A stretch of 64,000 bases of DNA, taken from positions 124,001-188,000 of the forward strand of contig NZ_WWEP01000001.1 of the NCBI RefSeq assembly GCF_009848495.1, given 5' to 3'. The notes under the pieces were generated by a model. That model was not told the DNA's origin, did no database searches, and saw only the letters and a list, made by a program, of their open reading frames with translations. The stretch is from Flavobacterium sp. MK4S-17 (GTDB taxonomy: Bacteria > Bacteroidota > Bacteroidia > Flavobacteriales > Flavobacteriaceae). A program made the position numbers and the translations under genes. Positions 1 through 64,000 of the stretch are shown one piece after another. Positions within the stretch are counted from its first letter, which is position 1. Every line of letters begins with the position of its first letter.

Positions 1-1
1 T

Positions 2-562
2 TCACTTGCAATAATAGGGGATAACTCCACTATACGTGAGTGTGTTACCATTAACAGGGGTACCATTGCATCAGGCCAAACCAAACTCGGTAAAAACTGC
101 CTTGTTATGGCTACCGCCCATATAGCCCATGACTGCCATATTGGTGATAATGCGATTATTGTAAACGGTGTTGCCCTTGCAGGGCATGTTACTGTTGGTA
201 ATTATGCTATTATAGGCGGGCTTGCGGCAGTACACCAGTTTATAAGTATTGGCGACCATGCTATGATATCCGGCGGGTCGTTGGTGCGTAAAGATGTGCC
301 GCCTTTTACAAAAGCGGCCAAAGAACCTTTATCTTATGTGGGTATTAACTCTATAGGTTTAAGGAGGAGGGGCTTTACTACTGAAAAAATCAGGGAGATA
401 CAGGACATTTACCGAATACTGTACCAAAAAAATTATAACACCACACAGGCTTTAAGTATAATTGAAGCTGAAATGGAGGCTACCCCGGAGCGTGATGAAA
501 TAATACTGTTTATAAGGAATTCATCAAGGGGTGTAATGAAAGGCTACACCGGCATATATTAA
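2..562 (+). CDS. lpxA: Acyl-ACP--UDP-GlcNAc O-acyltransferase LpxA (5' end cut)
   Basis: LpxA transfers a 3-hydroxyacyl chain from acyl carrier protein to UDP-GlcNAc, the first step of lipid A synthesis in the cytoplasm. The reading frame is open from base 2 and runs to TAA at 562, so the N-terminus lies outside the window. The left part carries the family sequence IGDNSTIRECVTINRGT and then hexapeptide repeats of a left-handed beta-helix (for example HIAHDCHIGDNAIIVNG). The C-terminal part holds the LRRRGFT segment and helical domain of LpxA. The ATG at 107 is internal and is not the start. It heads a lipid A/translation series with efp (34-nt gap) and an lpxD-like gene. LpxD is a less likely identity because the C-terminal domain is the LpxA type. 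Confidence 0.95.
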   Translation, partial: SLAIIGDNSTIRECVTINRGTIASGQTKLGKNCLVMATAHIAHDCHIGDNAIIVNGVALAGHVTVGNYAIIGGLAAVHQFISIGDHAMISGGSLVRKDVPPFTKAAKEPLSYVGINSIGLRRRGFTTEKIREIQDIYRILYQKNYNTTQALSIIEAEMEATPERDEIILFIRNSSRGVMKGYTGIY

Positions 563-596
563 TAAATTAAAGGCAACAAATAAACAAATTCAAATA

Positions 597-1163
597 ATGG
601 CAAGTACATCTGACATCAGGAACGGGTTATGTATTAAGTTTAATAACGATATTTATAAAATTATTGAATTCCTTCATGTAAAGCCGGGTAAAGGCCCAGC
701 TTTTGTAAGGACTAAATTAAAAAGCCTTACTACAGGCAAGGTGCTTGATAATACTTTTTCTGCGGGGCACAAAATTGATGACGTAAGGGTTGAAACACAC
801 AAATATCAATTCCTTTACCCTGAGGGCGACCTGTATCATTTTATGCATGCTGAAAACTATGAGCAGATTTCATTAAACAAAAATATACTTGATGCTGCCG
901 AGCTTTTAAAGGAAGGCGAAAACGTAATGGTTATATGGAACACCGAAACAGATTCGCCATTGTCAGTAGATATGCCTGCCTCTGTAGTGCTTGAAGTAAC
1001 TTATGCCGAGCCGGGCGTAAAAGGCAATACTGCCACAAATGCCACCAAGCCTGCTACTGTTGAAACAGGGGCTTCGGTTAATGTACCTTTATTTATTAAT
1101 GAAGGTGATAAAATTAAAATTGATACAGCTACAGGCGCTTATGTTGAGCGTGTAAAAGAATAA
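597..1163 (+). CDS. efp: Elongation factor P
   Basis: EF-P binds ribosomes stalled at polyproline stretches and promotes peptide bond formation. The 188-aa protein has the normal family length. It has an N-terminal KOW-like domain with the exposed loop KPGKGPAF, where Lys32 matches the lysine that is modified in many bacteria. Two OB domains follow, and the end shows the usual signature region VPLFINEGDKIKIDTATGAYVERV. I see no modification gene (EpmA, EarP or YmfI) in the window. The gene lies between lpxA and the lpxD-like gene, all on the plus strand. A hairpin follows the stop codon, so some transcripts may end there. Confidence 0.97.
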   Translation: MASTSDIRNGLCIKFNNDIYKIIEFLHVKPGKGPAFVRTKLKSLTTGKVLDNTFSAGHKIDDVRVETHKYQFLYPEGDLYHFMHAENYEQISLNKNILDAAELLKEGENVMVIWNTETDSPLSVDMPASVVLEVTYAEPGVKGNTATNATKPATVETGASVNVPLFINEGDKIKIDTATGAYVERVKE

Positions 1164-1167
1164 TAGT

Positions 1168-1197
1168 TAATGGGCCTGTTTATGCAGGCCCATATTT
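1168..1197 (+). terminator. Hairpin between efp and lpxD-like gene
   Basis: TGGGCCTG at 1171-1178 pairs perfectly with CAGGCCCA at 1185-1192 across a 6-nt loop and is followed by TATTTTAAA. The U-tract is weak, so this may be a partial terminator or an RNA-stabilising hairpin inside the operon. It ends 13 nt before the next start codon. Confidence 0.5.
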
Positions 1198-1210
1198 TAA
1201 ACCAGCAAAT

Positions 1211-2143
1211 ATGAAATTTCCTAAAGTTTATCCTTTAAAGGAGATAGCAGCAATAATTGACAGTGAGTTTGTAGGAAATGAAGATTTTCCAGTGCATGGC
1301 ATGAATGAAATTCATGTGGTGGAACCGGGGGATATTGTATTTGTTGACCACCCAAAATATTATGATAAAGCTTTACAATCGGCGGCTACCATTGTGCTTA
1401 TCAACAAAAAAGTTGACTGCCCCGATGGTAAGGCTTTATTAATTTCAGACGATCCATTCAGGGATTTTAATAAACTCACAAGGCATTTTATGCCATTTAG
1501 GTCTTCCGCTGCTTCAATTTCCGATTCTGCTGAAATAGGCGAGGGGACTGTAATACAGCCTAACAGTTTTATTGGCAATAATGTAAAAATTGGCAAAAAC
1601 TGCCTTATTCATCCTAATGTGAGTATTTATGATAATACTGTAATAGGAGATAATGTAATTATACATGCTGGCACTGTACTTGGTGCCGATGCTTTTTATT
1701 ACAAAAAGCGCCCTGAAGGGTTTGACCAGTTGTTATCGGGCGGAAGGGTTGTTATTAAAGATAATGTTGGCATAGGTGCTGCCTGTACTATTGATAAAGG
1801 CGTTACAGGAGATACAACTATAGGCGAAGGTTCTAAAATAGACAACCAGGTGCACGTTGGGCATGATACCATAATTGGTAAAAAATGCCTTATTGCAGCC
1901 CAAACAGGTATTGCAGGATGCGTTGTTATTGAAGATGAAGTTACCATTTGGGGACAGGTTGGTACAACAAGCGGAGTAACTATTGGAAGTAAGGCAATAA
2001 TATTGGCGCAATCAGGAGTTAGCAAATCGCTTCAAGGCGGTAAGATATATTTTGGTACTCCGGCTGAAGAATCAAGAGATAAGTTGAAACAGCTTGCCAA
2101 CGTGAAACGCATACCTGAAATTTTAGAGAAATTAAAGCAATAA
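1211..2143 (+). CDS. LpxD-like UDP-3-O-acylglucosamine N-acyltransferase
   Basis: This 310-aa protein has the LpxD architecture: an N-terminal uridine-binding-like domain (about residues 1-105), then a left-handed beta-helix of hexapeptide repeats (about 110-280) and a short helical tail. The segment IDNQVHVGHDTIIG contains the histidine equivalent to the catalytic base of LpxD. The family acylates the 2-amino group of UDP-3-O-acyl-glucosamine in lipid A synthesis. In Bacteroidetes a canonical lpxD usually lies upstream of lpxC and lpxA, outside this window, so this copy is probably a paralog. Substrate and chain length are inferred only. The family is firm, and whether it is the main LpxD is uncertain. 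Confidence 0.85.
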   Translation: MKFPKVYPLKEIAAIIDSEFVGNEDFPVHGMNEIHVVEPGDIVFVDHPKYYDKALQSAATIVLINKKVDCPDGKALLISDDPFRDFNKLTRHFMPFRSSAASISDSAEIGEGTVIQPNSFIGNNVKIGKNCLIHPNVSIYDNTVIGDNVIIHAGTVLGADAFYYKKRPEGFDQLLSGGRVVIKDNVGIGAACTIDKGVTGDTTIGEGSKIDNQVHVGHDTIIGKKCLIAAQTGIAGCVVIEDEVTIWGQVGTTSGVTIGSKAIILAQSGVSKSLQGGKIYFGTPAEESRDKLKQLANVKRIPEILEKLKQ

Positions 2144-2145
2144 TT

Positions 2146-2508
2146 ATGGATGCAAAGGAGCTTGTAAGAGAATATTATGAGAAGGGTGCGTATAAAGATG
2201 CAAAAGTAATGCAGGGCTTTATACATGATGATTTGTTGCTGCAATGGCACAGCTCAAAAGGTTTTTTACAACTGGAAAAAAACGACCTTGTTGCCCTTGT
2301 TTCCGAAATGCAGAAATCCTATTCTGATGCCAGGGTGGAAATAAGCCATCTTATTGCAGAAGGCAACTCTGTATGCGTGCGCTATACTCATTATGTACAT
2401 GCGTTTGAAAACCCTGCTGAAGAAACTATCCTTGCCCACTTTATCCTTGTTTGGGAAATAAAAGATAATAAGCTGTATAAAGGTTTTTTAATGAGCCAGT
2501 TGGGTTAG
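2146..2508 (+). CDS. SnoaL/NTF2-like small protein
   Basis: This 120-aa protein starts 2 nt after the stop of the lpxD-like gene, so the two are probably translated together. The opening MDAKELVREYYEKGAYKD and the alternating strands ending in HFILVWEIKDNKLYKGFLMSQLG are typical of the NTF2-like cone fold (SnoaL-like domain). Members include isomerases, limonene-epoxide-hydrolase-like enzymes and many proteins of unknown role. There is no signal peptide or membrane segment, so it should be cytoplasmic. No substrate can be read from the sequence. The gap to sucD (190 nt) contains a promoter, so this is likely the last gene of the lipid A transcript. Confidence 0.7.
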   Translation: MDAKELVREYYEKGAYKDAKVMQGFIHDDLLLQWHSSKGFLQLEKNDLVALVSEMQKSYSDARVEISHLIAEGNSVCVRYTHYVHAFENPAEETILAHFILVWEIKDNKLYKGFLMSQLG

Positions 2509-2660
2509 GTTTTATTTATTTCGGGCATAAAAACTTACAGGGATTAAAACTGATAATGCTTTATTATTGATTTGATAATACAATTGGAAATTGGTTAGTT
2601 CCTTTTGAAAAATTGATATATAAATAATAAAAAAAGCTTTATATATTTTAAGTAAAAACC

Positions 2661-2668
2661 TATTTTTG
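2661..2668 (+). promoter_or_regulatory. -7 element of sucD promoter
   Basis: TATTTTTG matches the Bacteroidetes consensus TAnnTTTG exactly. It lies 31 nt before the sucD ATG. A TTTA at 2638-2641, 19 nt upstream, could act as a weak -33 element. It indicates that sucD is transcribed separately from the lipid A genes. Confidence 0.65.
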
Positions 2669-2699
2669 CATCACTATTAAAATAATAAAAAACTATATC

Positions 2700-3572
2700 A
2701 TGAGTGTTTTAGTAAATAAAGATTCCAAAATAATTGTTCAGGGATTTACAGGTAGCGAGGGTACTTTTCACGCCACCCAGATGATTGAATATGGCACTAA
2801 CGTAGTAGGCGGTGTAACACCTGGTAAAGGTGGAACCACACACTTAGACCGCCCTGTTTTTAATACTGTAAAAGATGCAGTGGAAATTGCAGGTGCAGAT
2901 ACTTCAATCATTTTTGTTCCGCCGGCATTTGCTGCTGATGCAATTATGGAAGCTGCCGAGGCAGGTATTAAAGTAATTATAGCAATTACTGAAGGTATTC
3001 CTGTTGCGGATATGATTAAAGCTTATGATTATATTAAAGATAAGGATTGCCGCCTGATTGGCCCTAACTGCCCGGGCGTTATAACACCGGAAGAAGCTAA
3101 AGTGGGGATTATGCCGGGCTTTGTGTTTAAAAAAGGAACTGTAGGCATAGTTTCAAAATCAGGAACATTAACTTATGAAGCTGCTGACCAGGTGGTAAAA
3201 CAGGGGCTTGGTATCACAACCGCTATTGGTATAGGTGGTGACCCGATTATCGGTACAACTACAAGGGAGGCAGTAGAACTGCTTATGAACGACCCTGAAA
3301 CAAAATGTATTGTAATGATAGGGGAGATAGGCGGACAGCTTGAAGCTGACGCTGCACGCTGGATTAAGGAAGACGGCAACAGGAAACCTGTTGTGGGCTT
3401 TATTGCCGGTGAAACTGCTCCTAAAGGACGTACTATGGGCCACGCCGGTGCTATTGTAGGTGGTGCTGACGACACGGCTGAAGCTAAAAAACGCATCATG
3501 AGGGAAAACGGAATACACGTAGTGGATTCTCCTGCTGAAATTGGTAAAAAAGTAAAAGAGGTTTTAGGATAA
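2700..3572 (+). CDS. sucD: Succinate--CoA ligase alpha subunit
   Basis: SucD with SucC interconverts succinyl-CoA and succinate with formation of ATP or GTP in the TCA cycle. The protein is 290 aa, the standard length. It has the CoA-binding Rossmann domain at the N-terminus ([19 protein letters not shown]), the segment [20 protein letters not shown], and the active-site histidine in [13 protein letters not shown] (about His248), which is phosphorylated in the cycle. The beta subunit gene sucC is not in the window. It has its own promoter and a strong terminator just after the stop codon. Confidence 0.97.
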
Positions 3573-3591
3573 ACCTTAATTATAAGATAAT

Positions 3592-3618
3592 GAAAAGCCC
3601 CTTTAAAAGGGGCTTTTT
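3592..3618. terminator. Bidirectional terminator after sucD
   Basis: AAAAGCCCC and GGGGCTTTT form a stem with a short TTTAA-type loop, flanked by A residues on one side and T residues on the other. It sits between the convergent sucD and S41 peptidase genes and can serve both. Confidence 0.85.
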
Positions 3619-4808
3619 TATTTAGCAAGCTTTAGGGCCTGTTTATAGGTTTCGATACTGTTGGCAGTATTATAAGGCGGTATGAAACTTTCCCGTGGAG
3701 TACCATCTATATGGTACATTTTTTCAGCAGGTATCTGGTAGCCTATTTGTGTATTTTTCATTTTAAAAGTATATATGGCACCTATCAGCCCTGCCATTTT
3801 TGTACCTGTAATTTTTGCCCTTTTCATGGCATCAAAACCTATAACTATTCCTTCGCCCATGCTTCCTGTCCAGTGTCCTGCCATAATTACCAGCCTGCCT
3901 TTATATGTTTTTTTTCTGGGTACTACATATTCTATCCACGAGCGTACTGTACCATATTCCTTTTCATTAATGAGGTGTTTTTGGTAGGGCATATCTTTGT
4001 CAATAAACCGCCCCATAATAGCACGTGCAACAGTTGTATTTCCACCACCGGGTGTTTCTGTCAGGTCAAGTATTATGCTTTTTGTACTCATCAGGCTATC
4101 AACGGCTTTATCAAAAGCAGGTATTAAATCATAGTTGTCAAGGGAGTTATTAATTTTAATGTACCCGGTATTACCAGGCAATATTTTATATTCTAATAAA
4201 GTTTTTGGTTGTTCATTTACAATAGTATCCGGGAAATAATTATATATTTTTCCATCTTGTTTCAGTGTGAATTCCCTTTTCATAGCATATGTCCCTGCAA
4301 GTAGCATATTAACGGCATAGCTATACATTGCAGGAGTATATTTTTCAGCTGACTTAGGCAGGAATTTTTGCAGTTGCGCTGCAACATCTTTTTTATTGAA
4401 GGATAGTATTTCCATACCGGGTTTAATCCCGGCTTTTTCAGCGGCTGAATTTTTGCGTACATCAGTAATAAAAAAACTGTTTTCCCGCTTTTCGGCATAT
4501 ACATCGGCACCGCTTGGTATAATTCTGTTAGATGTATCATATCCTGATGTTAGCGATATATGCCCATTATGCAGTTCATTTATTACATTTTCCAGCAATA
4601 GTGTAAATTCATAATTGTTTTTAATGGTGTCTGTAGCAGGCAGGTAAATTTCTTTTACTTTATTCCAGTCAACCTGCTGCTCTTTAAAATAGGCAAAATT
4701 ATTGTTGTAGTCATTCCAGAATTCAATGAAGTCTTCCCTGTATATAGATTGCCCCTTTAAACTTAAAGTAAGCAGTAAAAAAAATAGTGCGGGTTTTATA
4801 TTTTGCAT
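3618..4808 (-). CDS. S41-family peptidase-like protein with PDZ domain
   Basis: I chose the ATG at 4808, giving 396 aa, because it begins a clean signal peptide (MQNIKPALFFLLLTLSLKGQS). The open frame extends to 5132 but there it overlaps the divergent gene at 4891. After a helical N-terminal part, a PDZ-like segment (NSAAEKAGIKPGMEILSFNKKD) precedes the tail-specific protease fold: IILDLTETPGGGNTTVARAI, then TGSMGEG with the likely catalytic serine, and GTKMAG. The family (C-terminal processing and tricorn-core-like peptidases) cuts proteins in the periplasm with a Ser/Lys dyad. The substrate is unknown. The gene is convergent with sucD. Confidence 0.82.
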   Translation of the reverse strand: MQNIKPALFFLLLTLSLKGQSIYREDFIEFWNDYNNNFAYFKEQQVDWNKVKEIYLPATDTIKNNYEFTLLLENVINELHNGHISLTSGYDTSNRIIPSGADVYAEKRENSFFITDVRKNSAAEKAGIKPGMEILSFNKKDVAAQLQKFLPKSAEKYTPAMYSYAVNMLLAGTYAMKREFTLKQDGKIYNYFPDTIVNEQPKTLLEYKILPGNTGYIKINNSLDNYDLIPAFDKAVDSLMSTKSIILDLTETPGGGNTTVARAIMGRFIDKDMPYQKHLINEKEYGTVRSWIEYVVPRKKTYKGRLVIMAGHWTGSMGEGIVIGFDAMKRAKITGTKMAGLIGAIYTFKMKNTQIGYQIPAEKMYHIDGTPRESFIPPYNTANSIETYKQALKLAK

Positions 4809-4890
4809 AATTAAACAGTTAAAGTTGTAACTGCTAATATAAACTAATAACCAGCCAAATTTCATATTTTTATAAGCTGAAAGAAATTTA

Positions 4891-5703
4891 ATGAAAACCG
4901 CTTTATTATATTTATTTACCTTTTTTGCATTTACGTGCCAGGCACAGGAACTAACCATACCTGTTAAAGTACTTTCTAATGTAAAGGCTGGCCCTGAAAG
5001 ATATATAGGCACTGATGCCTTTGGGTGGAAATATACCACTCTTAATAATGAATTCAGGAAAAGTAAAGACGGAATTATGCTGCAATATAAAGCGGTTGCA
5101 TTAGGCACGTTACACTCAGCAGATATATACAATCCGTTGCAGATAGTGTTATTTTATAAAAAATTCAATACTGTAGTTTTACTGGACAACCAGTTAAATG
5201 AAACTGCGAGAATTAATTTTACCGACCAGCCAAGGACTGATAACCCACAGCCCATACTTGCCGAAGCGGCAGGGCTGGCATCGCAAAACCGCCTATGGCT
5301 TTATGATATGGCTACACAGCAGATAGGACTTTATAGCCCGGCACAAAAAACTTTTAAAACCCTTACACCGCCTTTTAATGAAAGCCTTAAATATTTCCAG
5401 AGTGATTACAATTATTTTTACTGGATAGATTCGCGAAACGATTGCTATGCGGTAAACCTTTTTGGCAAGGTTAATTACCTGGGTACTGTACCTGAGTTTG
5501 AACAGTTGCAAATTATACCGGGAGGGGAAAGAATATTATTTAAAAAAGGCAATGCTGTTTATTTATACAACATGGCAGAAGAAAAGGTAATGCAGGTTGA
5601 AACGGTTGAAAAATCATTTAAAAGTTTTCATTATGCAGCACAAATTTTATCTATTTTTACAAACAACGAAATCATCCAGTATAAAATAACACTACCAGAA
5701 TAA
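4891..5703 (+). CDS. Secreted protein of unknown function
   Basis: This 270-aa protein starts with a signal peptide (MKTALLYLFTFFAFTCQAQE) and should be exported to the periplasm or outer membrane. The rest is rich in beta-strands with repeated aromatic and Asp/Asn turns (for example LWLYDMATQQIGLYSP, NYFYWIDSRNDCYAVNLFG), which could be a beta-propeller. I do not recognise a catalytic motif. The stop codon overlaps the next start (TAATG at 5701-5705), so it is translationally coupled to the deoxynucleoside kinase. I know of no functional link between a secreted protein and that kinase. Confidence 0.75.
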   Translation: MKTALLYLFTFFAFTCQAQELTIPVKVLSNVKAGPERYIGTDAFGWKYTTLNNEFRKSKDGIMLQYKAVALGTLHSADIYNPLQIVLFYKKFNTVVLLDNQLNETARINFTDQPRTDNPQPILAEAAGLASQNRLWLYDMATQQIGLYSPAQKTFKTLTPPFNESLKYFQSDYNYFYWIDSRNDCYAVNLFGKVNYLGTVPEFEQLQIIPGGERILFKKGNAVYLYNMAEEKVMQVETVEKSFKSFHYAAQILSIFTNNEIIQYKITLPE

Positions 5704-6317
5704 TGCATATAGCTGTAGCCGGGAATATAGGCGCCGGAAAAACCACATTAACAGGATTATTAGCTAAACATTTTAAATGGGAGCCACACTATGAAGATGT
5801 GGTAGATAACCCTTACCTGGATGACTTTTACCACCAGATGGAGCGTTGGTCATTCAACCTGCAGATATACTTCCTGAACAGCCGCTTTAACCAGATATTG
5901 CAGATAAGGGAGAGTGGTAAAAAAATTATACAGGACAGGACTATATATGAAGACTCCCATATATTTGCACCCAACCTGCACGCTATGGGGCTTATGAGCA
6001 ACAGGGATTTTAATAATTATAAATCGCTGTTTGAACTTATGGAAAGCTTTGTGGCAGCGCCTGACCTGCTGATATACCTGCGCAGTTCAATACCAAACCT
6101 TGTTAAGCAGATACACAAGCGTGGCAGGGACTATGAAAACTCTATATCCATAGATTACCTTAGCAGGCTTAACGAGCGTTATGAAGCCTGGGTGCAGGGG
6201 TATGACAAGGGAAAACTGCTTATACTTGATGTTGACAAACTGGATTTTGTAGATAACCCTGAAGATTTAGGCGATATAATAAACCGTATTAATGCCGAAA
6301 TACACGGGTTGTTTTAG
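5703..6317 (+). CDS. Deoxynucleoside kinase
   Basis: This 204-aa cytoplasmic enzyme phosphorylates a deoxynucleoside at the 5' position with ATP in nucleotide salvage. The N-terminus MHIAVAGNIGAGKTTLTGLL carries the P-loop GNIGAGKT. The segment RWSFNLQIYFLNSRF and the motif QDRTIYEDSHIFA (the DRS/ERS-like region with the catalytic acid) are typical of the dNK/dCK/dGK family, and LIYLRSS is also conserved. Bacterial members usually prefer deoxyadenosine or deoxyguanosine, but the specificity cannot be read here. It overlaps the upstream secreted protein by 1 nt and converges with ligD, the two stops overlapping by 4 nt. Confidence 0.9.
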   Translation: MHIAVAGNIGAGKTTLTGLLAKHFKWEPHYEDVVDNPYLDDFYHQMERWSFNLQIYFLNSRFNQILQIRESGKKIIQDRTIYEDSHIFAPNLHAMGLMSNRDFNNYKSLFELMESFVAAPDLLIYLRSSIPNLVKQIHKRGRDYENSISIDYLSRLNERYEAWVQGYDKGKLLILDVDKLDFVDNPEDLGDIINRINAEIHGLF

Positions 6318-8905
6318 CCTGACAGCTTGCTTAAAACCTCATTTAAATCAATGGCGTCCTTAAAGAAATTTTTCCACAGGTCGCCTTTTTGTTTCACCCT
6401 TTCCGGCAGTGTTTTAATAGTGTAGTTTTTAATATCAAAATTTTTATCATCAAGTTCATCCCAGTTAAGCGGGGTACTGGCAGTTGCCCCTTCCCGTGGG
6501 CGGAGGGAATAGGCGCAGGCCATTGTTTTCCCCTTACCGTTTTGTAAATAATCAAGGTACACTTTTCCAACCCTTTTAGACGGGCTTCGTTCCAGGCTGG
6601 TTATATCAGGCAAAGCCTTATGTACAGCCTGGCTTATAATTTCAGAAAAACTACGTGTTTGGGTGTAAGTGTATTTAGGTTGTACCGGTATGAATACATG
6701 CAGCCCTTTTCCTCCTGATGTTTTAAGGTAGCCATTGATGTTAAGGCTATCCAGTATTTCTTTGACTTTTTTAGCTGTAGTAACAAGGTCTTTTAAAGAA
6801 GCCTTGTTGGGATCAAGGTCAAAAATTATATAATCGGGATTGTTAATGCTGCCTACGCGGCTGCTCCAGGGGTTTATTTCTATACAGCCCCAGTTGGCAA
6901 GAAATATAAGCGTTTCTTTATCATTACACACTAAATATTCTATAGTATCTCCTTTTGACTTAGATTTTATTTTCTTGGTTTTTATCCAGTCAGGCACCAT
7001 GCCCGCTACATTTTTTTGGAAAAAGCCTTCTTTTTTTATTCCATCAGGTGTCCTTCTTAATGATTGGGGCCTGTCAATTATATAAGGCAATACATATTCT
7101 GCCATCTGGTCATAATAAGCTATAACATCGCCTTTGGTATACCCTTCTTTTGGCCAAAAGACTTTATCAGGGTTAGATATTTCTACTTTATCTGTATCAA
7201 AACCTTTTTTCATAGCTTTTGGCTTAGCCGTTTTTTTTGATTCGGTATTTGATTTCTTCACATTTTTATTTTCAGGGCTTAATTCCGCAGCTTTTTCGCG
7301 AATTACCTCTTTAGGATTTTTATCATTACGCAGTGCTATAAATACGGGATGCCGAAGGCTTCCTGTTTCAGTCCATTCGGTATATTTTATCTGGGCTACA
7401 AGGGCAGGGGTAACCCAATGCGCATTTTTTTCTTTTGGTACGTTTTGGAAAGGGCTTGTTTTCCTTTCTAATTTTTGTAGTCTTGCATGCATGTCTTTTA
7501 ATGAATCTTCATTAAAGCCGGTGCCAACTTTCCCCGAATATATTAATTCATCATTTTCATAATATCCCAGCATCAGGGAACCAAAGCCTGTGCGCGAGCC
7601 CTGGGGGTCGGTATAGCCGCCAATAACCATTTCCTGTTCTTTAGTAACTTTGATCTTAAGCCACTCCTTGCTACGCTTGTTTACATGGTATTTTGAAGAA
7701 GCTTTTTTAGCAATCAAACCTTCAGCCCCTTCTTTTTCAGCTTTTTTAAGTGCTTCAGTACCTTTACCAATAACATGGCCGGAATAAATAATTTCATCAC
7801 TTTGAGATAGCAGTGCGTTCAGTATGCGTTTTCTCTGCACCAGTTCAAGAGGGGTAAGGTCAAAACCATTAAAATATAATATATCAAAAACGTAGCATTT
7901 TAGCTGGCCTCTTTCGGGGTTTTCATTGTAATACTGCAGCCATTGAAATTTACTTTGCCCTTTTTCATTTTCAACAACAATTTCACCATCCAGTATTACA
8001 TCATCACCAATAATTTCAAAAGCCTTAACTAAGTCCGCATACTTGGCATTAAATGACAGCCCGTTCCTCGATACAAGATTAATTTTGCCTTTATTGATTT
8101 GTATAAGTGCCCTGTAACCATCATACTTATTTTCAAAGAGCCACTCATCATCATTAAATATTTCATCAGTAAGTGTGGCTAATTGAGGCTTCCAGCCGGA
8201 AGGGAATTTAGTAAGCTTTTTTGCTCCGGCAACATCATCAGGGGTAAAGGTTACAGGTTCATTTTTTGTTTCACTTTTGGTATTGTCTTTAGCTACAGAC
8301 CTGGTTTCTTTCCTGTTGCTTTGCCAGGTTGCTGATTTTTTATCGTTTTCAATTTCATCCAACGTACGCCCCGTTAGTACAGATTCCTGTTTGAATTTAT
8401 CTTTTCCTGCATATTCATCCTTACCCTTCATGAGCAGCCATTGGTTTTCCTTGCCTTTCATATGTACAAGATGATAGGAACCTTTAAGCTTTTCGCCATT
8501 TAGTGTCATTTTTATATTACCCTCACGGTACATTTTTTTAAGTATTTTTTCGCTTTCGGTATAATCATCAATACCTTCAGCCAGGTAGGTTCCTGTATCC
8601 CAAACCATAACGGTACCGCCACCATACTGCCCTTTTGGTATGGTGCCTTCAAAATCTATATAATCCATAGGGTGGTCTTCCACATGCATTGCCAGCCTTT
8701 TTACCGAAGTATCAGCCGAAGGGCCTTTAGGTACTGCCCAGCTTACAAGCACACCGCCAATTTCTATCCTGAAATCATAGTGAAGCCTTGAAGCATCATG
8801 CTTCTGGACTACAAAGCGCAGTTCCTTTCCGGCTTTTTTTACTTTGCCTTCAGGTTCTGCTGTTTTTGTAAAATCCCTTTTCTTCTTATATTCTGACAAC
8901 TTCAT
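6314..8905 (-). CDS. ligD: ATP-dependent DNA ligase LigD (PE-ligase-polymerase)
   Basis: LigD repairs double-strand breaks with Ku by non-homologous end joining. The 863-aa protein has three modules. The N-terminal 3'-phosphoesterase (about 25-165) has QKHDASRLHYDFR. The central ATP-dependent ligase (about 230-540) has motif I ENKYDGYR with adenylated Lys260, followed by DGEIVV. The C-terminal archaeo-eukaryotic primase-type polymerase (about 570-860) has IIFDLDP with two metal-binding Asp. This PE-LIG-POL order is the Pseudomonas type, not the mycobacterial one. Lys/Ser-rich linkers at about 185-220 and 545-570 separate the domains. It starts 3 nt after the ku stop codon, so the pair is an operon. 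Confidence 0.96.
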   Translation of the reverse strand: MKLSEYKKKRDFTKTAEPEGKVKKAGKELRFVVQKHDASRLHYDFRIEIGGVLVSWAVPKGPSADTSVKRLAMHVEDHPMDYIDFEGTIPKGQYGGGTVMVWDTGTYLAEGIDDYTESEKILKKMYREGNIKMTLNGEKLKGSYHLVHMKGKENQWLLMKGKDEYAGKDKFKQESVLTGRTLDEIENDKKSATWQSNRKETRSVAKDNTKSETKNEPVTFTPDDVAGAKKLTKFPSGWKPQLATLTDEIFNDDEWLFENKYDGYRALIQINKGKINLVSRNGLSFNAKYADLVKAFEIIGDDVILDGEIVVENEKGQSKFQWLQYYNENPERGQLKCYVFDILYFNGFDLTPLELVQRKRILNALLSQSDEIIYSGHVIGKGTEALKKAEKEGAEGLIAKKASSKYHVNKRSKEWLKIKVTKEQEMVIGGYTDPQGSRTGFGSLMLGYYENDELIYSGKVGTGFNEDSLKDMHARLQKLERKTSPFQNVPKEKNAHWVTPALVAQIKYTEWTETGSLRHPVFIALRNDKNPKEVIREKAAELSPENKNVKKSNTESKKTAKPKAMKKGFDTDKVEISNPDKVFWPKEGYTKGDVIAYYDQMAEYVLPYIIDRPQSLRRTPDGIKKEGFFQKNVAGMVPDWIKTKKIKSKSKGDTIEYLVCNDKETLIFLANWGCIEINPWSSRVGSINNPDYIIFDLDPNKASLKDLVTTAKKVKEILDSLNINGYLKTSGGKGLHVFIPVQPKYTYTQTRSFSEIISQAVHKALPDITSLERSPSKRVGKVYLDYLQNGKGKTMACAYSLRPREGATASTPLNWDELDDKNFDIKNYTIKTLPERVKQKGDLWKNFFKDAIDLNEVLSKLSG

Positions 8906-8908
8906 ACT

Positions 8909-9688
8909 TTAACTTTTTACAGCAGCAAGGCTTGCCTTTAATTGTTCCAGCAGGTCATCTTTATCTGTGGTTTTTTTCCTGCGCTTAACGGGAGCCGGTT
9001 TTTCACCTTTTTTAGCCGCCGCTTTCTTTTTAATCATCTTTACCAGCTCTTCCTTATAGGTGTCTTTATACTTTTCAGGTTCAAATTTGCCTGTAAGCTG
9101 TTCTATAATACTGGTTGCCATATCCAGTTCTTTCTTGGATATTTTAATATCTGAAGGAAGGTTTACCTCGCCTGTATCCCTTAACTCATCATTAAAACGT
9201 ATCTGTATGAGTAATATGGCATCTTCTTCAACCTTTAAAATGCCTAAATGCTGTGTAGTGCGCATTACAAAGCGGCATAGCCCTACCTTGCCCGATTTTT
9301 TAAGTGCATCCCTAAGCAGTGCATATACTTTTTTGGCTTCTTTTGCAGGCTCCGTTATATAAGGTTTTTCAAGATATTGGGGAGGGATTTCTTCCTCTTT
9401 TACAAATTCAAAAATATCAACAGTCTGTGTTTTTTCAGGTGCTATTGCAGCAAAGTCGCTTTTATCCAAAATAACATAATCACCGTTTTCTTTCCGGTAT
9501 CCTTTTGCTATATCATCCCAGGGCACTTCTTTGCCATCTTTTTTACAAACCCGCACATACTGTATAGGGCATTTATCCTTTTGCCTTATCATATCCAGGT
9601 CGATACGGTGGGCTGTAGCACCACTGTATAATTTTATAGGTATGTTTACTAGCCCAAAACTTATACTGCCTTTCCAGATAGCTTTCAT
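8909..9688 (-). CDS. ku: Ku-type DNA end-binding protein
   Basis: Bacterial Ku forms a homodimeric ring that loads on broken DNA ends and recruits LigD. The 259-aa protein begins MKAIWKGSISFGLVNIPIKLYSG, the hallmark start of the family, and continues with the Ku core beta-barrel (IQYVRVCKKDGKEVPW, VDIFEFVKEEEIPP). The lysine-rich C-terminal tail (KKKAAAKKGEKPAPVKRRKK) resembles extended tails of other bacterial Ku proteins that bind DNA or LigD. It is the first gene of the ku-ligD operon. The upstream terminator at 9774-9806 isolates it from the YciE/YciF-like gene. Confidence 0.97.
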   Translation of the reverse strand: MKAIWKGSISFGLVNIPIKLYSGATAHRIDLDMIRQKDKCPIQYVRVCKKDGKEVPWDDIAKGYRKENGDYVILDKSDFAAIAPEKTQTVDIFEFVKEEEIPPQYLEKPYITEPAKEAKKVYALLRDALKKSGKVGLCRFVMRTTQHLGILKVEEDAILLIQIRFNDELRDTGEVNLPSDIKISKKELDMATSIIEQLTGKFEPEKYKDTYKEELVKMIKKKAAAKKGEKPAPVKRRKKTTDKDDLLEQLKASLAAVKS

Positions 9689-9773
9689 AATTAAAACATT
9701 TTATGCCTACTAAATTTAGCAAGCAATTGTTTTACAACCTATTATTTTAATACTACTTTCACAGTCGGCAAAT

Positions 9774-9806
9774 AAAAAAAGCACACCTTTCAGTGTGCTT
9801 TTTTTA
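9774..9806. terminator. Terminator between ferritin-like gene and ku
   Basis: GCACAC (9781-9786) pairs with GTGTGC (9793-9798) with a 6-nt loop. Seven A residues precede and eight T residues follow, so it can work in both directions. It lies just after the stop of the minus-strand gene at 9823. Confidence 0.85.
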
Positions 9807-9822
9807 TTAAACTTTTCAGTTT

Positions 9823-10434
9823 TTATTCTTCGCTGTCATCTTCTTCATGCGCTTCAAAATTAATGTCATTGTACGCATTTTCAGTTAAAGTCATGTCAGC
9901 CTGTTTTTCTTCTTCAAGGGTTTGGTGCAGTAATTCTGCCGCTTCATCCTGTCCCAAAGTTTTAGCAAATGCACAAATAGTACCGTAGGTAGCAATTTCA
10001 TAATGCTCAATTTTTTGTGAAGCGGCTATAATACCTGCATCCCTTACCGGGCCGGGTTCTGTGCTTTTTAATATGTCTTCACCTTCCTTGATTAAACCAT
10101 CCATGGCATCGCATTTTTTTCCTGAAGCTTTTTTACCTGCAAGTTCAAATACTTTTTCAAGCCTTGAAACCTGTTCTTCTGTAACTGTAATATGTTCTTC
10201 AATAGCACTTACAAGACTTTCAGAAGATGCATTTTTAGCCATTTTTGGTAGAGCTTTCAATAAAGCCTTTTCAGCCCAGTATATGTCTTTAAGGCAGTCA
10301 ATATATAATTCTTTAAGGCCTTCAGCGGCGGTTGATTTTGCCTTAACTTTTCTTCCGCCTGTTGTGGAAGATTTTGAAGAAGACGAACTTGTTTTGCTTG
10401 TACTTTTGTTAGAAGTTTTTGTTGCTGTTTTCAT
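9823..10434 (-). CDS. YciE/YciF-type ferritin-like protein (DUF892)
   Basis: This 203-aa protein has a DUF892 four-helix ferritin-like domain at about 38-185: LKELYIDCLKDIYWAEKALLKALPKMAKNA is typical, followed by EEHITVTEEQVSRLEKVF and IEHYEIATYGT, which supply the likely di-iron Glu/His ligands. Members are linked to stress responses, but their reaction is not well defined. The first 37 residues are a Ser/Thr/Lys-rich low-complexity tail (STSKTSSSSSKSSTTGG) that is not part of the fold and may bind DNA or be disordered. The last residues are strongly acidic (EEDDSEE). It lies directly upstream of ku-ligD but is separated by a terminator. Confidence 0.88.
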   Translation of the reverse strand: MKTATKTSNKSTSKTSSSSSKSSTTGGRKVKAKSTAAEGLKELYIDCLKDIYWAEKALLKALPKMAKNASSESLVSAIEEHITVTEEQVSRLEKVFELAGKKASGKKCDAMDGLIKEGEDILKSTEPGPVRDAGIIAASQKIEHYEIATYGTICAFAKTLGQDEAAELLHQTLEEEKQADMTLTENAYNDINFEAHEEDDSEE

Positions 10435-10586
10435 AATTAATAGAATTTAAGTTGGAAATTGTATTTATAAAAAGTGTTTTTTAATTTGTAACTACACTAA
10501 CAAATTTAGCCATTGAATAACGCGGGGATATTAATTATATCCTAAAAAACAGTACTCTAACAAATAATTAACTCCTTGTAAATTAA

Positions 10587-10613
10587 TTGCTAAAACAATC
10601 AGACTTAGCTTTG
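10587..10613 (+). promoter_or_regulatory. Promoter of the deoxyinosine glycosylase-like gene
   Basis: TTG (10587-10589), a 16-nt spacer, then TAGCTTTG (10606-10613), an exact TAnnTTTG. Transcription should start about 4-6 nt later, at or next to the ATG at 10619. This argues against the GTG at 10613, which lies inside the promoter, and suggests a leaderless mRNA. Confidence 0.6.
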
Positions 10614-10618
10614 TGTTT

Positions 10619-11107
10619 ATGAAAAAAGCTTTTGACCCAATTATAGATGAAAACAGCAGGCTCCTTATACTCGGCACAATGCCGGGAGAAAAATCTTTGC
10701 AGTTACAGCAGTATTACGGAAACAGGGGAAACCAGTTCTGGAAAATACTTTTCAGTATATTAAATGAACCCTTCAGCATGGAATATAACGACCGCAAGCT
10801 CCTTCTTAAGAAAAACGGTATAGCTTTATGGGATGTACTGCAATTTTGCGAAAGGACAGGCAGCCTGGACAGCAATATTAAAAATGAACTGCCTAATGAT
10901 TTTGATGCCTTTTATGATAAATATAAAAACATAAAGTATGTACTTTTTTCAAGTAAAAATGCAGCAGCCTATTATGATAAGTATGTTAAACGCAAACCTC
11001 ATTTAACTTATGATGTGCTCCCTTCACCCAGCGGAGCAAACGCTACTAAACCGTTAAGTGAAAAAATGCTGATTTGGGGACAAAAAATTTTGCCACTGCT
11101 CCATTAA
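10619..11107 (+). CDS. DNA-deoxyinosine glycosylase-like UDG-superfamily protein
   Basis: This 162-aa protein belongs to the uracil-DNA glycosylase superfamily, in the branch annotated as deoxyinosine/hypoxanthine-DNA glycosylase. It would remove deaminated adenine from DNA to start base excision repair. The visible motifs are LLILGTMPGEKSLQLQQYYG (the GTMPG active-site loop) with GNRGNQFWKILF, VLFSSKNAA, and the C-terminal LPSPSGANA motif that replaces the HPSP motif of Ung. I chose ATG 10619 because the earlier GTG is within the promoter. The last codons lie inside a terminator-like hairpin. Specificity for hypoxanthine versus uracil is inferred from the family. Confidence 0.82.
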   Translation: MKKAFDPIIDENSRLLILGTMPGEKSLQLQQYYGNRGNQFWKILFSILNEPFSMEYNDRKLLLKKNGIALWDVLQFCERTGSLDSNIKNELPNDFDAFYDKYKNIKYVLFSSKNAAAYYDKYVKRKPHLTYDVLPSPSGANATKPLSEKMLIWGQKILPLLH

Positions 11108-11124
11108 ATGTAACAGTGGCAAAA
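11088..11124 (+). terminator. Hairpin overlapping the glycosylase stop codon
   Basis: TTTTGCCACTG (11088-11098) pairs with CAGTGGCAAAA (11114-11124), an 11-bp perfect stem with a 15-nt loop containing the stop codon. The left arm is coding sequence. No long T run follows on the plus strand, so its strength as a terminator is uncertain. Confidence 0.45.
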
Positions 11125-11145
11125 ATCAGCTTAAAACAATATATG

Positions 11146-11265
11146 TTATGACATAAAATATCTTTTAAGCTTTCGTTGCCTGTAACTTTTCAGTGTTGTT
11201 TTTACTAACTGTTTCAGCTTGTTTTTTAAGATATTACTCTTCATAATATTATGGTTTAGTTGCAT
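11146..11265 (-). CDS. Possible small basic peptide (32-39 aa)
   Basis: The stretch 11108-11448 has no longer gene. On the minus strand an open frame from ATG 11265 to TAA 11146 encodes 39 aa. An internal ATG at 11244 gives 32 aa and has an A-rich leader (CTAAACCATAATATT). The peptide is very basic: MKSNILKNKLKQLV, then TTLKSYRQRKLKRYF, and could be a short amphipathic helix. I do not recognise it, and no strong -7 element is visible, only a degenerate CTTGC just before 11265. The rest of this intergenic region is A+T-rich and holds the promoter of the next plus-strand gene. Confidence 0.35.
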   Translation of the reverse strand: MQLNHNIMKSNILKNKLKQLVKTTLKSYRQRKLKRYFMS

Positions 11266-11410
11266 GGTGCAAGTTGGTTATTTTTAAATGGAAAAGTTTT
11301 AAACTTTTATTAAAACTTCATTAATAAATGAGTTTTAACAGTTGCGGAATGTTATAACAAAATCGTTTTTAATTGTAAATATTTGTGATAAATTTTGTAA
11401 TCAAATATTC

Positions 11411-11418
11411 TATATTTG
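11411..11418 (+). promoter_or_regulatory. -7 element upstream of the 11449 gene
   Basis: TATATTTG is an exact TAnnTTTG, 30 nt before the ATG at 11449. TTTG motifs at 11394 (13-nt spacer) and 11382 (25-nt spacer) are not ideally spaced for a -33 element. Confidence 0.55.
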
Positions 11419-11448
11419 AAAGTTATATACACAACTAAAAAATAAGAG

Positions 11449-11913
11449 ATGAAAAAAGTTTTGTTATTGTTGCTTTTTTCCGTTAACTGCCTGGCGCAGG
11501 TTAATAACTTTGTACTGAAGAATGATGATGTAGTATGGGAAAATGTGTTTATAACCGACCAGAAAAATATACCTGAACTGATTACCCAACACCCTAAGCT
11601 AAAAATTGTATCTTCAACCGGGGCAGTTTATAAAGGCCGTGGGTTCGAAATAAAACATACCTGCCAGGATAGCCCTTCCTATATGACAAATGAGTTGAAT
11701 TTTGATTTTGAAATAGAACTGGCCGAAGGGAAATATCGTGTTACTGTATATAATATCCAGTACACCGAGCGTGAAAAAGTGAATATAAAACACTATACTT
11801 CTGAAAGGAAAACTTTAAAATCTGATAAAGAAACAATTACTGCACTTAATTGCTTGGACAGCTATTTTAATAAGCTGTTTACACTCGCCACTTTGTATAA
11901 AAATAAACTTTAA
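11449..11913 (+). CDS. Secreted DUF4468-like protein
   Basis: This 154-aa protein has a signal peptide (MKKVLLLLLFSVNCLAQ) and should be exported. The middle segment MTNELNFDFEIELAEGKYRVTVYNIQY resembles the DUF4468/TBP-like fold found in many small secreted Bacteroidetes proteins, and a helix with LDSYFNKLFTLATLYKNKL ends the chain. No catalytic residues are apparent and no function is known. It stands alone behind its own -7 element. The DUF assignment comes from pattern recognition alone, while the secreted nature is clear. Confidence 0.65.
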   Translation: MKKVLLLLLFSVNCLAQVNNFVLKNDDVVWENVFITDQKNIPELITQHPKLKIVSSTGAVYKGRGFEIKHTCQDSPSYMTNELNFDFEIELAEGKYRVTVYNIQYTEREKVNIKHYTSERKTLKSDKETITALNCLDSYFNKLFTLATLYKNKL

Positions 11914-12108
11914 TTTAATTGATAACGTTATATTTTATTTAACTTAACAATTGTTCAATTATTTTTTGTACCTTTACTTCATTGAAAATCAACTATTTTA
12001 ATAGTTGCATTATAATTTATTTTACTATGGAAAACAGCGTTTTATAAAAAAGGGCTTCATAGTCCTTTAAATCACACAAGTAGTCAATCAATTAAAAAAC
12101 CCGGGATT

Positions 12109-12324
12109 ATGAGAATATTCAGTCTGATTTTATCAATCGTTACCTTTTTAGTTACATTATTTTTTTTGATAACTGACTTTCCTGTTTTAAACAGCCTTAA
12201 TGGTTTTGTGTACTTTTCACTGCTTATAATTTTATTGATGATTTGTGTTACAGGCATAATAATAAACATGCCGGTTTACAACAGGATACACAATAAATTT
12301 AAGATAAGCTACAGTAAACATTAA
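12109..12324 (+). CDS. Small two-helix membrane protein
   Basis: This 71-aa protein has two strongly hydrophobic segments: about 4-22 (FSLILSIVTFLVTLFFLI) and about 33-53 (FVYFSLLIILLMICVTGIII), with a basic C-terminal tail (IHNKFKISYSKH). It is most likely an inner-membrane protein with both ends on the same side. I do not recognise the family. A possible promoter (TTG 11951, TACCTTTA 11969-11976) lies about 130 nt upstream, and a short inverted repeat CAACTAT/ATAGTTG at 11990-12007 lies in the presumed leader. The antisense frame on the other strand is a shadow. Confidence 0.6.
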   Translation: MRIFSLILSIVTFLVTLFFLITDFPVLNSLNGFVYFSLLIILLMICVTGIIINMPVYNRIHNKFKISYSKH

Positions 12325-12388
12325 CTAATATTTTTAAACGATTGCTGTTTAAACAGTTACTTTTATAATAAACTTAAAATTGTTTATT

Positions 12389-12658
12389 ATGGAAAAGCCG
12401 TTTGGAAATAAAAGAGATGAGGAACTGCAGGAGCAGCAGCGTAACAAAACAGCCACTAAGCATATGGCTGATAATGACGAGCGCCAAAACAATATCCGTC
12501 AGTCAAAACAAAACAGTATAACACAGTCAGAATCTCCGAAAGAAAGTACTGAATCATTAACAAGTAAAGAGCAGGGCAGGGCAGATAGCCTACCTGTAGA
12601 AGAAAAAAACAGGAGAAAATTGAAAGATGAACAGGATACTGATTTTGGTATAGAATAA
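12389..12658 (+). CDS. Small hydrophilic, probably disordered protein
   Basis: This 89-aa protein starts MEKPFGNKRDEELQEQQR and is made almost only of charged and polar residues (Gln, Asn, Lys, Glu, Ser), without hydrophobic core or cysteine. It is expected to be unstructured and soluble. I do not recognise a family. Similar hydrophilic small proteins in flavobacteria are often stress-related, but that is inference. The earlier TTG at 12380 is an unlikely start. A strong terminator follows at once, supporting a real gene. Confidence 0.55.
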   Translation: MEKPFGNKRDEELQEQQRNKTATKHMADNDERQNNIRQSKQNSITQSESPKESTESLTSKEQGRADSLPVEEKNRRKLKDEQDTDFGIE

Positions 12659-12689
12659 AAAAAGAGGCTTTTAAAGCCTCTTTTTTTAT
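12657..12689. terminator. Bidirectional terminator
   Basis: AAAGAGGCTT and AAGCCTCTTT form an A/T-flanked stem centred near 12672, with T residues to 12687. It serves the 12389 gene on plus and the OmpA-like gene on minus. Confidence 0.85.
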
Positions 12690-12703
12690 ATTAAACCGCG
12701 ATA

Positions 12704-13537
12704 TTATTTCGACTGGTTTTTCATTTCTTTTTCAATCATATCATAAAACTGGTCAATTTTAGGAAGAATAAGTATTCTTGTCCTTCTGTTTCTTGCCCTT
12801 CCATCAGCTGAAGTGTTTTCAGCAAGCGGTACATATTCGCCCCTTCCTGCAGCAACAAGGCGCTTAGGGTCTATATTAAAGTCTTTTTGAAGTATCCTTA
12901 CTATAGATGTGGCACGTTTAACACTTAAATCCCAGTTATCCTGTAATACAGGGTTTTTAATAGGCACATTATCAGTGTGGCCTTCTACCATGCATTCAAA
13001 ATCCGGTTTGTCCTTAACTATGGCAGCAACTTTTCCTAAAATTTCTTTAGCCCTGTCGCTAACCTCATAGCTGCCGCTTTTAAATAAAAGTTTATCGGCT
13101 ATTGAGATATATACTACACCTTTCTCTACATTAACCTGAATATCCGGGTCATTTATTCCTACAGCCCTTTTTATGCTGGTAACAAGTGCTAGAGTAACCG
13201 AATCTTTACGTGTAAGCGCATCCTGCAGTCTTGTAATCTTCAGGTCTTTTTCTTTAAGGCTTTCCAAAGATTTTTCAAGGTTTTCAGCTCCTTTTGATGA
13301 TAAGGTAGTTATATTGCCCATGGTGTTCATAAGCTCATTCTTATCTTTTCTAAGGTCAGCAACCTGGGTGGTCAGCATGTCTTTTTCAGTAAGGCAGTTA
13401 TTAAGCTTTACTGTTGCAGTGTTAAGCAAATCCTGTATTTCCTTGTTCTTTGCTTCAAGTTCTGCTATCTTCTTTTTAGACCCGCATGATGTAAGGGTAA
13501 TAGCAGCAAGAGTTAATGTTAGAATGGTTCTTTTCAT
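12704..13537 (-). CDS. OmpA-family peptidoglycan-binding lipoprotein
   Basis: From ATG 13537 the protein is 277 aa. It begins with a lipoprotein signal (MKRTILTLTLAAITLTSC) with lipobox Cys18, then a long coiled-coil region (about 25-110, with AELEAKNKEIQDLLNTATVK) and a C-terminal OmpA/MotB domain (about 140-265). That domain has VEGHTDNVPIKNP and DGRARNRRTRILILP, the Asp and Arg residues that bind diaminopimelate in peptidoglycan. It probably anchors the outer membrane to the cell wall. ATG 13543 would add two residues and is also possible. The exact -7 element at 13561-13568 supports either start. Single-gene unit. Confidence 0.9.
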   Translation of the reverse strand: MKRTILTLTLAAITLTSCGSKKKIAELEAKNKEIQDLLNTATVKLNNCLTEKDMLTTQVADLRKDKNELMNTMGNITTLSSKGAENLEKSLESLKEKDLKITRLQDALTRKDSVTLALVTSIKRAVGINDPDIQVNVEKGVVYISIADKLLFKSGSYEVSDRAKEILGKVAAIVKDKPDFECMVEGHTDNVPIKNPVLQDNWDLSVKRATSIVRILQKDFNIDPKRLVAAGRGEYVPLAENTSADGRARNRRTRILILPKIDQFYDMIEKEMKNQSK

Positions 13538-13560
13538 AAGCATCAATTTAAAATTTTTAA

Positions 13561-13568
13561 CAAAATTA
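13561..13568 (-). promoter_or_regulatory. -7 element of the OmpA-like gene
   Basis: On the minus strand this reads TAATTTTG, an exact TAnnTTTG, 23 nt before the start at 13537. A TTTG lies 13 nt further upstream (13582-13585), closer than the usual -33 spacing. Confidence 0.55.
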
Positions 13569-13600
13569 CGGATTATTAGTACAAATATTAACGGCTAAAG

Positions 13601-14608
13601 CTATAAACTATTGTTAAAAATACTTGCAAATAGTTTGCCATTTTTAGCATAATACAGCCATATAATACTCTTTATTTTGTAGTAATTTTTGTATTGTTTT
13701 GATTGTCTTTTATTTATGAAATAAAATATTTTCAAATAAAAGTAATAGTGCGCTTTTAAGATGGCCCATATGTGGTTTAGCTTTCCTTGGGTAAGGAATC
13801 GGAATGCCGCAGCGCCGTCAAAGGCAAGCCTTACAAAAAATGTAGCAAAAGCTTGTTTTGCCGGCACATTTTTAACCATCATCCACAATGAATTCCTGAA
13901 ATTAAGATAAGTTTTCCTGGGGCTGCTGGTGGCAAGGGTAGCACCACCCATGTGGAAAATGTGTGATTTTCCACAATACCTCACCTTGTAATTGGTATTG
14001 AATGCACGCCAACACAGGTCAATTTCTTCCTGGTGTGCAAAAAAGTCTTCATCAAAACCACCCAGTTCCCAAAACACTTTTTTCCTTATAAAGAAACAAG
14101 CACCTGATGCCCAGAATATATCTGCATCGTCATCATACTGGCCCATATCCTGTTCAATAGTTTCAAATATCCTGCCCCTGCAAAATGGGAAGCCGTACTT
14201 ATCAATAAAGCCGCCTGCCGCCCCGGCATATTCAAAATGGCTCCGGTTATAATAGTCCAGTATTTTTGGTTGTGCTATTGCAATCTCTTCATCACTTTCA
14301 AATAGGCCCAGTAACGGCTCCAGCCAGTTTTCTGTAACTTCCACATCCGAATTTAAAAGCACATATATATCTTCTTCTACCTCTTTAAGGCATTCATTAT
14401 AGCCTTTGGCAAAGCCATAATTTTTGCTGTTTCTTATAATTTTTACTTCAGGAAAAGCTGAGGCAACAAATGTTACGGAATCATCTGTTGAGGCGTTATC
14501 CGCTACATATATGGCTGCTCCATCAGAATATCTGATAACAAATGGTAAAAATTGTTCCAGCAATTGTTTTCCATTCCAGTTTAATATTACTACGGCAATG
14601 CTTTTCAT
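13601..14608 (-). CDS. Family 2 glycosyltransferase
   Basis: This 335-aa enzyme has a GT-A fold: MKSIAVVILNWNGKQLLEQF, the nucleotide-binding VADNASTDDS, NYGFAKGYNECL and the DxD-like LLNSDVEVT motif. The acceptor region holds FWASGACFFIRKKVFWELGGFDEDFFAHQEEIDLCWR, typical of rhamnosyl- and galactofuranosyl-type GT2 enzymes. It likely adds a sugar to a cell-surface polysaccharide at the inner membrane. The sugar is not predictable from sequence. It overlaps the upstream HsdR-N-like gene by 4 nt (ATGA), so they are cotranscribed, although I see no functional link. Confidence 0.9.
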   Translation of the reverse strand: MKSIAVVILNWNGKQLLEQFLPFVIRYSDGAAIYVADNASTDDSVTFVASAFPEVKIIRNSKNYGFAKGYNECLKEVEEDIYVLLNSDVEVTENWLEPLLGLFESDEEIAIAQPKILDYYNRSHFEYAGAAGGFIDKYGFPFCRGRIFETIEQDMGQYDDDADIFWASGACFFIRKKVFWELGGFDEDFFAHQEEIDLCWRAFNTNYKVRYCGKSHIFHMGGATLATSSPRKTYLNFRNSLWMMVKNVPAKQAFATFFVRLAFDGAAAFRFLTQGKLNHIWAILKAHYYFYLKIFYFINKRQSKQYKNYYKIKSIIWLYYAKNGKLFASIFNNSL

Positions 14609-15057
14609 GGGGCAGGTTTGTATTCAGGCAGGTCCGGCAAAAATTGATACCTTTCCTGCTCATGGTCCATTTGGCAAAAGTAATGATTTAGCCCGTTTGT
14701 TACCATCATATAAGCAGCATTAAGCGTCATGTTATATCGCGCTATCTGGTCAAATGTATTTTGGGATATGGTTACCCCCGGAGCTTTACATTCTACAAGT
14801 AACAATATTTTTCCATCAGGTTGATAAACAACAACATCATATCTTTTTATTAAACCATTTATTTTAATAATTTTTTCCACATTAATGTGTTGCTTAGGAT
14901 ATTTTTTTTCTGTTAACAAAAACTGTACAACGTGCTGCCTCACCCATTCTTCGGGAGTAAGGAGGATAAATTTTTTACGGACGGCATCAAAAATAGCCAC
15001 CTTATTTTCACTATTTTTGAAACGGAATGTGTACTGTGGAAAATTCAGTTTTTGCAT
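14605..15057 (-). CDS. Orphan HsdR N-terminal-domain nuclease-like protein
   Basis: This 150-aa protein matches the type I restriction R subunit N-terminal domain (HSDR_N_2 type), a PD-(D/E)xK nuclease fold. The motif is visible as RYDVVVYQPDGKILLLVECKAPG (Asp, then Glu-x-Lys), followed by TFDQIARYNMTLNAAYMMVTNG. There is no helicase part, and no HsdM or HsdS nearby, so it is not a restriction system. The gene is divergent from holA with a 36-nt gap and overlaps the glycosyltransferase gene. In flavobacteria it is usually found in this place next to holA, which hints at a housekeeping DNA role, but this is unproven. Confidence 0.82.
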   Translation of the reverse strand: MQKLNFPQYTFRFKNSENKVAIFDAVRKKFILLTPEEWVRQHVVQFLLTEKKYPKQHINVEKIIKINGLIKRYDVVVYQPDGKILLLVECKAPGVTISQNTFDQIARYNMTLNAAYMMVTNGLNHYFCQMDHEQERYQFLPDLPEYKPAP

Positions 15058-15093
15058 CAGGCAAATTTAATATAAAATAATTGCAACGCTAAA

Positions 15094-16098
15094 GTGGACG
15101 AAGTAGTAAGGATAGTTAACAATATAAAACAGGGCGATATTAAGCCAATATATTTTTTAATGGGTGAAGAACCTTATTATATTGATAAGCTGACCGAATT
15201 TATTGAAGACAACATACTGCCTGAAGAAGAAAAAGGATTTAACCAAATGGTGATTTATGGGAAGGATGTAACGGTTGAAGAAGTAATTTCAAGCGCAAGG
15301 CGCTATCCAATGATGGCTGAAAGGCAGGTGGTAATTGTAAAAGAGGCACAGGAACTTTCGCGCACAATAGACAGGCTTGAAAGTTATGCTGAAAACCCGC
15401 AGCCCACTACAGTGCTTGTATTCGCCTACAAGTACAAAACACTTGATAAGCGTAAAAAAGTTACCAAGCTGATAGAGAAAAGTGGTGTGGTATATGAAAG
15501 CAAAAAGCTTTATGAAAACCAGGTGGCCGACTGGATAAGGAGGGTGCTTTCCGGCAAGAAATATAATATAGAGCCTAAAGCATCCGCCATGTTAGTTGAA
15601 TTTTTAGGCAATGACCTTAGCCGGATAAGTAATGAACTGGATAAGCTGGCTATTATTCTGCCGGAAGGCAGCACTATTACCCCAAAACATATTGAAGATA
15701 ATATAGGTATCAGTAAAGATTATAATGTATTTGAACTGCGAAAAGCCATAGGCGAAAAAGACCAGCTTAAAGCTTATAAAATAGCCGACTATTTTACCCA
15801 GAACCCTAAAGATAACCCGCTCGTAGTTACTACAGGACTGGTATTCGGCTTTTTCTCCCAGCTTTTATTATACCATGGATTAAAGGATAAAAGCCCCGGC
15901 AATGCGGCAAAAGTATTAAAGGTTAATCCCTTTTTCCTTAAAGACTATGATATTGCATTACGCAATTACCCTATGAAAAAAGTAAGTGCAATAGTTTCCG
16001 CGCTAAGGGATATAGATGTTAAAAGCAAAGGTGTGGGGGCAAACTCAATTTCACAGGGCTACCTGCTTAAAGAAATGCTGGTGAAAATTTTTGCCTGA
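15094..16098 (+). CDS. holA: DNA polymerase III delta subunit
   Basis: HolA is the delta subunit of the clamp loader, which opens the beta sliding clamp. The 334-aa protein has the family length and begins VVRIVNNIKQGDIKPIYFLMGEEPYYIDK, with the clamp-interacting N-terminal AAA-like domain, and ends with the collar helices (ISQGYLLKEMLVKIFA). The start is GTG at 15094; no ATG fits. It is divergent from the HsdR-N-like gene, so both promoters share the short gap 15058-15093. Confidence 0.94.
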   Translation: MDEVVRIVNNIKQGDIKPIYFLMGEEPYYIDKLTEFIEDNILPEEEKGFNQMVIYGKDVTVEEVISSARRYPMMAERQVVIVKEAQELSRTIDRLESYAENPQPTTVLVFAYKYKTLDKRKKVTKLIEKSGVVYESKKLYENQVADWIRRVLSGKKYNIEPKASAMLVEFLGNDLSRISNELDKLAIILPEGSTITPKHIEDNIGISKDYNVFELRKAIGEKDQLKAYKIADYFTQNPKDNPLVVTTGLVFGFFSQLLLYHGLKDKSPGNAAKVLKVNPFFLKDYDIALRNYPMKKVSAIVSALRDIDVKSKGVGANSISQGYLLKEMLVKIFA

Positions 16099-16186
16099 GT
16101 TTTAAGTAAACACTAAGAAGCCAAACATTTTTTATTCAACATATAATCACGATATTTGCAGGCTAAATCAAACAGAGCTAGAAATT

Positions 16187-16366
16187 ATGGCAATGAATAA
16201 AAATACCATCTTTGGGTGGGCCTCTTTTTTTATGTTTCTTATTGGCGCAGCGTTAATACTGCTGGGCGTTTTAAAATATAAAGATTATGCTATTGGCTTT
16301 TCAGTAGCCGGCATAGGTTTTTTTGCTATTTCCTGGGCATTTAATGCCCTTAAGGGAAGGGTGTAA
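16187..16366 (+). CDS. Small membrane protein, CAL67264-type
   Basis: This 59-aa protein lies between holA and ettA. It reads MAMNKNTIFGWASFFMFLIG and continues to a C-terminal FNALKGRV, with two hydrophobic helices at about 9-28 and 36-53. It resembles the short CAL67264 family of flavobacterial membrane proteins, whose function is unknown. A GATATTTG at 16151-16158 (one mismatch from TAnnTTTG) gives a plausible promoter. The next gene follows after 31 nt, so it may be cotranscribed with ettA. Confidence 0.75.
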   Translation: MAMNKNTIFGWASFFMFLIGAALILLGVLKYKDYAIGFSVAGIGFFAISWAFNALKGRV

Positions 16367-16397
16367 TTATTAATTAACTTACCAAAACATAATTTAC

Positions 16398-18092
16398 ATG
16401 TCTGACGATAAGAAAGTAATATTTTCAATGTCCCGGGTTAGTAAAACCTATCAGGGCACAAATAAACAGGTACTTAAGGATATTTATTTAAGCTTTTTCT
16501 ATGGGGCTAAAATTGGTATTCTTGGTTTAAATGGTTCGGGTAAATCTACATTGCTGAAAATTATTGCCGGTGTAGATAAAAGCTACCAGGGCGATGTTGT
16601 ATTTTCACCCGGCTACACTGTAGGCTACCTTGAGCAGGAACCACAGCTTGATGAAAACAAAACAGTTATTGAAGTAGTTCGGGAAGGTGTTGCCGAAACT
16701 GTGGCCATACTGGACGAGTTTAATAAAATAAACGATATGTTCGGCCTGCCGGAGGTTTATGAGGATGCAGATAAAATGCAAAAGCTTATGGACCGCCAGG
16801 CTGAATTGCAGGATAAAATTGACGCTTCCGGTGCATGGGAACTTGATACAAAACTTGAAATTGCAATGGATGCCCTGCGCACACCGGAGCCGGATACTCC
16901 TATAAAAGTACTTTCGGGTGGTGAAAAACGCCGCGTTGCATTGTGCCGTTTATTATTGCAGCAACCGGATGTGTTATTGCTGGATGAGCCTACCAACCAC
17001 CTTGATGCCGAAAGCGTACTATGGCTGGAGCAGCATTTGCAGCAATATCAGGGAACGGTTATAGCCGTAACGCATGACCGTTATTTTCTTGATAATGTAG
17101 CAGGCTGGATACTGGAACTGGACAGGGGCGAAGGCATACCTTGGAAAGGAAATTATTCATCATGGCTTGACCAGAAAGCGAAACGCCTTGAGCAGGAGGA
17201 AAAAACAGCTTCCAAACGCAGGAAAACTTTAGAGCGTGAGCTTGAGTGGGTAAGGCAGGGTGCTAAAGGACGCCAAACTAAGCAAAAAGCACGTTTGCAA
17301 AGCTATGACAGGCTTTTGAATGAAGACCAGAAACAACTTGAAGAAAAACTGGAACTGTATATTCCTAATGGGCCAAGGCTGGGCACAAATGTTATTGAGG
17401 CAAAAGGTGTTGCCAAAGCATTTGGAGATAAATTACTGTATGACAATCTTAATTTTACTTTGCCACAGGCAGGGATAGTAGGAATTATAGGACCAAATGG
17501 AGCTGGTAAAACTACAATATTCCGTATGATAATGGGTGAAGAGCAGCCGGATAAAGGTGAGTTTGAAGTAGGGGATACCGTGAAAATAGCATATGTTGAC
17601 CAAAGCCATTCTGATATTGACCCTAACAAATCTATTTGGGAAAACTTTTGCGACGGGCAGGAGCTAATTATGATGGGGGGCAGGCAGGTAAACAGCCGTG
17701 CCTACCTTAGCCGTTTTAACTTTAGCGGAAGTGACCAAAATAAAAAAGTAAGCACATTATCAGGTGGTGAACGCAACAGGCTTCACCTTGCCATGACCTT
17801 AAAAGAAGAGGGGAACGTATTGCTGCTGGATGAGCCAACAAACGACCTTGACGTGAACACGCTGCGTGCGCTGGAAGAGGGATTGGATAATTTTGCAGGC
17901 TGTGCGGTTATAATCAGCCACGACCGATGGTTTTTAGACAGGGTTTGCACACACATCCTGGCATTTGAAGGCGATTCGGAAGTATATTTCTTTGAAGGTA
18001 GTTTCTCAGAATATGAGGAAAACAGGAAAAAACGTTTGGGTACCGATATTACTCCTAAACGCATTAAATATAAAAAGCTGATAAGAGGCTAA
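16398..18092 (+). CDS. ettA: ABC-F translation factor EttA
   Basis: EttA is a ribosome-bound ABC-F ATPase that throttles the first elongation step according to energy charge. The 564-aa protein has two ABC domains and no membrane part: Walker A GLNGSGKST (43-51), signature LSGGEKRRVALCRLLL, Walker B VLLLDEPTNHLD; the second has GPNGAGKTT, LSGGERNRLHLAM and VLLLDEPTNDLD. The linker between them (about 245-320) is charged and helical, and the arm insertion in the first domain is EttA-like. The length fits EttA better than Uup or drug-resistance members. A clear terminator follows. Confidence 0.94.
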   Translation: MSDDKKVIFSMSRVSKTYQGTNKQVLKDIYLSFFYGAKIGILGLNGSGKSTLLKIIAGVDKSYQGDVVFSPGYTVGYLEQEPQLDENKTVIEVVREGVAETVAILDEFNKINDMFGLPEVYEDADKMQKLMDRQAELQDKIDASGAWELDTKLEIAMDALRTPEPDTPIKVLSGGEKRRVALCRLLLQQPDVLLLDEPTNHLDAESVLWLEQHLQQYQGTVIAVTHDRYFLDNVAGWILELDRGEGIPWKGNYSSWLDQKAKRLEQEEKTASKRRKTLERELEWVRQGAKGRQTKQKARLQSYDRLLNEDQKQLEEKLELYIPNGPRLGTNVIEAKGVAKAFGDKLLYDNLNFTLPQAGIVGIIGPNGAGKTTIFRMIMGEEQPDKGEFEVGDTVKIAYVDQSHSDIDPNKSIWENFCDGQELIMMGGRQVNSRAYLSRFNFSGSDQNKKVSTLSGGERNRLHLAMTLKEEGNVLLLDEPTNDLDVNTLRALEEGLDNFAGCAVIISHDRWFLDRVCTHILAFEGDSEVYFFEGSFSEYEENRKKRLGTDITPKRIKYKKLIRG

Positions 18093-18129
18093 AAAAATAA
18101 AACCCGCTTAAAGCGGGTTTTATTTTTTA
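18093..18129. terminator. Terminator between ettA and the beta-barrel gene
   Basis: AAAACCCGC (18099-18107) pairs with GCGGGTTTT (18113-18121), flanked by A and T runs. It is shared by the two convergent genes. Confidence 0.85.
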
Positions 18130-18147
18130 TATCAATTAACTATATGA

Positions 18148-18645
18148 TTAAAACTTATAGCGGATACCTAAGGCAATATCCGGTCCGAAATCATCCTCAC
18201 GGAAATCTTCCCCAAAATAAATTTCCGGCCTGAAGTCTAACGATAATTGTAATGGAATATCAAAATTATATTCTATACCAATATTACCGGCAATGAATAC
18301 AAAAGTACCGCTGTCATCGTCATCCGAGTGAGGAAAATCATCATCAAAGCTCCAGGTACCTAAACCTCCACCTACACCGGCATACCAGTTAAAGCCACCT
18401 TCAATATTCCATACCCATTGGTAAAGACCTGTAAGTTTAAAAGCATCATAGTGGTCAGAGTCGCGCCATCCTAAATCAACTTCCAGCCTGTTATTATCTG
18501 AAAGAAGGCGTTGGTATGATACTTCGCCACCAAAACCGTCGTTATCACCCAAACGTAGTCCCAGTGCATTTCTTCTGCCTTCCTGTGCGTTAGCGGTTAA
18601 GGCAATGGCCAAAAGCATAAAAGCTGATAAAAATAATTTCTTCAT
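18148..18645 (-). CDS. Outer-membrane beta-barrel protein
   Basis: This 165-aa protein has a signal peptide (MKKLFLSAFMLLAIALTANAQ) and then alternating amphipathic strands with aromatic girdle residues (LEVDLGWRDSDHYDAFKLTGLYQW, WYAGVGGGLGTWSFDDD), ending in IALGIRYKF with a terminal Phe as in most barrels. About eight strands would fit an OmpW/OmpX-like small barrel. The acidic DDDFPHSDDDDSG loop may bind calcium or face outside. No specific function is known. The exact -7 element at 18674-18681 lies 28 nt before the start. Confidence 0.85.
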   Translation of the reverse strand: MKKLFLSAFMLLAIALTANAQEGRRNALGLRLGDNDGFGGEVSYQRLLSDNNRLEVDLGWRDSDHYDAFKLTGLYQWVWNIEGGFNWYAGVGGGLGTWSFDDDFPHSDDDDSGTFVFIAGNIGIEYNFDIPLQLSLDFRPEIYFGEDFREDDFGPDIALGIRYKF

Positions 18646-18673
18646 AAATGATTTTTTTGGTTATTGTCTTAAG

Positions 18674-18681
18674 CAAAGATA
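18674..18681 (-). promoter_or_regulatory. -7 element of the beta-barrel gene
   Basis: On the minus strand this reads TATCTTTG, an exact TAnnTTTG match. No clear -33 TTG is seen at the usual spacing. Confidence 0.55.
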
Positions 18682-18773
18682 TAGCCTTGATTTTTTTGAA
18701 AATAACATATTTTCAAATATTTAACATCTTTACAGTGCGTGCAGCCGTAAGAAAATCATTTATAATTGGTAAA

Positions 18774-19619
18774 CTACTGATTAGTATCTATGTTATGTTT
18801 TTTCATTAGCGCAGTTATAAATTGCTGCCCTATCAATGTCTCCATTTCAAAATATTCTTCCTCTTCATTTACGGTTTTTTCATGTACATACCTGTAAAGC
18901 TTCCAGCGTTTTTTATTGTATTCCAACGCGGTAAGATTTTCTATCCAGTCGCCCGAATTTAAATAGGTTACTGCGCCTTTCTTGTTTTCTTTCCGGGTAA
19001 TAACAGGCTCATGTATATGCCCGCAGACTACATAGTCATAATTATTCTCAATGGCAAGGTCGGCAGCCGTATTCTCAAAATCAGAGATAAACTTTACTGC
19101 CTTTTTTACGCTTGCCTTTATCCTTTTTGAAAGCGAGTAAGGCTCTTTTCCCATTTTTACCAGTACCCAATTGATGAACCTGTTTAACAAAATAAGATAG
19201 TCATACCCAATACTGCCAAGTTTTGCAATCCACTTTGCATGGTTTACAGAACTATCAAACACATCACCATGGAAAAACCATGCTTTTTTACCGTCAAGTT
19301 CCAGTACAACTTTGTCAACTATCGAAAAGTTGCCCATATGGGTATCGCTGAATTTTCTGAGCATTTCGTCATGGTTGCCGGTTATATAGTAAACTTTAGT
19401 ACCCTTTGATGCAAAATCAAGAAGCTTTTTTACAACCTTCATATGTGATTTAGGGAAATAGGACTTCCTGAATTGCCATATATCTATAATATCGCCATTA
19501 AGGATTAAAGTTTTAGGTTTGATGGTAGAAAGGTAAGCAAGAAGTTCTTTTGCGTGGCAGCCGTAAGTTCCTAAATGAACATCTGACAGGACTACAAGAT
19601 CAATAATCTTTTTTTTCAT
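18774..19619 (-). CDS. LpxH-like UDP-2,3-diacylglucosamine diphosphatase (metallophosphoesterase)
   Basis: From ATG 19619 the protein is 281 aa. It has all calcineurin-like metal-binding motifs: VVLSDVHLGTYGCH, LNGDIIDIW, YITGNHDEMLRK, HGDVFDS and VVCGHIHEPV. These belong to the LpxH/UDP-2,3-diacylglucosamine hydrolase branch, which cuts the pyrophosphate to give lipid X in lipid A synthesis. The C-terminal tail extends beyond the phosphatase fold. The ORF can be extended by nine codons to 19646, but the usual family start is at MKKKIIDLVVLSDVH. It is divergent from aroC. Confidence 0.85.
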   Translation of the reverse strand: MKKKIIDLVVLSDVHLGTYGCHAKELLAYLSTIKPKTLILNGDIIDIWQFRKSYFPKSHMKVVKKLLDFASKGTKVYYITGNHDEMLRKFSDTHMGNFSIVDKVVLELDGKKAWFFHGDVFDSSVNHAKWIAKLGSIGYDYLILLNRFINWVLVKMGKEPYSLSKRIKASVKKAVKFISDFENTAADLAIENNYDYVVCGHIHEPVITRKENKKGAVTYLNSGDWIENLTALEYNKKRWKLYRYVHEKTVNEEEEYFEMETLIGQQFITALMKKHNIDTNQ

Positions 19620-19731
19620 GAGATGTTTTCTGCAAAATACAACCATACATATAAACAGGCATTTAATAAATTATTAAGTTATAGTTTAAAAACAGGGCAT
19701 AATATTAATTTTAAAAGTAAAGGATATGGTT

Positions 19732-19739
19732 TACATTTG
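19732..19739 (+). promoter_or_regulatory. -7 element of aroC promoter
   Basis: TACATTTG is an exact TAnnTTTG, ending 15 nt before the aroC ATG, so the leader is very short. Confidence 0.6.
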
Positions 19740-19754
19740 TTTAAAACATAACAT

Positions 19755-20807
19755 ATGGGCGGAAATACACTTGGTAACAGATTTAGACTGACAACTTTTG
19801 GAGAATCGCACGGTGAAGCAGTAGGAGGTGTGATAGACGGCTGCCCTGCCGGTATTTTATTAGATATTGAACTGATACAAAAAGAGCTTGACAGGCGTAA
19901 ACCAGGACAGTCAGCTATAGTATCACAACGAAGGGAAGATGATAAGGTAGAAATACTTTCAGGTGTATTTGAAGGTAAAACAACAGGCGCCCCCATAGGA
20001 TTTATAGTCAGGAATGAAAACCAGAAACCAAAAGATTATTCCCATATTAAAGATGTTTACAGGCCTTCGCATGCCGATTATACCTACGAAAAGAAATATG
20101 GTATAAGGGATTACAGGGGCGGGGGAAGGAGTTCTGCCCGGGAAACTGTAAGCAGGGTAGTAGGCGGTGCTGTTGCAAAACAGGTGTTGCCTGATATAAA
20201 AATAAATGCATTTGTATCATCTGTTGGAGATATCTTTATAGATAAACCCTATCAGGCACTGGATTTTTCGCTGACAGAAAGTAATGCTGTGCGATGCCCT
20301 GACCCGGCAACTGCAAAAAAAATGGAAGAGTATATAAAACAGGTAAGGAAAGAAGGCGATACTGTTGGTGGTACAATAACCTGTGTTATACAAAATGTAC
20401 CCGCAGGGCTGGGCGAGCCTGTATTTGATAAACTTCATGCTGAATTAGGAAAAGCAATGCTTTCAATAAATGCAGTAAAGGGCTTTGAATATGGTAGCGG
20501 CTTTTGCGGCGCAAAAATGAAAGGCAGTGAGCATAACGACCTTTTTAATGAGGACGGCAGTACAAAAACCAATTTGTCAGGAGGGATACAGGGAGGTATT
20601 AGTAACGGGATGGATATATATTTTAGAGTGGCTTTTAAGCCTGTTGCCACAATTATGCAGCCGCAGCAAACAATAAATAGTGAAAATAAAATAGTAGAAA
20701 TGCAGGGAAAGGGTAGGCACGACCCTTGTGTTGTACCAAGGGCGGTGCCTATTGTTGAAGCAATGGCCGCTTTGGTATTAGTTAATTATTATTTATTACA
20801 TTCTTAA
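19755..20807 (+). CDS. aroC: Chorismate synthase
   Basis: AroC converts 5-enolpyruvylshikimate 3-phosphate to chorismate using reduced FMN, the last common step of aromatic amino acid and menaquinone synthesis. The 350-aa protein starts [20 protein letters not shown] and has the signatures [20 protein letters not shown] and [18 protein letters not shown]. It has the short type of active-site lid common in bacteria. It stands alone after its promoter. Chorismate is also the precursor used by the MenD-MenC-MenB-MenA branch encoded later in this window. Confidence 0.97.
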
Positions 20808-20872
20808 ATTTAACGAAACAATTAAATTGTATAAAATTTTTCGCAAATAAACCTAAGGTAATATATTTTTAT

Positions 20873-20880
20873 TATTTTTG
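20873..20880 (+). promoter_or_regulatory. -7 element of the T9SS protein gene
   Basis: TATTTTTG is an exact TAnnTTTG match, 22 nt before the ATG at 20903. Confidence 0.6.
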
Positions 20881-20902
20881 GGATAATTTTAAAACTATCA
20901 TC

Positions 20903-22429
20903 ATGAAAAAACAATTACTTTTAGGAGCTTTTATTTTAGGCTCTATTTTTGCCACGAAAGCGCAAACCGGTGCTTCCTGTGCAACAGCTATACCGATTAC
21001 AACTAATGGAACTAAAACAGCATCAAGTATAAATGGTACATTTGGTGCTTACTGTTTAGATTCCAGGACAAACATTAAAGCTATATGGTATACATACACT
21101 GCAACTACTAACGGAGAAGTTACTATTTCAAGTGACCTTCCAGTAAATAATGGTACTTTATATACGAATGACACAAGGGTTTCCGTATTAAGAGGAGCTA
21201 CATGTTCAACCCTTGAGGCTTGTATAGGTACAAATGATGACGTAAGTGCAACAAATTACCTAAGCACATTAACTTTTCCTGTTGAAGCAGGGCAAACTTA
21301 CTGGATACAGTGGGATAACTATTGGAAGATACCTTCTACAATGGGTTTTCAATTTACATTTAACTTTAATGCAGTTTCATGTGTAAGACCAGGTAATTTT
21401 GACTTCTACTTACCGGACTCATACAGTACAACAGGTGCAAGCCTATACTGGGATCAGTCTATAGGTTCACCTGCTAATTATGAAGTTGACTGGAGTACTG
21501 ATTTAGCAGCAGCTCCTGGTACAGGTACTATTGTAAGCGTTCCGGCAGGCAATCTTGATTATGCTGTGGCTCCTTTATCAGGATTACCGGCTTCTTCTAA
21601 CTTCAGGTATTATGTAAGAGCTACTTGTAGTGCTATGTCATCCAGTGGCTGGCAAGGGCCTTTTTATGGTTACCTTGCAAAAACAGGTAGTTTTACGCAT
21701 ACATTTAATGCGGCAGATAACTATGAAAATGGTTTTATAGGTGATTTTAATTTATTTGTTGCATCTGGTACATCAAATCCAGCTAACTATGCTGATGGTG
21801 GAGCAGGTGGTGTTGTATATTCATTTAACAGTGCAACAGCAGCATCTGATGAGTGGGGCTTTTCAAGAGGTATCCAGGTAGCTGCAGGTACTCAGGTAAC
21901 AATCAATTACAAAACAAGGCTATTTGCTTCAGGTATTGCAGCTCCAATGACTATGGACCTTACTGTAGGTACTGCACAATCTGTAGCTGCTCAAACTACT
22001 GTTATCCAGTCTAAGTCGCTTACAGGAACTGCATCATATACAGCACATACTGCAACATGGACAGCGCCAACAACAGGTGTTTATTATTTTGGTTTCCACA
22101 ATAATTCACCAATGAATTCAACCTCAACAGCAATATTTTTAGATACAATTGAGTTTATACAGGCTCCGGCAGGAACTAATGATTTCCTTTCATCTCAGTT
22201 GTCAGTATTCCCTAATCCTACTTCTAACGTAATCAATATTACTAACAGCAACAATATACTTGTTGAGGGTATCGAAATAATTGACTTAAACGGACGTACA
22301 GTTAAAACAATTAAGTTTGATGGCGTTGCTGAAGCTCAGGTTAATGTTTCTGACCTTTCTGCAGGTGTTTACATGATGAACATATCTTCGGACAAAGGTT
22401 CTGTTACTAAGAAAATTGTTAAGCAATAA
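20903..22429 (+). CDS. Secreted protein with T9SS type A sorting domain
   Basis: This 508-aa protein has an N-terminal signal peptide (MKKQLLLGAFILGSIFATKAQ) and a C-terminal type IX sorting domain from about 430: LSVFPNPTSNVINI, IDLNGRTVKTIKF, LSAGVYMMNISSDKGS and final KKIVKQ. It is therefore exported across the inner membrane and then through the T9SS to the cell surface or medium. The middle holds beta-sandwich modules: an early PPC-like region (TKTASSINGTFGAYCLD, TYWIQWDNYW), a fibronectin-like segment (YEVDWSTDL) and a third region with FGFHNNSPMNSTS. There is no visible catalytic motif; it may be an adhesin. The DNA of the gene is Gly/Ala/Thr-rich. Confidence 0.92.
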   Translation: MKKQLLLGAFILGSIFATKAQTGASCATAIPITTNGTKTASSINGTFGAYCLDSRTNIKAIWYTYTATTNGEVTISSDLPVNNGTLYTNDTRVSVLRGATCSTLEACIGTNDDVSATNYLSTLTFPVEAGQTYWIQWDNYWKIPSTMGFQFTFNFNAVSCVRPGNFDFYLPDSYSTTGASLYWDQSIGSPANYEVDWSTDLAAAPGTGTIVSVPAGNLDYAVAPLSGLPASSNFRYYVRATCSAMSSSGWQGPFYGYLAKTGSFTHTFNAADNYENGFIGDFNLFVASGTSNPANYADGGAGGVVYSFNSATAASDEWGFSRGIQVAAGTQVTINYKTRLFASGIAAPMTMDLTVGTAQSVAAQTTVIQSKSLTGTASYTAHTATWTAPTTGVYYFGFHNNSPMNSTSTAIFLDTIEFIQAPAGTNDFLSSQLSVFPNPTSNVINITNSNNILVEGIEIIDLNGRTVKTIKFDGVAEAQVNVSDLSAGVYMMNISSDKGSVTKKIVKQ

Positions 22430-22446
22430 TTAAAGCTTACAGCATA

Positions 22447-22484
22447 TAAAAAAAGGCTCCCAAAAAGGGAGCCTTTTTTATTTT
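22447..22484. terminator. Terminator after the T9SS protein gene
   Basis: GGCTCCC (22455-22461) pairs with GGGAGCC (22467-22473), with A and T runs on each side. It separates two convergent genes. Confidence 0.9.
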
Positions 22485-22545
22485 AATTATTAAAGTTTTA
22501 AGCAATAGTTGAAAAAGAACACTATGCCTTGTTAAACTTACAAGC

Positions 22546-23154
22546 TTATTTATAAATTAATTTGTGGATGAATGCTAAACCTTTCTCACTTAAATCCCAA
22601 TTTGATACTTCTGCATCTACAATTTCTTTGTGCTTCTTATGAATATCACGCAGCGAATTTCCTATTGATTTAGCCAGATATATGCTGTCAGTATGTTTGT
22701 TACTGTTGATAAGGCTAACTGCTTCCGCTGGATTCTCCTTAAAATAATCCCTACCGGTCCAAATGCGCAAGCCTTCGGTTACTGCCCTTTTTACGTTGGT
22801 ATTATTGTGGGCCAGCCAAAACTTTATTTTTGGGAGAGAATTTTCATAACCTTTTATTTTACAGTAATTATCAAAAGCTTTGGCCAACATTTCCTGTACG
22901 CGCCAATTTTTGTCATTTGAAATGGTTTCTTCAAGGATATGCAAGGCTTCAGAATTATTAGCCGCTAATGCTCCAAATAAATAGGTTCCCAACATGCGGA
23001 TTTGATAGGGTTGTTGCGGTTCAATAAAAGTCTGAGCCAATTCCATAGGTTTCAAAACAGAATCTTTCAGGATTATTTCGCCTGCATCTATAATGTGGTT
23101 AAATCCGTGTTCAATACCTGTAATTTTATCTAATAACTTTTTTACGGCTGTCAT
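22546..23154 (-). CDS. HEAT-repeat protein, DNA alkylation repair-like
   Basis: This 202-aa all-helical protein has HEAT-like repeats (QPYQIRMLGTYLFGALAANN, NWRVQEMLAKAFDNYCK, NTNVKRAVTEGLRIWTGRDYF) in the pattern of the DNA alkylation repair (AlkC/AlkD-like) superfamily. That family flips or probes alkylated bases, removing positively charged lesions in true AlkD. I do not see all the aromatic and acidic residues of a proven AlkD active site, so enzyme activity is open. It lies 22 nt downstream of the DCC gene and near mutS2 on the same strand, in a possible operon. Confidence 0.65.
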   Translation of the reverse strand: MTAVKKLLDKITGIEHGFNHIIDAGEIILKDSVLKPMELAQTFIEPQQPYQIRMLGTYLFGALAANNSEALHILEETISNDKNWRVQEMLAKAFDNYCKIKGYENSLPKIKFWLAHNNTNVKRAVTEGLRIWTGRDYFKENPAEAVSLINSNKHTDSIYLAKSIGNSLRDIHKKHKEIVDAEVSNWDLSEKGLAFIHKLIYK

Positions 23155-23176
23155 GGTTAAAGTAAAGCTTGATGTT

Positions 23177-23590
23177 TTATAAAAATTTAGCTTTCATTTC
23201 CGGAGTTGGTATCATGCACTCATTTTTTTTCCCATACCATTTATAGCGGTTTTTGGCAACATAGTCATATACACTATTAGTTATTTTTTTGGGAAGTAAT
23301 GAAAATATAGCCATCGCTGTATATACACCTCCCAGTTCTTTGGCAATATTTATAGCAGCTTCAGCTTTATAGTAATATGCTTTTCCTGGCTCATATAATA
23401 TTATAGAATCTGTTTTTGAGGTATCAACTCCTATATAACTTATAATTTCTTTTCCTAATTCGGACTGTAATTGTACAAAACGGAAAACATCGTTCTTATC
23501 TTTTTTGATAATGAACTGCACTGTGGCATCACATAAATTGCATACGCCATCAAACAATATTATCTTTTTATTTACAGGCAGTTTTTCCAT
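23177..23590 (-). CDS. DCC-family thiol-disulfide oxidoreductase-like protein (DUF393)
   Basis: From ATG 23590 the protein is 137 aa. It carries the DCC signature: IILFDGVCNLCDATVQFII with DGVCNLC (a CxxC pair), then FRFVQLQSELGKEII and the C-terminal Y-K-W-Y-G segment. The family is thioredoxin-like and may act on disulfides, but its physiological substrate is not known. The start follows the mutS2 stop by 4 nt, so it is translationally linked to mutS2. An earlier start at 23620 would overlap mutS2 and is less likely. Confidence 0.85.
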   Translation of the reverse strand: MEKLPVNKKIILFDGVCNLCDATVQFIIKKDKNDVFRFVQLQSELGKEIISYIGVDTSKTDSIILYEPGKAYYYKAEAAINIAKELGGVYTAMAIFSLLPKKITNSVYDYVAKNRYKWYGKKNECMIPTPEMKAKFL

Positions 23591-23594
23591 AACA

Positions 23595-25760
23595 TTATTT
23601 TTTAGCTTCAACAAGCTCAAGAGATTCTATATTTACCTTAGAAGTAAAAATACCATAATTTACTGTAGCTTTATTTTTCTCTATAGCATCAAGTGTGCCT
23701 ACTGCTTTACCATCTGTCATTCGCACACGGTCGCCAATTTTTAATACTGCCTTCGGTTTTTCTACAGTTTTTTCTTTTATTTTTTTCTCTTTCTTTTCCT
23801 TGCGTATTTCCTCAACCTTTTCTTTTACTTCTTCAACTATTTGTTTTTGCTGTACTTCTTTTACTTTCTTCTCTTTAGGAGTAAGCTTTTTACGTTTAGA
23901 ATTTTCAATTTCTACCATTTTAAGAAACTCACCTATCAGTTCCTTCTTATTTTTATTACTAAAATATTTCTCACTTATATCGTCCAGTTTTTGTCCCAGA
24001 TAAATGAGGCGCTGGTTAGCATCATACAGCTCTTGGTAGCTTTCAAGTTTTTGCTGAATCCTTGTATTAATGGTTTCCATCTTTTTGCTTTCTTCGCGTG
24101 CCTTGCTTTCTTCCTCTTTTAAAATCTGTGATGTTTTTTCGAGTTTAGAGCGTTCTTTTTGCAATGTGGCAATTGTTTTATCAAACCGCACTTTCCCTTT
24201 TTCTATTTTCTTTTTTGCCCTGTTAATAAGCCCGAAGGGAATACCGTTTTTTTGCGCTACTTCAAAAGTAAAGGAGCTGCCCGCCTGGCCTAAAATAAGC
24301 TTATACATCGGTTCTAACGATTTTTCATCAAAAAGCATATTAGCATTGGTGGCAAAAGGCAACTCATTAGCCAGCATTTTAAGGTTGGTATAATGCGTTG
24401 TAATTATACCAAAGGCCTCCCTGTGGTAAAACTCTTCAAGAAAGGTTTCTGCCAACGCACCTCCAAGTTCAGGGTCTGAACCTGTACCAAACTCATCAAT
24501 CAAGAAAAGTGTTTTATCATTGCACTTTCTTAAAAAGTAATTCATGTTTTTAAGGCGATAGCTATAAGTACTTAAATGATTTTCAATAGACTGGTTATCA
24601 CCAATATCAGTAAGTATCCTGTCAAATAAAAAAGTTTCACTGCGTTCATGCACTGGTATTAAAAGTCCGCATTGCAGCATTAGCTGGAGCAGTCCTATTG
24701 TTTTAAGCGTTATACTTTTACCTCCGGCATTAGGCCCCGAAATAACTATTATGCGGTTTTCCTGGGTCAGCTCAATAGTTTGAGGATAAGTTTCCTGCTG
24801 CTTACGCTTATTGTTAAGATAAAGTATAGGATGATAGGCGTCCCTTAAAAACAACCTTTTTTTATTAGTTATTTTAGGCAGTAAACCATTGATGCGTTTA
24901 GCATACTTCGCTTTTCCGGAAATAACATCTATATCAGTAAGGAATTGCTGGTAATCTTCTAACAACGGAACAAAAGGCCTTATAGCATTACTAAGCTGTT
25001 TTAATATTTTTTTTACCTCCTCCTTTTCCTCATATTCAAGGTTATTAAGCTCCCGCGAATATTTAAGTGTGGCTTCGGGTTCTATGTAAGTAATACTTCC
25101 TGTTTTTGAGCTGCCGAGTATGGAGCCTTTTACCTTGCGCCTGTACATTGCAAGTACAGCAAGTACACGCCTGTTTTCTATAACGCTTTCCTTAATGTCA
25201 TCAAGATAGCCCAAACCGTTATTATGGCTTAAAGCAGAAGCAAAACTTTGGTTTATCTTACTTTTTACATCATTCATCTCCCTGCGGATAAACTGAAGCT
25301 CCGGCGATGCATCATCTTTTATCTCACCATATTTATCAACTACCTTTTCTATATTTTTTACTATTTCCTTTGTGTATTCTACTTCAAGCGCCCTTTTTAA
25401 AAGGGTAGGGTAATAGTCACTGAATTTTTCAAGGAATTTAATAAGTGTATTGGCAGTGTCAGATATTACAGCAATTTTCCTGAATGCGGCTGCTTCAAGG
25501 TAACTATCTTCAATAGCCAGGAACTTTATTTCGTTGGTGATAGTCTCAAAGCTATGGTTAGGCAGGGCATTGTTATTGTCAAATGACGATACATATTCTG
25601 ATGTTTGCAGTAATGACTGCATTAAGGCTTCTTTATTTTTAAAAGGCGTAATATGCATTGCCTGCTCTTTCCCCGTTTCGGTAACGCAAGATTCCGATAC
25701 TGTGGAAAGTATGGTACTGAATTCTAAATCCTGTAATGTTTTTTCTGTTATACTTATCAT
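23595..25760 (-). CDS. mutS2: MutS2-family ATPase without an Smr domain
   Basis: From ATG 25760 the protein is 721 aa. It has the MutS core and clamp region (about 1-300), then the ABC ATPase with Walker A GPNAGGKSITLKT, Walker B LFLIDEFGTGSDPELGGAL and the switch THYTNLKML. A long Lys/Glu-rich coiled coil (about 510-670) follows, then a small KOW-like beta domain (LKIGDRVRMTDGKAVGTL) at the end. The Smr nuclease domain usual in bacterial MutS2 (typical length about 780 aa) is not present. MutS2 is linked to suppression of recombination and to splitting of collided ribosomes. It heads the mutS2-DCC-HEAT operon. Confidence 0.88.
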   Translation of the reverse strand: MISITEKTLQDLEFSTILSTVSESCVTETGKEQAMHITPFKNKEALMQSLLQTSEYVSSFDNNNALPNHSFETITNEIKFLAIEDSYLEAAAFRKIAVISDTANTLIKFLEKFSDYYPTLLKRALEVEYTKEIVKNIEKVVDKYGEIKDDASPELQFIRREMNDVKSKINQSFASALSHNNGLGYLDDIKESVIENRRVLAVLAMYRRKVKGSILGSSKTGSITYIEPEATLKYSRELNNLEYEEKEEVKKILKQLSNAIRPFVPLLEDYQQFLTDIDVISGKAKYAKRINGLLPKITNKKRLFLRDAYHPILYLNNKRKQQETYPQTIELTQENRIIVISGPNAGGKSITLKTIGLLQLMLQCGLLIPVHERSETFLFDRILTDIGDNQSIENHLSTYSYRLKNMNYFLRKCNDKTLFLIDEFGTGSDPELGGALAETFLEEFYHREAFGIITTHYTNLKMLANELPFATNANMLFDEKSLEPMYKLILGQAGSSFTFEVAQKNGIPFGLINRAKKKIEKGKVRFDKTIATLQKERSKLEKTSQILKEEESKAREESKKMETINTRIQQKLESYQELYDANQRLIYLGQKLDDISEKYFSNKNKKELIGEFLKMVEIENSKRKKLTPKEKKVKEVQQKQIVEEVKEKVEEIRKEKKEKKIKEKTVEKPKAVLKIGDRVRMTDGKAVGTLDAIEKNKATVNYGIFTSKVNIESLELVEAKK

Positions 25761-25868
25761 CAATTATCATTAATCAAATATTATGCAAAAATACTACATA
25801 ATTAGGTAGCTATACATTAACTTGCCAATACTTTAATAAACTTAATAACCTGTTTAAATATATTACTC

Positions 25869-26534
25869 ATGGAGGTTAATATACACCCGTCCTGGAAGGA
25901 ACAATTGCAAGAGGAATTCAGTAAGCCTTATTTTAAAAACCTGATAGCATTTGTAAAGGAAGAATATAAAGAACATACATGCTATCCACCGGGCAAACAG
26001 ATTTTTGCAGCGTTTGACCATTGCCCTTTTGATAAAGTGGAGGTTGTTATTATTGGGCAGGACCCCTATCATGGGCCGGGGCAGGCTAACGGTCTTTGCT
26101 TTTCAGTAAATGACGGCATACCAAAGCCGCCTTCACTGGAAAATATTTTCAGGGAAATTAAGGATGATTTGGGTAAGCCGGTACCGCAATCAGGTAATTT
26201 GGAACGGTGGGCAAACCAGGGTGTATTACTACTTAATGCTACACTTACGGTAAGAAAAGGCCAGGCGGGAAGCCATCAGGGTAAAGGATGGGAAACTTTT
26301 ACCGATGCGGTTATACAAAAAATATCGGATGAAAAGAAAGATATAGTTTTTATGCTTTGGGGAGGTTTTGCCAAAAAGAAAGGGGCAAGGGTAAACCGAA
26401 GTAAGCATGATGTTTTGGAGTCAGGGCACCCATCGCCATTAAGTGCGAATAAAGGACATTGGTTTGGAAATAAACATTTTAGCAAAGCTAATGAGTTTTT
26501 AAAAGCAAAAGGTAAAAAGCCAATAGACTGGTAA
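25869..26534 (+). CDS. ung: Uracil-DNA glycosylase
   Basis: Ung removes uracil from DNA to start base excision repair. The 221-aa protein has the family-1 motif GQDPYHGPGQANGLCFSV, in which Asp65 is the catalytic water-activating residue. It also has LLLNATLTVRKGQAGSH and the C-terminal minor-groove loop HPSPLSANKG. All active-site residues are present. It is divergent from mutS2 and ends 2 nt before the stop of the convergent transglutaminase-like gene. Confidence 0.97.
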   Translation: MEVNIHPSWKEQLQEEFSKPYFKNLIAFVKEEYKEHTCYPPGKQIFAAFDHCPFDKVEVVIIGQDPYHGPGQANGLCFSVNDGIPKPPSLENIFREIKDDLGKPVPQSGNLERWANQGVLLLNATLTVRKGQAGSHQGKGWETFTDAVIQKISDEKKDIVFMLWGGFAKKKGARVNRSKHDVLESGHPSPLSANKGHWFGNKHFSKANEFLKAKGKKPIDW

Positions 26535-26536
26535 TC

Positions 26537-27469
26537 TTAATTAAAGGTTAGCGCACCTAAAATCTCTTCGCTCATAAAAGGTCCTCCGGGGTATGTTGCG
26601 GTATAATCAAGGTTAAGCCAAATCTGTTTACGCTCATCAATATGGTAATGTATTTCCTTGCCGCGGCTTTCGTCAGGGAACAAAACCTCCTTAATCAGGT
26701 AGTTGGCCGTTTCAAGGTCTGCCTTATTGCCAATAAGCATTTCAGGATATAAATGCCCTCCGGTATGTATTATTCGTGGCGTGCCGCCTATAGACCGTAT
26801 TGCTGCCGCCATTAATATGGCGTGGTCATCACAATCACCGGAAAAGTGCTGTAATGATTCCACTGCCGAGGCGATGTAATCCCTGCCTTTTGGGTCATCA
26901 ACATAATTCCACCTGTTCCTTATTTCCTTAAAAACTGCAAAACACTGAATCATGTTGCGCTGCTCTCTGTAACCTTTTATATTTTTAAAATGTTTGGTTG
27001 TTGCCATAACGGCAAAATTCCGCACTCTTGGATTATCATACTCAACAGCATCTATAATTTTTGCTTTGTTGGGAAAGGGGAGGAGTTTGGAAATTATCAA
27101 ATCCTGCGGATTTGGGTCTTCTGCCATAGAATATACCATTGACCTGTAATCTTCATAAACAGCGTTAAAACCATATTCACCAAAAAGTGAACCATATAGT
27201 AAAGCAATTAAATAAAGCAGTATGCAAATTATAAGTACGGTTTTAAGCAGCCGTAAAATTAATTGTATGGCAACTATAAGTGTAATAAAAATTAAAATCC
27301 TGTCAATATGTAAAGGCCACTCAGGGTCTATAAGGTTTTGGTGGAGGATAATAAAAAGCGGAATGGCAATAAGTATATTCAATAAAAAGATAATAATGGA
27401 ATCCCAAGGTTTTTTTACCTGTAGGTTTTCCTTTATTTTTTTAAAGTTTATTGAATTTGGTTCTGCCAT
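26537..27469 (-). CDS. Membrane protein with transglutaminase-like domain
   Basis: This 310-aa protein has two or three membrane helices in the first third (about 20-40, 55-75, 78-95) and a C-terminal transglutaminase/protease-like domain. That domain has the catalytic Cys in HFSGDCDDHAILMAAAIRSIGG, then GGHLYPEMLIG with the likely His, and WLNLDYTATYPGG with the Asp. The fold normally catalyses peptide cleavage or crosslinking. It probably sits in the inner membrane, but the side of the domain is not clear. The start at 27469 gives MAEPNSINFKK. Family assignment is fairly sure, function unknown. Confidence 0.75.
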   Translation of the reverse strand: MAEPNSINFKKIKENLQVKKPWDSIIIFLLNILIAIPLFIILHQNLIDPEWPLHIDRILIFITLIVAIQLILRLLKTVLIICILLYLIALLYGSLFGEYGFNAVYEDYRSMVYSMAEDPNPQDLIISKLLPFPNKAKIIDAVEYDNPRVRNFAVMATTKHFKNIKGYREQRNMIQCFAVFKEIRNRWNYVDDPKGRDYIASAVESLQHFSGDCDDHAILMAAAIRSIGGTPRIIHTGGHLYPEMLIGNKADLETANYLIKEVLFPDESRGKEIHYHIDERKQIWLNLDYTATYPGGPFMSEEILGALTFN

Positions 27470-27496
27470 TATATAATCCGGTAAAACAAAAAAGTT

Positions 27497-28342
27497 TTAT
27501 CCCGCTGCAATTTCAAAAGATGTTTTATGCTCAATTATTCCCAGTTCGCTTAATTGTTCCTGAACATTATTGAATGTATGCTCATCCAGCTTTTGCTGAG
27601 ACCACTGTGTAAGCGAAAGCCATTCTTTTATATCTTCCCTTTTTTGCCCATACCTTTCTGAAAGCATTTTATCAATATCGGGAATTTCTTTAAAAGTGGA
27701 TGTCATTTGGTTTATTACATCTAAAACCGTTCCAACCGTTTCTTTATTGGCATTTAAAAACTCATTTCTTACTGCAATAACAAAACTTGGCCAGGGGGTA
27801 GGGCAGTCCCCAATCCTCCTGAAAACCCCTTTGTCAACTATTGGTTTGGTCATAAACCTTTCCCACATAAAATAATCAGCTTCTTTTTCTGTAAGGGCTT
27901 TAACGGCACCATCAAGTGTGTTTACAGTTTCAAATTTTAATGCGCTTATTTCCCAACCCTGGTATTTTGCATTAACTATAGCCATTAAATGAGAGCCGGA
28001 ACCATAACGGCTTATAGCTGCCTTGCCGTTTTTTACATCCTGAATTGAATTATAATTAGAATCAGCAGCTACATGAATACCCCATATCAAGGGAGATTTT
28101 ACATAAACCTGAACTATTGTGCTTTCATTGCCGGCAGCAATGTCTTTAATTATGCCTTCGGTTAAAATAACTGCAATATCTGTTTCACCATTACGTAACA
28201 TCTGGCACAGTTTACCTGTACCTTCAGGTACATCAGTCCAGATAAGGTTTATATTTTCCTTTTCAAGTTTTTTATTTTCAATGCACAAATGCCATGGCAG
28301 GTTAAAGTGTTCCGGCACGCCGGCTATTTTTATAGTACCCAT
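27497..28342 (-). CDS. Orphan PBP2-like substrate-binding protein without signal peptide
   Basis: This 281-aa protein has the type 2 periplasmic binding fold: IKIAGVPEHFNLPWHLCIENKKL, then GETDIAVILTEGIIKDIAAG, SRYGSGSHLMAIVNAKYQGW and EADYFMWERFMTKPIVD. It resembles the Ca3427-like/THI5-like group related to nitrate, taurine and thiamine-precursor binding proteins. It has no signal peptide and no ABC permease or ATPase gene nearby, so it may be a cytoplasmic sensor or enzyme rather than a transporter part. The ligand is unknown. The gene starts 27 nt upstream of the transglutaminase-like gene and could be cotranscribed with it. Confidence 0.75.
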   Translation of the reverse strand: MGTIKIAGVPEHFNLPWHLCIENKKLEKENINLIWTDVPEGTGKLCQMLRNGETDIAVILTEGIIKDIAAGNESTIVQVYVKSPLIWGIHVAADSNYNSIQDVKNGKAAISRYGSGSHLMAIVNAKYQGWEISALKFETVNTLDGAVKALTEKEADYFMWERFMTKPIVDKGVFRRIGDCPTPWPSFVIAVRNEFLNANKETVGTVLDVINQMTSTFKEIPDIDKMLSERYGQKREDIKEWLSLTQWSQQKLDEHTFNNVQEQLSELGIIEHKTSFEIAAG

Positions 28343-28401
28343 TAAATTCTAATTAATGCATAAAGGTAGTAAGAGAAATTTATTAAGCCTACATTGTTAT
28401 A

Positions 28402-28430
28402 AACAAAAATCCCTGCCTTTCGGCAGGGAG
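28402..28430 (-). terminator. Terminator of the nucleoside phosphorylase gene
   Basis: On the minus strand, CCCTGCC and GGCAGGG pair around a GAAA loop, followed by ATTTTTGTTT. It is placed 22 nt after the stop codon at 28453. Confidence 0.85.
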
Positions 28431-28452
28431 CAAGTATGTTTATGGCTTATTG

Positions 28453-29325
28453 TTATAAATCTGCCAGTTTATCCAGCGCATAGGCAATAAGGTTATTTAC
28501 TGCCGCATAAGGATCGGTGCTGAAAGTACCGTTGGCACGGTTGGCTATTATAGCGTTTAGCGATAAAGCTTCATGGCCCAGCAGTTTGGCAAGGCTGTAA
28601 ATAGCGGCCGTTTCCATTTCAAGGTTGGTTATCCTGTGCCCGTTAAAATTAAAGTTATCCATTTTAGAGTTAAGTTCCCTGTCCTGAATGTCCAGCCTTA
28701 AAATGCGCCCCTGTGGGCCGTAAAATCCGCCTGCGGTAGCTGTAAGCCCTTTATGTATGGCATTGCTGTTCATTAACTCCATAAGCTTTTGGCTGCCTTT
28801 AACAATATATGGCTTGCCTTTGCGCAAATCCCATTGTGTGTGATTGATAAAGGCTTCTTCAATCTCTTTCTCACATACTGTATCAATCAGGTATGACCTT
28901 ATCATATTATCAAGCCCCAAACCATATTCCGACATTACAAAACTGTCAACAGGAATATTGGCCTGCAAAGAACCCGATGTACCCATACGTATAATATTTA
29001 GCGACGTAAGTTCCTCCTTTACCTGCCTGGTTTCAAGGTTAATATTAACAAGCGCATCAAGCTCGTTCATTACAATGTCAATATTATCAGGGCCAATGCC
29101 TGTTGACATTACGGTTATGCGCTTGCCTTTATAAATCCCTGTTTGCGTTTTAAATTCTCTTTTTTGTGTCGAAAATTCAACAGAATCAAAGTGCCGGGTT
29201 ATTTTTTCAACCCTGTCCTGGTCGCCTACAAAAATTATATTATGTGCTATATTCTCCGGCTTAAGGTTTAAGTGGTAAACACTACCGTCCGGATTTAATA
29301 TTAATTCTGATGCCTGTATGCTCAT
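28453..29325 (-). CDS. Nucleoside phosphorylase (uridine phosphorylase-like)
   Basis: This 290-aa enzyme has the NP-I family fold: IIFVGDQDRVEKITRHFD, MSTGIGPDNIDIVMNEL, IRMGTSGSLQANIPVDSFVMSEYG and NLEMETAAIYSLAKLLG, where the Glu-Met-Glu segment recognises ribose. It splits a nucleoside with phosphate into base and ribose-1-phosphate for salvage. The uridine phosphorylase branch is the best match, but purine substrates cannot be excluded. It is followed by a strong terminator. The initiation-factor-like gene upstream (29358) reads in the same direction, 32 nt away. Confidence 0.88.
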   Translation of the reverse strand: MSIQASELILNPDGSVYHLNLKPENIAHNIIFVGDQDRVEKITRHFDSVEFSTQKREFKTQTGIYKGKRITVMSTGIGPDNIDIVMNELDALVNINLETRQVKEELTSLNIIRMGTSGSLQANIPVDSFVMSEYGLGLDNMIRSYLIDTVCEKEIEEAFINHTQWDLRKGKPYIVKGSQKLMELMNSNAIHKGLTATAGGFYGPQGRILRLDIQDRELNSKMDNFNFNGHRITNLEMETAAIYSLAKLLGHEALSLNAIIANRANGTFSTDPYAAVNNLIAYALDKLADL

Positions 29326-29357
29326 TATGTTTTGTTTTTGATTGGTATGTTTTTTAT

Positions 29358-29708
29358 TTATCCGCCAACGCGTTTTACTTTATAGCCTTCTTTTATCAGG
29401 TAATCCATTATCTTATCCCTAAAGTTACCCTGTACAATAATTTCACCGTTTTTTGCAGCGCCACCAACACCACAAAGCGTTTTAAGTGATTTGGCCAGTG
29501 TTTTTAAATCATCATCATTACCCTGAAAACCTTTAATTACTGTGGCAACTTTTCCGCCCCGGTTCTTTTTGTCCAAGTGCGCTTCAAGGCGTTGCTCGCT
29601 GTTTGGCAGTGTTTTAGCCTGCTCTTCATTATTACTAAACTCAAAATCCTTATTTGTAGAGAATACAAATCCGCCAAGGTCTTCAAGGCTGTTTATTTTC
29701 TTTGCCAT
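29358..29708 (-). CDS. SUI1/YciH-family translation initiation factor-like protein
   Basis: This 116-aa protein has the SUI1 fold in the last 75 residues: LDKKNRGGKVATVIKGFQGND, LKTLAKSLKTLCGVGGAAKNGEIIVQGNFRDKIMDYLIKEGYKVKRVG. These residues match eIF1/YciH, whose core contacts the ribosomal P site and affects start-codon choice. The first 40 residues are a less conserved linker. In bacteria its role is only partly known. The gene stands between the phosphorylase and 2OG oxygenase genes with a terminator upstream. Confidence 0.88.
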   Translation of the reverse strand: MAKKINSLEDLGGFVFSTNKDFEFSNNEEQAKTLPNSEQRLEAHLDKKNRGGKVATVIKGFQGNDDDLKTLAKSLKTLCGVGGAAKNGEIIVQGNFRDKIMDYLIKEGYKVKRVGG

Positions 29709-29719
29709 AATAAATTAGT

Positions 29720-29760
29720 AAAAAGCAAAAAGACATCGGGAAATGCCCAATGCCTTTTTG
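29720..29760 (-). terminator. Terminator of the 2OG-Fe(II) oxygenase gene
   Basis: On the minus strand, CAAAAAGGCATTGGG and CCCGATGTCTTTTTG pair over 15 positions, two of them G-U, around a CATTT loop. The wobble pairs work only in this direction, so the hairpin belongs to the minus-strand gene that ends at 29779. Confidence 0.75.
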
Positions 29761-29778
29761 ATGGTATAAATTTATGAA

Positions 29779-30729
29779 TTATTTTTTAATCAGCCCCAAA
29801 TCAACCAGCCTTTCATGAAGGAAATCGCCGGCAGTTATATCATCATATAATTTTGGGTGCTGTTCATCAATACAATTTTTAAGGCAGTCCAGCTTCATTT
29901 CGCTCACAGGGTGCATGAAAAACGGAATAGAATAACGTGAAGTGCCCCATAGTTCACGCGGCGGGTTTACCACTTGGTGTATGGTGCTTTTCAGCTTATT
30001 GTTTGTGTGGCGGCTAAGCATATCGCCCACGTTAATTACCAATTCATCCGGTTCTGCAATGGCATCTATCCATTCCCCTTTATGGTTTTGCACCTGTAAT
30101 CCCTTGCCCTGCGCACCCATTAAAAGCGTAATAAGGTTAATATCGCCATGCGCTGCGGCACGCACTGCATTTTCAGGCTCCTGGGTAATAGGAGGATAGT
30201 GTATAGGGCGCAAAATACTATTGCCTTCTTTTACATAATTGTCAAAATAAAACTCGTCAAGACCTAAATACAGTGCAAGGGCACGGAGTACATAAACACC
30301 TGTTTTTTCAAGCATCTGGTAGGCTTCCTTGCCCACTTTATTAAAGTCGGGTAATTCCTTTACTTCAACATTTTCAGGATATTCATCTTTGTATTTTGAG
30401 TTTTCATCAAGATACTGGCCAAAATGCCAAAATTCCTTCAGGTCGCCCTCTTTACGGCCCTTGGCATGCTCCTTACCAAAGGATACATAACCACGCTGCC
30501 CGCCAATACCGGGAATTTCATACTGCTCTTTTACTTCAAGCGGAAGGTTAAAAAAGTTTCGCACTTCGGTATATAACTCGTCAACAAGCCTGTCGTCAAG
30601 AAAATGCCCTTTAAGTGCAACAAACCCTATATCTTCATAGGCTTTACCGATTTCATTTACAAATTTTTGTTTGCGTTTCGGGTCGTCCGAAAGGAAATCA
30701 CGCAGGTCAACACTCGGAATGTTTTGCAT
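29779..30729 (-). CDS. 2-oxoglutarate/Fe(II)-dependent oxygenase, isopenicillin N synthase family
   Basis: This 316-aa enzyme has the N-terminal DIOX_N region (SVDLRDFLSDDPKRKQKFV, GFVALKGHFLDDRLVDELY) and a C-terminal jelly-roll core. The core has AAHGDINLITLL (His-x-Asp), SRHTNNKLKSTIHQVVNPP (distal His) and RYSIPFFMHP with the Arg-x-Ser that binds 2-oxoglutarate. The facial triad is complete. Substrate is unknown: the family includes antibiotic, hormone and sugar-modifying enzymes. It stands alone behind a promoter that overlaps an 11-bp palindrome (30783-30812), so it is probably regulated. Confidence 0.86.
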   Translation of the reverse strand: MQNIPSVDLRDFLSDDPKRKQKFVNEIGKAYEDIGFVALKGHFLDDRLVDELYTEVRNFFNLPLEVKEQYEIPGIGGQRGYVSFGKEHAKGRKEGDLKEFWHFGQYLDENSKYKDEYPENVEVKELPDFNKVGKEAYQMLEKTGVYVLRALALYLGLDEFYFDNYVKEGNSILRPIHYPPITQEPENAVRAAAHGDINLITLLMGAQGKGLQVQNHKGEWIDAIAEPDELVINVGDMLSRHTNNKLKSTIHQVVNPPRELWGTSRYSIPFFMHPVSEMKLDCLKNCIDEQHPKLYDDITAGDFLHERLVDLGLIKK

Positions 30730-30778
30730 AAAAACTTTTTTTGTTAATAACTTTTAAAGGCGTAAAACCTTGTAAATA

Positions 30779-30812
30779 CAAACATAAGTATATTTTTTTG
30801 GATATACTTATG
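30779..30812 (-). promoter_or_regulatory. -7 element with overlapping perfect palindrome
   Basis: On the minus strand TATGTTTG (30779-30786) is an exact TAnnTTTG, 50 nt before the oxygenase start. CATAAGTATAT at 30783-30793 and ATATACTTATG at 30802-30812 form a perfect 11-bp inverted repeat with 8-nt spacing that overlaps the -7 element and fills the -33 region. It looks like a repressor operator; an AT-rich terminator of the upstream SDR gene is the alternative. Confidence 0.55.
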
Positions 30813-30841
30813 TAAGTTATTAACAACAACATGTTTGAGTA

Positions 30842-31609
30842 TTACAGGAATATCCCTCCTGATACTTCAATACGTTGCCCGTTAATCCATCGTGCTTCTT
30901 CTGTACATAAAAATGCTACCACCCCGCCAATATCCTGCGGAAGCCCTACGCGGCCTAAGGCTGTAGAACCGGCAATTTGGCTGTTGACTTCTTTATTATC
31001 CCGCACATGGCCACCGCCAAAATCTGTTTCAATTGCGCCGGGCGCTACTACATTGGCAGCTATGCCGCGGGAACCTAATTCTTTGGCAAGATAACGTGTT
31101 AACGATTCAATTGCTGCTTTAGTTGCACCATAGGCTGAAGAACCTTCAAATGAAAAGCGTGCCAACCCTGATGAGATATTAATTATACGCCCACCGTCAT
31201 TAATGTAAGGCAATGCCTTTTGTGTTAGGAAAAAAACACCTTTATAATGAATATTGATAACATCATAAAATTGCTCTTCTGTAGTTTCTGAAAAAGGGGC
31301 ATATAATGCTGTCCCGGCATTATTAATTAAAAAATCGAAGTTAGGGCTGCCTGTTTTTTCCTTTAAGTATGAGGTAACTTCTTTATAGAAATTATCAAAA
31401 GCTGCTATATTACTGGTGTCTAACTGAAAGGCTATGGCTTTTTGCCCAAGCGATTGAATTTCTGCTACAACTTCGTCGGCAGCAGCTTTATTGCTGTTGT
31501 ACGTAAAAACTACATCTATACCTTTTTTAGCAAGGTTTAAAACCATATCCCTGCCCAAGCCACGGCTGCCGCCGGTTACTAATGCTGTTTTGTTTTTTGT
31601 TTCCATCAT
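30842..31609 (-). CDS. Short-chain dehydrogenase/reductase
   Basis: This 255-aa classical SDR has the nucleotide-binding TALVTGGSRGLGRDMV (TGxxxGxG), LINNAGTALYAP, and the catalytic Ser and Tyr-x-x-x-Lys in IINISSGLARFSFEGSSAYGATKAAIESL. The end FLCTEEARWINGQRIEVSGG is also typical. It probably uses NADP(H), judging by the residues after the P-loop, to oxidise or reduce a small carbonyl compound; the substrate is not predictable. ATGs at 31609 and 31606 are both possible. It lies just downstream of the AraC gene and has operator-like repeats in its 105-nt upstream region. Confidence 0.9.
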   Translation of the reverse strand: MMETKNKTALVTGGSRGLGRDMVLNLAKKGIDVVFTYNSNKAAADEVVAEIQSLGQKAIAFQLDTSNIAAFDNFYKEVTSYLKEKTGSPNFDFLINNAGTALYAPFSETTEEQFYDVINIHYKGVFFLTQKALPYINDGGRIINISSGLARFSFEGSSAYGATKAAIESLTRYLAKELGSRGIAANVVAPGAIETDFGGGHVRDNKEVNSQIAGSTALGRVGLPQDIGGVVAFLCTEEARWINGQRIEVSGGIFL

Positions 31610-31671
31610 TTTAAATTTTTAGTTATCAAAAATCAGATGGTACAAAGTTCGGGATAGGATAGGGTAGGTAG

Positions 31672-31711
31672 TTTGCAAACATCAATCTATTATTTGCAAA
31701 ATTCAAATATG
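31672..31711 (-). promoter_or_regulatory. Putative AraC-controlled promoter of the SDR gene
   Basis: Two copies of the palindrome TTTGCAAA (31672-31679 and 31693-31700) are exactly 21 bp apart, a spacing used by AraC-type direct-repeat operators. The second copy is inside TTATTTGCAAAATTCAAA (31690-31707), which recurs almost identically upstream of the AraC gene. A CATATTTG on minus (31704-31711) is one base from the -7 consensus. Confidence 0.5.
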
Positions 31712-31714
31712 GAA

Positions 31715-32650
31715 TTAAGAACGAAAAGCCAAAGGGGTAACAGAAGTCTGCTTTTTAAAGAAGTTGGAAAAATGCGCTACTTCTTCAAAACCTAAACTGT
31801 TGGCTATTTCTGATACATTCCAGTCGGTTTGTTTCAGTAATATTTTGGCCTCCTGCAACATTCTTCCTGAAATTATTTCGGTAGTGGTTTTACCGGTATT
31901 TTCCTTTAATACTTTGTTTAAGTGATTTACGTGTACTGAGAGTCTATCAGCATATTCCTTGGCAGAACGAAGTTGCAATTTTTGGACAGGGGTTTCAATC
32001 GGGAATTGCCTTTCCAATAACTCAATGAACAACGAAATTATCCTTGCCGATGCATTTTGGGTGGAGTGCAAGGCAGAGGCAGGCTGTAACTTTTGTCCCT
32101 GGTGGATTAACTCTACTACATAGTTACGGAGCAGGTCATATTTAAATTCGTAATCAGAGGCAATTTCTTTCTTCATCTTTTTGAATATCAGCATTAATTC
32201 CTCCGCTTCTTCATCACTTATTTCGAATATGGGATACCCACCTGATTTGAATAGGGATAAATCATCCAGCGAAACACCGCTTTTGTTTTTAACCATGAAT
32301 TCATCTGTAAATACGCAAAAACACCCTGACTGGTTTTCATCCTGCGGCACCCAGTGGTATGGAACTTTGGGTGTGGCAAACAGCAATGCATTTTTCTCAA
32401 TTTCAATAACTTTATCGGCATATTCGGCACGGTTGCGCCCACGGATAAGGCTTATTTTATAGTATGCGCGGCGGTTATAAGGCATTACCTTTTTGCGCTT
32501 TACTTCCTGCATTGTTTCAAAAATGTCGAATATATTAAAGTGCCCAATCTCCTTTGTAATGCCGGGCGGGAGCAGGGTAGTAACTTCGTTGCCTGTGTAA
32601 GCTGCCGCTTCCTTATAAAATTGCTCCAAGCTTGTAGTGCCTATATCCAT
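31715..32650 (-). CDS. AraC-family transcriptional regulator
   Basis: This 311-aa protein has an N-terminal cupin-like sensor domain (about 40-180) and a C-terminal AraC-type DNA-binding domain (about 205-310). The second has two helix-turn-helix units: KEYADRLSVHVNHLNKVLKENTGKTTTEIISGRMLQEAK and WNVSEIANSLGFEEVAHFSNFFKKQTSVTPLAF. The LGFEEVAHFSNFFKK signature is characteristic. It is probably a ligand-responsive regulator of the SDR gene that follows on the same strand. A copy of its likely binding motif lies at its own promoter, pointing to autoregulation. The ligand is not known. Confidence 0.92.
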   Translation of the reverse strand: MDIGTTSLEQFYKEAAAYTGNEVTTLLPPGITKEIGHFNIFDIFETMQEVKRKKVMPYNRRAYYKISLIRGRNRAEYADKVIEIEKNALLFATPKVPYHWVPQDENQSGCFCVFTDEFMVKNKSGVSLDDLSLFKSGGYPIFEISDEEAEELMLIFKKMKKEIASDYEFKYDLLRNYVVELIHQGQKLQPASALHSTQNASARIISLFIELLERQFPIETPVQKLQLRSAKEYADRLSVHVNHLNKVLKENTGKTTTEIISGRMLQEAKILLKQTDWNVSEIANSLGFEEVAHFSNFFKKQTSVTPLAFRS

Positions 32651-32665
32651 TTTTGAAAAATGCTT

Positions 32666-32687
32666 TTATTTGTAAAATTCAAAGGTA
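32666..32687 (-). promoter_or_regulatory. Promoter of the AraC gene with shared motif
   Basis: On minus, TACCTTTG (32680-32687) is an exact TAnnTTTG. The motif TTATTTGTAAAATTCAAA (plus strand, 32666-32683) overlaps it and the start of transcription, 16 nt upstream of the ATG. It differs at one base from the copy at 31690-31707. Confidence 0.6.
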
Positions 32688-32819
32688 AGGTTATTTTGAT
32701 TAATTATAATAGAAAACTAAAGTGAAACGCTTACCTGATGCAATTTGCTTTATAGTATCTATTAAAATTTATAGTGAATAAAATTTTTCTAACAATTCAG
32801 CAGCATCCTGTTATTTTAT

Positions 32820-32827
32820 TACATTTG
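32820..32827 (+). promoter_or_regulatory. -7 element of the fused 2-oxoacid dehydrogenase gene
   Basis: TACATTTG is an exact TAnnTTTG match, 31 nt before the ATG at 32859. The remaining upstream region 32688-32819 is A+T-rich without further structure that I can see. Confidence 0.6.
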
Positions 32828-32858
32828 GGCTAACAATAACGATTATTCAAAAAGCTGT

Positions 32859-34835
32859 ATGAATTTCGACAGAAAAACGCTGACTAACCAAGAATTACTT
32901 GATTTATATACGAAATTATTAAAACCGCGCCTCATTGAGGAGAAGATGCTTATCCTTATCCGACAGGGAAAAGTTTCGAAATGGTTTAGCGGTATAGGGC
33001 AGGAAGCTATATCGGTAGGAGTAACCGCTGTACTCCGCAAAGACGAATATATTTTACCTATGCACCGCAACCTGGGCGTTTTTACCGGGCGTGATATCCC
33101 GCTTTACAGGCTTGTTTCACAATGGCAGGGTAAAGCCAACGGGTTTACCAAAGGGCGCGACCGTTCGTTTCACTTTGGTACGCAGGAATATAAAATTATA
33201 GGGATGATTTCGCACCTGGGCCCGCAGCTTGGTGTGGCCGATGGTATTGCTTTGGCTCATAAACTGCGTAAGGAAGGCAGGGTAACAGCCGTTTTTACAG
33301 GCGAAGGCGCAACCAGCGAGGGCGATTTTCATGAAGCACTTAATATAGCTGCCGTATGGGAACTGCCTGTACTTTTTGTTGTGGAAAACAATGGGTATGG
33401 GCTTAGTACGCCAACCAACGAACAGTACCGCTGTGAAAATATTGCGGATAAAGGTATTGGCTACGGTATGGAAAGCCATATTATAGATGGCAATAATATA
33501 CTTGAGGTTTATACTAAACTGAATGATTTAGTAAGCTCAATGCGTAAAAACCCAAGGCCGGTACTTGCAGAATTTAAAACATTCAGGATGCGCGGGCATG
33601 AGGAAGCCAGCGGTACCAAATATGTGCCGCAGGAACTTATGGATATGTGGGCTGCGAAAGACCCAGTGGATAATTACAGGAAATACCTTATTACCGAAGG
33701 CGTGCTTACGGAAGAAAAGGATAATGAATTGCGTAAAGAACTGAAAAAGGAGATTGATGAACATTATCAGCGCGCTTCGGCAGAACCTGCCATTGAACCG
33801 ACAGTGGAAGGGGAGCTTAATGATGTATATGCCCCTTATGAATATAAAGAAACAGCCCCCGGCAGCGAAAAGGAGAATGTACGCATGATTGATGCTATTT
33901 CGCAGGGTTTAAGGCAATCTATGGAACGGCATGACAACCTTGTGGTTATGGGGCAGGACATTGCCGAATATGGCGGTGCCTTTAAAATTACAGATGGATT
34001 TGTAGCGCAGTTCGGCAAAGGGCGTGTGCGTAATACACCAATATGTGAGTCGGCGGTTGTGTCGGCAGGTATGGGCTTAAGTATTAACGGTTATAAATCG
34101 GTTATTGAAATGCAGTTTGCCGACTTTGTTTCAACCGGTTTTAATCCTATAGTAAACTACCTCGCAAAAGTACATTACCGCTGGAATGAAAAAGCGGATG
34201 TAGTGGTGCGCATGCCTTGCGGCGCAGGAGTGCAGGCTGGGCCTTTCCACTCCCAAACCAATGAGGCTTGGTTTACCAAAACTCCCGGGCTTAAAGTGGT
34301 TTACCCTGCATTTCCGTATGATGCCAAAGGGCTTTTGGCTACAGCAATAAACGACCCGAACCCGGTAATGTTTTTTGAGCATAAGGCATTGTACCGTAGT
34401 GTATATCAGGAAGTACCAAAGGATTATTACACACTTCCTTTCGGCAAGGCTTCTTTGCTTAAGGAGGGAGAAGATATTACAATTATTACCTTTGGTGCAG
34501 GGGTGCACTGGGCTTTGGAAACATTAGAAAGGAACAAGGATATCAGTGCCGATTTAATTGACCTGAGAACCTTACAGCCTCTTGATACAGAAGCAATATT
34601 TACATCGGTTAGAAAAACAGGCAAGGCAATAGTGTTGCAGGAAGATACAATGTTTGGGGGTGTGGCCAATGATATTGCAGCAATGATAATGGAAGAGTGT
34701 TTTGAATATCTTGATGGCCCTGTAAAACGGGTAGGCAGCCTTGAAAGCGCAATACCTTTTACAAAAGCACTTGAGGAGCAATACCTGCCCAAACAAAGGT
34801 TTGAAAATGCTTTACACGAACTTATGCAGTACTAA
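32859..34835 (+). CDS. Fused alpha/beta E1 of branched-chain 2-oxoacid dehydrogenase
   Basis: This 658-aa protein joins the two E1 subunits that are separate in many bacteria. The alpha part (about 1-330) has the thiamine diphosphate region TGEGATSEGDFHEALNIAAV and VVENNGYGLSTPT. The beta part (about 340-658) begins RMIDAISQGLRQSMERHDNLVVMGQDI and includes GADVVVRMP-type residues, EHKALYRS and LIDLRTLQPLD. It decarboxylates branched-chain 2-oxoacids for transfer to lipoyl E2; a pyruvate substrate is less likely. The fusion is common in Bacteroidetes. The matching E2 and E3 genes are not in the window. Terminator at 34872-34901. Confidence 0.93.
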   Translation: MNFDRKTLTNQELLDLYTKLLKPRLIEEKMLILIRQGKVSKWFSGIGQEAISVGVTAVLRKDEYILPMHRNLGVFTGRDIPLYRLVSQWQGKANGFTKGRDRSFHFGTQEYKIIGMISHLGPQLGVADGIALAHKLRKEGRVTAVFTGEGATSEGDFHEALNIAAVWELPVLFVVENNGYGLSTPTNEQYRCENIADKGIGYGMESHIIDGNNILEVYTKLNDLVSSMRKNPRPVLAEFKTFRMRGHEEASGTKYVPQELMDMWAAKDPVDNYRKYLITEGVLTEEKDNELRKELKKEIDEHYQRASAEPAIEPTVEGELNDVYAPYEYKETAPGSEKENVRMIDAISQGLRQSMERHDNLVVMGQDIAEYGGAFKITDGFVAQFGKGRVRNTPICESAVVSAGMGLSINGYKSVIEMQFADFVSTGFNPIVNYLAKVHYRWNEKADVVVRMPCGAGVQAGPFHSQTNEAWFTKTPGLKVVYPAFPYDAKGLLATAINDPNPVMFFEHKALYRSVYQEVPKDYYTLPFGKASLLKEGEDITIITFGAGVHWALETLERNKDISADLIDLRTLQPLDTEAIFTSVRKTGKAIVLQEDTMFGGVANDIAAMIMEECFEYLDGPVKRVGSLESAIPFTKALEEQYLPKQRFENALHELMQY

Positions 34836-34871
34836 TCAACTATTTATAATATTCAGCACTGCAAAATATAT

Positions 34872-34901
34872 GATAAGCCCCTTGAAGGGGCTTTATTTTT
34901 T
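34872..34901 (+). terminator. Terminator after the fused E1 gene
   Basis: AAGCCCC (34875-34881) and GGGGCTT (34887-34893) pair around a 5-nt loop, followed by TATTTTTTG. Confidence 0.9.
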
Positions 34902-35004
34902 GTAGCACAATTCCTTATATTTTTTTATAAAAAGATATAGGAATAAAAAATTAACCTTGATATATTTACATACCCGTTTAAAAAAGAATATAAAAAGGTA
35001 TATT

Positions 35005-36912
35005 ATGAGTTACTATCAGGTAAAAAGTCTCGAACAATATTTTAAGCACTATAATAAATCCATACGCGAACCAAGAAAATTTTGGGATAAAATAGCAGAT
35101 GAAAACTTCACCTGGTACCAAAAATGGGATAAGGTAGTAGAGTTTGATATGCAGGAAGCTGATATTAAGTGGTTCCTGAATGCCAAAGTGAACATAACTA
35201 AAAACTGTATTGACAGGCACCTTGCCAAAAGAGGCGATAAAACAGCTATTATTTTTGAACCTAACGACCCTAACGAAGAAGCCCAGAATATAACTTATAA
35301 TGAACTGTATGACAGGGTTTGCAAAATGGCTAATGTTTTGCGTGACCAGGGAATAAAAAAAGGCGACAGGGTTTGTATATACCTGCCCATGATACCTGAA
35401 CTTGCAGTAGCCGTATTAGCGTGCGCAAGGATAGGTGCAATACACTCTGTAGTGTTTGCCGGGTTTTCTGCCTCTGCCGTAGCTTCGCGTGTTAATGATT
35501 CAGGGTGCCGCATGGTTATTACCGCTGACGGTGGTTTTCGTGGCAACAAAACAATTGACCTGAAAGGTATAATTGATGAGGCACTGGAAAAATGCCCAAG
35601 TGTTGAAAATGTACTTGTAGTTAAAAGGACAAATACAACCATCAATATGAAAGAGGGGCGCGACCAGTGGCTGCAGCCGCTTTTGGAGGAAGCCCAGGCT
35701 AATAATGTTGCCGAAATTATGGATGCTGAAGACCCGTTGTTTATTCTTTATACCTCCGGCTCTACAGGCAAACCAAAAGGCATGCTGCATACCACGGCAG
35801 GTTATATGGTATATTCTGCTTATACATTCAAAAATATTTTTGCCTACGAGGAAAATGATGTGTACTGGTGTACCGCAGATATAGGCTGGATTACAGGCCA
35901 CTCCTATATAGTTTACGGGCCTTTGCTTAATGGTGGTACAACCGTATTGTTTGAAGGTGTACCTTCTTACCCTGATTTCGGGCGTTTTTGGGAAGTGATT
36001 GACAAGCATAAGGTAACCCAGTTTTACACCGCACCAACAGCCATACGCTCCCTTGCAAAAGAAAACTGGGAATGGGTAGATAAATATGACCTTTCTACTT
36101 TAAAAGTTATCGGCTCTGTTGGTGAACCTATAAATGAAGAGGCATGGCACTGGTATAATGACCACGTGGGCAAAAAGAAATCGCCTGTGGTTGATACCTG
36201 GTGGCAAACTGAAACAGGCGGTATAATGATATCTCCAATACCTTTTGTTACCCCTACAAAGCCTACTTATGCCACATTGCCTTTACCGGGAGTACAGCCT
36301 GTACTTATGGATGAAAAACGTAATGAAATAGAAGGCAACCAGGTTGTGGGAAGCCTTTGTATTAAATTCCCCTGGCCGGGTATGGCACGCAGCATATGGG
36401 GAGACCACCAAAGGTTTAAGGAAACATATTTTTCAACATTTCCCGGCAAATATTTTACAGGAGATGGTGCGCTTCGTGATGAAGTAGGGTATTACCGTAT
36501 TACAGGCCGTGTGGATGATGTGGTTATAGTTTCGGGCCATAACCTTGGTACTGCACCTATAGAAGATGCTATTAATGAACACCCTGCTGTTGCGGAATCA
36601 GCAATAGTTGGTTTCCCGCATGATGTAAAAGGAAATGCATTATATGGTTTTATAATACTGAAAGAATCAGGAGAGGGACGTGACAGGGATAACCTTAGAA
36701 AAGAAATTAATGAACATATTTCCAGCCATATCGGGCCAATTGCGAAACTGGACAAAATACAATTTGTATCAGGGCTTCCAAAAACCCGTTCAGGAAAAAT
36801 TATGAGGAGGATATTACGCAAAATAGCTGAAGGCGATTACAGCAATTTTGGTGATACCACAACACTTTTAAATCCTGAAATTGTAGAGGAAATAAAACAG
36901 GGAAAACTTTAA
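35005..36912 (+). CDS. acs: Acetyl-CoA synthetase
   Basis: Acs activates acetate with ATP and CoA to acetyl-CoA, via acetyl-AMP. The start ATG at 35005 gives 635 aa; the extra frame up to 34957 lacks family residues. It has the adenylate-forming motifs: YTSGSTGKPKGML, TADIGWITGHSYIVYGPL, WWQTETGGIM, GRVDDVVIVSGHNLGT and the C-terminal PKTRSGKIMRRILRK, in which the Lys is the conserved catalytic and acetylation-regulated residue. A TATATTTA at 34961-34968 resembles a -7 element. The neighbouring exonuclease/CBS-DUF294 genes recall similar acs neighbourhoods in other bacteria. Confidence 0.95.
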   Translation: MSYYQVKSLEQYFKHYNKSIREPRKFWDKIADENFTWYQKWDKVVEFDMQEADIKWFLNAKVNITKNCIDRHLAKRGDKTAIIFEPNDPNEEAQNITYNELYDRVCKMANVLRDQGIKKGDRVCIYLPMIPELAVAVLACARIGAIHSVVFAGFSASAVASRVNDSGCRMVITADGGFRGNKTIDLKGIIDEALEKCPSVENVLVVKRTNTTINMKEGRDQWLQPLLEEAQANNVAEIMDAEDPLFILYTSGSTGKPKGMLHTTAGYMVYSAYTFKNIFAYEENDVYWCTADIGWITGHSYIVYGPLLNGGTTVLFEGVPSYPDFGRFWEVIDKHKVTQFYTAPTAIRSLAKENWEWVDKYDLSTLKVIGSVGEPINEEAWHWYNDHVGKKKSPVVDTWWQTETGGIMISPIPFVTPTKPTYATLPLPGVQPVLMDEKRNEIEGNQVVGSLCIKFPWPGMARSIWGDHQRFKETYFSTFPGKYFTGDGALRDEVGYYRITGRVDDVVIVSGHNLGTAPIEDAINEHPAVAESAIVGFPHDVKGNALYGFIILKESGEGRDRDNLRKEINEHISSHIGPIAKLDKIQFVSGLPKTRSGKIMRRILRKIAEGDYSNFGDTTTLLNPEIVEEIKQGKL

Positions 36913-36914
36913 TA

Positions 36915-36943
36915 ATGAGCGGCTTTTGCCGCTCATATTTTTT
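36915..36943 (+). terminator. Terminator after acs
   Basis: ATGAGCGGC (36915-36923) and GCCGCTCAT (36928-36936) form a perfect 9-bp stem with a TTTT loop, then ATTTTTT. It overlaps the region just before the next start codon. Confidence 0.9.
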
Positions 36944-36949
36944 AATATT

Positions 36950-37396
36950 ATGAAAACTTTTTTTAAAGAACTATTTGGCTATACTTTTAACTTTAATGAC
37001 AAGGTTATAAATTCCTTGAAAAACAGTAATGCAGCAATGCCTGAAAAAGCTGTGAAACTACTAAACCATACCATTAATGCCCATGAAGTATGGAACGCAA
37101 GAATATTGGGAGAGACCTGTACTACCGGTATTTGGGAAGTGCACCCTTATGAAAGCTTAGCTGATATTAATAAAGCCAACTATAATAAGTCACTAACTAT
37201 TTTAGACAATTATGGGCTTGATACTGTTATTAATTATACAAACAGTAAAGGTGATTCGTTTCAAAATACATTGCAGGATATACTGTTTCACATTGTAAAC
37301 CATTCAACTTATCACCGGGGGCAAATAGCAACTGACAGCAAAGAAAATGGCATAACGCCACTGGTTACAGATTATATTTTTTACAAAAGGGAGTAA
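36950..37396 (+). CDS. DinB-family protein
   Basis: From ATG 36950 the protein is 148 aa. It has the four-helix DinB/YfiT-like fold with the metal-binding histidines visible as LLNHTINAHEVWNARILGE and FHIVNHSTYHRGQIA. The family includes metal-dependent thiol transferases (bacillithiol or mycothiol type) and DNA-damage-induced proteins of unknown role. No substrate can be assigned here. An upstream extension to 36926 would overlap the acs terminator, so it is rejected. It converges with the exonuclease gene with 3 nt between the stops. Confidence 0.85.
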   Translation: MKTFFKELFGYTFNFNDKVINSLKNSNAAMPEKAVKLLNHTINAHEVWNARILGETCTTGIWEVHPYESLADINKANYNKSLTILDNYGLDTVINYTNSKGDSFQNTLQDILFHIVNHSTYHRGQIATDSKENGITPLVTDYIFYKRE

Positions 37397-37399
37397 CTG

Positions 37400-38005
37400 C
37401 TATATATCCAGCTTGCGTTTTAATTTTAAAAACGCAAGCGCAGCCGTGAAGGCATTACCTGAAGCTGTATGCCTGTCGCTTTTGCTTATTTTTAATGCAT
37501 TACATATTTCATCTAAGGTAGAATTGTTGTCATCAGGCAGGCCTTTCCATTTTTTATATAATACTCCCGTATCCATAATTTGGTTTTTAATACGCCCTAA
37601 ATCCAATCGCTTTAAAGCCTGGTTAAGCATTTCTATATCAAGGTTAATATTATGGCTAACCAGCGTTGCATCCTGAATAAAATTTATAAACCTTATAAGG
37701 GCTTCAGCTTCAACAACTGTTTCTAACGTTTCTGCCCTAAATGTTTTATTACTTATGGGAGCGGCTTTTGTGACTTTCTCCTGATTAATGTAAACCTCAA
37801 AAAAATCAGCAACCTGAATTGCGTTCCCTTTTATGCCCATGGCACCAATAGCTGTTATAGTATCTTCTTTCCAGTCTGTTCCTGTAGTTTCCATATCAAA
37901 AACCACATAGCGTTTTTCTTCATTGGCTTTTTCATCGCCATCAAACAAAGCAGTGTAGTTTTTCCAAAATTGCGGCAGGTTATTTCCAGTGAGCCAATCC
38001 AGCAT
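37400..38005 (-). CDS. DnaQ-like 3'-5' exonuclease with altered motif III
   Basis: This 201-aa protein has the DEDDh exonuclease fold. Motif I is YVVFDMETTGTDW (Asp37 and Glu39), motif II is SHNINLDIEMLNQ, and motif III is RHTASGNAFTAAL with His179. The last metal ligand, normally Asp five residues after the His (H-x4-D), is Asn184 here (codon AAT). This may reduce or remove nuclease activity. It starts 3 nt after the CBS-DUF294 stop, so the two form an operon. It is more like the CBS-associated exonucleases than the DNA polymerase III epsilon subunit. The family is certain but activity is doubtful. Confidence 0.88.
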   Translation of the reverse strand: MLDWLTGNNLPQFWKNYTALFDGDEKANEEKRYVVFDMETTGTDWKEDTITAIGAMGIKGNAIQVADFFEVYINQEKVTKAAPISNKTFRAETLETVVEAEALIRFINFIQDATLVSHNINLDIEMLNQALKRLDLGRIKNQIMDTGVLYKKWKGLPDDNNSTLDEICNALKISKSDRHTASGNAFTAALAFLKLKRKLDI

Positions 38006-38008
38006 AAC

Positions 38009-39928
38009 TTAATTAATTGAAGCAATTGAAAATCTGTTTTTTATCATATCCTGCAACTCACTTATGGGAGGAAAGCAGTTCTTAAGCTTTACTTTATCTG
38101 ACTTTGATAAGTCATTTAAATTTAAATACTTACCATCTGAATTATTAAGCAGTCCTTCTTCTGTTCTAAACTTCATGAGGGTATTGAATGCCTCTGCACA
38201 ATCATCATACAAGTCGGCATATTGCGGTTCCTGTTCGGCAAGCTTTTTAAAACGTCCGTATGTATTTGTTATTTCAGTTAAATTTTGGTTCAAAGCCAAT
38301 AATCTTCCGGCATCAACCAAAGGTTCAATCGCCCTGTCCTTAATATTAAAACTGTCTTTGTGTTCTCCGTCGCTTTCTACCAAGAACTGCCTGAAAAACC
38401 CCAGAGGTGGCGGATTTTTTAAAGCATCGGCAGCAAGGTAGGCAAAAAACTTTTTGTTGCGATGTATGGCCTGTTTAATATGATTAATCAAAGCATCTTC
38501 TATTTCAGGAACACCATATATAAAATCAAGGTCAAAAAACGTAGTACTCATTTCGATACCTTGCTCTGCAGGTGTGGCAATCCATGTATTGTACTGGTTA
38601 ATCCAGTCGGGAAGAGATTTGCACCATTGAGCATTACCTGCCAGGATATTTTCCTGGGAATAGCCATAACCTGTTTTTTCCAGTATTTCATTTACATTTT
38701 CTGCCAGTTCGGTAAAATAAGTTTTAACAGTACTGTATTGTTCTGCATTAACATCTTCAAAAATAAGTGCATTATTTTGCCCGGTAGGTAAAAGTTGCTC
38801 TTTACGCCCCTGGCTGCCTATATTTATCCATACAAATCTTGCAGGAGGGTGCACGCCGGTTTGCTCTACAGCCAGCTCAATGGCACGGCGTGTTACAGCG
38901 ATATTAATTTCTGCAACAATATTGGAAATATGCGAAACCGGGATATTTTTATCTATTGAATTTTGTATAAGGTCAGTAAGTTTCTCCCTCACGTGCTTTA
39001 ATTCCCTTGCTCCGGCAGCTTTTCTTGTTTGCTTTAAAAGCACGCCGGGTGTATTTGCCTGCGCTGCTACAACGTCATGTTCAGAAATTATACCTGTTAC
39101 AGCCGTTTCGTCAGTACCATCACGTGTAACGCATAAGTGTCCTACATTGTGTTTAAGCATCATCATCTGCGCTTCAGCAACCGAAATATTTTCCGGAACG
39201 GTAACAACAGGGCTTGTCATTACATTTTTTACCTCTACATCAATAGGATAGAGGCCTGTGGCTATTTTAGAGCGCAGGTCCCAATCGGTTATAATACCTT
39301 TAGGTAATTGATTTTCCTGTATAATAACGCTGCCTATGGCACTGTTTGACATAGTTTTGGCTATAAATTTTACTAAGTCATCAGGATTTGCCGTTATAGG
39401 GTTTTTAGTGTAACGTATGGGCTGGAAATACTGAATATCTGCAACCTGTTCTTTAAATACTGTATTTTCAGCTATCAGTTTGCCTGAGTGTCCCTTGTCA
39501 TAAGGATTGCGTGTTTGAGAAGCAAAACTTTCCAGCAAAAACTCCATGACTTTGGTATTTGAGTTAACAAACGGCTGGAAAATAGCAATAGGTACAGCAT
39601 AAATCACTGCTTCTTCGCGTGCTTTAGCTGTCATTAAATAATTATTTTTTGCAAAGAAGGGGCGAAGTCCTAATATATCGCCCTCATCACATTTATCAAT
39701 AAGCATTTCTTCTGCATCTGAGGTAAGGGAAAGCCCTATTGCACCATCTTTCACTATATAAAAACGTTCATGTACTGCATCTCCGCCTTTAAAAAGTATT
39801 TGATTCTTTTCGAGATAGATTATTTCACAATACTGGGAAATATTATGGAGGTCAGCATAAGAAAGATTACTGAAAGGAGGGAAGCGTCTTAAAAAATCAG
39901 CAACATGCTCAGCTACAGCGTTTTTCAT
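38009..39928 (-). CDS. cNMP-binding/CBS/DUF294 protein with altered nucleotidyltransferase site
   Basis: This 639-aa signalling protein has four parts: a cyclic-nucleotide-binding-like domain (about 10-130), a pair of CBS domains (about 175-305; IIQENQLPKGIITDWDLRSK, GHLCVTRDG), a GlnD-like DUF294 nucleotidyltransferase (about 330-460) and a helical C-terminal DUF294_C domain. Usually the transferase has GSxGRxEQxLxTDQDNA. Here it reads GSQGRKEQLLPTGQNNA, so the two catalytic Asp are Gly383 and Asn385. It is probably not an active nucleotidyltransferase. It is the first gene of a two-gene operon with the exonuclease, near acs. Adenine nucleotides are the likely CBS ligands. Confidence 0.88.
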   Translation of the reverse strand: MKNAVAEHVADFLRRFPPFSNLSYADLHNISQYCEIIYLEKNQILFKGGDAVHERFYIVKDGAIGLSLTSDAEEMLIDKCDEGDILGLRPFFAKNNYLMTAKAREEAVIYAVPIAIFQPFVNSNTKVMEFLLESFASQTRNPYDKGHSGKLIAENTVFKEQVADIQYFQPIRYTKNPITANPDDLVKFIAKTMSNSAIGSVIIQENQLPKGIITDWDLRSKIATGLYPIDVEVKNVMTSPVVTVPENISVAEAQMMMLKHNVGHLCVTRDGTDETAVTGIISEHDVVAAQANTPGVLLKQTRKAAGARELKHVREKLTDLIQNSIDKNIPVSHISNIVAEINIAVTRRAIELAVEQTGVHPPARFVWINIGSQGRKEQLLPTGQNNALIFEDVNAEQYSTVKTYFTELAENVNEILEKTGYGYSQENILAGNAQWCKSLPDWINQYNTWIATPAEQGIEMSTTFFDLDFIYGVPEIEDALINHIKQAIHRNKKFFAYLAADALKNPPPLGFFRQFLVESDGEHKDSFNIKDRAIEPLVDAGRLLALNQNLTEITNTYGRFKKLAEQEPQYADLYDDCAEAFNTLMKFRTEEGLLNNSDGKYLNLNDLSKSDKVKLKNCFPPISELQDMIKNRFSIASIN

Positions 39929-40020
39929 ATTGATACAATTAACAATTAAATATATACCTTTTTTTTCAGTGCATGAAGTACGAGATTACAAAACTAACTT
40001 AAAGGTTTGTTAAAATTATG

Positions 40021-40048
40021 TTTGTTAACTTCACACAAATTAATTTTA
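40021..40048 (+). promoter_or_regulatory. Promoter of the DUF2911 gene
   Basis: TTTG (40021-40024), a 16-nt spacer, and TAATTTTA (40041-40048), one base from TAnnTTTG. It lies 22 nt before the ATG at 40071. Confidence 0.5.
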
Positions 40049-40070
40049 GGCCTATTAAATAAATATAATC

Positions 40071-40574
40071 ATGAAAATTACAAAGACACTTTTTTTATTA
40101 TTTGCTTTAATAGCAACAACTGCAACATTTGCACAGGATAAAAAACCGGCAAGCCCTGCTGCAACAACAACAGGAAAAATAAATGGAGCTAATATTACTA
40201 TTAACTACAGCAGCCCTGGAGTAAAAGGGCGTACAATTTATGGTGAACTTGTTCCTTACGGCAAAATATGGCGTGCTGGCGCAAATGCACCGACAACACT
40301 TGAAACAGATAAAACCCTAAAAATTGAAGGCAAAGAACTTCCTGCCGGAAAATATGCTGTTTATGTTATTCCTGAAAAAGACAGCGCGACAGTAATTTTT
40401 GGGAAAGATCCTTCTGTAGGTTTTAATAAATATAATGAAGAACTGGATGCATTAAGGGTAAAAGTAAAAACCAAAAAATCGAAGCAGCTAACTGAAAGGC
40501 TGGTTTATACTATAAATAAAAATAGTATAACCTTAAGTTGGGAATATACAGACATATCTTTAAAAGTTAAGTAA
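40071..40574 (+). CDS. Secreted DUF2911 protein
   Basis: This 167-aa protein has a signal peptide (MKITKTLFLLFALIATTATFAQ) and a DUF2911 domain: INYSSPGVKGRTIYGELVPYGKIWRAGANAPTTLETDKTL, LPAGKYAVYVIPEKDSATVIF. The RAGAN and WRAGANA segments are hallmarks of the family, which is mostly found in Bacteroidetes and has no known activity. It should be periplasmic or surface-bound. A terminator follows. Confidence 0.92.
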   Translation: MKITKTLFLLFALIATTATFAQDKKPASPAATTTGKINGANITINYSSPGVKGRTIYGELVPYGKIWRAGANAPTTLETDKTLKIEGKELPAGKYAVYVIPEKDSATVIFGKDPSVGFNKYNEELDALRVKVKTKKSKQLTERLVYTINKNSITLSWEYTDISLKVK

Positions 40575-40582
40575 GTATTACG

Positions 40583-40610
40583 AGGCACATAAAAGTGCCT
40601 TATTTTATTT
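40583..40610 (+). terminator. Terminator after the DUF2911 gene
   Basis: AGGCAC (40583-40588) and GTGCCT (40595-40600) pair around ATAAAA, followed by TATTTTATTT. Confidence 0.75.
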
Positions 40611-40683
40611 ATTATTTTACATAATATATATTATATTTCAAAATATACACAAATTAATAATACCTTTAAAACAAAAAATACAT

Positions 40684-41271
40684 ATGCAGAACACTCATGA
40701 AATTAAGCTATTGTCTAAAGAAAAACTCTCCCATGGCTGGGCAAAACTCGATAATGTAAAATATGAATATAGAAATAACGGTCAGGTTGAAATTCAGCAA
40801 CGAGAAGTTTATGACCGTGGTGACGGAGCTGTAATTTTATTATACAACAACTCTAAAAAAACTGTAGTATTAACAAGGCAATTACGTATTGCAACATGGT
40901 TTAATGGCAACACCAGCGGTATGATGATTGAAGCCTGTGCAGGTATGCTTGATAAAGATAATCCTGAGGATTGTATAAGAAAAGAAGTCCAGGAAGAAAC
41001 CGGATATACAATTTTCAAGGTAGAAAAAGTTATGGAAAATTATATGTCGCCAGGCTCTGTAACTGAAATATTATATTTTTTTACCGGACAATATACTGAT
41101 GATATGAAAATCGGGAAAGGTGGCGGTGCCGATAATGAGCAGGAAAATATTGAAGTTTTAGAAATACCTTTTGAAAAATCTCTGGAAATGATAAAAACCG
41201 GTGAAATAAAAGATGCCAAAACTATAATATTACTACAATATGCCTTTATCAATAAACTTATTGAATTATAA
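40684..41271 (+). CDS. nudK: NudK-like GDP-mannose pyrophosphatase (Nudix)
   Basis: This 195-aa Nudix hydrolase has the box GMLDKDNPEDCIRKEVQEETGY, with the Glu residues that bind magnesium. The surrounding sequence (ILLYNNSKKTVVLTRQLRIATW, MIEACAGMLD, MSPGSVTEILYFFTGQY) fits the GDP-mannose pyrophosphatase NudK branch, which hydrolyses GDP-mannose to GMP and mannose-1-phosphate. ADP-ribose is an alternative substrate for close relatives. A TACCTTTA-type element lies about 20 nt upstream. The gene stands alone between two terminators/promoters. Confidence 0.85.
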   Translation: MQNTHEIKLLSKEKLSHGWAKLDNVKYEYRNNGQVEIQQREVYDRGDGAVILLYNNSKKTVVLTRQLRIATWFNGNTSGMMIEACAGMLDKDNPEDCIRKEVQEETGYTIFKVEKVMENYMSPGSVTEILYFFTGQYTDDMKIGKGGGADNEQENIEVLEIPFEKSLEMIKTGEIKDAKTIILLQYAFINKLIEL

Positions 41272-41304
41272 GGGCTTATTAAATTTTAAAGAGTTGTTTA
41301 TGCT

Positions 41305-41312
41305 TATCTTTG
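41305..41312 (+). promoter_or_regulatory. -7 element of the DUF763 gene
   Basis: TATCTTTG is an exact TAnnTTTG match, 34 nt before the ATG at 41347. Confidence 0.6.
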
Positions 41313-41346
41313 CAGTTCATTTCTTCCTTCCGAAATTTAAATCAAT

Positions 41347-42558
41347 ATGAAAAGATCCGGCTCTGCTGACTTACCGCTGCACAACGGCCATGTCCCCATT
41401 TGGCTGGCTGAACGCATGGCAAAGCTTGGACTTGCAATTGTTGAAACTATTGCTATGGAATTTTCTACATCAGAAGTTATAGCAAAGCTTGCCAATCCTT
41501 TTTGGTTTCAAAGTTTCGGGGCTGTTATGGGTATGGACTGGCATTCGTCAGGCATTACAACCTCAGTGCTTGGTGCATTAAAGCGTGCTGTAAATCCGCA
41601 TGCAAAAGATTTGGGCATTTACATTTGTGGCGGTAAAGGAAAACACTCCTTACAAACACCAAAGGAATTAATAGAAGTGGGCAATAAAACCGGACTAAAC
41701 GGGCTGGAGTTATCTGGTTTCAGCAAACTGACCGCAAAGGTTGATAATACAGCTATTCAGGACGGATTTCAATTATACCAGCATAATTTTATTGTTAATA
41801 CAAAAGGTGAATGGTGTGTTATTCAACAGGGTATGAACAATCAAAGCAGCACAGCGCGGCGTTATCACTGGCATTCAGAAAATTTACGGTCTCTTACTAA
41901 CGAGCCTCATACATTTATTTATGGTGAAAATCAGGGGCAGATAATAAATTTTACCGCGGGAAATGCGGCACCTGCAAGGGAAAAATCCTTACTTATAGTT
42001 AATGAATCTCCCGATAGGATTATAAAGGAAATAAACCATTTGGTAATGCCCGGGCATCATGATGTAAAAATGAAAGATGTTAACATGAAACGCTTAGGCG
42101 CAATGCTTTGGGTGGCGCATGAAAACAAACCGGAAGATTTTGAAAGCCTTTTAATGCTCAGGGGAATGGGCCCCCGCGCTTTACAGTCATTAGCTTTGGT
42201 TAGTGAAGTAATATATGGCACCCCTACCCGATTTGAAGACCCTGCACGGTTTTCTTTTGCGCATGGCGGCAAGGACGGGCATCCGTTTCCTGTACCTATA
42301 AAAGTTTATGATGAAACTATTACTACGCTTCAAACAGCCATAAACAGGGCTAAAATTGGAAATTCTGATAAAATTCAGGCAATTAATAAGCTGTCTGAAA
42401 TAGCACGTAATGCTGAAAAAGACTTTACTCCTAACACTAATTTTAATGCCCTTATACAAAAGGAACGTGATGAATCTTATAAATATGGGGGGCGTACAAT
42501 ATTTGGAAAGGCAAAACCTTCCGAAGATAAAAACAACGGGCAGTTAAAGCTTTTTTAA
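41347..42558 (+). CDS. DUF763 protein with helix-hairpin-helix-like motif
   Basis: This 403-aa protein begins MKRSGSADLPLHNGHVPIWL and has GIYICGGKGKHSLQTP and SSTARRYHWHSE, the hallmarks of DUF763. Near residues 270-290 it has LMLRGMGPRALQSLALVSE, which resembles a helix-hairpin-helix DNA-binding element. The family occurs in archaea and scattered bacteria and has no proven role; a nuclease has been suspected. Its stop overlaps that of the convergent helicase by 15 nt, and endonuclease V is close, so a DNA repair role is attractive. Confidence is high for the family and low for the role. Confidence 0.88.
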   Translation: MKRSGSADLPLHNGHVPIWLAERMAKLGLAIVETIAMEFSTSEVIAKLANPFWFQSFGAVMGMDWHSSGITTSVLGALKRAVNPHAKDLGIYICGGKGKHSLQTPKELIEVGNKTGLNGLELSGFSKLTAKVDNTAIQDGFQLYQHNFIVNTKGEWCVIQQGMNNQSSTARRYHWHSENLRSLTNEPHTFIYGENQGQIINFTAGNAAPAREKSLLIVNESPDRIIKEINHLVMPGHHDVKMKDVNMKRLGAMLWVAHENKPEDFESLLMLRGMGPRALQSLALVSEVIYGTPTRFEDPARFSFAHGGKDGHPFPVPIKVYDETITTLQTAINRAKIGNSDKIQAINKLSEIARNAEKDFTPNTNFNALIQKERDESYKYGGRTIFGKAKPSEDKNNGQLKLF

Positions 42559-44094
42559 CTGGATTGGTTCATTATCCTCTACATGGTATTTTGTAAATAT
42601 GCGCCCTATAAGTACACTCAGGCGTTGCTTGTAATCTTCAATAAGCCATTCACGGTAATTTTTTGTAGTTTTTGCCAGTAGTTTTGCATATTGCTTTACA
42701 CGGTATTCAATATCAGGCTCAAGCTCTTTGGCAAGTTTACGCGCTTCAGATGCGGTTTCACTATTTTCTATACACATAAATGCATGCTGCCTGATAGATT
42801 TTTCGATAACCGTTTTTGGCTTTAGCTTCTGCTCCGCAGCCTGGCGGAACTCTTCTTCTATATCAAAACCCACGTCCAGGGTTTTTTCAAATTTTGCCCT
42901 TACTTCATCCGGCATAACGTACACCTGATGGCTTTCAATATCGGCATCTGTCCTTATATTTTCAAGGTATCTTTCAGGATGGCTGAAAATATACTGCCAG
43001 TCAACCGGGTCGCTCCATAACCCAAAACGTTTTGCATTATTGCCTAAGTCGATTACAGTAAAAGTATCCTTATCGGGCAGCTTCCTGGAACCACGTCCAA
43101 TCATTTGAAAGTACAGTGTTAACGACCGTGTAGCCCGGTTAAGTATAATAGTTTCCACTGTGGGCTCATCAAAACCGGTAGTTAATATAGAAACCGAGGT
43201 TACAATGGCATCGGGCGTTTTACTGAACCAGTCCAGTATTTCCCTCCGTTCGTTTTCAGGAGTTTTATTATCAAGATGCTTTATGGGATAACCTGCCGCC
43301 CTAAATGTTTCATAAACATATAATGAGGTATAAATACCATTATTAAAAATAAGTGTTTTTTTTCCTTTGGAGCGTAGTTCATAAGCCTGCAAAAGCAAGT
43401 CCTGCATGGCAGCACGCGAATACAGTTCATCAGACGAGCTAACTGTGTAATCACCGTTTATCCCAAGCTTTAATGAAGTAAGTTCCACATCATAATCAAA
43501 CATCCTTGCCTTTGCCAAATATCCTTTATTAATGAGTGATTGTATAGGTTCCCCTACTATCAGTTCATTATAGGTTTCATACATAGGTAACTCAATGTTT
43601 GAGCTAAGCGGTGTAGCAGTAACACCAAGAAAAAGTGAATTTTTAAAAAATGTAAACAGTTTCCTGAATGAATTGTAATGCGCTTCATCAACTATAACAA
43701 GCCCTATATAATCCATATGGAATTTTTTATCCTTCAGCCTGTTATTCAGCGTTTCAACCATAGCAACATAGCAACTGTATTCTTTATGGTCATTTAGCTC
43801 TTTAATATTGCTGTCAATAACCTTATTTTTAACACCAAAGCCTTCCAGCATTTGCGATGTCTGCTTGCTAAGCTCAATTCTGTGGGTTAGTACAAGAACC
43901 TTTTTATTGTACTTTTCTATATATCTGCGCGCTATTTCAGAAAAAATAACGGTTTTACCACCTCCTGTTGGAAGCTGGTACAATAAATGATAATTATCGG
44001 CTTTGCCTTCAAATTTGTCAAATATTGCATCAATATCTTCCTTCTGGTAGTGGTACAGCTCTTTTTTTTCGTCGTTATTTCCTTTGGTGCTCAT
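42544..44094 (-). CDS. SF2 DEAD/DEAH-box helicase
   Basis: This 516-aa protein has the RecA-like pair of superfamily 2 helicases: YQLPTGGGKTVIFSEIARR (Walker A), VLVLTHRIELSKQTSQM, VIVDEAHYNSFRK (DEAH), LGVTATPL, and the C-terminal motifs VSILTTGFDEPTVETIILNRA and QMIGRGSRKLPDKD. It is close to the SSL2/type III restriction helicase group but lacks a nuclease domain. The C-terminal 110 residues are charged and helical. It has an exact -7 element (44117-44124) and converges with DUF763. It probably remodels DNA or RNA; which one is open. Confidence 0.9.
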   Translation of the reverse strand: MSTKGNNDEKKELYHYQKEDIDAIFDKFEGKADNYHLLYQLPTGGGKTVIFSEIARRYIEKYNKKVLVLTHRIELSKQTSQMLEGFGVKNKVIDSNIKELNDHKEYSCYVAMVETLNNRLKDKKFHMDYIGLVIVDEAHYNSFRKLFTFFKNSLFLGVTATPLSSNIELPMYETYNELIVGEPIQSLINKGYLAKARMFDYDVELTSLKLGINGDYTVSSSDELYSRAAMQDLLLQAYELRSKGKKTLIFNNGIYTSLYVYETFRAAGYPIKHLDNKTPENERREILDWFSKTPDAIVTSVSILTTGFDEPTVETIILNRATRSLTLYFQMIGRGSRKLPDKDTFTVIDLGNNAKRFGLWSDPVDWQYIFSHPERYLENIRTDADIESHQVYVMPDEVRAKFEKTLDVGFDIEEEFRQAAEQKLKPKTVIEKSIRQHAFMCIENSETASEARKLAKELEPDIEYRVKQYAKLLAKTTKNYREWLIEDYKQRLSVLIGRIFTKYHVEDNEPIQLKKL

Positions 44095-44116
44095 GTATAA
44101 AGAAGTGGATATTTTT

Positions 44117-44124
44117 CAAAAATA
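44117..44124 (-). promoter_or_regulatory. -7 element of the helicase gene
   Basis: On minus this reads TATTTTTG, an exact TAnnTTTG, 22 nt before the start at 44094. Confidence 0.55.
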
Positions 44125-44229
44125 TGTATTTCACTACATTTATTTGTTTACAAAATCATAATTATTCCCACATGCTTAATTTTAGCGAAACATTAGTATT
44201 TGTATATAACTGAAGCTCATGTTATTTCG

Positions 44230-44237
44230 TATTTTTG
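44230..44237 (+). promoter_or_regulatory. -7 element of the endonuclease V gene
   Basis: TATTTTTG is an exact TAnnTTTG, ending 23 nt before the ATG at 44260. It decides against the earlier possible start at 44200, which lies upstream of the promoter. Confidence 0.6.
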
Positions 44238-44259
44238 GAAGTTACATCAAGTAATTACC

Positions 44260-44973
44260 ATGCTTAATTATGATTCTGTTTCCATTATTGAGGCAACAAA
44301 GCTGCAGATTGAATTGCGGCAGCAACTGATATTGGAAACAAGGTTGCCAAATACTGTAAAAACCATAGCCGGCGGTGATATTTCCCATAATAAAGGTTCT
44401 GATACTGTATATGCGGGTATAGTAGTGCTTAGTTACCCGGAAATGACAGTACTCTCCTACTCGCTTATAGAATCAAAAACAAAATTTCCCTATATACCCG
44501 GCTATCTTGGTTTTAGGGAAGTACCTGCACTACTTCTTGCATGGCAACAGATGCATGAAAAACCGGACTTAATGATACTGGACGGCCAGGGAATAACACA
44601 CCCCCGCCAAATGGGTATAGCCTCACATTTTGGTTTACTGGCAGACACCCCATCTATAGGGTGTGCTAAAAATATGCTGTTTGGTAATTACAGGCCTTTA
44701 GCGCCTGATAAATTCAGCACTAGTGCTATAGTAAATAAAGAAGAAAAAACTATTGGCTATGCGTTACGCACAAAAAAAGATGTAAAACCGGTTTTTATAT
44801 CACCGGCCCACAAAGTATCGGTTGCCGACAGCCTGCCTATAATGAAAAATTGTGTTATGAAACACAGAATACCCGAACCTACAAGGCTGGCACATGAAAA
44901 AGTAAACCTGCTGCGGGTGGGCAGGCTGTCGGCAGGATTTTATAAAGCAGATATACAGGGTACACTTTTTTAA
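44260..44973 (+). CDS. nfi: Endonuclease V
   Basis: Endonuclease V nicks DNA one base 3' of deoxyinosine, and can also cut inosine-containing RNA. From ATG 44260 the protein is 237 aa. All family motifs are present: IAGGDISHNKG (catalytic Asp), FPYIPGYLGFREVPALL (the wedge PYIPG and the catalytic Glu), ILDGQGITHPRQMGIASHFGLL (catalytic Asp and His) and IGCAKNMLFG. The C-terminal PTRLAHEKVNLLR is also conserved. It is divergent from the helicase gene, and the window also encodes a deoxyinosine glycosylase, so two routes for inosine repair exist. Confidence 0.95.
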   Translation: MLNYDSVSIIEATKLQIELRQQLILETRLPNTVKTIAGGDISHNKGSDTVYAGIVVLSYPEMTVLSYSLIESKTKFPYIPGYLGFREVPALLLAWQQMHEKPDLMILDGQGITHPRQMGIASHFGLLADTPSIGCAKNMLFGNYRPLAPDKFSTSAIVNKEEKTIGYALRTKKDVKPVFISPAHKVSVADSLPIMKNCVMKHRIPEPTRLAHEKVNLLRVGRLSAGFYKADIQGTLF

Positions 44974-45024
44974 TAATACCTGTAAAAAATATAGAAAAGG
45001 ATGGTGAAAAATGGTATAAAATAG

Positions 45025-45032
45025 TATTTTTG
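45025..45032 (+). promoter_or_regulatory. -7 element that decides the 45063 start
   Basis: TATTTTTG is an exact TAnnTTTG. The TTG at 45030 lies inside it and cannot be the start codon, so the GTG at 45063 is chosen. Confidence 0.6.
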
Positions 45033-45062
45033 CAATCCTTAATAAGTTCAAATATTTACACT

Positions 45063-45434
45063 GTGGAAAATCCGAATGCACAAAAACTGATCAATAAAAT
45101 ACAGGTTGATTTGTTTAAAAAAGGTTTTGATGCGGAAACACTGATTGCCGACCTTAAAAAATTGCGTGAATACTCTATGGATGAAAAAAATCCTGTACTC
45201 ACAAAAGCATTGCGCCTTACTTATGAACATCTTGAAGAAAATGGCGCTTTCCTTATACCAATTCCTGATGATGAACCCATTGATGGCGAAGAAGAAGTAG
45301 TATCTGAAAATAAAATTTCAAACGAAAATAATCTTGAAAGCCTTGAATATTTAATATCGCTTTTCACCGACCTGAAAAACAAGAACAATATTTCAGACTT
45401 AAGGGAGTACAACAAAGCTTTTCTGGAATTTTAA
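45063..45434 (+). CDS. Conserved-looking soluble protein of unknown function
   Basis: From GTG 45063 the protein is 123 aa and starts MENPNAQKLINKIQVDLFKK. It is helical and charged, with LIADLKKLREYSMDEKNPVLTKALRLTYEHLEENG in the middle and an acidic stretch PDDEPIDGEEEVV near residue 75. No signal peptide, membrane helix or known motif is seen, and I do not recognise a function. It lies alone between endonuclease V and the DUF3817 gene, with a very clear terminator after it (GAAA tetraloop). Confidence 0.65.
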   Translation: MENPNAQKLINKIQVDLFKKGFDAETLIADLKKLREYSMDEKNPVLTKALRLTYEHLEENGAFLIPIPDDEPIDGEEEVVSENKISNENNLESLEYLISLFTDLKNKNNISDLREYNKAFLEF

Positions 45435-45458
45435 TAATTATACGGTTATATAATTGGC

Positions 45459-45492
45459 AGGCTGTTTGGAAACAAACAGCTTTCTTTTTATT
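45459..45492 (+). terminator. Terminator with GNRA tetraloop
   Basis: GCTGTTTG (45461-45468) pairs with CAAACAGC (45473-45480) around a GAAA loop, followed by TTTCTTTTTATT. Confidence 0.88.
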
Positions 45493-45531
45493 ATTAGTTT
45501 TAATAAAACCACAGGTATTGCTACCTTTGCA

Positions 45532-45539
45532 CAACTATT
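45532..45539 (+). promoter_or_regulatory. -7 element of the DUF3817 gene
   Basis: TACCTTTG is an exact TAnnTTTG match, ending 13 nt before the ATG at 45553. Confidence 0.6.
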
Positions 45540-45552
45540 TAATTAATTACCC

Positions 45553-45837
45553 ATGATACGTTTTTTTAAAATAATAGCCACCTTAGAAGGGGTTTCACTT
45601 TTAGCACTACTGTTTATTGCAATGCCCTTAAAATATTTTTATGATATGCCCGAATATGTAAGGACTGTGGGTATGGCACACGGCTTGCTTTTTATAGCAT
45701 ATATAGTGCTGGCAACTTTAATGAAAAGTGAACTTAACTGGCCCTGGAAAAAGTATTTTATAATATGTATTGCTTCCGTAATTCCATTCGGTACTTTTTA
45801 TATTGAAGCAAAATATTTTAAAACGCGCACTAATTAA
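45553..45837 (+). CDS. DUF3817 membrane protein
   Basis: This 94-aa protein has three membrane helices (about 5-27, 36-58, 67-85) and the DUF3817 pattern MIRFFKIIATLEGVSLLALL, MAHGLLFIAYIVLATLM and IPFGTFYIEAKYF. The role of the family is unknown; in other bacteria it is often beside transporters or channels. The next gene (a MscS channel) starts 5 nt downstream, so the two are cotranscribed. Confidence 0.88.
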   Translation: MIRFFKIIATLEGVSLLALLFIAMPLKYFYDMPEYVRTVGMAHGLLFIAYIVLATLMKSELNWPWKKYFIICIASVIPFGTFYIEAKYFKTRTN

Positions 45838-45842
45838 AAAAT

Positions 45843-47087
45843 ATGGATATATTAAACTGGGCATATAAGTTATTAAAGGATTTAAATTTTAGCCATACCG
45901 AAGCCTTATACGGCAACCTCGCGGTTAATATTTTAATGATATGCCTGGTAGCCTATATACTGGATTTTATATCAAAAAAATTACTTGTAGTTGCATTTGG
46001 GCTTTTTGCCAAACGCACCAAAACATCTTTTGATGATTTGCTTGTTGAAAACAAAACATCAAAATACATGGCACATTTAGTGCCCCTTTTATTTGTTTAT
46101 CATACTGTACCTCTTGCACTTAAAGATTTTCTTTATTGGGAAGCCGTATTTAGTAAATGCATCAACATATTTGTTATTTTCCTTATTTTATGGACGGTAC
46201 GCAGTATACTGCACGCTGTTAAGGATTATTTGAAAATACAGCCTAATTATAACGATAAGCCTATTGACAGCTATATCCAGGTAATAATGATAGTGCTGTG
46301 GATTTTTGGCGGTACAGGTATGATTATGCTTCTCTTTAATGTGGATATAGGTACATTACTGGGAACATTTGGGGCTATATCAGCCATTGTTTTGCTTATA
46401 TTTAAAGATACAATACTTGGCTTTGTTGCCAGCATACAGGTTAGCGTGAATGACATGGTGCGCATTGGCGACTGGATAACCATGGAAAAATATGGTGCTG
46501 ACGGTGATGTTATAGAGATTAACCTTGCCACGGTTAAAGTGCGGAACTTTGACAATACTACCACTACCCTGCCCACTTACAGCCTTATTTCAGATTCGTT
46601 TAAAAACTGGAGGGGAATGGTTAATTCCGGTGGCAGGCGGATAAAGCGCCACTTACTTATTAAGGCTGGAAGCGTACATTTTGTTACAGCGGAAGAATTA
46701 CAGGAATACAGGAAAATACAGGCTTTGGTATCTTATATTGACCACAGGCAGGCGGATATTGATAAATATAACCAGCAAAACTCTGCCGATAAATCGCTGC
46801 TGGTAAATGGGCGTAACCTTACAAATTTAGGGCTGTTCAGGAAATACATAAGCCACTATATTGAAACCCATCCCGCCATTAATAAGGATTTAACCATGAT
46901 GTGCCGCCACCTGCAGCCTACAGAAAAGGGAATACCTATAGAAATATATGCTTTTACGTCAGATAAAAGGTGGACAAATTATGAGTATATAATGGCCGAT
47001 ATGTTTGACCATATAATTGCTGCTGTGCCTTATTTCGGGCTTGAAATTTTCGAACTCCCTTCAGATAAAGCATTCATTGAAGCCTAA
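45843..47087 (+). CDS. MscS-family mechanosensitive channel
   Basis: This 414-aa inner-membrane protein has four to five N-terminal helices (about 20-195) and then the MscS core: the pore helix GTLLGTFGAISAIVLLIFKDTILGFVASIQ and the beta domain VRIGDWITMEKYGADGDVIEINLATVKVRNFDNTT. The C-terminal domain is long (to 414). These features match the YbdG-like branch, which opens on membrane tension to release solutes after osmotic shock. It is cotranscribed with the DUF3817 protein. The stop overlaps the convergent thioesterase gene by 4 nt. Confidence 0.92.
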   Translation: MDILNWAYKLLKDLNFSHTEALYGNLAVNILMICLVAYILDFISKKLLVVAFGLFAKRTKTSFDDLLVENKTSKYMAHLVPLLFVYHTVPLALKDFLYWEAVFSKCINIFVIFLILWTVRSILHAVKDYLKIQPNYNDKPIDSYIQVIMIVLWIFGGTGMIMLLFNVDIGTLLGTFGAISAIVLLIFKDTILGFVASIQVSVNDMVRIGDWITMEKYGADGDVIEINLATVKVRNFDNTTTTLPTYSLISDSFKNWRGMVNSGGRRIKRHLLIKAGSVHFVTAEELQEYRKIQALVSYIDHRQADIDKYNQQNSADKSLLVNGRNLTNLGLFRKYISHYIETHPAINKDLTMMCRHLQPTEKGIPIEIYAFTSDKRWTNYEYIMADMFDHIIAAVPYFGLEIFELPSDKAFIEA

Positions 47088-47476
47088 GGTTTTAAAATCC
47101 TGTCTTTCACATACTCTATCTTTGTTTTTCCATGTGCTGACGGCCTTCCAAAACTATCAAGGTTAACCATAGTTATATTATCTACGGTGATAATTTTTTC
47201 CTGTGTCATTTTATTGCGAACCTCAGAGCGAAGCACAATTGAAGTTGTACCAAACCGTACCACATCTATACCAATTTCTATTATATCGCCCTGCCTGGCA
47301 GAAGCCATGAAATTAATTTCAGACATGTGCTTTGTTACTACTCGCTGATTTTCCAGTTGTATTATAGAATATAAAGCCGCTTCCTCATCAATCCAAGCAA
47401 GCAGTTTACCACCAAATAGAGTACCATTTGGATTGAGGTCTTCCGGCTTTACCCATTTTCGGGTATGAAATCTCAT
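47084..47476 (-). CDS. Acyl-CoA thioesterase (hotdog fold)
   Basis: From ATG 47476 the protein is 130 aa, the usual size of small hotdog thioesterases. It has PNGTLFGGKLLAWIDEEAALYSI, with the active-site Asp/Glu segment, and KHMSEINFMASARQGDIIEIGIDVVRFGTTSI. It hydrolyses acyl-CoA to free acid and CoA in the cytoplasm; chain length is unknown. The frame is open back to 47629 but that extension overlaps the promoter of the next gene and has no family similarity. Confidence 0.85.
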   Translation of the reverse strand: MRFHTRKWVKPEDLNPNGTLFGGKLLAWIDEEAALYSIIQLENQRVVTKHMSEINFMASARQGDIIEIGIDVVRFGTTSIVLRSEVRNKMTQEKIITVDNITMVNLDSFGRPSAHGKTKIEYVKDRILKP

Positions 47477-47610
47477 TGTATTTATATTTAAATTAATCAC
47501 TACAAAATTATTAAATAAGGAGAGAGCTTTGTATCTCCTGCTAGAGTTTTTCTTTATTGTGCCATGTATTGTATCAATGTTAAAAATTACTTCCCCCTCT
47601 CTTTTAACCG

Positions 47611-47618
47611 TAAATTTG
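47611..47618 (+). promoter_or_regulatory. -7 element abutting the LLM oxidoreductase start
   Basis: TAAATTTG is an exact TAnnTTTG. The ATG at 47623 is only 5 nt from its last base, so transcription should start at or beside the start codon. Confidence 0.55.
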
Positions 47619-47622
47619 CAGT

Positions 47623-48616
47623 ATGGCAAATATTAAAATTAGTGTTTTAGATCAAAGCCAGGTTAGCCGTAATGGCAGCGCAGCACAGGCTTTGGCAAAC
47701 TCAGGCAAATTGGTAAAAATTGCTGATGAACTCGGCTTTGAAAGGTATTGGGTTAGTGAGCACCATAACTTTAAATTCGTTGCAGGAACATCTCCCGAAG
47801 TCCTTATTTGCGTCCCATTCTAAAAGGATAAGGGTTGGTTCAGGAGGTATTATGCTGCCTAATCACAGCACTCTTAAGGCTGCTGAAAATTTTGGATTGC
47901 TGGCAACACTTTTTCCCGGGCGTATTGATTTGGGGATAGGGCGTGCACCGGGTGGAGACAGGCTTTCTGCACATTTGCTTAATCCTTCCAATACGTTTAG
48001 CGAGAAAGACTTTTATCAGCAGCTTATAGATTTAAAGGAATATTTAAAGGGAGATGAAACACCGGAAACTGTTCATGAAAAGGTAAAGGCATATCCCCTT
48101 GCTGAAATTTTGCCTGAATTATGGATTTTAACTTCCAGCGGAGGGAGTGCCCAATTTGCCGCACATTTTGGTATGGCACTGTCCTTTGCACATTTTATAA
48201 ACCCTGTTGGAGGGCCGGAGGTAGTTGCTGTATACAGGGATAGTTTTAAACCTTCGGCAGAGTTGCAGGAACCAAAAGTGAACGCAGGTATTTTTGCCTT
48301 TTGCAGTGAGGATGAACAAAAGGTGGCCGACTGGGTTACTGAATTTGATTACAGGATGCTGCATATAGAAATGGGCGCAACGGGTGATTTACCCTCTCTT
48401 GAAGAAATTAAAGCTATGCAGTACAATATGCACCAGCGTGCACGCATTGCCTACAACAGGGGCAGATTTATTGCAGGTACTCCAGATGTAGTTTATAAAA
48501 AGCTAACCCAGTTTGCAAACGACTATAACATAGATGAAATAATGATTGCTACTATGGCAGAAGATTTTGAAGACAGGAAAAAATCGTATGAACTTATTGC
48601 AGAAATGTTCAGGTAA
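47623..48616 (+). pseudogene. LLM-class flavin oxidoreductase, frameshifted
   Basis: Two plus-strand frames together make one luciferase-like monooxygenase-class protein. Frame 1 (47623-47823) encodes ISVLDQSQVSRNGSAAQAL and WVSEHHNFKFVAGTSPEVL and then stops at 47821. Frame 2 continues with SHSKRIRVGSGGIMLPNHS and LGIGRAPGGDRLSAHLLNP to the stop at 48616. The break is near 47808-47815. The family normally has about three more residues here (EVLxAxLA-SxTxRIRVG), so a small deletion of a length not divisible by three (for example 8 nt) would explain it. The second frame is intact and the loss looks recent. A sequencing error is possible. Confidence 0.8.
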
Positions 48617-49564
48617 TTATTCTCCCGGATATTGTTTCCAGGGCTCCTGCCTGCCCCCAAAATTTTTAGCCTCAATATAAATCTTTTTAACACTCGGGAA
48701 TTTTAATTTTATACTGTCTTCAAGCTGGTTTATTGCTGTAAAAAGCTCTCCCACCGTCATCTCTTTCTGAAACTCAACGTCGAGTGCAAGCAGTATTTCG
48801 TTTGGTGCCAGGTGCATGGTTAGCGGAAAGTATAATGTTTTTACCCTTTCCTCATTATTAACCATTTCATATATACCTTTTACTATTTCATTTTTAGCAC
48901 TTTCCCCAACAAGGAGGCCTTTACTTTCCTTTACCATTGTTATGGCTACCGTTACCAAAACAAGCCCAATTAAAATAGACGCAACAGCATCATATACAGG
49001 GTTTTGAAAATAGTGCCCTAAAAATACACCGGCCAAAGCTATAAGCAGCCCCGCAATGGCAGCACTTTCTTCATATATTACCGCAAAAAGCCCGGGGTCT
49101 TTACTCATGCTTAACTCTTTCCAAAATCCAAGTGAACCCCTGCTTTTATTAAACTGCTTTACGGCATATACCAGCGAAGCCCCTTCAAAAATTATGGATG
49201 AACCAAGCACAATATAATTCCAGAAAGGGTCGCGGAGTTCAACAGGATGCTGCAGGTGTGTAATACCCTCATATACCGACATGCCGCCACCAAGCGAGAA
49301 TACCAGTATTGCCACAATTAATGCCCAAAAATATATTTCTTTTCCATGGCCGAAAGGATGGTCCCTGTCAGGAGGGCGCTGGCTCCTTTTCATGCCAAGC
49401 AATAGCAGCAGCGAATTACCACTATCTACCGTACTGTGGATACCCTCGGATATCATGGCTGAACTACCCGTTACAGATGCTGCAATAAATTTAACAGCAG
49501 CAATGCATAAGTTAGCCGCCAGGGCGCCATAAATGGCTATTTTTGAACTTCCTGTCATGTGCAT
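48617..49564 (-). CDS. Cation diffusion facilitator (ZnT9-like)
   Basis: From ATG 49564 the protein is 315 aa. It has the CDF core: AISEG-like MISEGIHSTVDSGNSLLLLLG with His and Asp of the transport site, then DHPFGHGKEIYFWALIVAIL and further helices to about residue 205, and a cytoplasmic C-terminal domain with EILLALDVEFQKEMTVGELF. It likely exports zinc or another divalent metal by proton exchange. The ATG at 49585 is rejected because it lies in the upstream terminator hairpin. Stops of this gene and the LLM pseudogene touch. Confidence 0.88.
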   Translation of the reverse strand: MHMTGSSKIAIYGALAANLCIAAVKFIAASVTGSSAMISEGIHSTVDSGNSLLLLLGMKRSQRPPDRDHPFGHGKEIYFWALIVAILVFSLGGGMSVYEGITHLQHPVELRDPFWNYIVLGSSIIFEGASLVYAVKQFNKSRGSLGFWKELSMSKDPGLFAVIYEESAAIAGLLIALAGVFLGHYFQNPVYDAVASILIGLVLVTVAITMVKESKGLLVGESAKNEIVKGIYEMVNNEERVKTLYFPLTMHLAPNEILLALDVEFQKEMTVGELFTAINQLEDSIKLKFPSVKKIYIEAKNFGGRQEPWKQYPGE

Positions 49565-49565
49565 T

Positions 49566-49598
49566 AAGAAAAATCCCCAATACATAAGTACCGGGGAT
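49566..49598 (-). terminator. Terminator of the 49623 gene
   Basis: On minus, ATCCCCGGTAC and GTATTGGGGAT pair (two G-U pairs) around TTAT, followed by TTTTTCTT. It lies directly before the CDF start, so that gene must use ATG 49564 or a later one. Confidence 0.75.
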
Positions 49599-49622
49599 GG
49601 TTATATATAAGCAGGCTAAAGC

Positions 49623-50039
49623 CTAATATCTTTCATTAGTTTCCTCAAAATCATCATCATCACTTGACAATGACTGGTTTTGGTCTTCGTCAAGGTCTAC
49701 ATTATCCTGAAGTATGTAATCGTCCTGGTTAAAAGCATCGGAGTACTCACTGTTATCACCTTCCCTGTTCCATTTCTCATTCCCCCTGTTTTCATCAAAA
49801 TTATCGCTGTCAGATAATCTTACGGTATCATCATCATTGGTATAGGTTACACCCGGCTGCTCCATAGCAAGATATTTATCGGTATCTTCTGCAATACCGT
49901 TTTCTTTTTCAAATCCCTCTTTACTATTTCCGCTGTCAGGGCGTTTTTCATTTAACCAGTCACTACCGGAATTATCTGTTCTATGTGTTGATAGTTTTGC
50001 GGGGTTTTCGTTTCCGTTATTTTTATTCTCGTTTTCCAT
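49623..50039 (-). CDS. Acidic, probably disordered hydrophilic protein
   Basis: This 138-aa protein is extremely polar: many Asn, Asp, Glu and Ser residues, no cysteine, few hydrophobics. Examples are MENENKNNGNENPAKLS and DLDEDQNQSLSSDDDDFEE. It should be soluble and intrinsically disordered. I recognise no family. The gene lies 11 nt downstream of the small gene at 50051 on the same strand and is followed by a clear terminator, which supports its reality. A stress or surface-hydration role can only be guessed. Confidence 0.6.
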   Translation of the reverse strand: MENENKNNGNENPAKLSTHRTDNSGSDWLNEKRPDSGNSKEGFEKENGIAEDTDKYLAMEQPGVTYTNDDDTVRLSDSDNFDENRGNEKWNREGDNSEYSDAFNQDDYILQDNVDLDEDQNQSLSSDDDDFEETNERY

Positions 50040-50050
50040 AGCATTTTTTG

Positions 50051-50242
50051 TTAAAATAAAAGCATTGTACCAAGCTCATTTAGCTTTAAAAGCTTAAGGT
50101 TTGTTTTTAAAAGATTTTTTAATAACTGATTGCAGGATAAAACTTCTGCTTTTGCCTCCTGCTCAAACTCTGCGGCAGCCTGTTCAAACTGCAGTGCATT
50201 TACCGCATTGTTACTTTCCCTGTTTGTAGTAAATCTTTCCAT
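50051..50242 (-). CDS. Small helical protein of unknown function
   Basis: This 63-aa protein begins MERFTTNRESNNAVNAL, has an alanine/glutamate-rich helix (QFEQAAAEFEQEAKAEVL) and a Leu/Lys-rich helix (LLKNLLKTNLKLLKLNEL) ending GTMLLF. It looks like an amphipathic helical hairpin. No family is recognised. It is the first gene of a two-gene unit with the acidic 49623 protein (11-nt gap). The 199-nt upstream region is A+T-rich. Confidence 0.55.
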   Translation of the reverse strand: MERFTTNRESNNAVNALQFEQAAAEFEQEAKAEVLSCNQLLKNLLKTNLKLLKLNELGTMLLF

Positions 50243-50441
50243 AGCTTAGCCGGTTTAATGTATTTTAATTTGTGTAGCTTTCTTTCCCCTAAATTACAAA
50301 CTTTATAGGCACGTTATGCTAATAATTCTATAACAGAATATTAAATAAATGCCAATTTTAACATTTACCCATAATTAACACAATTTTAAAAACTAACTGT
50401 AGGTAAATGCCTATTTTTAAAAGTTAAATGCATTATTAAAT

Positions 50442-52745
50442 ATGGACATAACATTTTATAACAACCCCAAATTATCTATCCTTATCCCTGTTCTTTTCTT
50501 AGCATGGGAAGACGACATACTTACAAATGAAGAATTTAAGGCAATAGATGAGTTTATAGATGTACAGGAAATAACAAAAGAGGAAAAGGAGTTTTTAAAA
50601 TCTAAGATAAACCTTAAAGCGCCCCCAACCCGCTCAGAATTATACCAATGGCGGGAAAAAATAAAAAAAACGCTTGAAAGCACTGTCAGGCCTGAAAACC
50701 TTTTAGGTTTAGGTGTTTTGATTGCCAACAGCGAAAGGCCGGCATTAAAGGGGGAAGATATTGAAAAAATAGCCCCTGCCTTTACAAAAATGGAAACGAA
50801 GCTTGGAATTATAAGTAAGGAGATAATTGATTCTTTGCTGCAAAGCCGTAATACAATAACACACAGGCACAATACTGTAGAAAGTTTTGATGTGGCAGAA
50901 GTGACTAAAATTCTTGATGGCAGCCAGGCTGAAATAATAAACAAAGTAAAAAACATCATTGCTTCGCCTGAGTTTGCACTTGCCAAATATACGGATGTCA
51001 ACAAATACCGTGAACATGTAATGGAGTGGTGCAAAATACTGGCTGATGAAGGGTTAGGTTCTTATGCTTATCCTGAAGAACAGGGAGGCAAAGATGATAT
51101 TGAAGGTTATTTTTCCATAATGGAAACATTAAGTTATCACGATTTAAGCCTTGTTATAAAATTCGGTGTGCAGTTTGGCCTTTGGGGAATGAGCATTTTA
51201 TCACTGGGTACAGAAAAGCATTACAGGAAATATCTACCGCAGGTAGGCTCGCTTGAACTGCCCGGCTGTTTTGCCATGACGGAAACCCACCACGGCTCAA
51301 ATGTAAAAGGTATTGAAACCACAGCCACCTATAACCACAGTAACAGGACTTTCACTATTAATACACCCGAAAAATATGCCCGTAAGGAATATATAGGAAA
51401 TGCTGCGCAACATGGTGAAATGGCTACCGTTTTTGCAAAACTTATAATAGATGGTAAAGATTACGGGGTTAATACATTTATTGTCCCAATACGGGATAAA
51501 CAGCAAAACGTACTGCCAGGTATTACTATTGAGGATTGTGGCGTAAAAATGGGATTAAACGGAGTTGATAACGGCATATTGTCTTTTAATAACGTTGTGG
51601 TACCTTATGACAATATGCTTGACAAGTTTGCCGGGGTAAACGAAAACGGAGAATTTGAAAGCCCTATACCAAGTGATAACAGGCGGTTTTTTACCATGCT
51701 GGGTACACTTGTGGGAGGGCGTATCGGGATACCGCGCTCCGCTCTGGCAGCAGCAAAAACAGGATTGGCTATAGCTGTAAAATATGGTGATAAGCGCAGG
51801 CAGTTCGGCCCTGAAGGAGGGCACGAAGTACCCATTCTTAACTACAGGATGCACCAGCTTAGGCTTATGCCTTACCTTGCCAATGCCTATGCCATACATT
51901 TCGGGCTGCAGTACCTTACACAGCGTTTTATTAACCGAACCGAAGATGAAATGCAGGAAATTGAGGCAATGGCAGCAGGAATGAAAGCCTATTCTACCTG
52001 GAATACCCGAAATACATTACAGGAATGCCGTGAGGCATGCGGCGGTAAAGGTTACATATCTGAAAACCGCATAGACGATTTAAAAAACGATACTGAAATA
52101 TATACCACTTTTGAAGGTGATAACACGGTTTTAATGCAACTCGTAGCCAAAAACAGGCTGGGTGAATTCCGTAAGCAGTTTGGAGAAATGAATGCAGCCA
52201 CTATATTTAATTATGTAATAAGCCAGGCAAAAACAGGCATTACCGAAAAAAATCCTTTTACTATACGCAATACAGATGAAGAACACCTAAAGAGCAGTGA
52301 ATTCCATATAAATGCATTTTATTACAGGGAAAGGGAATTGGTAAGTTCTGCAGCGAGGCGTTTTAAAAAACTTGTTGACAGCGGGCTTGATACTTTTGAT
52401 GCTGCCAATATAGTGCATCCGCATATGCTGCAACTGGCAGAGGCATATCTTGACAGGGTTATGCTTGAGCAATTCCAGTTACAGTTGGATATAATTAACG
52501 ATGAAGCAATTAATCAGGTAATGCAAAGGCTTTGCTGCCTGTTTGCATTAAACAAAATAGAGGAAAATAAAGCATGGTACCTAGAGCAGGGCTATATGGA
52601 AGGTGTAAAAACCAAAGCTATAAGGAAAATGGTGAGCCAGCTATGTTGGGAGATAAGGCAGGATGCAGTGCCGTTAGTAAATGCTTTTAATATTCCTGAC
52701 AGCTGCCTTGCCCCTATTGTTACCAACCGCAGTGCGGAAGCCTGA
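50442..52745 (+). CDS. Acyl-CoA dehydrogenase/oxidase-like protein
   Basis: This 767-aa enzyme has an N-terminal helical extension (about 1-150) and then the acyl-CoA dehydrogenase fold: AYPEEQGGKDDIEGYFSIMETL, LPGCFAMTETHHGSNVKGIETTA (FAD-binding), GNDGVDNGI-type GVKMGLNGVDNGILSFNNV and CREACGGKGYISENRIDDLKNDTEIYTTFEGDN, near the catalytic Glu region of acyl-CoA oxidases. It oxidises fatty acyl-CoA at the alpha-beta bond in beta-oxidation. The length is closer to acyl-CoA oxidases, so oxygen could be the acceptor. No other beta-oxidation gene is in the window. Confidence 0.88.
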   Translation: MDITFYNNPKLSILIPVLFLAWEDDILTNEEFKAIDEFIDVQEITKEEKEFLKSKINLKAPPTRSELYQWREKIKKTLESTVRPENLLGLGVLIANSERPALKGEDIEKIAPAFTKMETKLGIISKEIIDSLLQSRNTITHRHNTVESFDVAEVTKILDGSQAEIINKVKNIIASPEFALAKYTDVNKYREHVMEWCKILADEGLGSYAYPEEQGGKDDIEGYFSIMETLSYHDLSLVIKFGVQFGLWGMSILSLGTEKHYRKYLPQVGSLELPGCFAMTETHHGSNVKGIETTATYNHSNRTFTINTPEKYARKEYIGNAAQHGEMATVFAKLIIDGKDYGVNTFIVPIRDKQQNVLPGITIEDCGVKMGLNGVDNGILSFNNVVVPYDNMLDKFAGVNENGEFESPIPSDNRRFFTMLGTLVGGRIGIPRSALAAAKTGLAIAVKYGDKRRQFGPEGGHEVPILNYRMHQLRLMPYLANAYAIHFGLQYLTQRFINRTEDEMQEIEAMAAGMKAYSTWNTRNTLQECREACGGKGYISENRIDDLKNDTEIYTTFEGDNTVLMQLVAKNRLGEFRKQFGEMNAATIFNYVISQAKTGITEKNPFTIRNTDEEHLKSSEFHINAFYYRERELVSSAARRFKKLVDSGLDTFDAANIVHPHMLQLAEAYLDRVMLEQFQLQLDIINDEAINQVMQRLCCLFALNKIEENKAWYLEQGYMEGVKTKAIRKMVSQLCWEIRQDAVPLVNAFNIPDSCLAPIVTNRSAEA

Positions 52746-52747
52746 TT

Positions 52748-53785
52748 TTAAAATATATTTACCTGCCAATTTTTATTGCTATCATAACACAACTGCCCGT
52801 TTTTAACCACAAGCGGGCAGTTAAAGTTGTTTGTATATAATCCTCCTGTACCCAGGCCCTGTGGCATCATGTTATTTTGAAGGAACGTCCACTGTGCAAT
52901 AGCATTAAGCCCCACATTACTTTCAAGCGCAGATGTTACCCACCATCCGATTCCCAGTGATTCTGCAAGTTGTATCCATTCCAGGCTACCACGAAATCCG
53001 CCTATAAGGCTTGGTTTTAAAATAATATACTGCGGCTTTATTTGCTCCAGTAAATCTTTTTTTGCTTTATAACCAAATATGCCTATCAACTCCTCGTCAA
53101 GTGCTATGGGTAAAGGTGTGCCTTTACACAAATCGGCCATATCATTAATTTTTCCCTGCTTTATAGGCTGTTCAATACTATGTATTTGATATTTTGATAG
53201 TTGAATTAGTTTATTTAAAGCTTCATGTTCATTAAAAGCGCCGTTTGCATCAACTCTTATTTCAATTTCATCAGCACTGTAATTGGAACGTATAAATTTT
53301 AAAAGCCCTATTTCTTTTTCAAAATCAATAGCACCTATTTTCAGCTTTATGCAATTAAAACCCTGTACCAGTTTTTCATCAATCTGTTGCTTCATATAAG
53401 CTTCATCGCCCATCCACACCAGGCCGTTAATAGGTATATTTTTTTCACCCTGTGTAAAACCAGAAGGAAAAAGCAGGAAAGGATTTTTAGCGTTTAAAGA
53501 GGCAAATGCCATTTCAATGCCGAACTGTATAGACGGAAATTCTTTTAATTCTTCCCATAGCACATCTTCACCCAAATGGATATTATTACAGGCCCATTTA
53601 AGCTTATCTTCATAATCCGGCCTGTCATCAATACTTAATGAACGCAAAATGCCACATTCGCCTACCCCCTTTTTACCATTATCTTCTATAATAATAAACC
53701 AGGTTTCTTTTTCAGTAAGAACGCCCCGCGATGTTCCGCTGGGGCGTTTAAAATTGAGTATGTATTTTAAATACTTGGCTTTCAT
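52748..53785 (-). CDS. menC: o-Succinylbenzoate synthase
   Basis: MenC dehydrates SHCHC to o-succinylbenzoate in menaquinone synthesis. The 345-aa protein has the enolase-superfamily barrel: NCIKLKIGAIDFEKEIGLL (Lys-x-Lys), IEIRVDANGAFNEHEAL (Asp metal ligand), SIEQPIKQG (Glu), IALDEELIG (Asp) and YIILKPSLIGGFRG (second catalytic Lys). All the catalytic residues are in place. Its start codon overlaps the stop of the upstream UPF0173-type hydrolase by 1 nt, so they are translationally coupled. It is the last gene of the men cluster on this strand. Confidence 0.93.
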   Translation of the reverse strand: MKAKYLKYILNFKRPSGTSRGVLTEKETWFIIIEDNGKKGVGECGILRSLSIDDRPDYEDKLKWACNNIHLGEDVLWEELKEFPSIQFGIEMAFASLNAKNPFLLFPSGFTQGEKNIPINGLVWMGDEAYMKQQIDEKLVQGFNCIKLKIGAIDFEKEIGLLKFIRSNYSADEIEIRVDANGAFNEHEALNKLIQLSKYQIHSIEQPIKQGKINDMADLCKGTPLPIALDEELIGIFGYKAKKDLLEQIKPQYIILKPSLIGGFRGSLEWIQLAESLGIGWWVTSALESNVGLNAIAQWTFLQNNMMPQGLGTGGLYTNNFNCPLVVKNGQLCYDSNKNWQVNIF

Positions 53786-54462
53786 TACAGTTCAAGCGAT
53801 TTTCCTATTTCAAGAAGCATCAGGTCTTTATCTTTATCATAAAACTTCTTTTTAGCCTCTTCATGGTTAATTTTTATATAACCGAAGGTATCATAATGAT
53901 ACCCCAGCACTTTATCACATTCTAAAAAGTCGGAGGCTATAATCGCATCTTCCACATCCATTGTAAAATTGCTGCCTATGGGCAGTATAGCTAAATCTAG
54001 CTTAGTGCGCAGCGGTATCAGTTTCATATCATAGGTAAGTGCCGTATCTCCTGCTATATAAATATTTTTATGCTCGCCTTCAATTACAAATCCACCCTGA
54101 TTGCCGCCATAGGTTCCATCAGGAAAAGAACTTGAATGGTGCGCAACAACATATTTTACTTTTCCAAAATCAAAATTCCAGCTTCCGCCATGGTTCATTG
54201 GGTGTACTTTATAACCTTTTTTCTCATAATAGCCTGCAATCTCAGCGTTGGAAACTATTGTAGCTCCGGTATTCTGCACAATGGCATCCACATCCAGTAT
54301 ATGGTCGCCGTGGGCATGTGTAATAAGCACGTAATCGGCTTTAAGCTCATTGATGTTTATATGTTTAGCCTGCTCATTTGCTGAAATATAGGGGTCAACA
54401 ATAATATTTTTTCCTCCCACTTCTATTCCCAGGCTGGCATGGCCGTAAAATGTTATTTTCAT
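53785..54462 (-). CDS. UPF0173-type metallo-beta-lactamase-fold hydrolase
   Basis: This 225-aa protein begins MKITFYGHASLGIEVGGKNIIVDPY and has the metal-binding motif VLITHAHGDHILD, then VVAHHSSS and YIAGDTALT, which mark the UPF0173 group of metal-dependent hydrolases. The reaction is unknown. In flavobacteria it often lies between menA and menC, and here it overlaps menC by 1 nt and follows menA by 23 nt. That context suggests a role linked to menaquinone or CoA esters, but it could be only a passenger. Confidence 0.88.
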   Translation of the reverse strand: MKITFYGHASLGIEVGGKNIIVDPYISANEQAKHININELKADYVLITHAHGDHILDVDAIVQNTGATIVSNAEIAGYYEKKGYKVHPMNHGGSWNFDFGKVKYVVAHHSSSFPDGTYGGNQGGFVIEGEHKNIYIAGDTALTYDMKLIPLRTKLDLAILPIGSNFTMDVEDAIIASDFLECDKVLGYHYDTFGYIKINHEEAKKKFYDKDKDLMLLEIGKSLEL

Positions 54463-54485
54463 GATATAGTTGTTTAAGTTGTTAC

Positions 54486-55394
54486 CTATAATTGTAATGC
54501 TATGCTTAATAACACCGAAAGTAAAAAAGTACTTAGTGCCACTTTTTTGAGTTCGGGGTCTAAATCCCGTGGAATTTTATTTGCTGTAACTGTTTTAATA
54601 TGAATGAAAAAAGGCACATAAGCTGCACAAAATATATATTGTATCGGCTTAAAACCATACAATATAGCAAACAGCAACGTTAAAAGCAAGGCTGTTATAA
54701 TTATTGTATAATGATATATTTTGGCTTTTGCAGGCCCCATTTTTACTACCAGCGTATTTTTTCCTGCCATAGCATCCGAAACCTGGTCACGCATATTGTT
54801 CAGGTTTAAAACAGCCACACTCAATAAACCTACAGATATAGCGGGGAGCACTAAAAGCGCATCAACACTTTTAGTATATAAAAAACTGCAGCCTAAAACA
54901 CTTACCAGCCCAAAAAATATAAATACAAAAAAATCTCCCAGCCCCCTGTAGCCATAGGCAGAGCTTCCAACTGTATATTTGATGGCAGAAGCTATAGCGG
55001 CTAATCCCAGAAAAAAGAAAAATAAAGAATAAGCGAAGTTTTCCTTACCAAATGATACATAAATAAGCATAACAGAGGCAGCAAGGGTAAGTATTGAAGT
55101 GAGTATTATTCCGTTCTTCATTTCACCTACTGTTATTGAGCCGCTTTGCACTGCCCTTTGCGGGCCGATACGATTTTCATTATCAGTACCTTTTATACCA
55201 TCGCCATAATCATTGGCAAAATTTGAAAGTACCTGCAGCCCAAGTGTGGTTAGTAATGCAAGTGCAAAAATATCCCAATTAAAAATTTCTTTTTGCAGCG
55301 AATAGGCATAAAAACTGCCTACTAATATACCTGAGACCGAAAGCGGCAATGTACGTAACCGTGCGGCTGAAAGCCAAGCTTTTGCTTTTAACAT
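54486..55394 (-). CDS. menA: 1,4-Dihydroxy-2-naphthoate polyprenyltransferase
   Basis: MenA attaches the polyprenyl chain to 1,4-dihydroxy-2-naphthoate in the inner membrane. The 302-aa protein has about nine membrane helices of the UbiA fold and the Asp-rich motifs: NFANDYGDGIKGTDNE (first DxxxD) and NLNNMRDQVSDAMAGKNTL (second). The start MLKAKAWLSAARLRTLPLSVSG is typical. It lies between the PH-domain pair and the hydrolase in the men cluster, so it is cotranscribed with these. Confidence 0.95.
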   Translation of the reverse strand: MLKAKAWLSAARLRTLPLSVSGILVGSFYAYSLQKEIFNWDIFALALLTTLGLQVLSNFANDYGDGIKGTDNENRIGPQRAVQSGSITVGEMKNGIILTSILTLAASVMLIYVSFGKENFAYSLFFFFLGLAAIASAIKYTVGSSAYGYRGLGDFFVFIFFGLVSVLGCSFLYTKSVDALLVLPAISVGLLSVAVLNLNNMRDQVSDAMAGKNTLVVKMGPAKAKIYHYTIIITALLLTLLFAILYGFKPIQYIFCAAYVPFFIHIKTVTANKIPRDLDPELKKVALSTFLLSVLLSIALQL

Positions 55395-55406
55395 TTTAAA
55401 TAACTA

Positions 55407-56930
55407 TTACATCCAGTTTTTATTGGTAGTTTCTACCTGGTACAGCCAATAATTTACAAACTGCTTTAGCCTTGAGTAATCGGCGAGGCCAAAGCTTAAT
55501 GCACCGGCGGCAGTATGTATGGTAACAATACCAATATTTAACGACTTATGCCAAAAATACTGTGTAAGGCTGATGGTTTGTATTTTATGCGGGGCAAGAT
55601 ATTCTACATCAACATCCCAGGCACCGCTTTGCTTTATAATAAATTCATCATTTACAAACAGCCTGTAATTCCTGAAACTAAAAGCGATAATAAGTAGTAC
55701 AAAAATTACATAAAAGGGTAATGAAATAAAATATTCCTTTAAATCTGAAGCTACAGTATATGCCAGTGAAAAATAAATACCCAATGGGATTATGAGGGTA
55801 AAAATAACCTTCATAAGTAATTTCCTGAAATTTGGCTTTAGCATTACTCCCCTTTCCGGTATTTGTTCCAACAGTATCTTTAATAATGCATTGGTTTCGC
55901 TGTTACTGCATCCCGGTATCTCTATTGCCGATTTCTGCTGTTCTTTAGAAGTAGTTTGTAAATGCGAGGCCTGCCTTACTTTCAGGTCATTAATATTCAT
56001 TTTTTTCTGAAAGAAATTCCCTCCTACAATTACAGACTGTACCCTTTCAGGTTTTATTATTGTGTTCCTTGTGTTTAAAAGTCCAAAAGATAGCAGTAAA
56101 CCATTTTGCTGCTTTGTTATTTGGTAATTATAATATTTAAGGATGGTACGCGAAAGGTTAACCAGCAGCGTGAGCACAACTATAAATAGTATGATTAAAA
56201 CAAAAAATTTAAGTACCAGTTCAGTATTAATAGTATCAAAAGGGTCATCTTCATATCCTGTCGCTTCCACAAAATCCTCTACATACTGGAAAACAGTGAT
56301 AAAAAAAGCAAACAACAGCGCAAAACTGCGAGCGTAATTTGATGTTATACCGGTTTTAAAAAGGCTGGCAAGGCTTATTTTTATAAAAGGGATGGATTCC
56401 TTCTGGTTTAAAGTTTTGGCACTATCAGCTTCCAAAACCTGTTTTGTGCTGTTTTTACTGCCTTCCAAAAGCCGGGTTTTAAGCTCGCTTGCAAGCTCGT
56501 GGGTTATTGCCTTAATAGAAACTTCCTTTTCGCTGCTTCCTGCCGTATCAACCTGAAGCTCATGCACACCTATAAACTTCTGGATTAATGACTGGTTAAT
56601 ATTTACCTGCTGTATCTTATCTAAAGGAATGGCAAGGCGGCTTTTATTTATAATACCGGTGTTTACAATAAATTCTTCATTCTCTTCATCAAGAAAAAAG
56701 GTAAAGTTGCGGTACTTTAAATAGGCTATAATACTTACTAAAACAAAAACAGCTATGGCTGTAGCCAGTAAATATATTTTATTCATTTCATCAATACGCA
56801 AAATCCATACAATAAGTATAGGCCAAAGCGCACGCGCTGTTTGCTGTATGGTATCGGCAAACATTACCACAACACCCACAAGCGATTGCCGCTGCGGATG
56901 GCTAAAGTTGTTCTTCGGGCTGTCCTGCAT
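55407..56930 (-). CDS. Bacterial PH-domain membrane protein, YdbT-like
   Basis: This 507-aa protein has several membrane helices (about 20-70, 205-260, 365-410) and two or three bacterial PH domains (bPH2/DUF304): NTGIINKSRLAIPLDKIQQVNI and LLNTRNTIIKPERVQSVIVGG, with EYLAPHKIQTISLTQYFWH near the end. It resembles YdbT of Bacillus, which with YdbS forms a pair of unknown function. It overlaps ydbS (56902-56930) by 29 nt and is followed by menA after 12 nt. The role in the men operon is unclear. Confidence 0.82.
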   Translation of the reverse strand: MQDSPKNNFSHPQRQSLVGVVVMFADTIQQTARALWPILIVWILRIDEMNKIYLLATAIAVFVLVSIIAYLKYRNFTFFLDEENEEFIVNTGIINKSRLAIPLDKIQQVNINQSLIQKFIGVHELQVDTAGSSEKEVSIKAITHELASELKTRLLEGSKNSTKQVLEADSAKTLNQKESIPFIKISLASLFKTGITSNYARSFALLFAFFITVFQYVEDFVEATGYEDDPFDTINTELVLKFFVLIILFIVVLTLLVNLSRTILKYYNYQITKQQNGLLLSFGLLNTRNTIIKPERVQSVIVGGNFFQKKMNINDLKVRQASHLQTTSKEQQKSAIEIPGCSNSETNALLKILLEQIPERGVMLKPNFRKLLMKVIFTLIIPLGIYFSLAYTVASDLKEYFISLPFYVIFVLLIIAFSFRNYRLFVNDEFIIKQSGAWDVDVEYLAPHKIQTISLTQYFWHKSLNIGIVTIHTAAGALSFGLADYSRLKQFVNYWLYQVETTNKNWM

Positions 56931-57453
56931 TTTTTTCCTCTTCCTTACTGTTATCTATTTTACCCATTACAAGGTACCTTACTTTTTCGGCAAGTCCTTT
57001 TTCAAGCCCCGGTATTTTTATATCGCTGCTCACACCCCCGGCAGTAAAAATTTCCACCTTGGCCAAACCAAACCTGCGCGATAAAAAACCCTCATGAATG
57101 GCAGCATGCTGCACACGGTTATAGGGTATAATAGTAGTGGTTATGGCTATAGCCCCGGTACGGTAAATTACATCATGTGTACGGAAAGCAAAACTTTTAT
57201 TTTTAAAACTTATATATGAAACGGTTATAGATACTATAACCAAAAAAGCATAAACAAGAGAAACCAAAAGCCAATAAGGCCTTATCTCCGGAAAGTAGTA
57301 AAACGCTAATCCTGCGGCTATGGCAAAAATCCCATAAAACAAAGCAATGTTAAACATTACTATTTTTAAATAGGATGGATGGATCTTTGTCAGATTTGCA
57401 TCTTCAAACTTTGGCAGTTCGTTTAAATCAACTGTGTTGTTGGTAAAATCCAT
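56902..57453 (-). CDS. PH-domain membrane protein, YdbS-like
   Basis: From ATG 57453 the protein is 183 aa. It overlaps the menB stop by 1 nt (TAATG), a better start than the GTG at 57465. Two membrane helices (about 30-60 and 62-80) are followed by a bacterial PH domain: DVIYRTGAIAITTTIIPYNRVQHAAIHEGFLSRRFGLAKVEIFTAGG. It is the small partner of the YdbT-like protein, which overlaps it. Such pairs have unknown function in the membrane. The coupling to menB indicates coordinated expression with menaquinone enzymes. Confidence 0.8.
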   Translation of the reverse strand: MDFTNNTVDLNELPKFEDANLTKIHPSYLKIVMFNIALFYGIFAIAAGLAFYYFPEIRPYWLLVSLVYAFLVIVSITVSYISFKNKSFAFRTHDVIYRTGAIAITTTIIPYNRVQHAAIHEGFLSRRFGLAKVEIFTAGGVSSDIKIPGLEKGLAEKVRYLVMGKIDNSKEEEKNAGQPEEQL

Positions 57454-58295
57454 TAGGGTATCCACTTAATGTCTTTAAAGTTAGGTTTTCTTTTTTCAAG
57501 GAAAGCATCACGCCCTTCTTTAGCCTCCTCTGTCATATAAGTAAGCCTTGTTGCCTCACCTGCAAAAACCTGCTGCCCTACCATACCGTCATCAGTAAGG
57601 TTAAAAGCAAATTTGAGCATTTTGATAGATGTTGGCGATTTTGCCAATATTTCCTGTGCCCATTCATAAGCAGTATCTTCAAGTTCATTGTGCGGTATAA
57701 CGGCGTTAACCATACCCATTTCATAGGCTTCCTGTGCTGAATAGTTGCGCCCTAAAAAGAATATTTCCCTTGCACGTTTCTGCCCTACCATTTTAGCCAG
57801 GTAAGCCGAGCCGTAGCCTCCGTCAAAACTGGTAACATCCGCATCCGTTTGTTTGAATATAGCATGTTCTTTGCTGGCAAGGGTAAGGTCGCACACTACA
57901 TGCAGGCTGTGCCCCCCGCCCACTGCCCAGCCGGGCACTACGGCAATAACCACTTTTGGCATAAAGCGTATCAGCCTTTGCACTTCAAGTATATTTAAGC
58001 GGTGCATGCCATCATCCCCAACATAACCCTGTTGCCCGCGCGCTTTTTGGTCGCCACCGCTGCAAAATGAATATATGCCGTCTTTAGATGAGGGGCCTTC
58101 AGCCGAAAGCAAGACAACACCTATAGAAGTATCTTCCCTTGCATCAAGGAAAGCTTCAAAAAGTTCGCTTGTTGTTTTGGGACGGAATGCATTGCGCACA
58201 TCGGGTCTGTTAAAGGCTATACGTGCTACACCATCGCATTTTTTATATGTTATATCTTCAAATTCTTTTACTGTTTTCCAGTTAATAGTACTCAT
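57453..58295 (-). CDS. menB: 1,4-Dihydroxy-2-naphthoyl-CoA synthase
   Basis: MenB closes the naphthoquinone ring of o-succinylbenzoyl-CoA. The 280-aa crotonase-fold protein has ARIAFNRPDVRNAFRPKT, the oxyanion-hole and active-site segments YSFCSGGDQKARG, VVIAVVPGWAVGGGHSLHVVCDLTLAS and TDADVTSFDGGYGSAYLAKMVG. The final GxxxFLEKRKPNFKDIKW is typical of MenB. It is the first gene of the menB-ydbS-ydbT-menA-hydrolase-menC series. A TATTTTTA lies upstream on minus. menE and menF are not in the window. Confidence 0.96.
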   Translation of the reverse strand: MSTINWKTVKEFEDITYKKCDGVARIAFNRPDVRNAFRPKTTSELFEAFLDAREDTSIGVVLLSAEGPSSKDGIYSFCSGGDQKARGQQGYVGDDGMHRLNILEVQRLIRFMPKVVIAVVPGWAVGGGHSLHVVCDLTLASKEHAIFKQTDADVTSFDGGYGSAYLAKMVGQKRAREIFFLGRNYSAQEAYEMGMVNAVIPHNELEDTAYEWAQEILAKSPTSIKMLKFAFNLTDDGMVGQQVFAGEATRLTYMTEEAKEGRDAFLEKRKPNFKDIKWIP

Positions 58296-58491
58296 GTTGT
58301 AAAGTTATTTAGCGTAAAAATAAGCCATTTTTAGTATTTTTCAATAACAGCCTGCATGTGTATTTATCATACAGCCCCTAAACTTCTTTTGTTCAAAACA
58401 TTAAATCATCTGCCAGCAATAAAATTATATTTTTTAGTGTTAAACTGTAAAATAATACCTGCCTAAAAAAATTGTGATGTTTATATTTGCT

Positions 58492-58499
58492 TTTCATGC
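58492..58499 (+). promoter_or_regulatory. -7 element of the serine hydrolase gene
   Basis: TATATTTG is an exact TAnnTTTG, ending 11 nt before the ATG at 58510, so the leader is only a few nucleotides. Confidence 0.6.
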
Positions 58500-58509
58500 A
58501 TATTAAAAA

Positions 58510-59709
58510 ATGAAGATTTCAAAAATTTTACCCTATATATTAGCACTCTCAGTTATATCCTGTAAAAAAGAAAAGCCTTTGCTGGCTGAACATAAAGTGG
58601 AGATTAAAAATCCAGAAGATACTGTTTTTCAGTTTAATAACTTACAGGTAACACTGAAAAAGCTTAAAAGCCCCGAAAAAAAACTTAAAGAAGAAAGCAT
58701 AAAAAGCTTTTATGAAAAGAACTGGCCTAAGGATGATTTGAGCGGCGGTTTCCTGGTTGCTAAAAACGGACAGGTTATTTATGAAACATATGGCGGCTAT
58801 GCCAACCGCTCCACTAAAGAAGAGATTACCGCTGATACACCTTTGCATATAGCCTCTGTAAGTAAGGTATTTACAGCAGCAGCAATTATGAAACTTATAG
58901 ATGGCGGCAAGCTTGAGTTAGACCAGAAGGTAAACACTATATTGCCTACATTCCCCTACAAGGAAATAACTATAAAAATGCTTCTTAACCACCGGAGCGG
59001 GCTTCCTAACTATGCCTATTTTTGCGACGACCGCAAAATATGGAACCGCAGCATGCTGCACAACCAGGATATACTGAACCTGCTGGCAAAGCATAAATTC
59101 AACCTGTATTTTAAACCTGACAGGAAATTCGGCTATTGCAATACTAACTACGCCATGCTTGCCTTGGTTATAGAAAAAATTACCGGGAATAACTACCGCG
59201 ATGCAATGCAAAAAATGTTATTTGAACCTTTAGGCATGAAAAACACCTATGTTTTTGATTATGAAAAACATAAAGCTACTGCAAGCCGTTCTTATAAAGG
59301 CAATAATGTATTATATGGTTTTGATTTTCTTGATGATGTTTACGGAGATAAAAATATATACTCAACTCCCCGTGATTTATTAAAATTTGACCTTGCCAAC
59401 TATTGTAATAACTTTCTTGACCCCGACCTGGTTAAAAAAGTATTCAGGGGATACAGTTATGAGCACAAAGGTGTAAAGAATTATGGGCTCGGCATAAGGC
59501 TGCACGAATGGAAAACCGGCGAAAAATTATTTTACCATAATGGCTGGTGGCATGGCAATACATCGTCCTATGTTACCCTAAAAAAAGACACTGTAGTTAT
59601 GATAGCGTTATCTAATAAGTTTTCCTACAAGCCTTATAAAATATGGAAAATGGCAACCCTTTTTGGCTCCTACCCCATTGAAGGCGAAAAGGATGATGCG
59701 CCTGAATAA
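58510..59709 (+). CDS. Beta-lactamase-fold serine hydrolase lipoprotein
   Basis: This 399-aa protein begins with a lipoprotein signal (MKISKILPYILALSVISC, lipobox Cys18) and has the class C beta-lactamase/esterase fold. The active-site SxxK is in HIASVSKVFTAAAIMKL (Ser116, Lys119), the YxN in KFGYCNTNYAML (Tyr-Cys-Asn), and a C-terminal HNGWWHG matches the KTG-like box. Such proteins are DD-peptidases, esterases or true beta-lactamases. Nothing here shows a clear resistance role. It interrupts the men cluster on the opposite strand. Confidence 0.87.
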   Translation: MKISKILPYILALSVISCKKEKPLLAEHKVEIKNPEDTVFQFNNLQVTLKKLKSPEKKLKEESIKSFYEKNWPKDDLSGGFLVAKNGQVIYETYGGYANRSTKEEITADTPLHIASVSKVFTAAAIMKLIDGGKLELDQKVNTILPTFPYKEITIKMLLNHRSGLPNYAYFCDDRKIWNRSMLHNQDILNLLAKHKFNLYFKPDRKFGYCNTNYAMLALVIEKITGNNYRDAMQKMLFEPLGMKNTYVFDYEKHKATASRSYKGNNVLYGFDFLDDVYGDKNIYSTPRDLLKFDLANYCNNFLDPDLVKKVFRGYSYEHKGVKNYGLGIRLHEWKTGEKLFYHNGWWHGNTSSYVTLKKDTVVMIALSNKFSYKPYKIWKMATLFGSYPIEGEKDDAPE

Positions 59710-59729
59710 TTAATTTGCCTTAAACCTTA

Positions 59730-60560
59730 TTACTTTAAAAGATAAATGCCATCCTCTTTTATATCAATAAGTTTTTGTTTGTAGAGGCTGCCTATTGCTT
59801 TTTTAAATGTTTTCTTGCTCATTTGCAGCACTGTTTTTATATCTTCAGGATGGCTGTTGTCATTAAGCCTTAAAAAACCCCTGCCAGAGCGCAGTTCATC
59901 AAGTATTTTTTCAGCATTGGGTTCTATGCCTTCATACCCCTGTTTTTGTAATGTAACATCAATTTTATTATCAGGGCGTATATTCTTTATATAACCTTTT
60001 AATTTATCACCCGTCCTCAATTCCTTATAAACATCATCTTTATACAAAAGCCCCTTATGCTTTTGATTGATAATAACATTAATGCCCATATCCGTAATAT
60101 GCGAAACCAGCAGGTCAACCTCTTCTCCTGTTTCAACAGTTAATTCCTCATTATCCAGGAATTGGCTTATTTTGCTTGAACCTGCCAACCTGTTGCTCTT
60201 TTCATCCAGATACATATATATAATATATCGCTTGCCTTCTTCCATTGGCCTTGCCTGCTCACGAAATGGCACAAAAAGATCTTTTTCAAGCCCCCAGTCA
60301 ACAAATGCGCCGAACTTATTAATGTAACTTACTCTTAATAATGCGAATTCATTAAGTCTGATATACGGTTTTAATGTTGTAGCCACAGGACGTTCTTCCT
60401 GGTCAAGGTATATAAAGACATCTATTTCGTCTCCAATTTCAAAAGTACGGGGTACATATTTTTTTGGAAGTAAAACATCTGTTTTACCATCTGTAAGAAA
60501 AAGCCCTACAGAAGTAGTGCGGTCTATTTTTAGTGTATTGTATTTACCTATTTCAATCAT
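59730..60560 (-). CDS. CvfB-like S1 RNA-binding protein
   Basis: This 276-aa protein has S1-like OB domains: VGLFLTDGKTDVLLPKKYVPRTFEIGDEIDVFIYLD, LRVSYINKFGAFVDWGLEKDLFVPFREQ and LVSHITDMGINVIINQKHKGLLYKDDVYKELRTGD. A C-terminal winged helix (about 210-276, PEDIKTVLQMSKKTFKKAIGSLYKQKLI) completes the CvfB family pattern. CvfB binds RNA and affects virulence factors in Staphylococcus; the target here is unknown. It is placed 39 nt after menD on the same strand. A TATCTTTA lies just upstream. Confidence 0.88.
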   Translation of the reverse strand: MIEIGKYNTLKIDRTTSVGLFLTDGKTDVLLPKKYVPRTFEIGDEIDVFIYLDQEERPVATTLKPYIRLNEFALLRVSYINKFGAFVDWGLEKDLFVPFREQARPMEEGKRYIIYMYLDEKSNRLAGSSKISQFLDNEELTVETGEEVDLLVSHITDMGINVIINQKHKGLLYKDDVYKELRTGDKLKGYIKNIRPDNKIDVTLQKQGYEGIEPNAEKILDELRSGRGFLRLNDNSHPEDIKTVLQMSKKTFKKAIGSLYKQKLIDIKEDGIYLLK

Positions 60561-60599
60561 TATATTACAGTTAATTAAAGATACGGTTTTGAACTGATA

Positions 60600-62255
60600 T
60601 TATATCAATTCCTTGAAATACTGCTTCAATATTTCATCATTTACCAGCATTGGTGTAAAAATTTCCAATATAGCTTTTACAGATGATTGTTTTAATACTG
60701 CTATACCGGAACTTAAGCTGTTTTCATCATCTGCTTTTATGTATTCAAAACCATACATTGCTGCCAAATGTGATGCGTTTAAAGTATGGGCAGTTTCAAA
60801 ATAAGTATTGAATACGGCATTTTCCCTGTGTCCGGGCAATATTCTGAAAATACCGCCACCACCATTATTTATTACGATTATTTTAAAATTGTCAGGTATA
60901 TAATTGTTCCACAAAGCATTGCTGTCATATAGGAAACTTACATCACCCGTTATTAAAAACGTTTCCTTTTCGGTTGCAACAGCCGCACCAATTGCTGTTG
61001 ATGTACAGCCATCAATGCCACTTGTGCCACGGTTGCAAAATACTTCTATGCCTGGTTTAATTGAAAATAACTGTGCATAGCGTATAGGCGAACTGTTACT
61101 GATATGAAGTTGCGAATAATCGGGGATTTCAGGCAGTAACATATCAAAAGCCTTCAGGTCAGAAAAAGGCGTTTTTTGCAGGTAGGCTTCTTGCTTTACC
61201 TTTCTGTATTCCTTTACTGTTTCAGCCATACGGCTGTAATTACTGTTTTTGGCTTCTGTTAAAGGTAAAAATCTTTTAAGGAAATGATTTGGGGTTTCCT
61301 TAAATTGTTTTGTGAGGGCGCCGTAGGTATCATACGCCCTAAGCTTATCAATATGCCAATGATTTGCAGGCTTATAGTTGCGCAACCATGCTTTTACCCT
61401 TTTTGAAACTACCATACCCCCAAAAGTGAGCAATATTTCCGGCTGCCATGCCTTAAAATCTTCTTCTGTAAAAGGGGTAATAACGGTATCAATATTACTT
61501 ATAAAAGATTGGTGATGCAGATTGGAAGTAGTTTCTGTCATCACAACTACAGAAGGATCCTGAGCAAGCCTGTTGATAACATCTATATCAATGGTGTCTG
61601 GATTATTAACCCCGACCATCAGTAATTTTTTTTCGGCTTTATTCCATTCAGAAATATAAGGCTCTAAATTTTCTTCTGCTTTTTCCGCTTTAACAGTACT
61701 ATCAGGAATTTCAGTCTTTACAGTCAAGTTATCGACTGTCTGATATAAAGGCTCCTCAAAAGGGGCGTTAATGTGTACAGGCCCTTTTTGGCTTACAGCA
61801 GTATCTATCGCTTCACTTATTTTATGGTCGTTTACGGCAGAAGCACCTTCTGTAAGGTTGGCAGAAAACAGTATATGATTGGCATATACATTTTCCTGTC
61901 GTATAGTTTGCCCATCCCCAATATCAATTTTATCATGCGGCCTGTCAGCAGAAATCACCACCAAAGGCACCTGGCTGTAAAAAGCTTCTGCTACAGCTGG
62001 GTAATAATTAAGCAAAGCCGAACCGGATGTACAAACCACAGCAACCGGCTTTTGTAATTGTTGCGCCATACCTGTTGCAAAAAAAGCTGCGCAGCGCTCA
62101 TCGGCTATGCTATAGCATTTAAAGGCAGGGTTACTTGCAAAACCAATGGTTAAAGGTGCATTTCGCGATCCGGGTGATATTACAATATCGGTAACGCCTT
62201 TGGCAAGGCAAATCTGTATAATGCTTTGCGCTAAAGGAATTTCAGGATAGGTCAT
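60600..62255 (-). CDS. menD: 2-Succinyl-5-enolpyruvyl-6-hydroxy-3-cyclohexene-1-carboxylate synthase
   Basis: MenD is a thiamine-diphosphate enzyme that joins isochorismate and 2-oxoglutarate in menaquinone synthesis. The 551-aa protein has the usual three domains: N-terminal pyrimidine domain (SIIQICLAKGVTDIVISPGSRNAPLTIGF, VVCTSGSALLNYYPAVAEAF, SADRPHDKIDIGDGQTIRQ), a middle domain, and the pyrophosphate domain (NRGTSGIDGCTSTAIGAAVA, LITGDVSFLYDSNALWNN, IVINNGGGGIFRILPG). It lies 4 kb from menB but on the same strand, and is 10 nt downstream of glutathione peroxidase. Confidence 0.96.
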   Translation of the reverse strand: MTYPEIPLAQSIIQICLAKGVTDIVISPGSRNAPLTIGFASNPAFKCYSIADERCAAFFATGMAQQLQKPVAVVCTSGSALLNYYPAVAEAFYSQVPLVVISADRPHDKIDIGDGQTIRQENVYANHILFSANLTEGASAVNDHKISEAIDTAVSQKGPVHINAPFEEPLYQTVDNLTVKTEIPDSTVKAEKAEENLEPYISEWNKAEKKLLMVGVNNPDTIDIDVINRLAQDPSVVVMTETTSNLHHQSFISNIDTVITPFTEEDFKAWQPEILLTFGGMVVSKRVKAWLRNYKPANHWHIDKLRAYDTYGALTKQFKETPNHFLKRFLPLTEAKNSNYSRMAETVKEYRKVKQEAYLQKTPFSDLKAFDMLLPEIPDYSQLHISNSSPIRYAQLFSIKPGIEVFCNRGTSGIDGCTSTAIGAAVATEKETFLITGDVSFLYDSNALWNNYIPDNFKIIVINNGGGGIFRILPGHRENAVFNTYFETAHTLNASHLAAMYGFEYIKADDENSLSSGIAVLKQSSVKAILEIFTPMLVNDEILKQYFKELI

Positions 62256-62265
62256 TTTTCAATTA

Positions 62266-62850
62266 TCAGGATTTAATCCAGCTTACAATTTCATCATCTG
62301 TAGGTAAGGTACGCGGACTTATTACTTTTTCAAGCTCGCCATTTTCATTAATCAGGTATTTTTGAAAATTCCACTCTACCTCGCTATCCTGTAGGCCATT
62401 CAGGCTTTTTTGCGTCAGGAATTTATATACCGGCGACATATCATTTCCTTTTACAGATATTTTCTCCATCATAGGGAAAGTAACGCCATAGTTCATTTCA
62501 CAAAATGAAGCTATTTCTTCATTTGTACCTGGCTCCTGCCCTGCGAAATTATTAGCCGGGAAACCTACAATAACCAGCCCTTTATCTTTATATTCTTTGT
62601 AAATGGCTTCAAGGTCTTTATACTGTGGAGTTAGCCCACATTTGGACGCTGTATTTACTATTATTATTTTTTTGCCTTTAAGTGTGGAAAAATCAAAATC
62701 ATTTCCATACAGGTCTTTCACTTTAAACTGGTATATGGTTTGTTTGGCCATCGGCTTAATTTTTTGAGTTTTGTTTTCCTGTTTATTTTGTGCCTGGTTC
62801 TGGCAACTTAATAACAAGAGTCCGCAGGTTAATAACAGTACACTTTTCAT
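62266..62850 (-). CDS. Glutathione peroxidase-family protein (lipoprotein)
   Basis: This 194-aa protein has a lipoprotein signal (MKSVLLLTCGLLLLSC, lipobox Cys16), then a polar linker and the thioredoxin-fold GPx domain: KKIIIVNTASKCGLTPQYKDLEAIY with the peroxidatic Cys (normally Sec in animals), VIVGFPANNFAGQEPGTNEE with the catalytic Gln, and VEWNFQKYLINENG with the Trp. It probably reduces lipid or hydrogen peroxides with thioredoxin at the outer or inner membrane. It is likely cotranscribed with menD (10 nt gap). Confidence 0.9.
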   Translation of the reverse strand: MKSVLLLTCGLLLLSCQNQAQNKQENKTQKIKPMAKQTIYQFKVKDLYGNDFDFSTLKGKKIIIVNTASKCGLTPQYKDLEAIYKEYKDKGLVIVGFPANNFAGQEPGTNEEIASFCEMNYGVTFPMMEKISVKGNDMSPVYKFLTQKSLNGLQDSEVEWNFQKYLINENGELEKVISPRTLPTDDEIVSWIKS

Positions 62851-62877
62851 AAGCTTTATATAATTTAAAGTTACAAA

Positions 62878-63999
62878 TTACTTTTTAAGATATTTCCTGT
62901 ATTGCATAAAAGATATTATACCCAGTATAACTACCCCCAGTGCCATCCAGAAAAAATACATTGGTGTCCTGACTTCGCCACTGGCGTAAGAATGAAGACC
63001 TGTAAGGTAAAAGTTAACCCCGAAATATGTCATTAATATTGATGCAAATGCCATCACGCTAAAAAAGTTGAACAACCATGAACCACGCAGTGCAGGTACA
63101 AGGCGCATGTGTATAACAAAGGCATAAACCATTATACTTACAAGAGCCCAGGTTTCTTTAGGGTCCCAGCCCCAATAACGCCCCCAGCTTTCGTTGGCCC
63201 ACTGCCCGCCGAGGAAGTTACCAATAGTAAGCATAACAAGCCCTACTGTAAGTGCCATTTCATTTATATAGGTAATCTCTTTTATATTCAAGTCCATTTT
63301 TACCTTATTCCTGCTATTGGTAAACAGCATTAACAACATAGCCACAAGCCCCAATATCATACCGAGTGTAAACGGGCCATAGCTGGCCACAATAACAGCT
63401 ACGTGTATCATCAGCCAGTAGGAATTAAGTACCGGTACAAGATTGCCAATTTCAGGATCTGTCCAGTTCCAGTGTGCCACCATAAGCACAATAGAGGCTA
63501 CAAAGGCAGAGGCAGCAACTGTTAGCTGCGATTTCCTGCCAAATGCAAGCCCGAAGAACATAGTAGCCCAACCTACATAAATAACCGACTCATAAGCATT
63601 ACTCCAAGGTGCGTGGCCTGATATGTACCAACGTACAATAAGTCCTGCAGTATGCAGTGCAAACAGGATAGCTATAATTACATGAAAGGTTTTTACGGCA
63701 ATACCAATTTCCTTTCTCTTATTAAAAATGTTGATTATAACAAAAAGCAACATAAGCAAACCGGCATACATATACCATGAAAACAGCTTTTTAAATATAT
63801 CATACTTGTTGTATAGTATTTCTGCCTCTACCTTATCATCTTTGGGCATGACTTCAGCACCATACTTATGCTGGTAGTTTTTAAGCCCCTCCAGCAAGCT
63901 GTTGGCGGTAGTATAATCATTAGTTTCCGATGCCTTAGCCAGCGATTGTATATAAAATGGCACCACATTTTTAATGGTATCCAGTGCAGTATTGGTGGG
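62878..63999 (-). CDS. Cytochrome c biogenesis protein CcsBA/ResC-type (5' end cut)
   Basis: The frame is open to the right edge of the window and extends past 63999, so only the C-terminal part is present (at least 373 residues). It has about ten membrane helices and the heme-handling WWD motif ESWGRYWGWDPKETWALVSIMVYAF, plus conserved His residues in LPLAHW-like segments (LMVAHWNWTDPE, HVAVIVASYGP) of the CcsA/ResC domain. In Bacteroidetes this is normally fused to a ResB-like part in a protein of about 1000 aa. It attaches or delivers heme for c-type cytochromes. The GTG at 63966 is internal and not the start. Confidence 0.9.
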   Translation of the reverse strand, partial: PTNTALDTIKNVVPFYIQSLAKASETNDYTTANSLLEGLKNYQHKYGAEVMPKDDKVEAEILYNKYDIFKKLFSWYMYAGLLMLLFVIINIFNKRKEIGIAVKTFHVIIAILFALHTAGLIVRWYISGHAPWSNAYESVIYVGWATMFFGLAFGRKSQLTVAASAFVASIVLMVAHWNWTDPEIGNLVPVLNSYWLMIHVAVIVASYGPFTLGMILGLVAMLLMLFTNSRNKVKMDLNIKEITYINEMALTVGLVMLTIGNFLGGQWANESWGRYWGWDPKETWALVSIMVYAFVIHMRLVPALRGSWLFNFFSVMAFASILMTYFGVNFYLTGLHSYASGEVRTPMYFFWMALGVVILGIISFMQYRKYLKK

Positions 64000-64000
64000 C

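Follow-up and report, generated by a model that had tools for sequence, protein, structure and literature searches.

A short motif repeated in front of two neighbouring genes of Flavobacterium sp. MK4S-17 is, judged from sequence comparison, very probably the docking site of the AraC-type regulator that the first of these genes encodes. The window considered here, a stretch of 64,000 nucleotides from a genome of 2.95 Mb, contains the araC-family gene and, head to tail downstream of it on the minus strand and separated from it by 105 bp, a gene for an SDR-family oxidoreductase (Table 1). The reading that we favour, with a rough probability of 0.8, is that the motif is bound by the adjacent AraC protein, that a dimer of this protein activates the SDR gene from a tandem site, and that a single site serves to repress araC. 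Bacteroidota promoters are unlike those of E. coli, and to our knowledge AraC-family operators have been identified in this phylum in few cases.

Table 1. Features of the araC-SDR locus, with positions in the window and approximate positions relative to the predicted transcription start
Feature	Sequence	Window position	Strand	Relative to start	Basis
araC-family regulator gene, 311 aa		31715..32650	minus		Pfam HTH_18 6.6e-19, predicted sensor/dimer fold
SDR-family oxidoreductase gene, 255 aa, predicted target		30842..31609	minus		Pfam adh_short_C2 1.7e-54
Single site, araC promoter	TTTGAATTTTACAA	32670..32683	minus	-8 to +6	Sequence; site in 77/80 loci
-7 box of araC, TTTG common to box and site	TACCTTTG	32680..32687	minus		Sequence; TA position in relatives
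Tandem site, upstream half, SDR promoter	TTTGAATTTTGCAA	31694..31707	minus	-69 to -56	Sequence; tandem pair in relatives
Tandem site, downstream, probably weaker half, SDR promoter	ATTGATGTTTGCAA	31673..31686	minus	-48 to -35	Repeat search; spacing 21
-7 box of SDR promoter	GAACTTTG	31643..31650	minus		Conserved in relatives; 22 nt past tandem pair

The regulator is a member of the AraC/XylS family, having a C-terminal double helix-turn-helix, for which HTH_18 and HTH_AraC (1.2e-10) both pass the Pfam cut-off, and, by its predicted fold, the sensing and dimerization domain. Pfam gave no match in the N-terminal part, and the fold of this part comes from an AlphaFold2 model of middling quality (mean pLDDT 74.7), in which residues 11-191 resemble the regulatory domain of RhaR (5u9e_A; VIA Z 12.1, rmsd 3.1, 146 aligned) and the N-terminal part also resembles that of AraC (1xja_E; VIA Z 9.8, rmsd 3.5, 147 aligned). 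For the SDR protein the top sequence match in the PDB is a carbonyl reductase (9vrz_A, 2.1e-56), a match of little weight since 730 distinct PDB sequences match the SDR. Divergent from araC lies a 658-residue reading frame (32859-34835) that by eye resembles a fused alpha/beta E1 of a 2-oxoacid dehydrogenase.

The two 18-mers with which the preliminary description began, at 31690-31707 and 32666-32683, were placed correctly and agree in 17 of 18 bases; in gene direction they read TTTGAATTTTGCAAATAA and TTTGAATTTTACAAATAA, and the minus-strand reading of the motif is TTTGAATTTTRCAA. Further copies, which that description had thought worth looking for, are absent as exact 18-mers from the genome (38 contigs, 99.92% complete; reversed control 0), but a weaker third copy, revealed by a repeat search of the window, occupies 31673-31686, exactly 21 bp from the core at 31694-31707. 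Could two AT-rich stretches around ordinary TAnnTTTG promoters simply look alike by chance? A search of the window at up to three mismatches, with 2 matches against 1.46 expected, is uninformative and would agree with such an explanation. Yet none of 300 dinucleotide-shuffled pairs of the two intergenic regions was as similar as the observed pair with its one mismatch, the best shuffles reaching two mismatches in 2 of 300, and conservation in relatives (77/80 and 74/79 loci, see below) rules out chance similarity, leaving it extremely improbable.

A lone site carries little information, since single sites with at most one mismatch number 34 in this genome compared with 33 for the reversed control. 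Perfect single sites occur four times, and the two away from araC and SDR fall inside reading frames. For both reasons a wider regulon of single sites in this genome was rejected.

The position of the motif relative to the promoter differs between the two genes. The preliminary description had let both copies overlap or follow the -7 region, which is true of araC, where site and -7 box have TTTG in common, but not of SDR, where CATA and not TAnn stands ahead of the motif's TTTG and the -7 box lies 43 bp from the end of the first motif copy. A sigma-70 promoter scan gave no excess of matches (6 against 6.2 in shuffles), as is expected for promoters of the TAnnTTTG type. Positions relative to the transcription start are predictions that set the -7 box at -12 to -5, the extent described for F. 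psychrophilum (PMC9723704); the start of the SDR gene is thereby predicted near 31638 and that of araC near 32675. Two direct-repeat sites about 21 bp apart, as in a class II operator, are found in the window and in 74 of 79 loci of relatives, and the downstream site, by its distance to the -7 box and with starts being predicted, adjoins the -35/-33 region as class II sites do.

Each 14-bp site consists of two boxes, A (TTTGA) and B (RCAA), separated by roughly one helical turn, a layout that would fit the two helix-turn-helices of one AraC monomer. At the SDR promoter the two sites, which point the same way with a spacing of 21 bp, would hold an AraC dimer that ends next to the -33 region, the downstream site being presumably the weaker one, and the inducer-bound dimer would recruit sigma-A RNA polymerase to this promoter. 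At the araC promoter protein bound to the single site would shut off its own gene, and such autorepression would fit the location of this site over the -7 box and the start. For both genes we infer the direction of regulation from the position of the sites.

Both arrangements are conserved in relatives. A set of named genomes, comprising the best 80 of at least 505 confirmed relatives, nearly all of them Bacteroidota, with 66-82% AraC identity, is weighted towards close relatives and shares loci with the genus set described below (L150 is the same as locus L004); it includes Flavobacterium, Chryseobacterium, Spirosoma, Mucilaginibacter, Niabella, Parapedobacter, Echinicola, Leeuwenhoekiella and other genera. 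The regulator's own promoter carries the site sequence in 77 of these best 80 loci and lacks it in 3, and the tandem pair, at up to three mismatches over the pattern, is kept in 74 of 79 and missing from 5, one locus having ended too early; reversed patterns gave 0 for araC and 0 for the tandem pair in the best 80 loci, and shuffles 0.00125 and 0. Conservation in relatives, on which the preliminary description had staked its proposal, is thus present on the araC side and on the SDR side. Leaving out the 29 loci counted as Flavobacterium gives 48/51 for the araC site and 46/51 for the tandem pair. Among the 74 loci with a tandem pair, 59 have NANNTTTG after a gap of 22 nt and 8 after 21 nt, and in 7 none was found. 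Of the two tandem copies the upstream one is the better conserved (25.4 bits, versus 20.8 for the downstream one, over 14 positions in 74 loci, a difference that is partly a site-picking effect), in line with the weaker downstream half-site described for MtlR (PMC4514859). One locus (L157, JAGRBZ010000033.1) comes from a MAG contig titled Anaerolineae bacterium and has an AraC of 75% identity, the SDR and both operators; it is either a mis-binned Bacteroidota contig or a case of transfer.

At a threshold of E 1e-40 the genus search found AraC matches in 55 of 121 genomes, and the genus locus set comprises 97 rows, that is 96 of 121 AraC matches and one weak further homologue. The first copy, at up to two mismatches, is present past the araC stop in 75 of the 97 rows. 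When the loci are anchored on this copy alone, TTTGA stands exactly 21 nt further on in 52 of 75 (next-best offset in 3 loci) and TANNTTTG exactly 57 nt further on in 58 of 75 (next best in 4 loci, at 56 nt). At 55% identity or more to the window's AraC, 41 of 41 loci are anchored, with the second copy in 38 and the box in 40 (at most one mismatch, here as in the other classes); at 48-55% the numbers are 20 of 23, 18 and 17, and below 48% they are 14 of 33, 11 and 9. Stricter patterns find the araC site in 41/41, 13/23 and 9/33 and the tandem pair in 39/41, 14/22 and 1/33 of the loci in these three classes. Many distant homologues keep the layout but differ in their letters, above all in the B box, where GCAA becomes GTAA or TTAA; part of this comparison was limited to rows whose three anchors had one mismatch at most. 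Residue 293 of the second helix-turn-helix (HTH2) varies together with this box: in the first copy H occurs with C in 120 of 129 rows and Y with T in 19 of 19 (after removal of a single row with N), and in the second copy the numbers are 110 of 129 and 18 of 19. This covariation proves nothing, since on a tree of 149 of the 177 rows (rows without a site within two mismatches of the three anchors and identical proteins being left out) the residue changed only twice and the counts are not independent.

In many paralogues the first copy starts 5 nt before the end of araC, with the stop codon TGA inside the box TTTGA (L044-L049, L053-L058, L060, L061, L068-L072, L076, L077, L081-L085 without exception, L087 and L088). 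Many Flavobacterium loci have a different SDR gene after the operator, with a start like MxLxNNKILITGGASG, and, where visible, a homologue of the window's SDR about 1 kb beyond (L025, L262, L265, L270, L274, L277, L279, L292 and L293).

Tandem sites track the regulator. Across the 121 genus genomes the tandem pattern at up to two mismatches gave 72 sites against 14 for its reversal, a ratio that implies chance matches too. When 69 of the AraC matches of the genus search are used, 30 of 30 perfect sites, 15 of 19 with one mismatch and 5 of 23 with two mismatches lie within 400 bp of an AraC match. Counted by genome, sites with at most one mismatch occur only where the AraC search (E 1e-40 or better) gave a match, in 40 of 55 genomes, and all 66 genomes without a match lack them; a two-mismatch site in seven of the latter is taken as chance. 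That the motif is bound at the two promoters by some regulator other than the adjacent AraC protein is very improbable in view of this absence, and the two boxes per site and the 21-bp direct repeat are an operator layout described for the AraC family (PMC3870299, PMC4514859), even though the covariation of HTH2 with the operator rests on two residue changes. Binding by the adjacent AraC protein is therefore retained as the favoured reading, and the common operator and autoregulation proposed in the preliminary description are well supported by sequence comparison, through conservation at both places and through tandem sites that go with the AraC match.

Six of the 22 tandem sites away from araC were examined in detail, and five of these, with the 22-nt gap to the -7 box, stand ahead of a reductase-like gene. 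In genome G110 a correctly spaced tandem site, some 98 kb away from the closest of the AraC matches used, precedes an SDR that by eye is much like the window's (L232, G110:C34:16700-20700), and a second site, 1.9 kb from araC, also has an SDR. An SDR lies downstream of the distant site in G033 (two mismatches), and the genes at the distant sites in G085 and G024 (two mismatches in the latter) are aldo/keto reductases by likeness to that of L296, which Pfam assigns to this family. In G451, too, a site away from araC has an aldo/keto reductase downstream at the right spacing. The gene upstream in L232 encodes 117 residues and is HxlR-like by eye. The one-mismatch site in G102 (L231) lies inside a reading frame and was rejected as an operator, being taken as chance.

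First copy, second copy and -7 box together make up a 65-bp pattern. Perfect matches to it number 37, in 26 of 395 phylum genomes, with 1 match for the reversed pattern; 13 of the 26 genomes are from other genera, and a perfect match is uncommon in the phylum overall. At up to two mismatches it occurs in 83 of the 121 genus genomes among the matches listed, but with many reversed matches too, and these noisy matches served only to pick sites for inspection. In this genome the pattern at up to three mismatches finds the SDR site and one three-mismatch match against 4 in the control, and so no second target by this test. Inspection covered 38 pattern sites in fetched loci, drawn from the genus and phylum scans rather than comprising all 37 perfect phylum sites. 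A sequence test places the end of an AraC-like gene no more than 450 bp upstream at 31 of the 38, and at 29 the next gene is SDR-like, as judged by eye from the N-terminus. Eight downstream genes were scanned with Pfam; one is an SDR, and the other seven, which belong to the nine that are not SDR-like, encode two aldo/keto reductases (one beginning 330 nt past the site start), an MFS transporter, a hexapeptide transferase, an alpha/beta hydrolase, a cupin and a SnoaL-like protein. The remaining two of the nine are in L295, one of them AraC-family by eye. Reductases dominate downstream of the pattern but are not the rule. Locus L295 (G369:C64:73000-79500) has two perfect 65-bp patterns 1.9 kb apart, one of them followed by the AraC-family-like gene.

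It is conceivable, though we consider it doubtful, that these loci belong to a large undescribed family of Bacteroidota regulators whose target is revealed by a fixed 65-bp promoter sentence of operator, 21-bp repeat, 22-nt gap and TAnnTTTG, that the targets are mostly carbonyl-reducing enzymes (SDRs and aldo/keto reductases) which would amount to a phylum-wide response to carbonyl stress, and that HTH2 reads the B box via residue 293.

How would the single site act on araC? Among the 77 relatives having the site in the named-genome set, 71 have TA 4 nt ahead of its TTTG. In four relatives (L039-L042) manual reading places the site 9-11 nt downstream of a separate -7-like box, imperfect in L039, and the site is therefore not just a promoter element. 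Positive autoregulation, with the araC site activating, would have a counterpart in E. coli, where yqhC mutants that overexpress the targets are described as overexpressing yqhC too (PMC8262776), but it is quite improbable at this promoter, since a site at about -8 to +6 that has bases in common with the -7 box is a place for blocking and not for recruiting polymerase. It could also be imagined that SDR is activated as proposed while the single site of araC loops the DNA to the tandem site about 1 kb away, a distant single site and a tandem pair being the arrangement described for araO2 and araI1-I2 (PMC6018408). Phasing of the two sites gave p of about 0.01 at 10.4 bp in 56 loci, and about 0.02 at 10.6 bp and 0.01 at 10.7 bp in 119 loci; however, these low-p periods differ between the sets, the statistics ignore relatedness, and a period of 10.5 bp gives p of about 0.12 (56 loci), 0.18 (119 loci) and 0.06 (52 loci with inserted spacer). 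Distances from single to tandem site range from 900 to 1295 bp, and the single site forms one unit with a TA-led -7 box in 71 of 77 loci, where repression needs no loop. Looping is on these grounds unlikely, and direct repression of araC from the single site is the reading that we keep.

Neither the motif nor its constant spacing from the -7 box nor its association with mostly reductase genes turned up in the open-access literature searched, subscription literature lying mostly outside that search, and as far as the open-access literature shows the system is new as motif and regulon. In kind it is an ordinary system, a conclusion that is well supported: the known direct-repeat design of AraC-type regulators on a Bacteroidota promoter, unusually well conserved. 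The 65-bp pattern can point to targets of AraC-type regulators from sequence alone, and the base-exact spacing between site and -7 box makes class II activation on the sigma-A polymerase of Bacteroidota readily testable.

Several described systems are similar. YqhC of E. coli is an AraC-type activator of yqhD, encoding an aldehyde reductase, and dkgA, encoding a methylglyoxal reductase (PMC8262776), and it resembles the present regulator by its carbonyl-reducing targets only. These targets and the likeness to YqhC suggest a reactive carbonyl as inducer, and by this analogy our guess is a carbonyl or aldehyde that the reductase removes. The AraC-type rhamnose regulators of Bacteroides, Bacillales and Enterococcus likewise have direct repeats with a 21-bp period upstream of the regulated genes, whereas their motifs are described as unique in sequence and their targets are rhamnose genes (PMC3870299). 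The operator of MtlR, an AraC/XylS regulator of Pseudomonas fluorescens, reads AGTGC-N5-AGTAT-N7-AGTGC-N5-AGGAT, and its blocks (-72/-58 and -50/-36) lie immediately ahead of the -35 region. Both systems have a pair of two-box sites, the location beside the -35 region and a weaker downstream half, but MtlR has a period of 22 instead of 21, another sequence and a promoter with a -35 sequence (PMC4514859). In E. coli AraC, finally, tandem half-sites (araI1-I2) activate the target and the regulator represses its own promoter (PMC6018408), as is proposed here, whereas in the present locus repression would come from a site on the start of araC itself, and the regulator gene runs in the same direction as its target.
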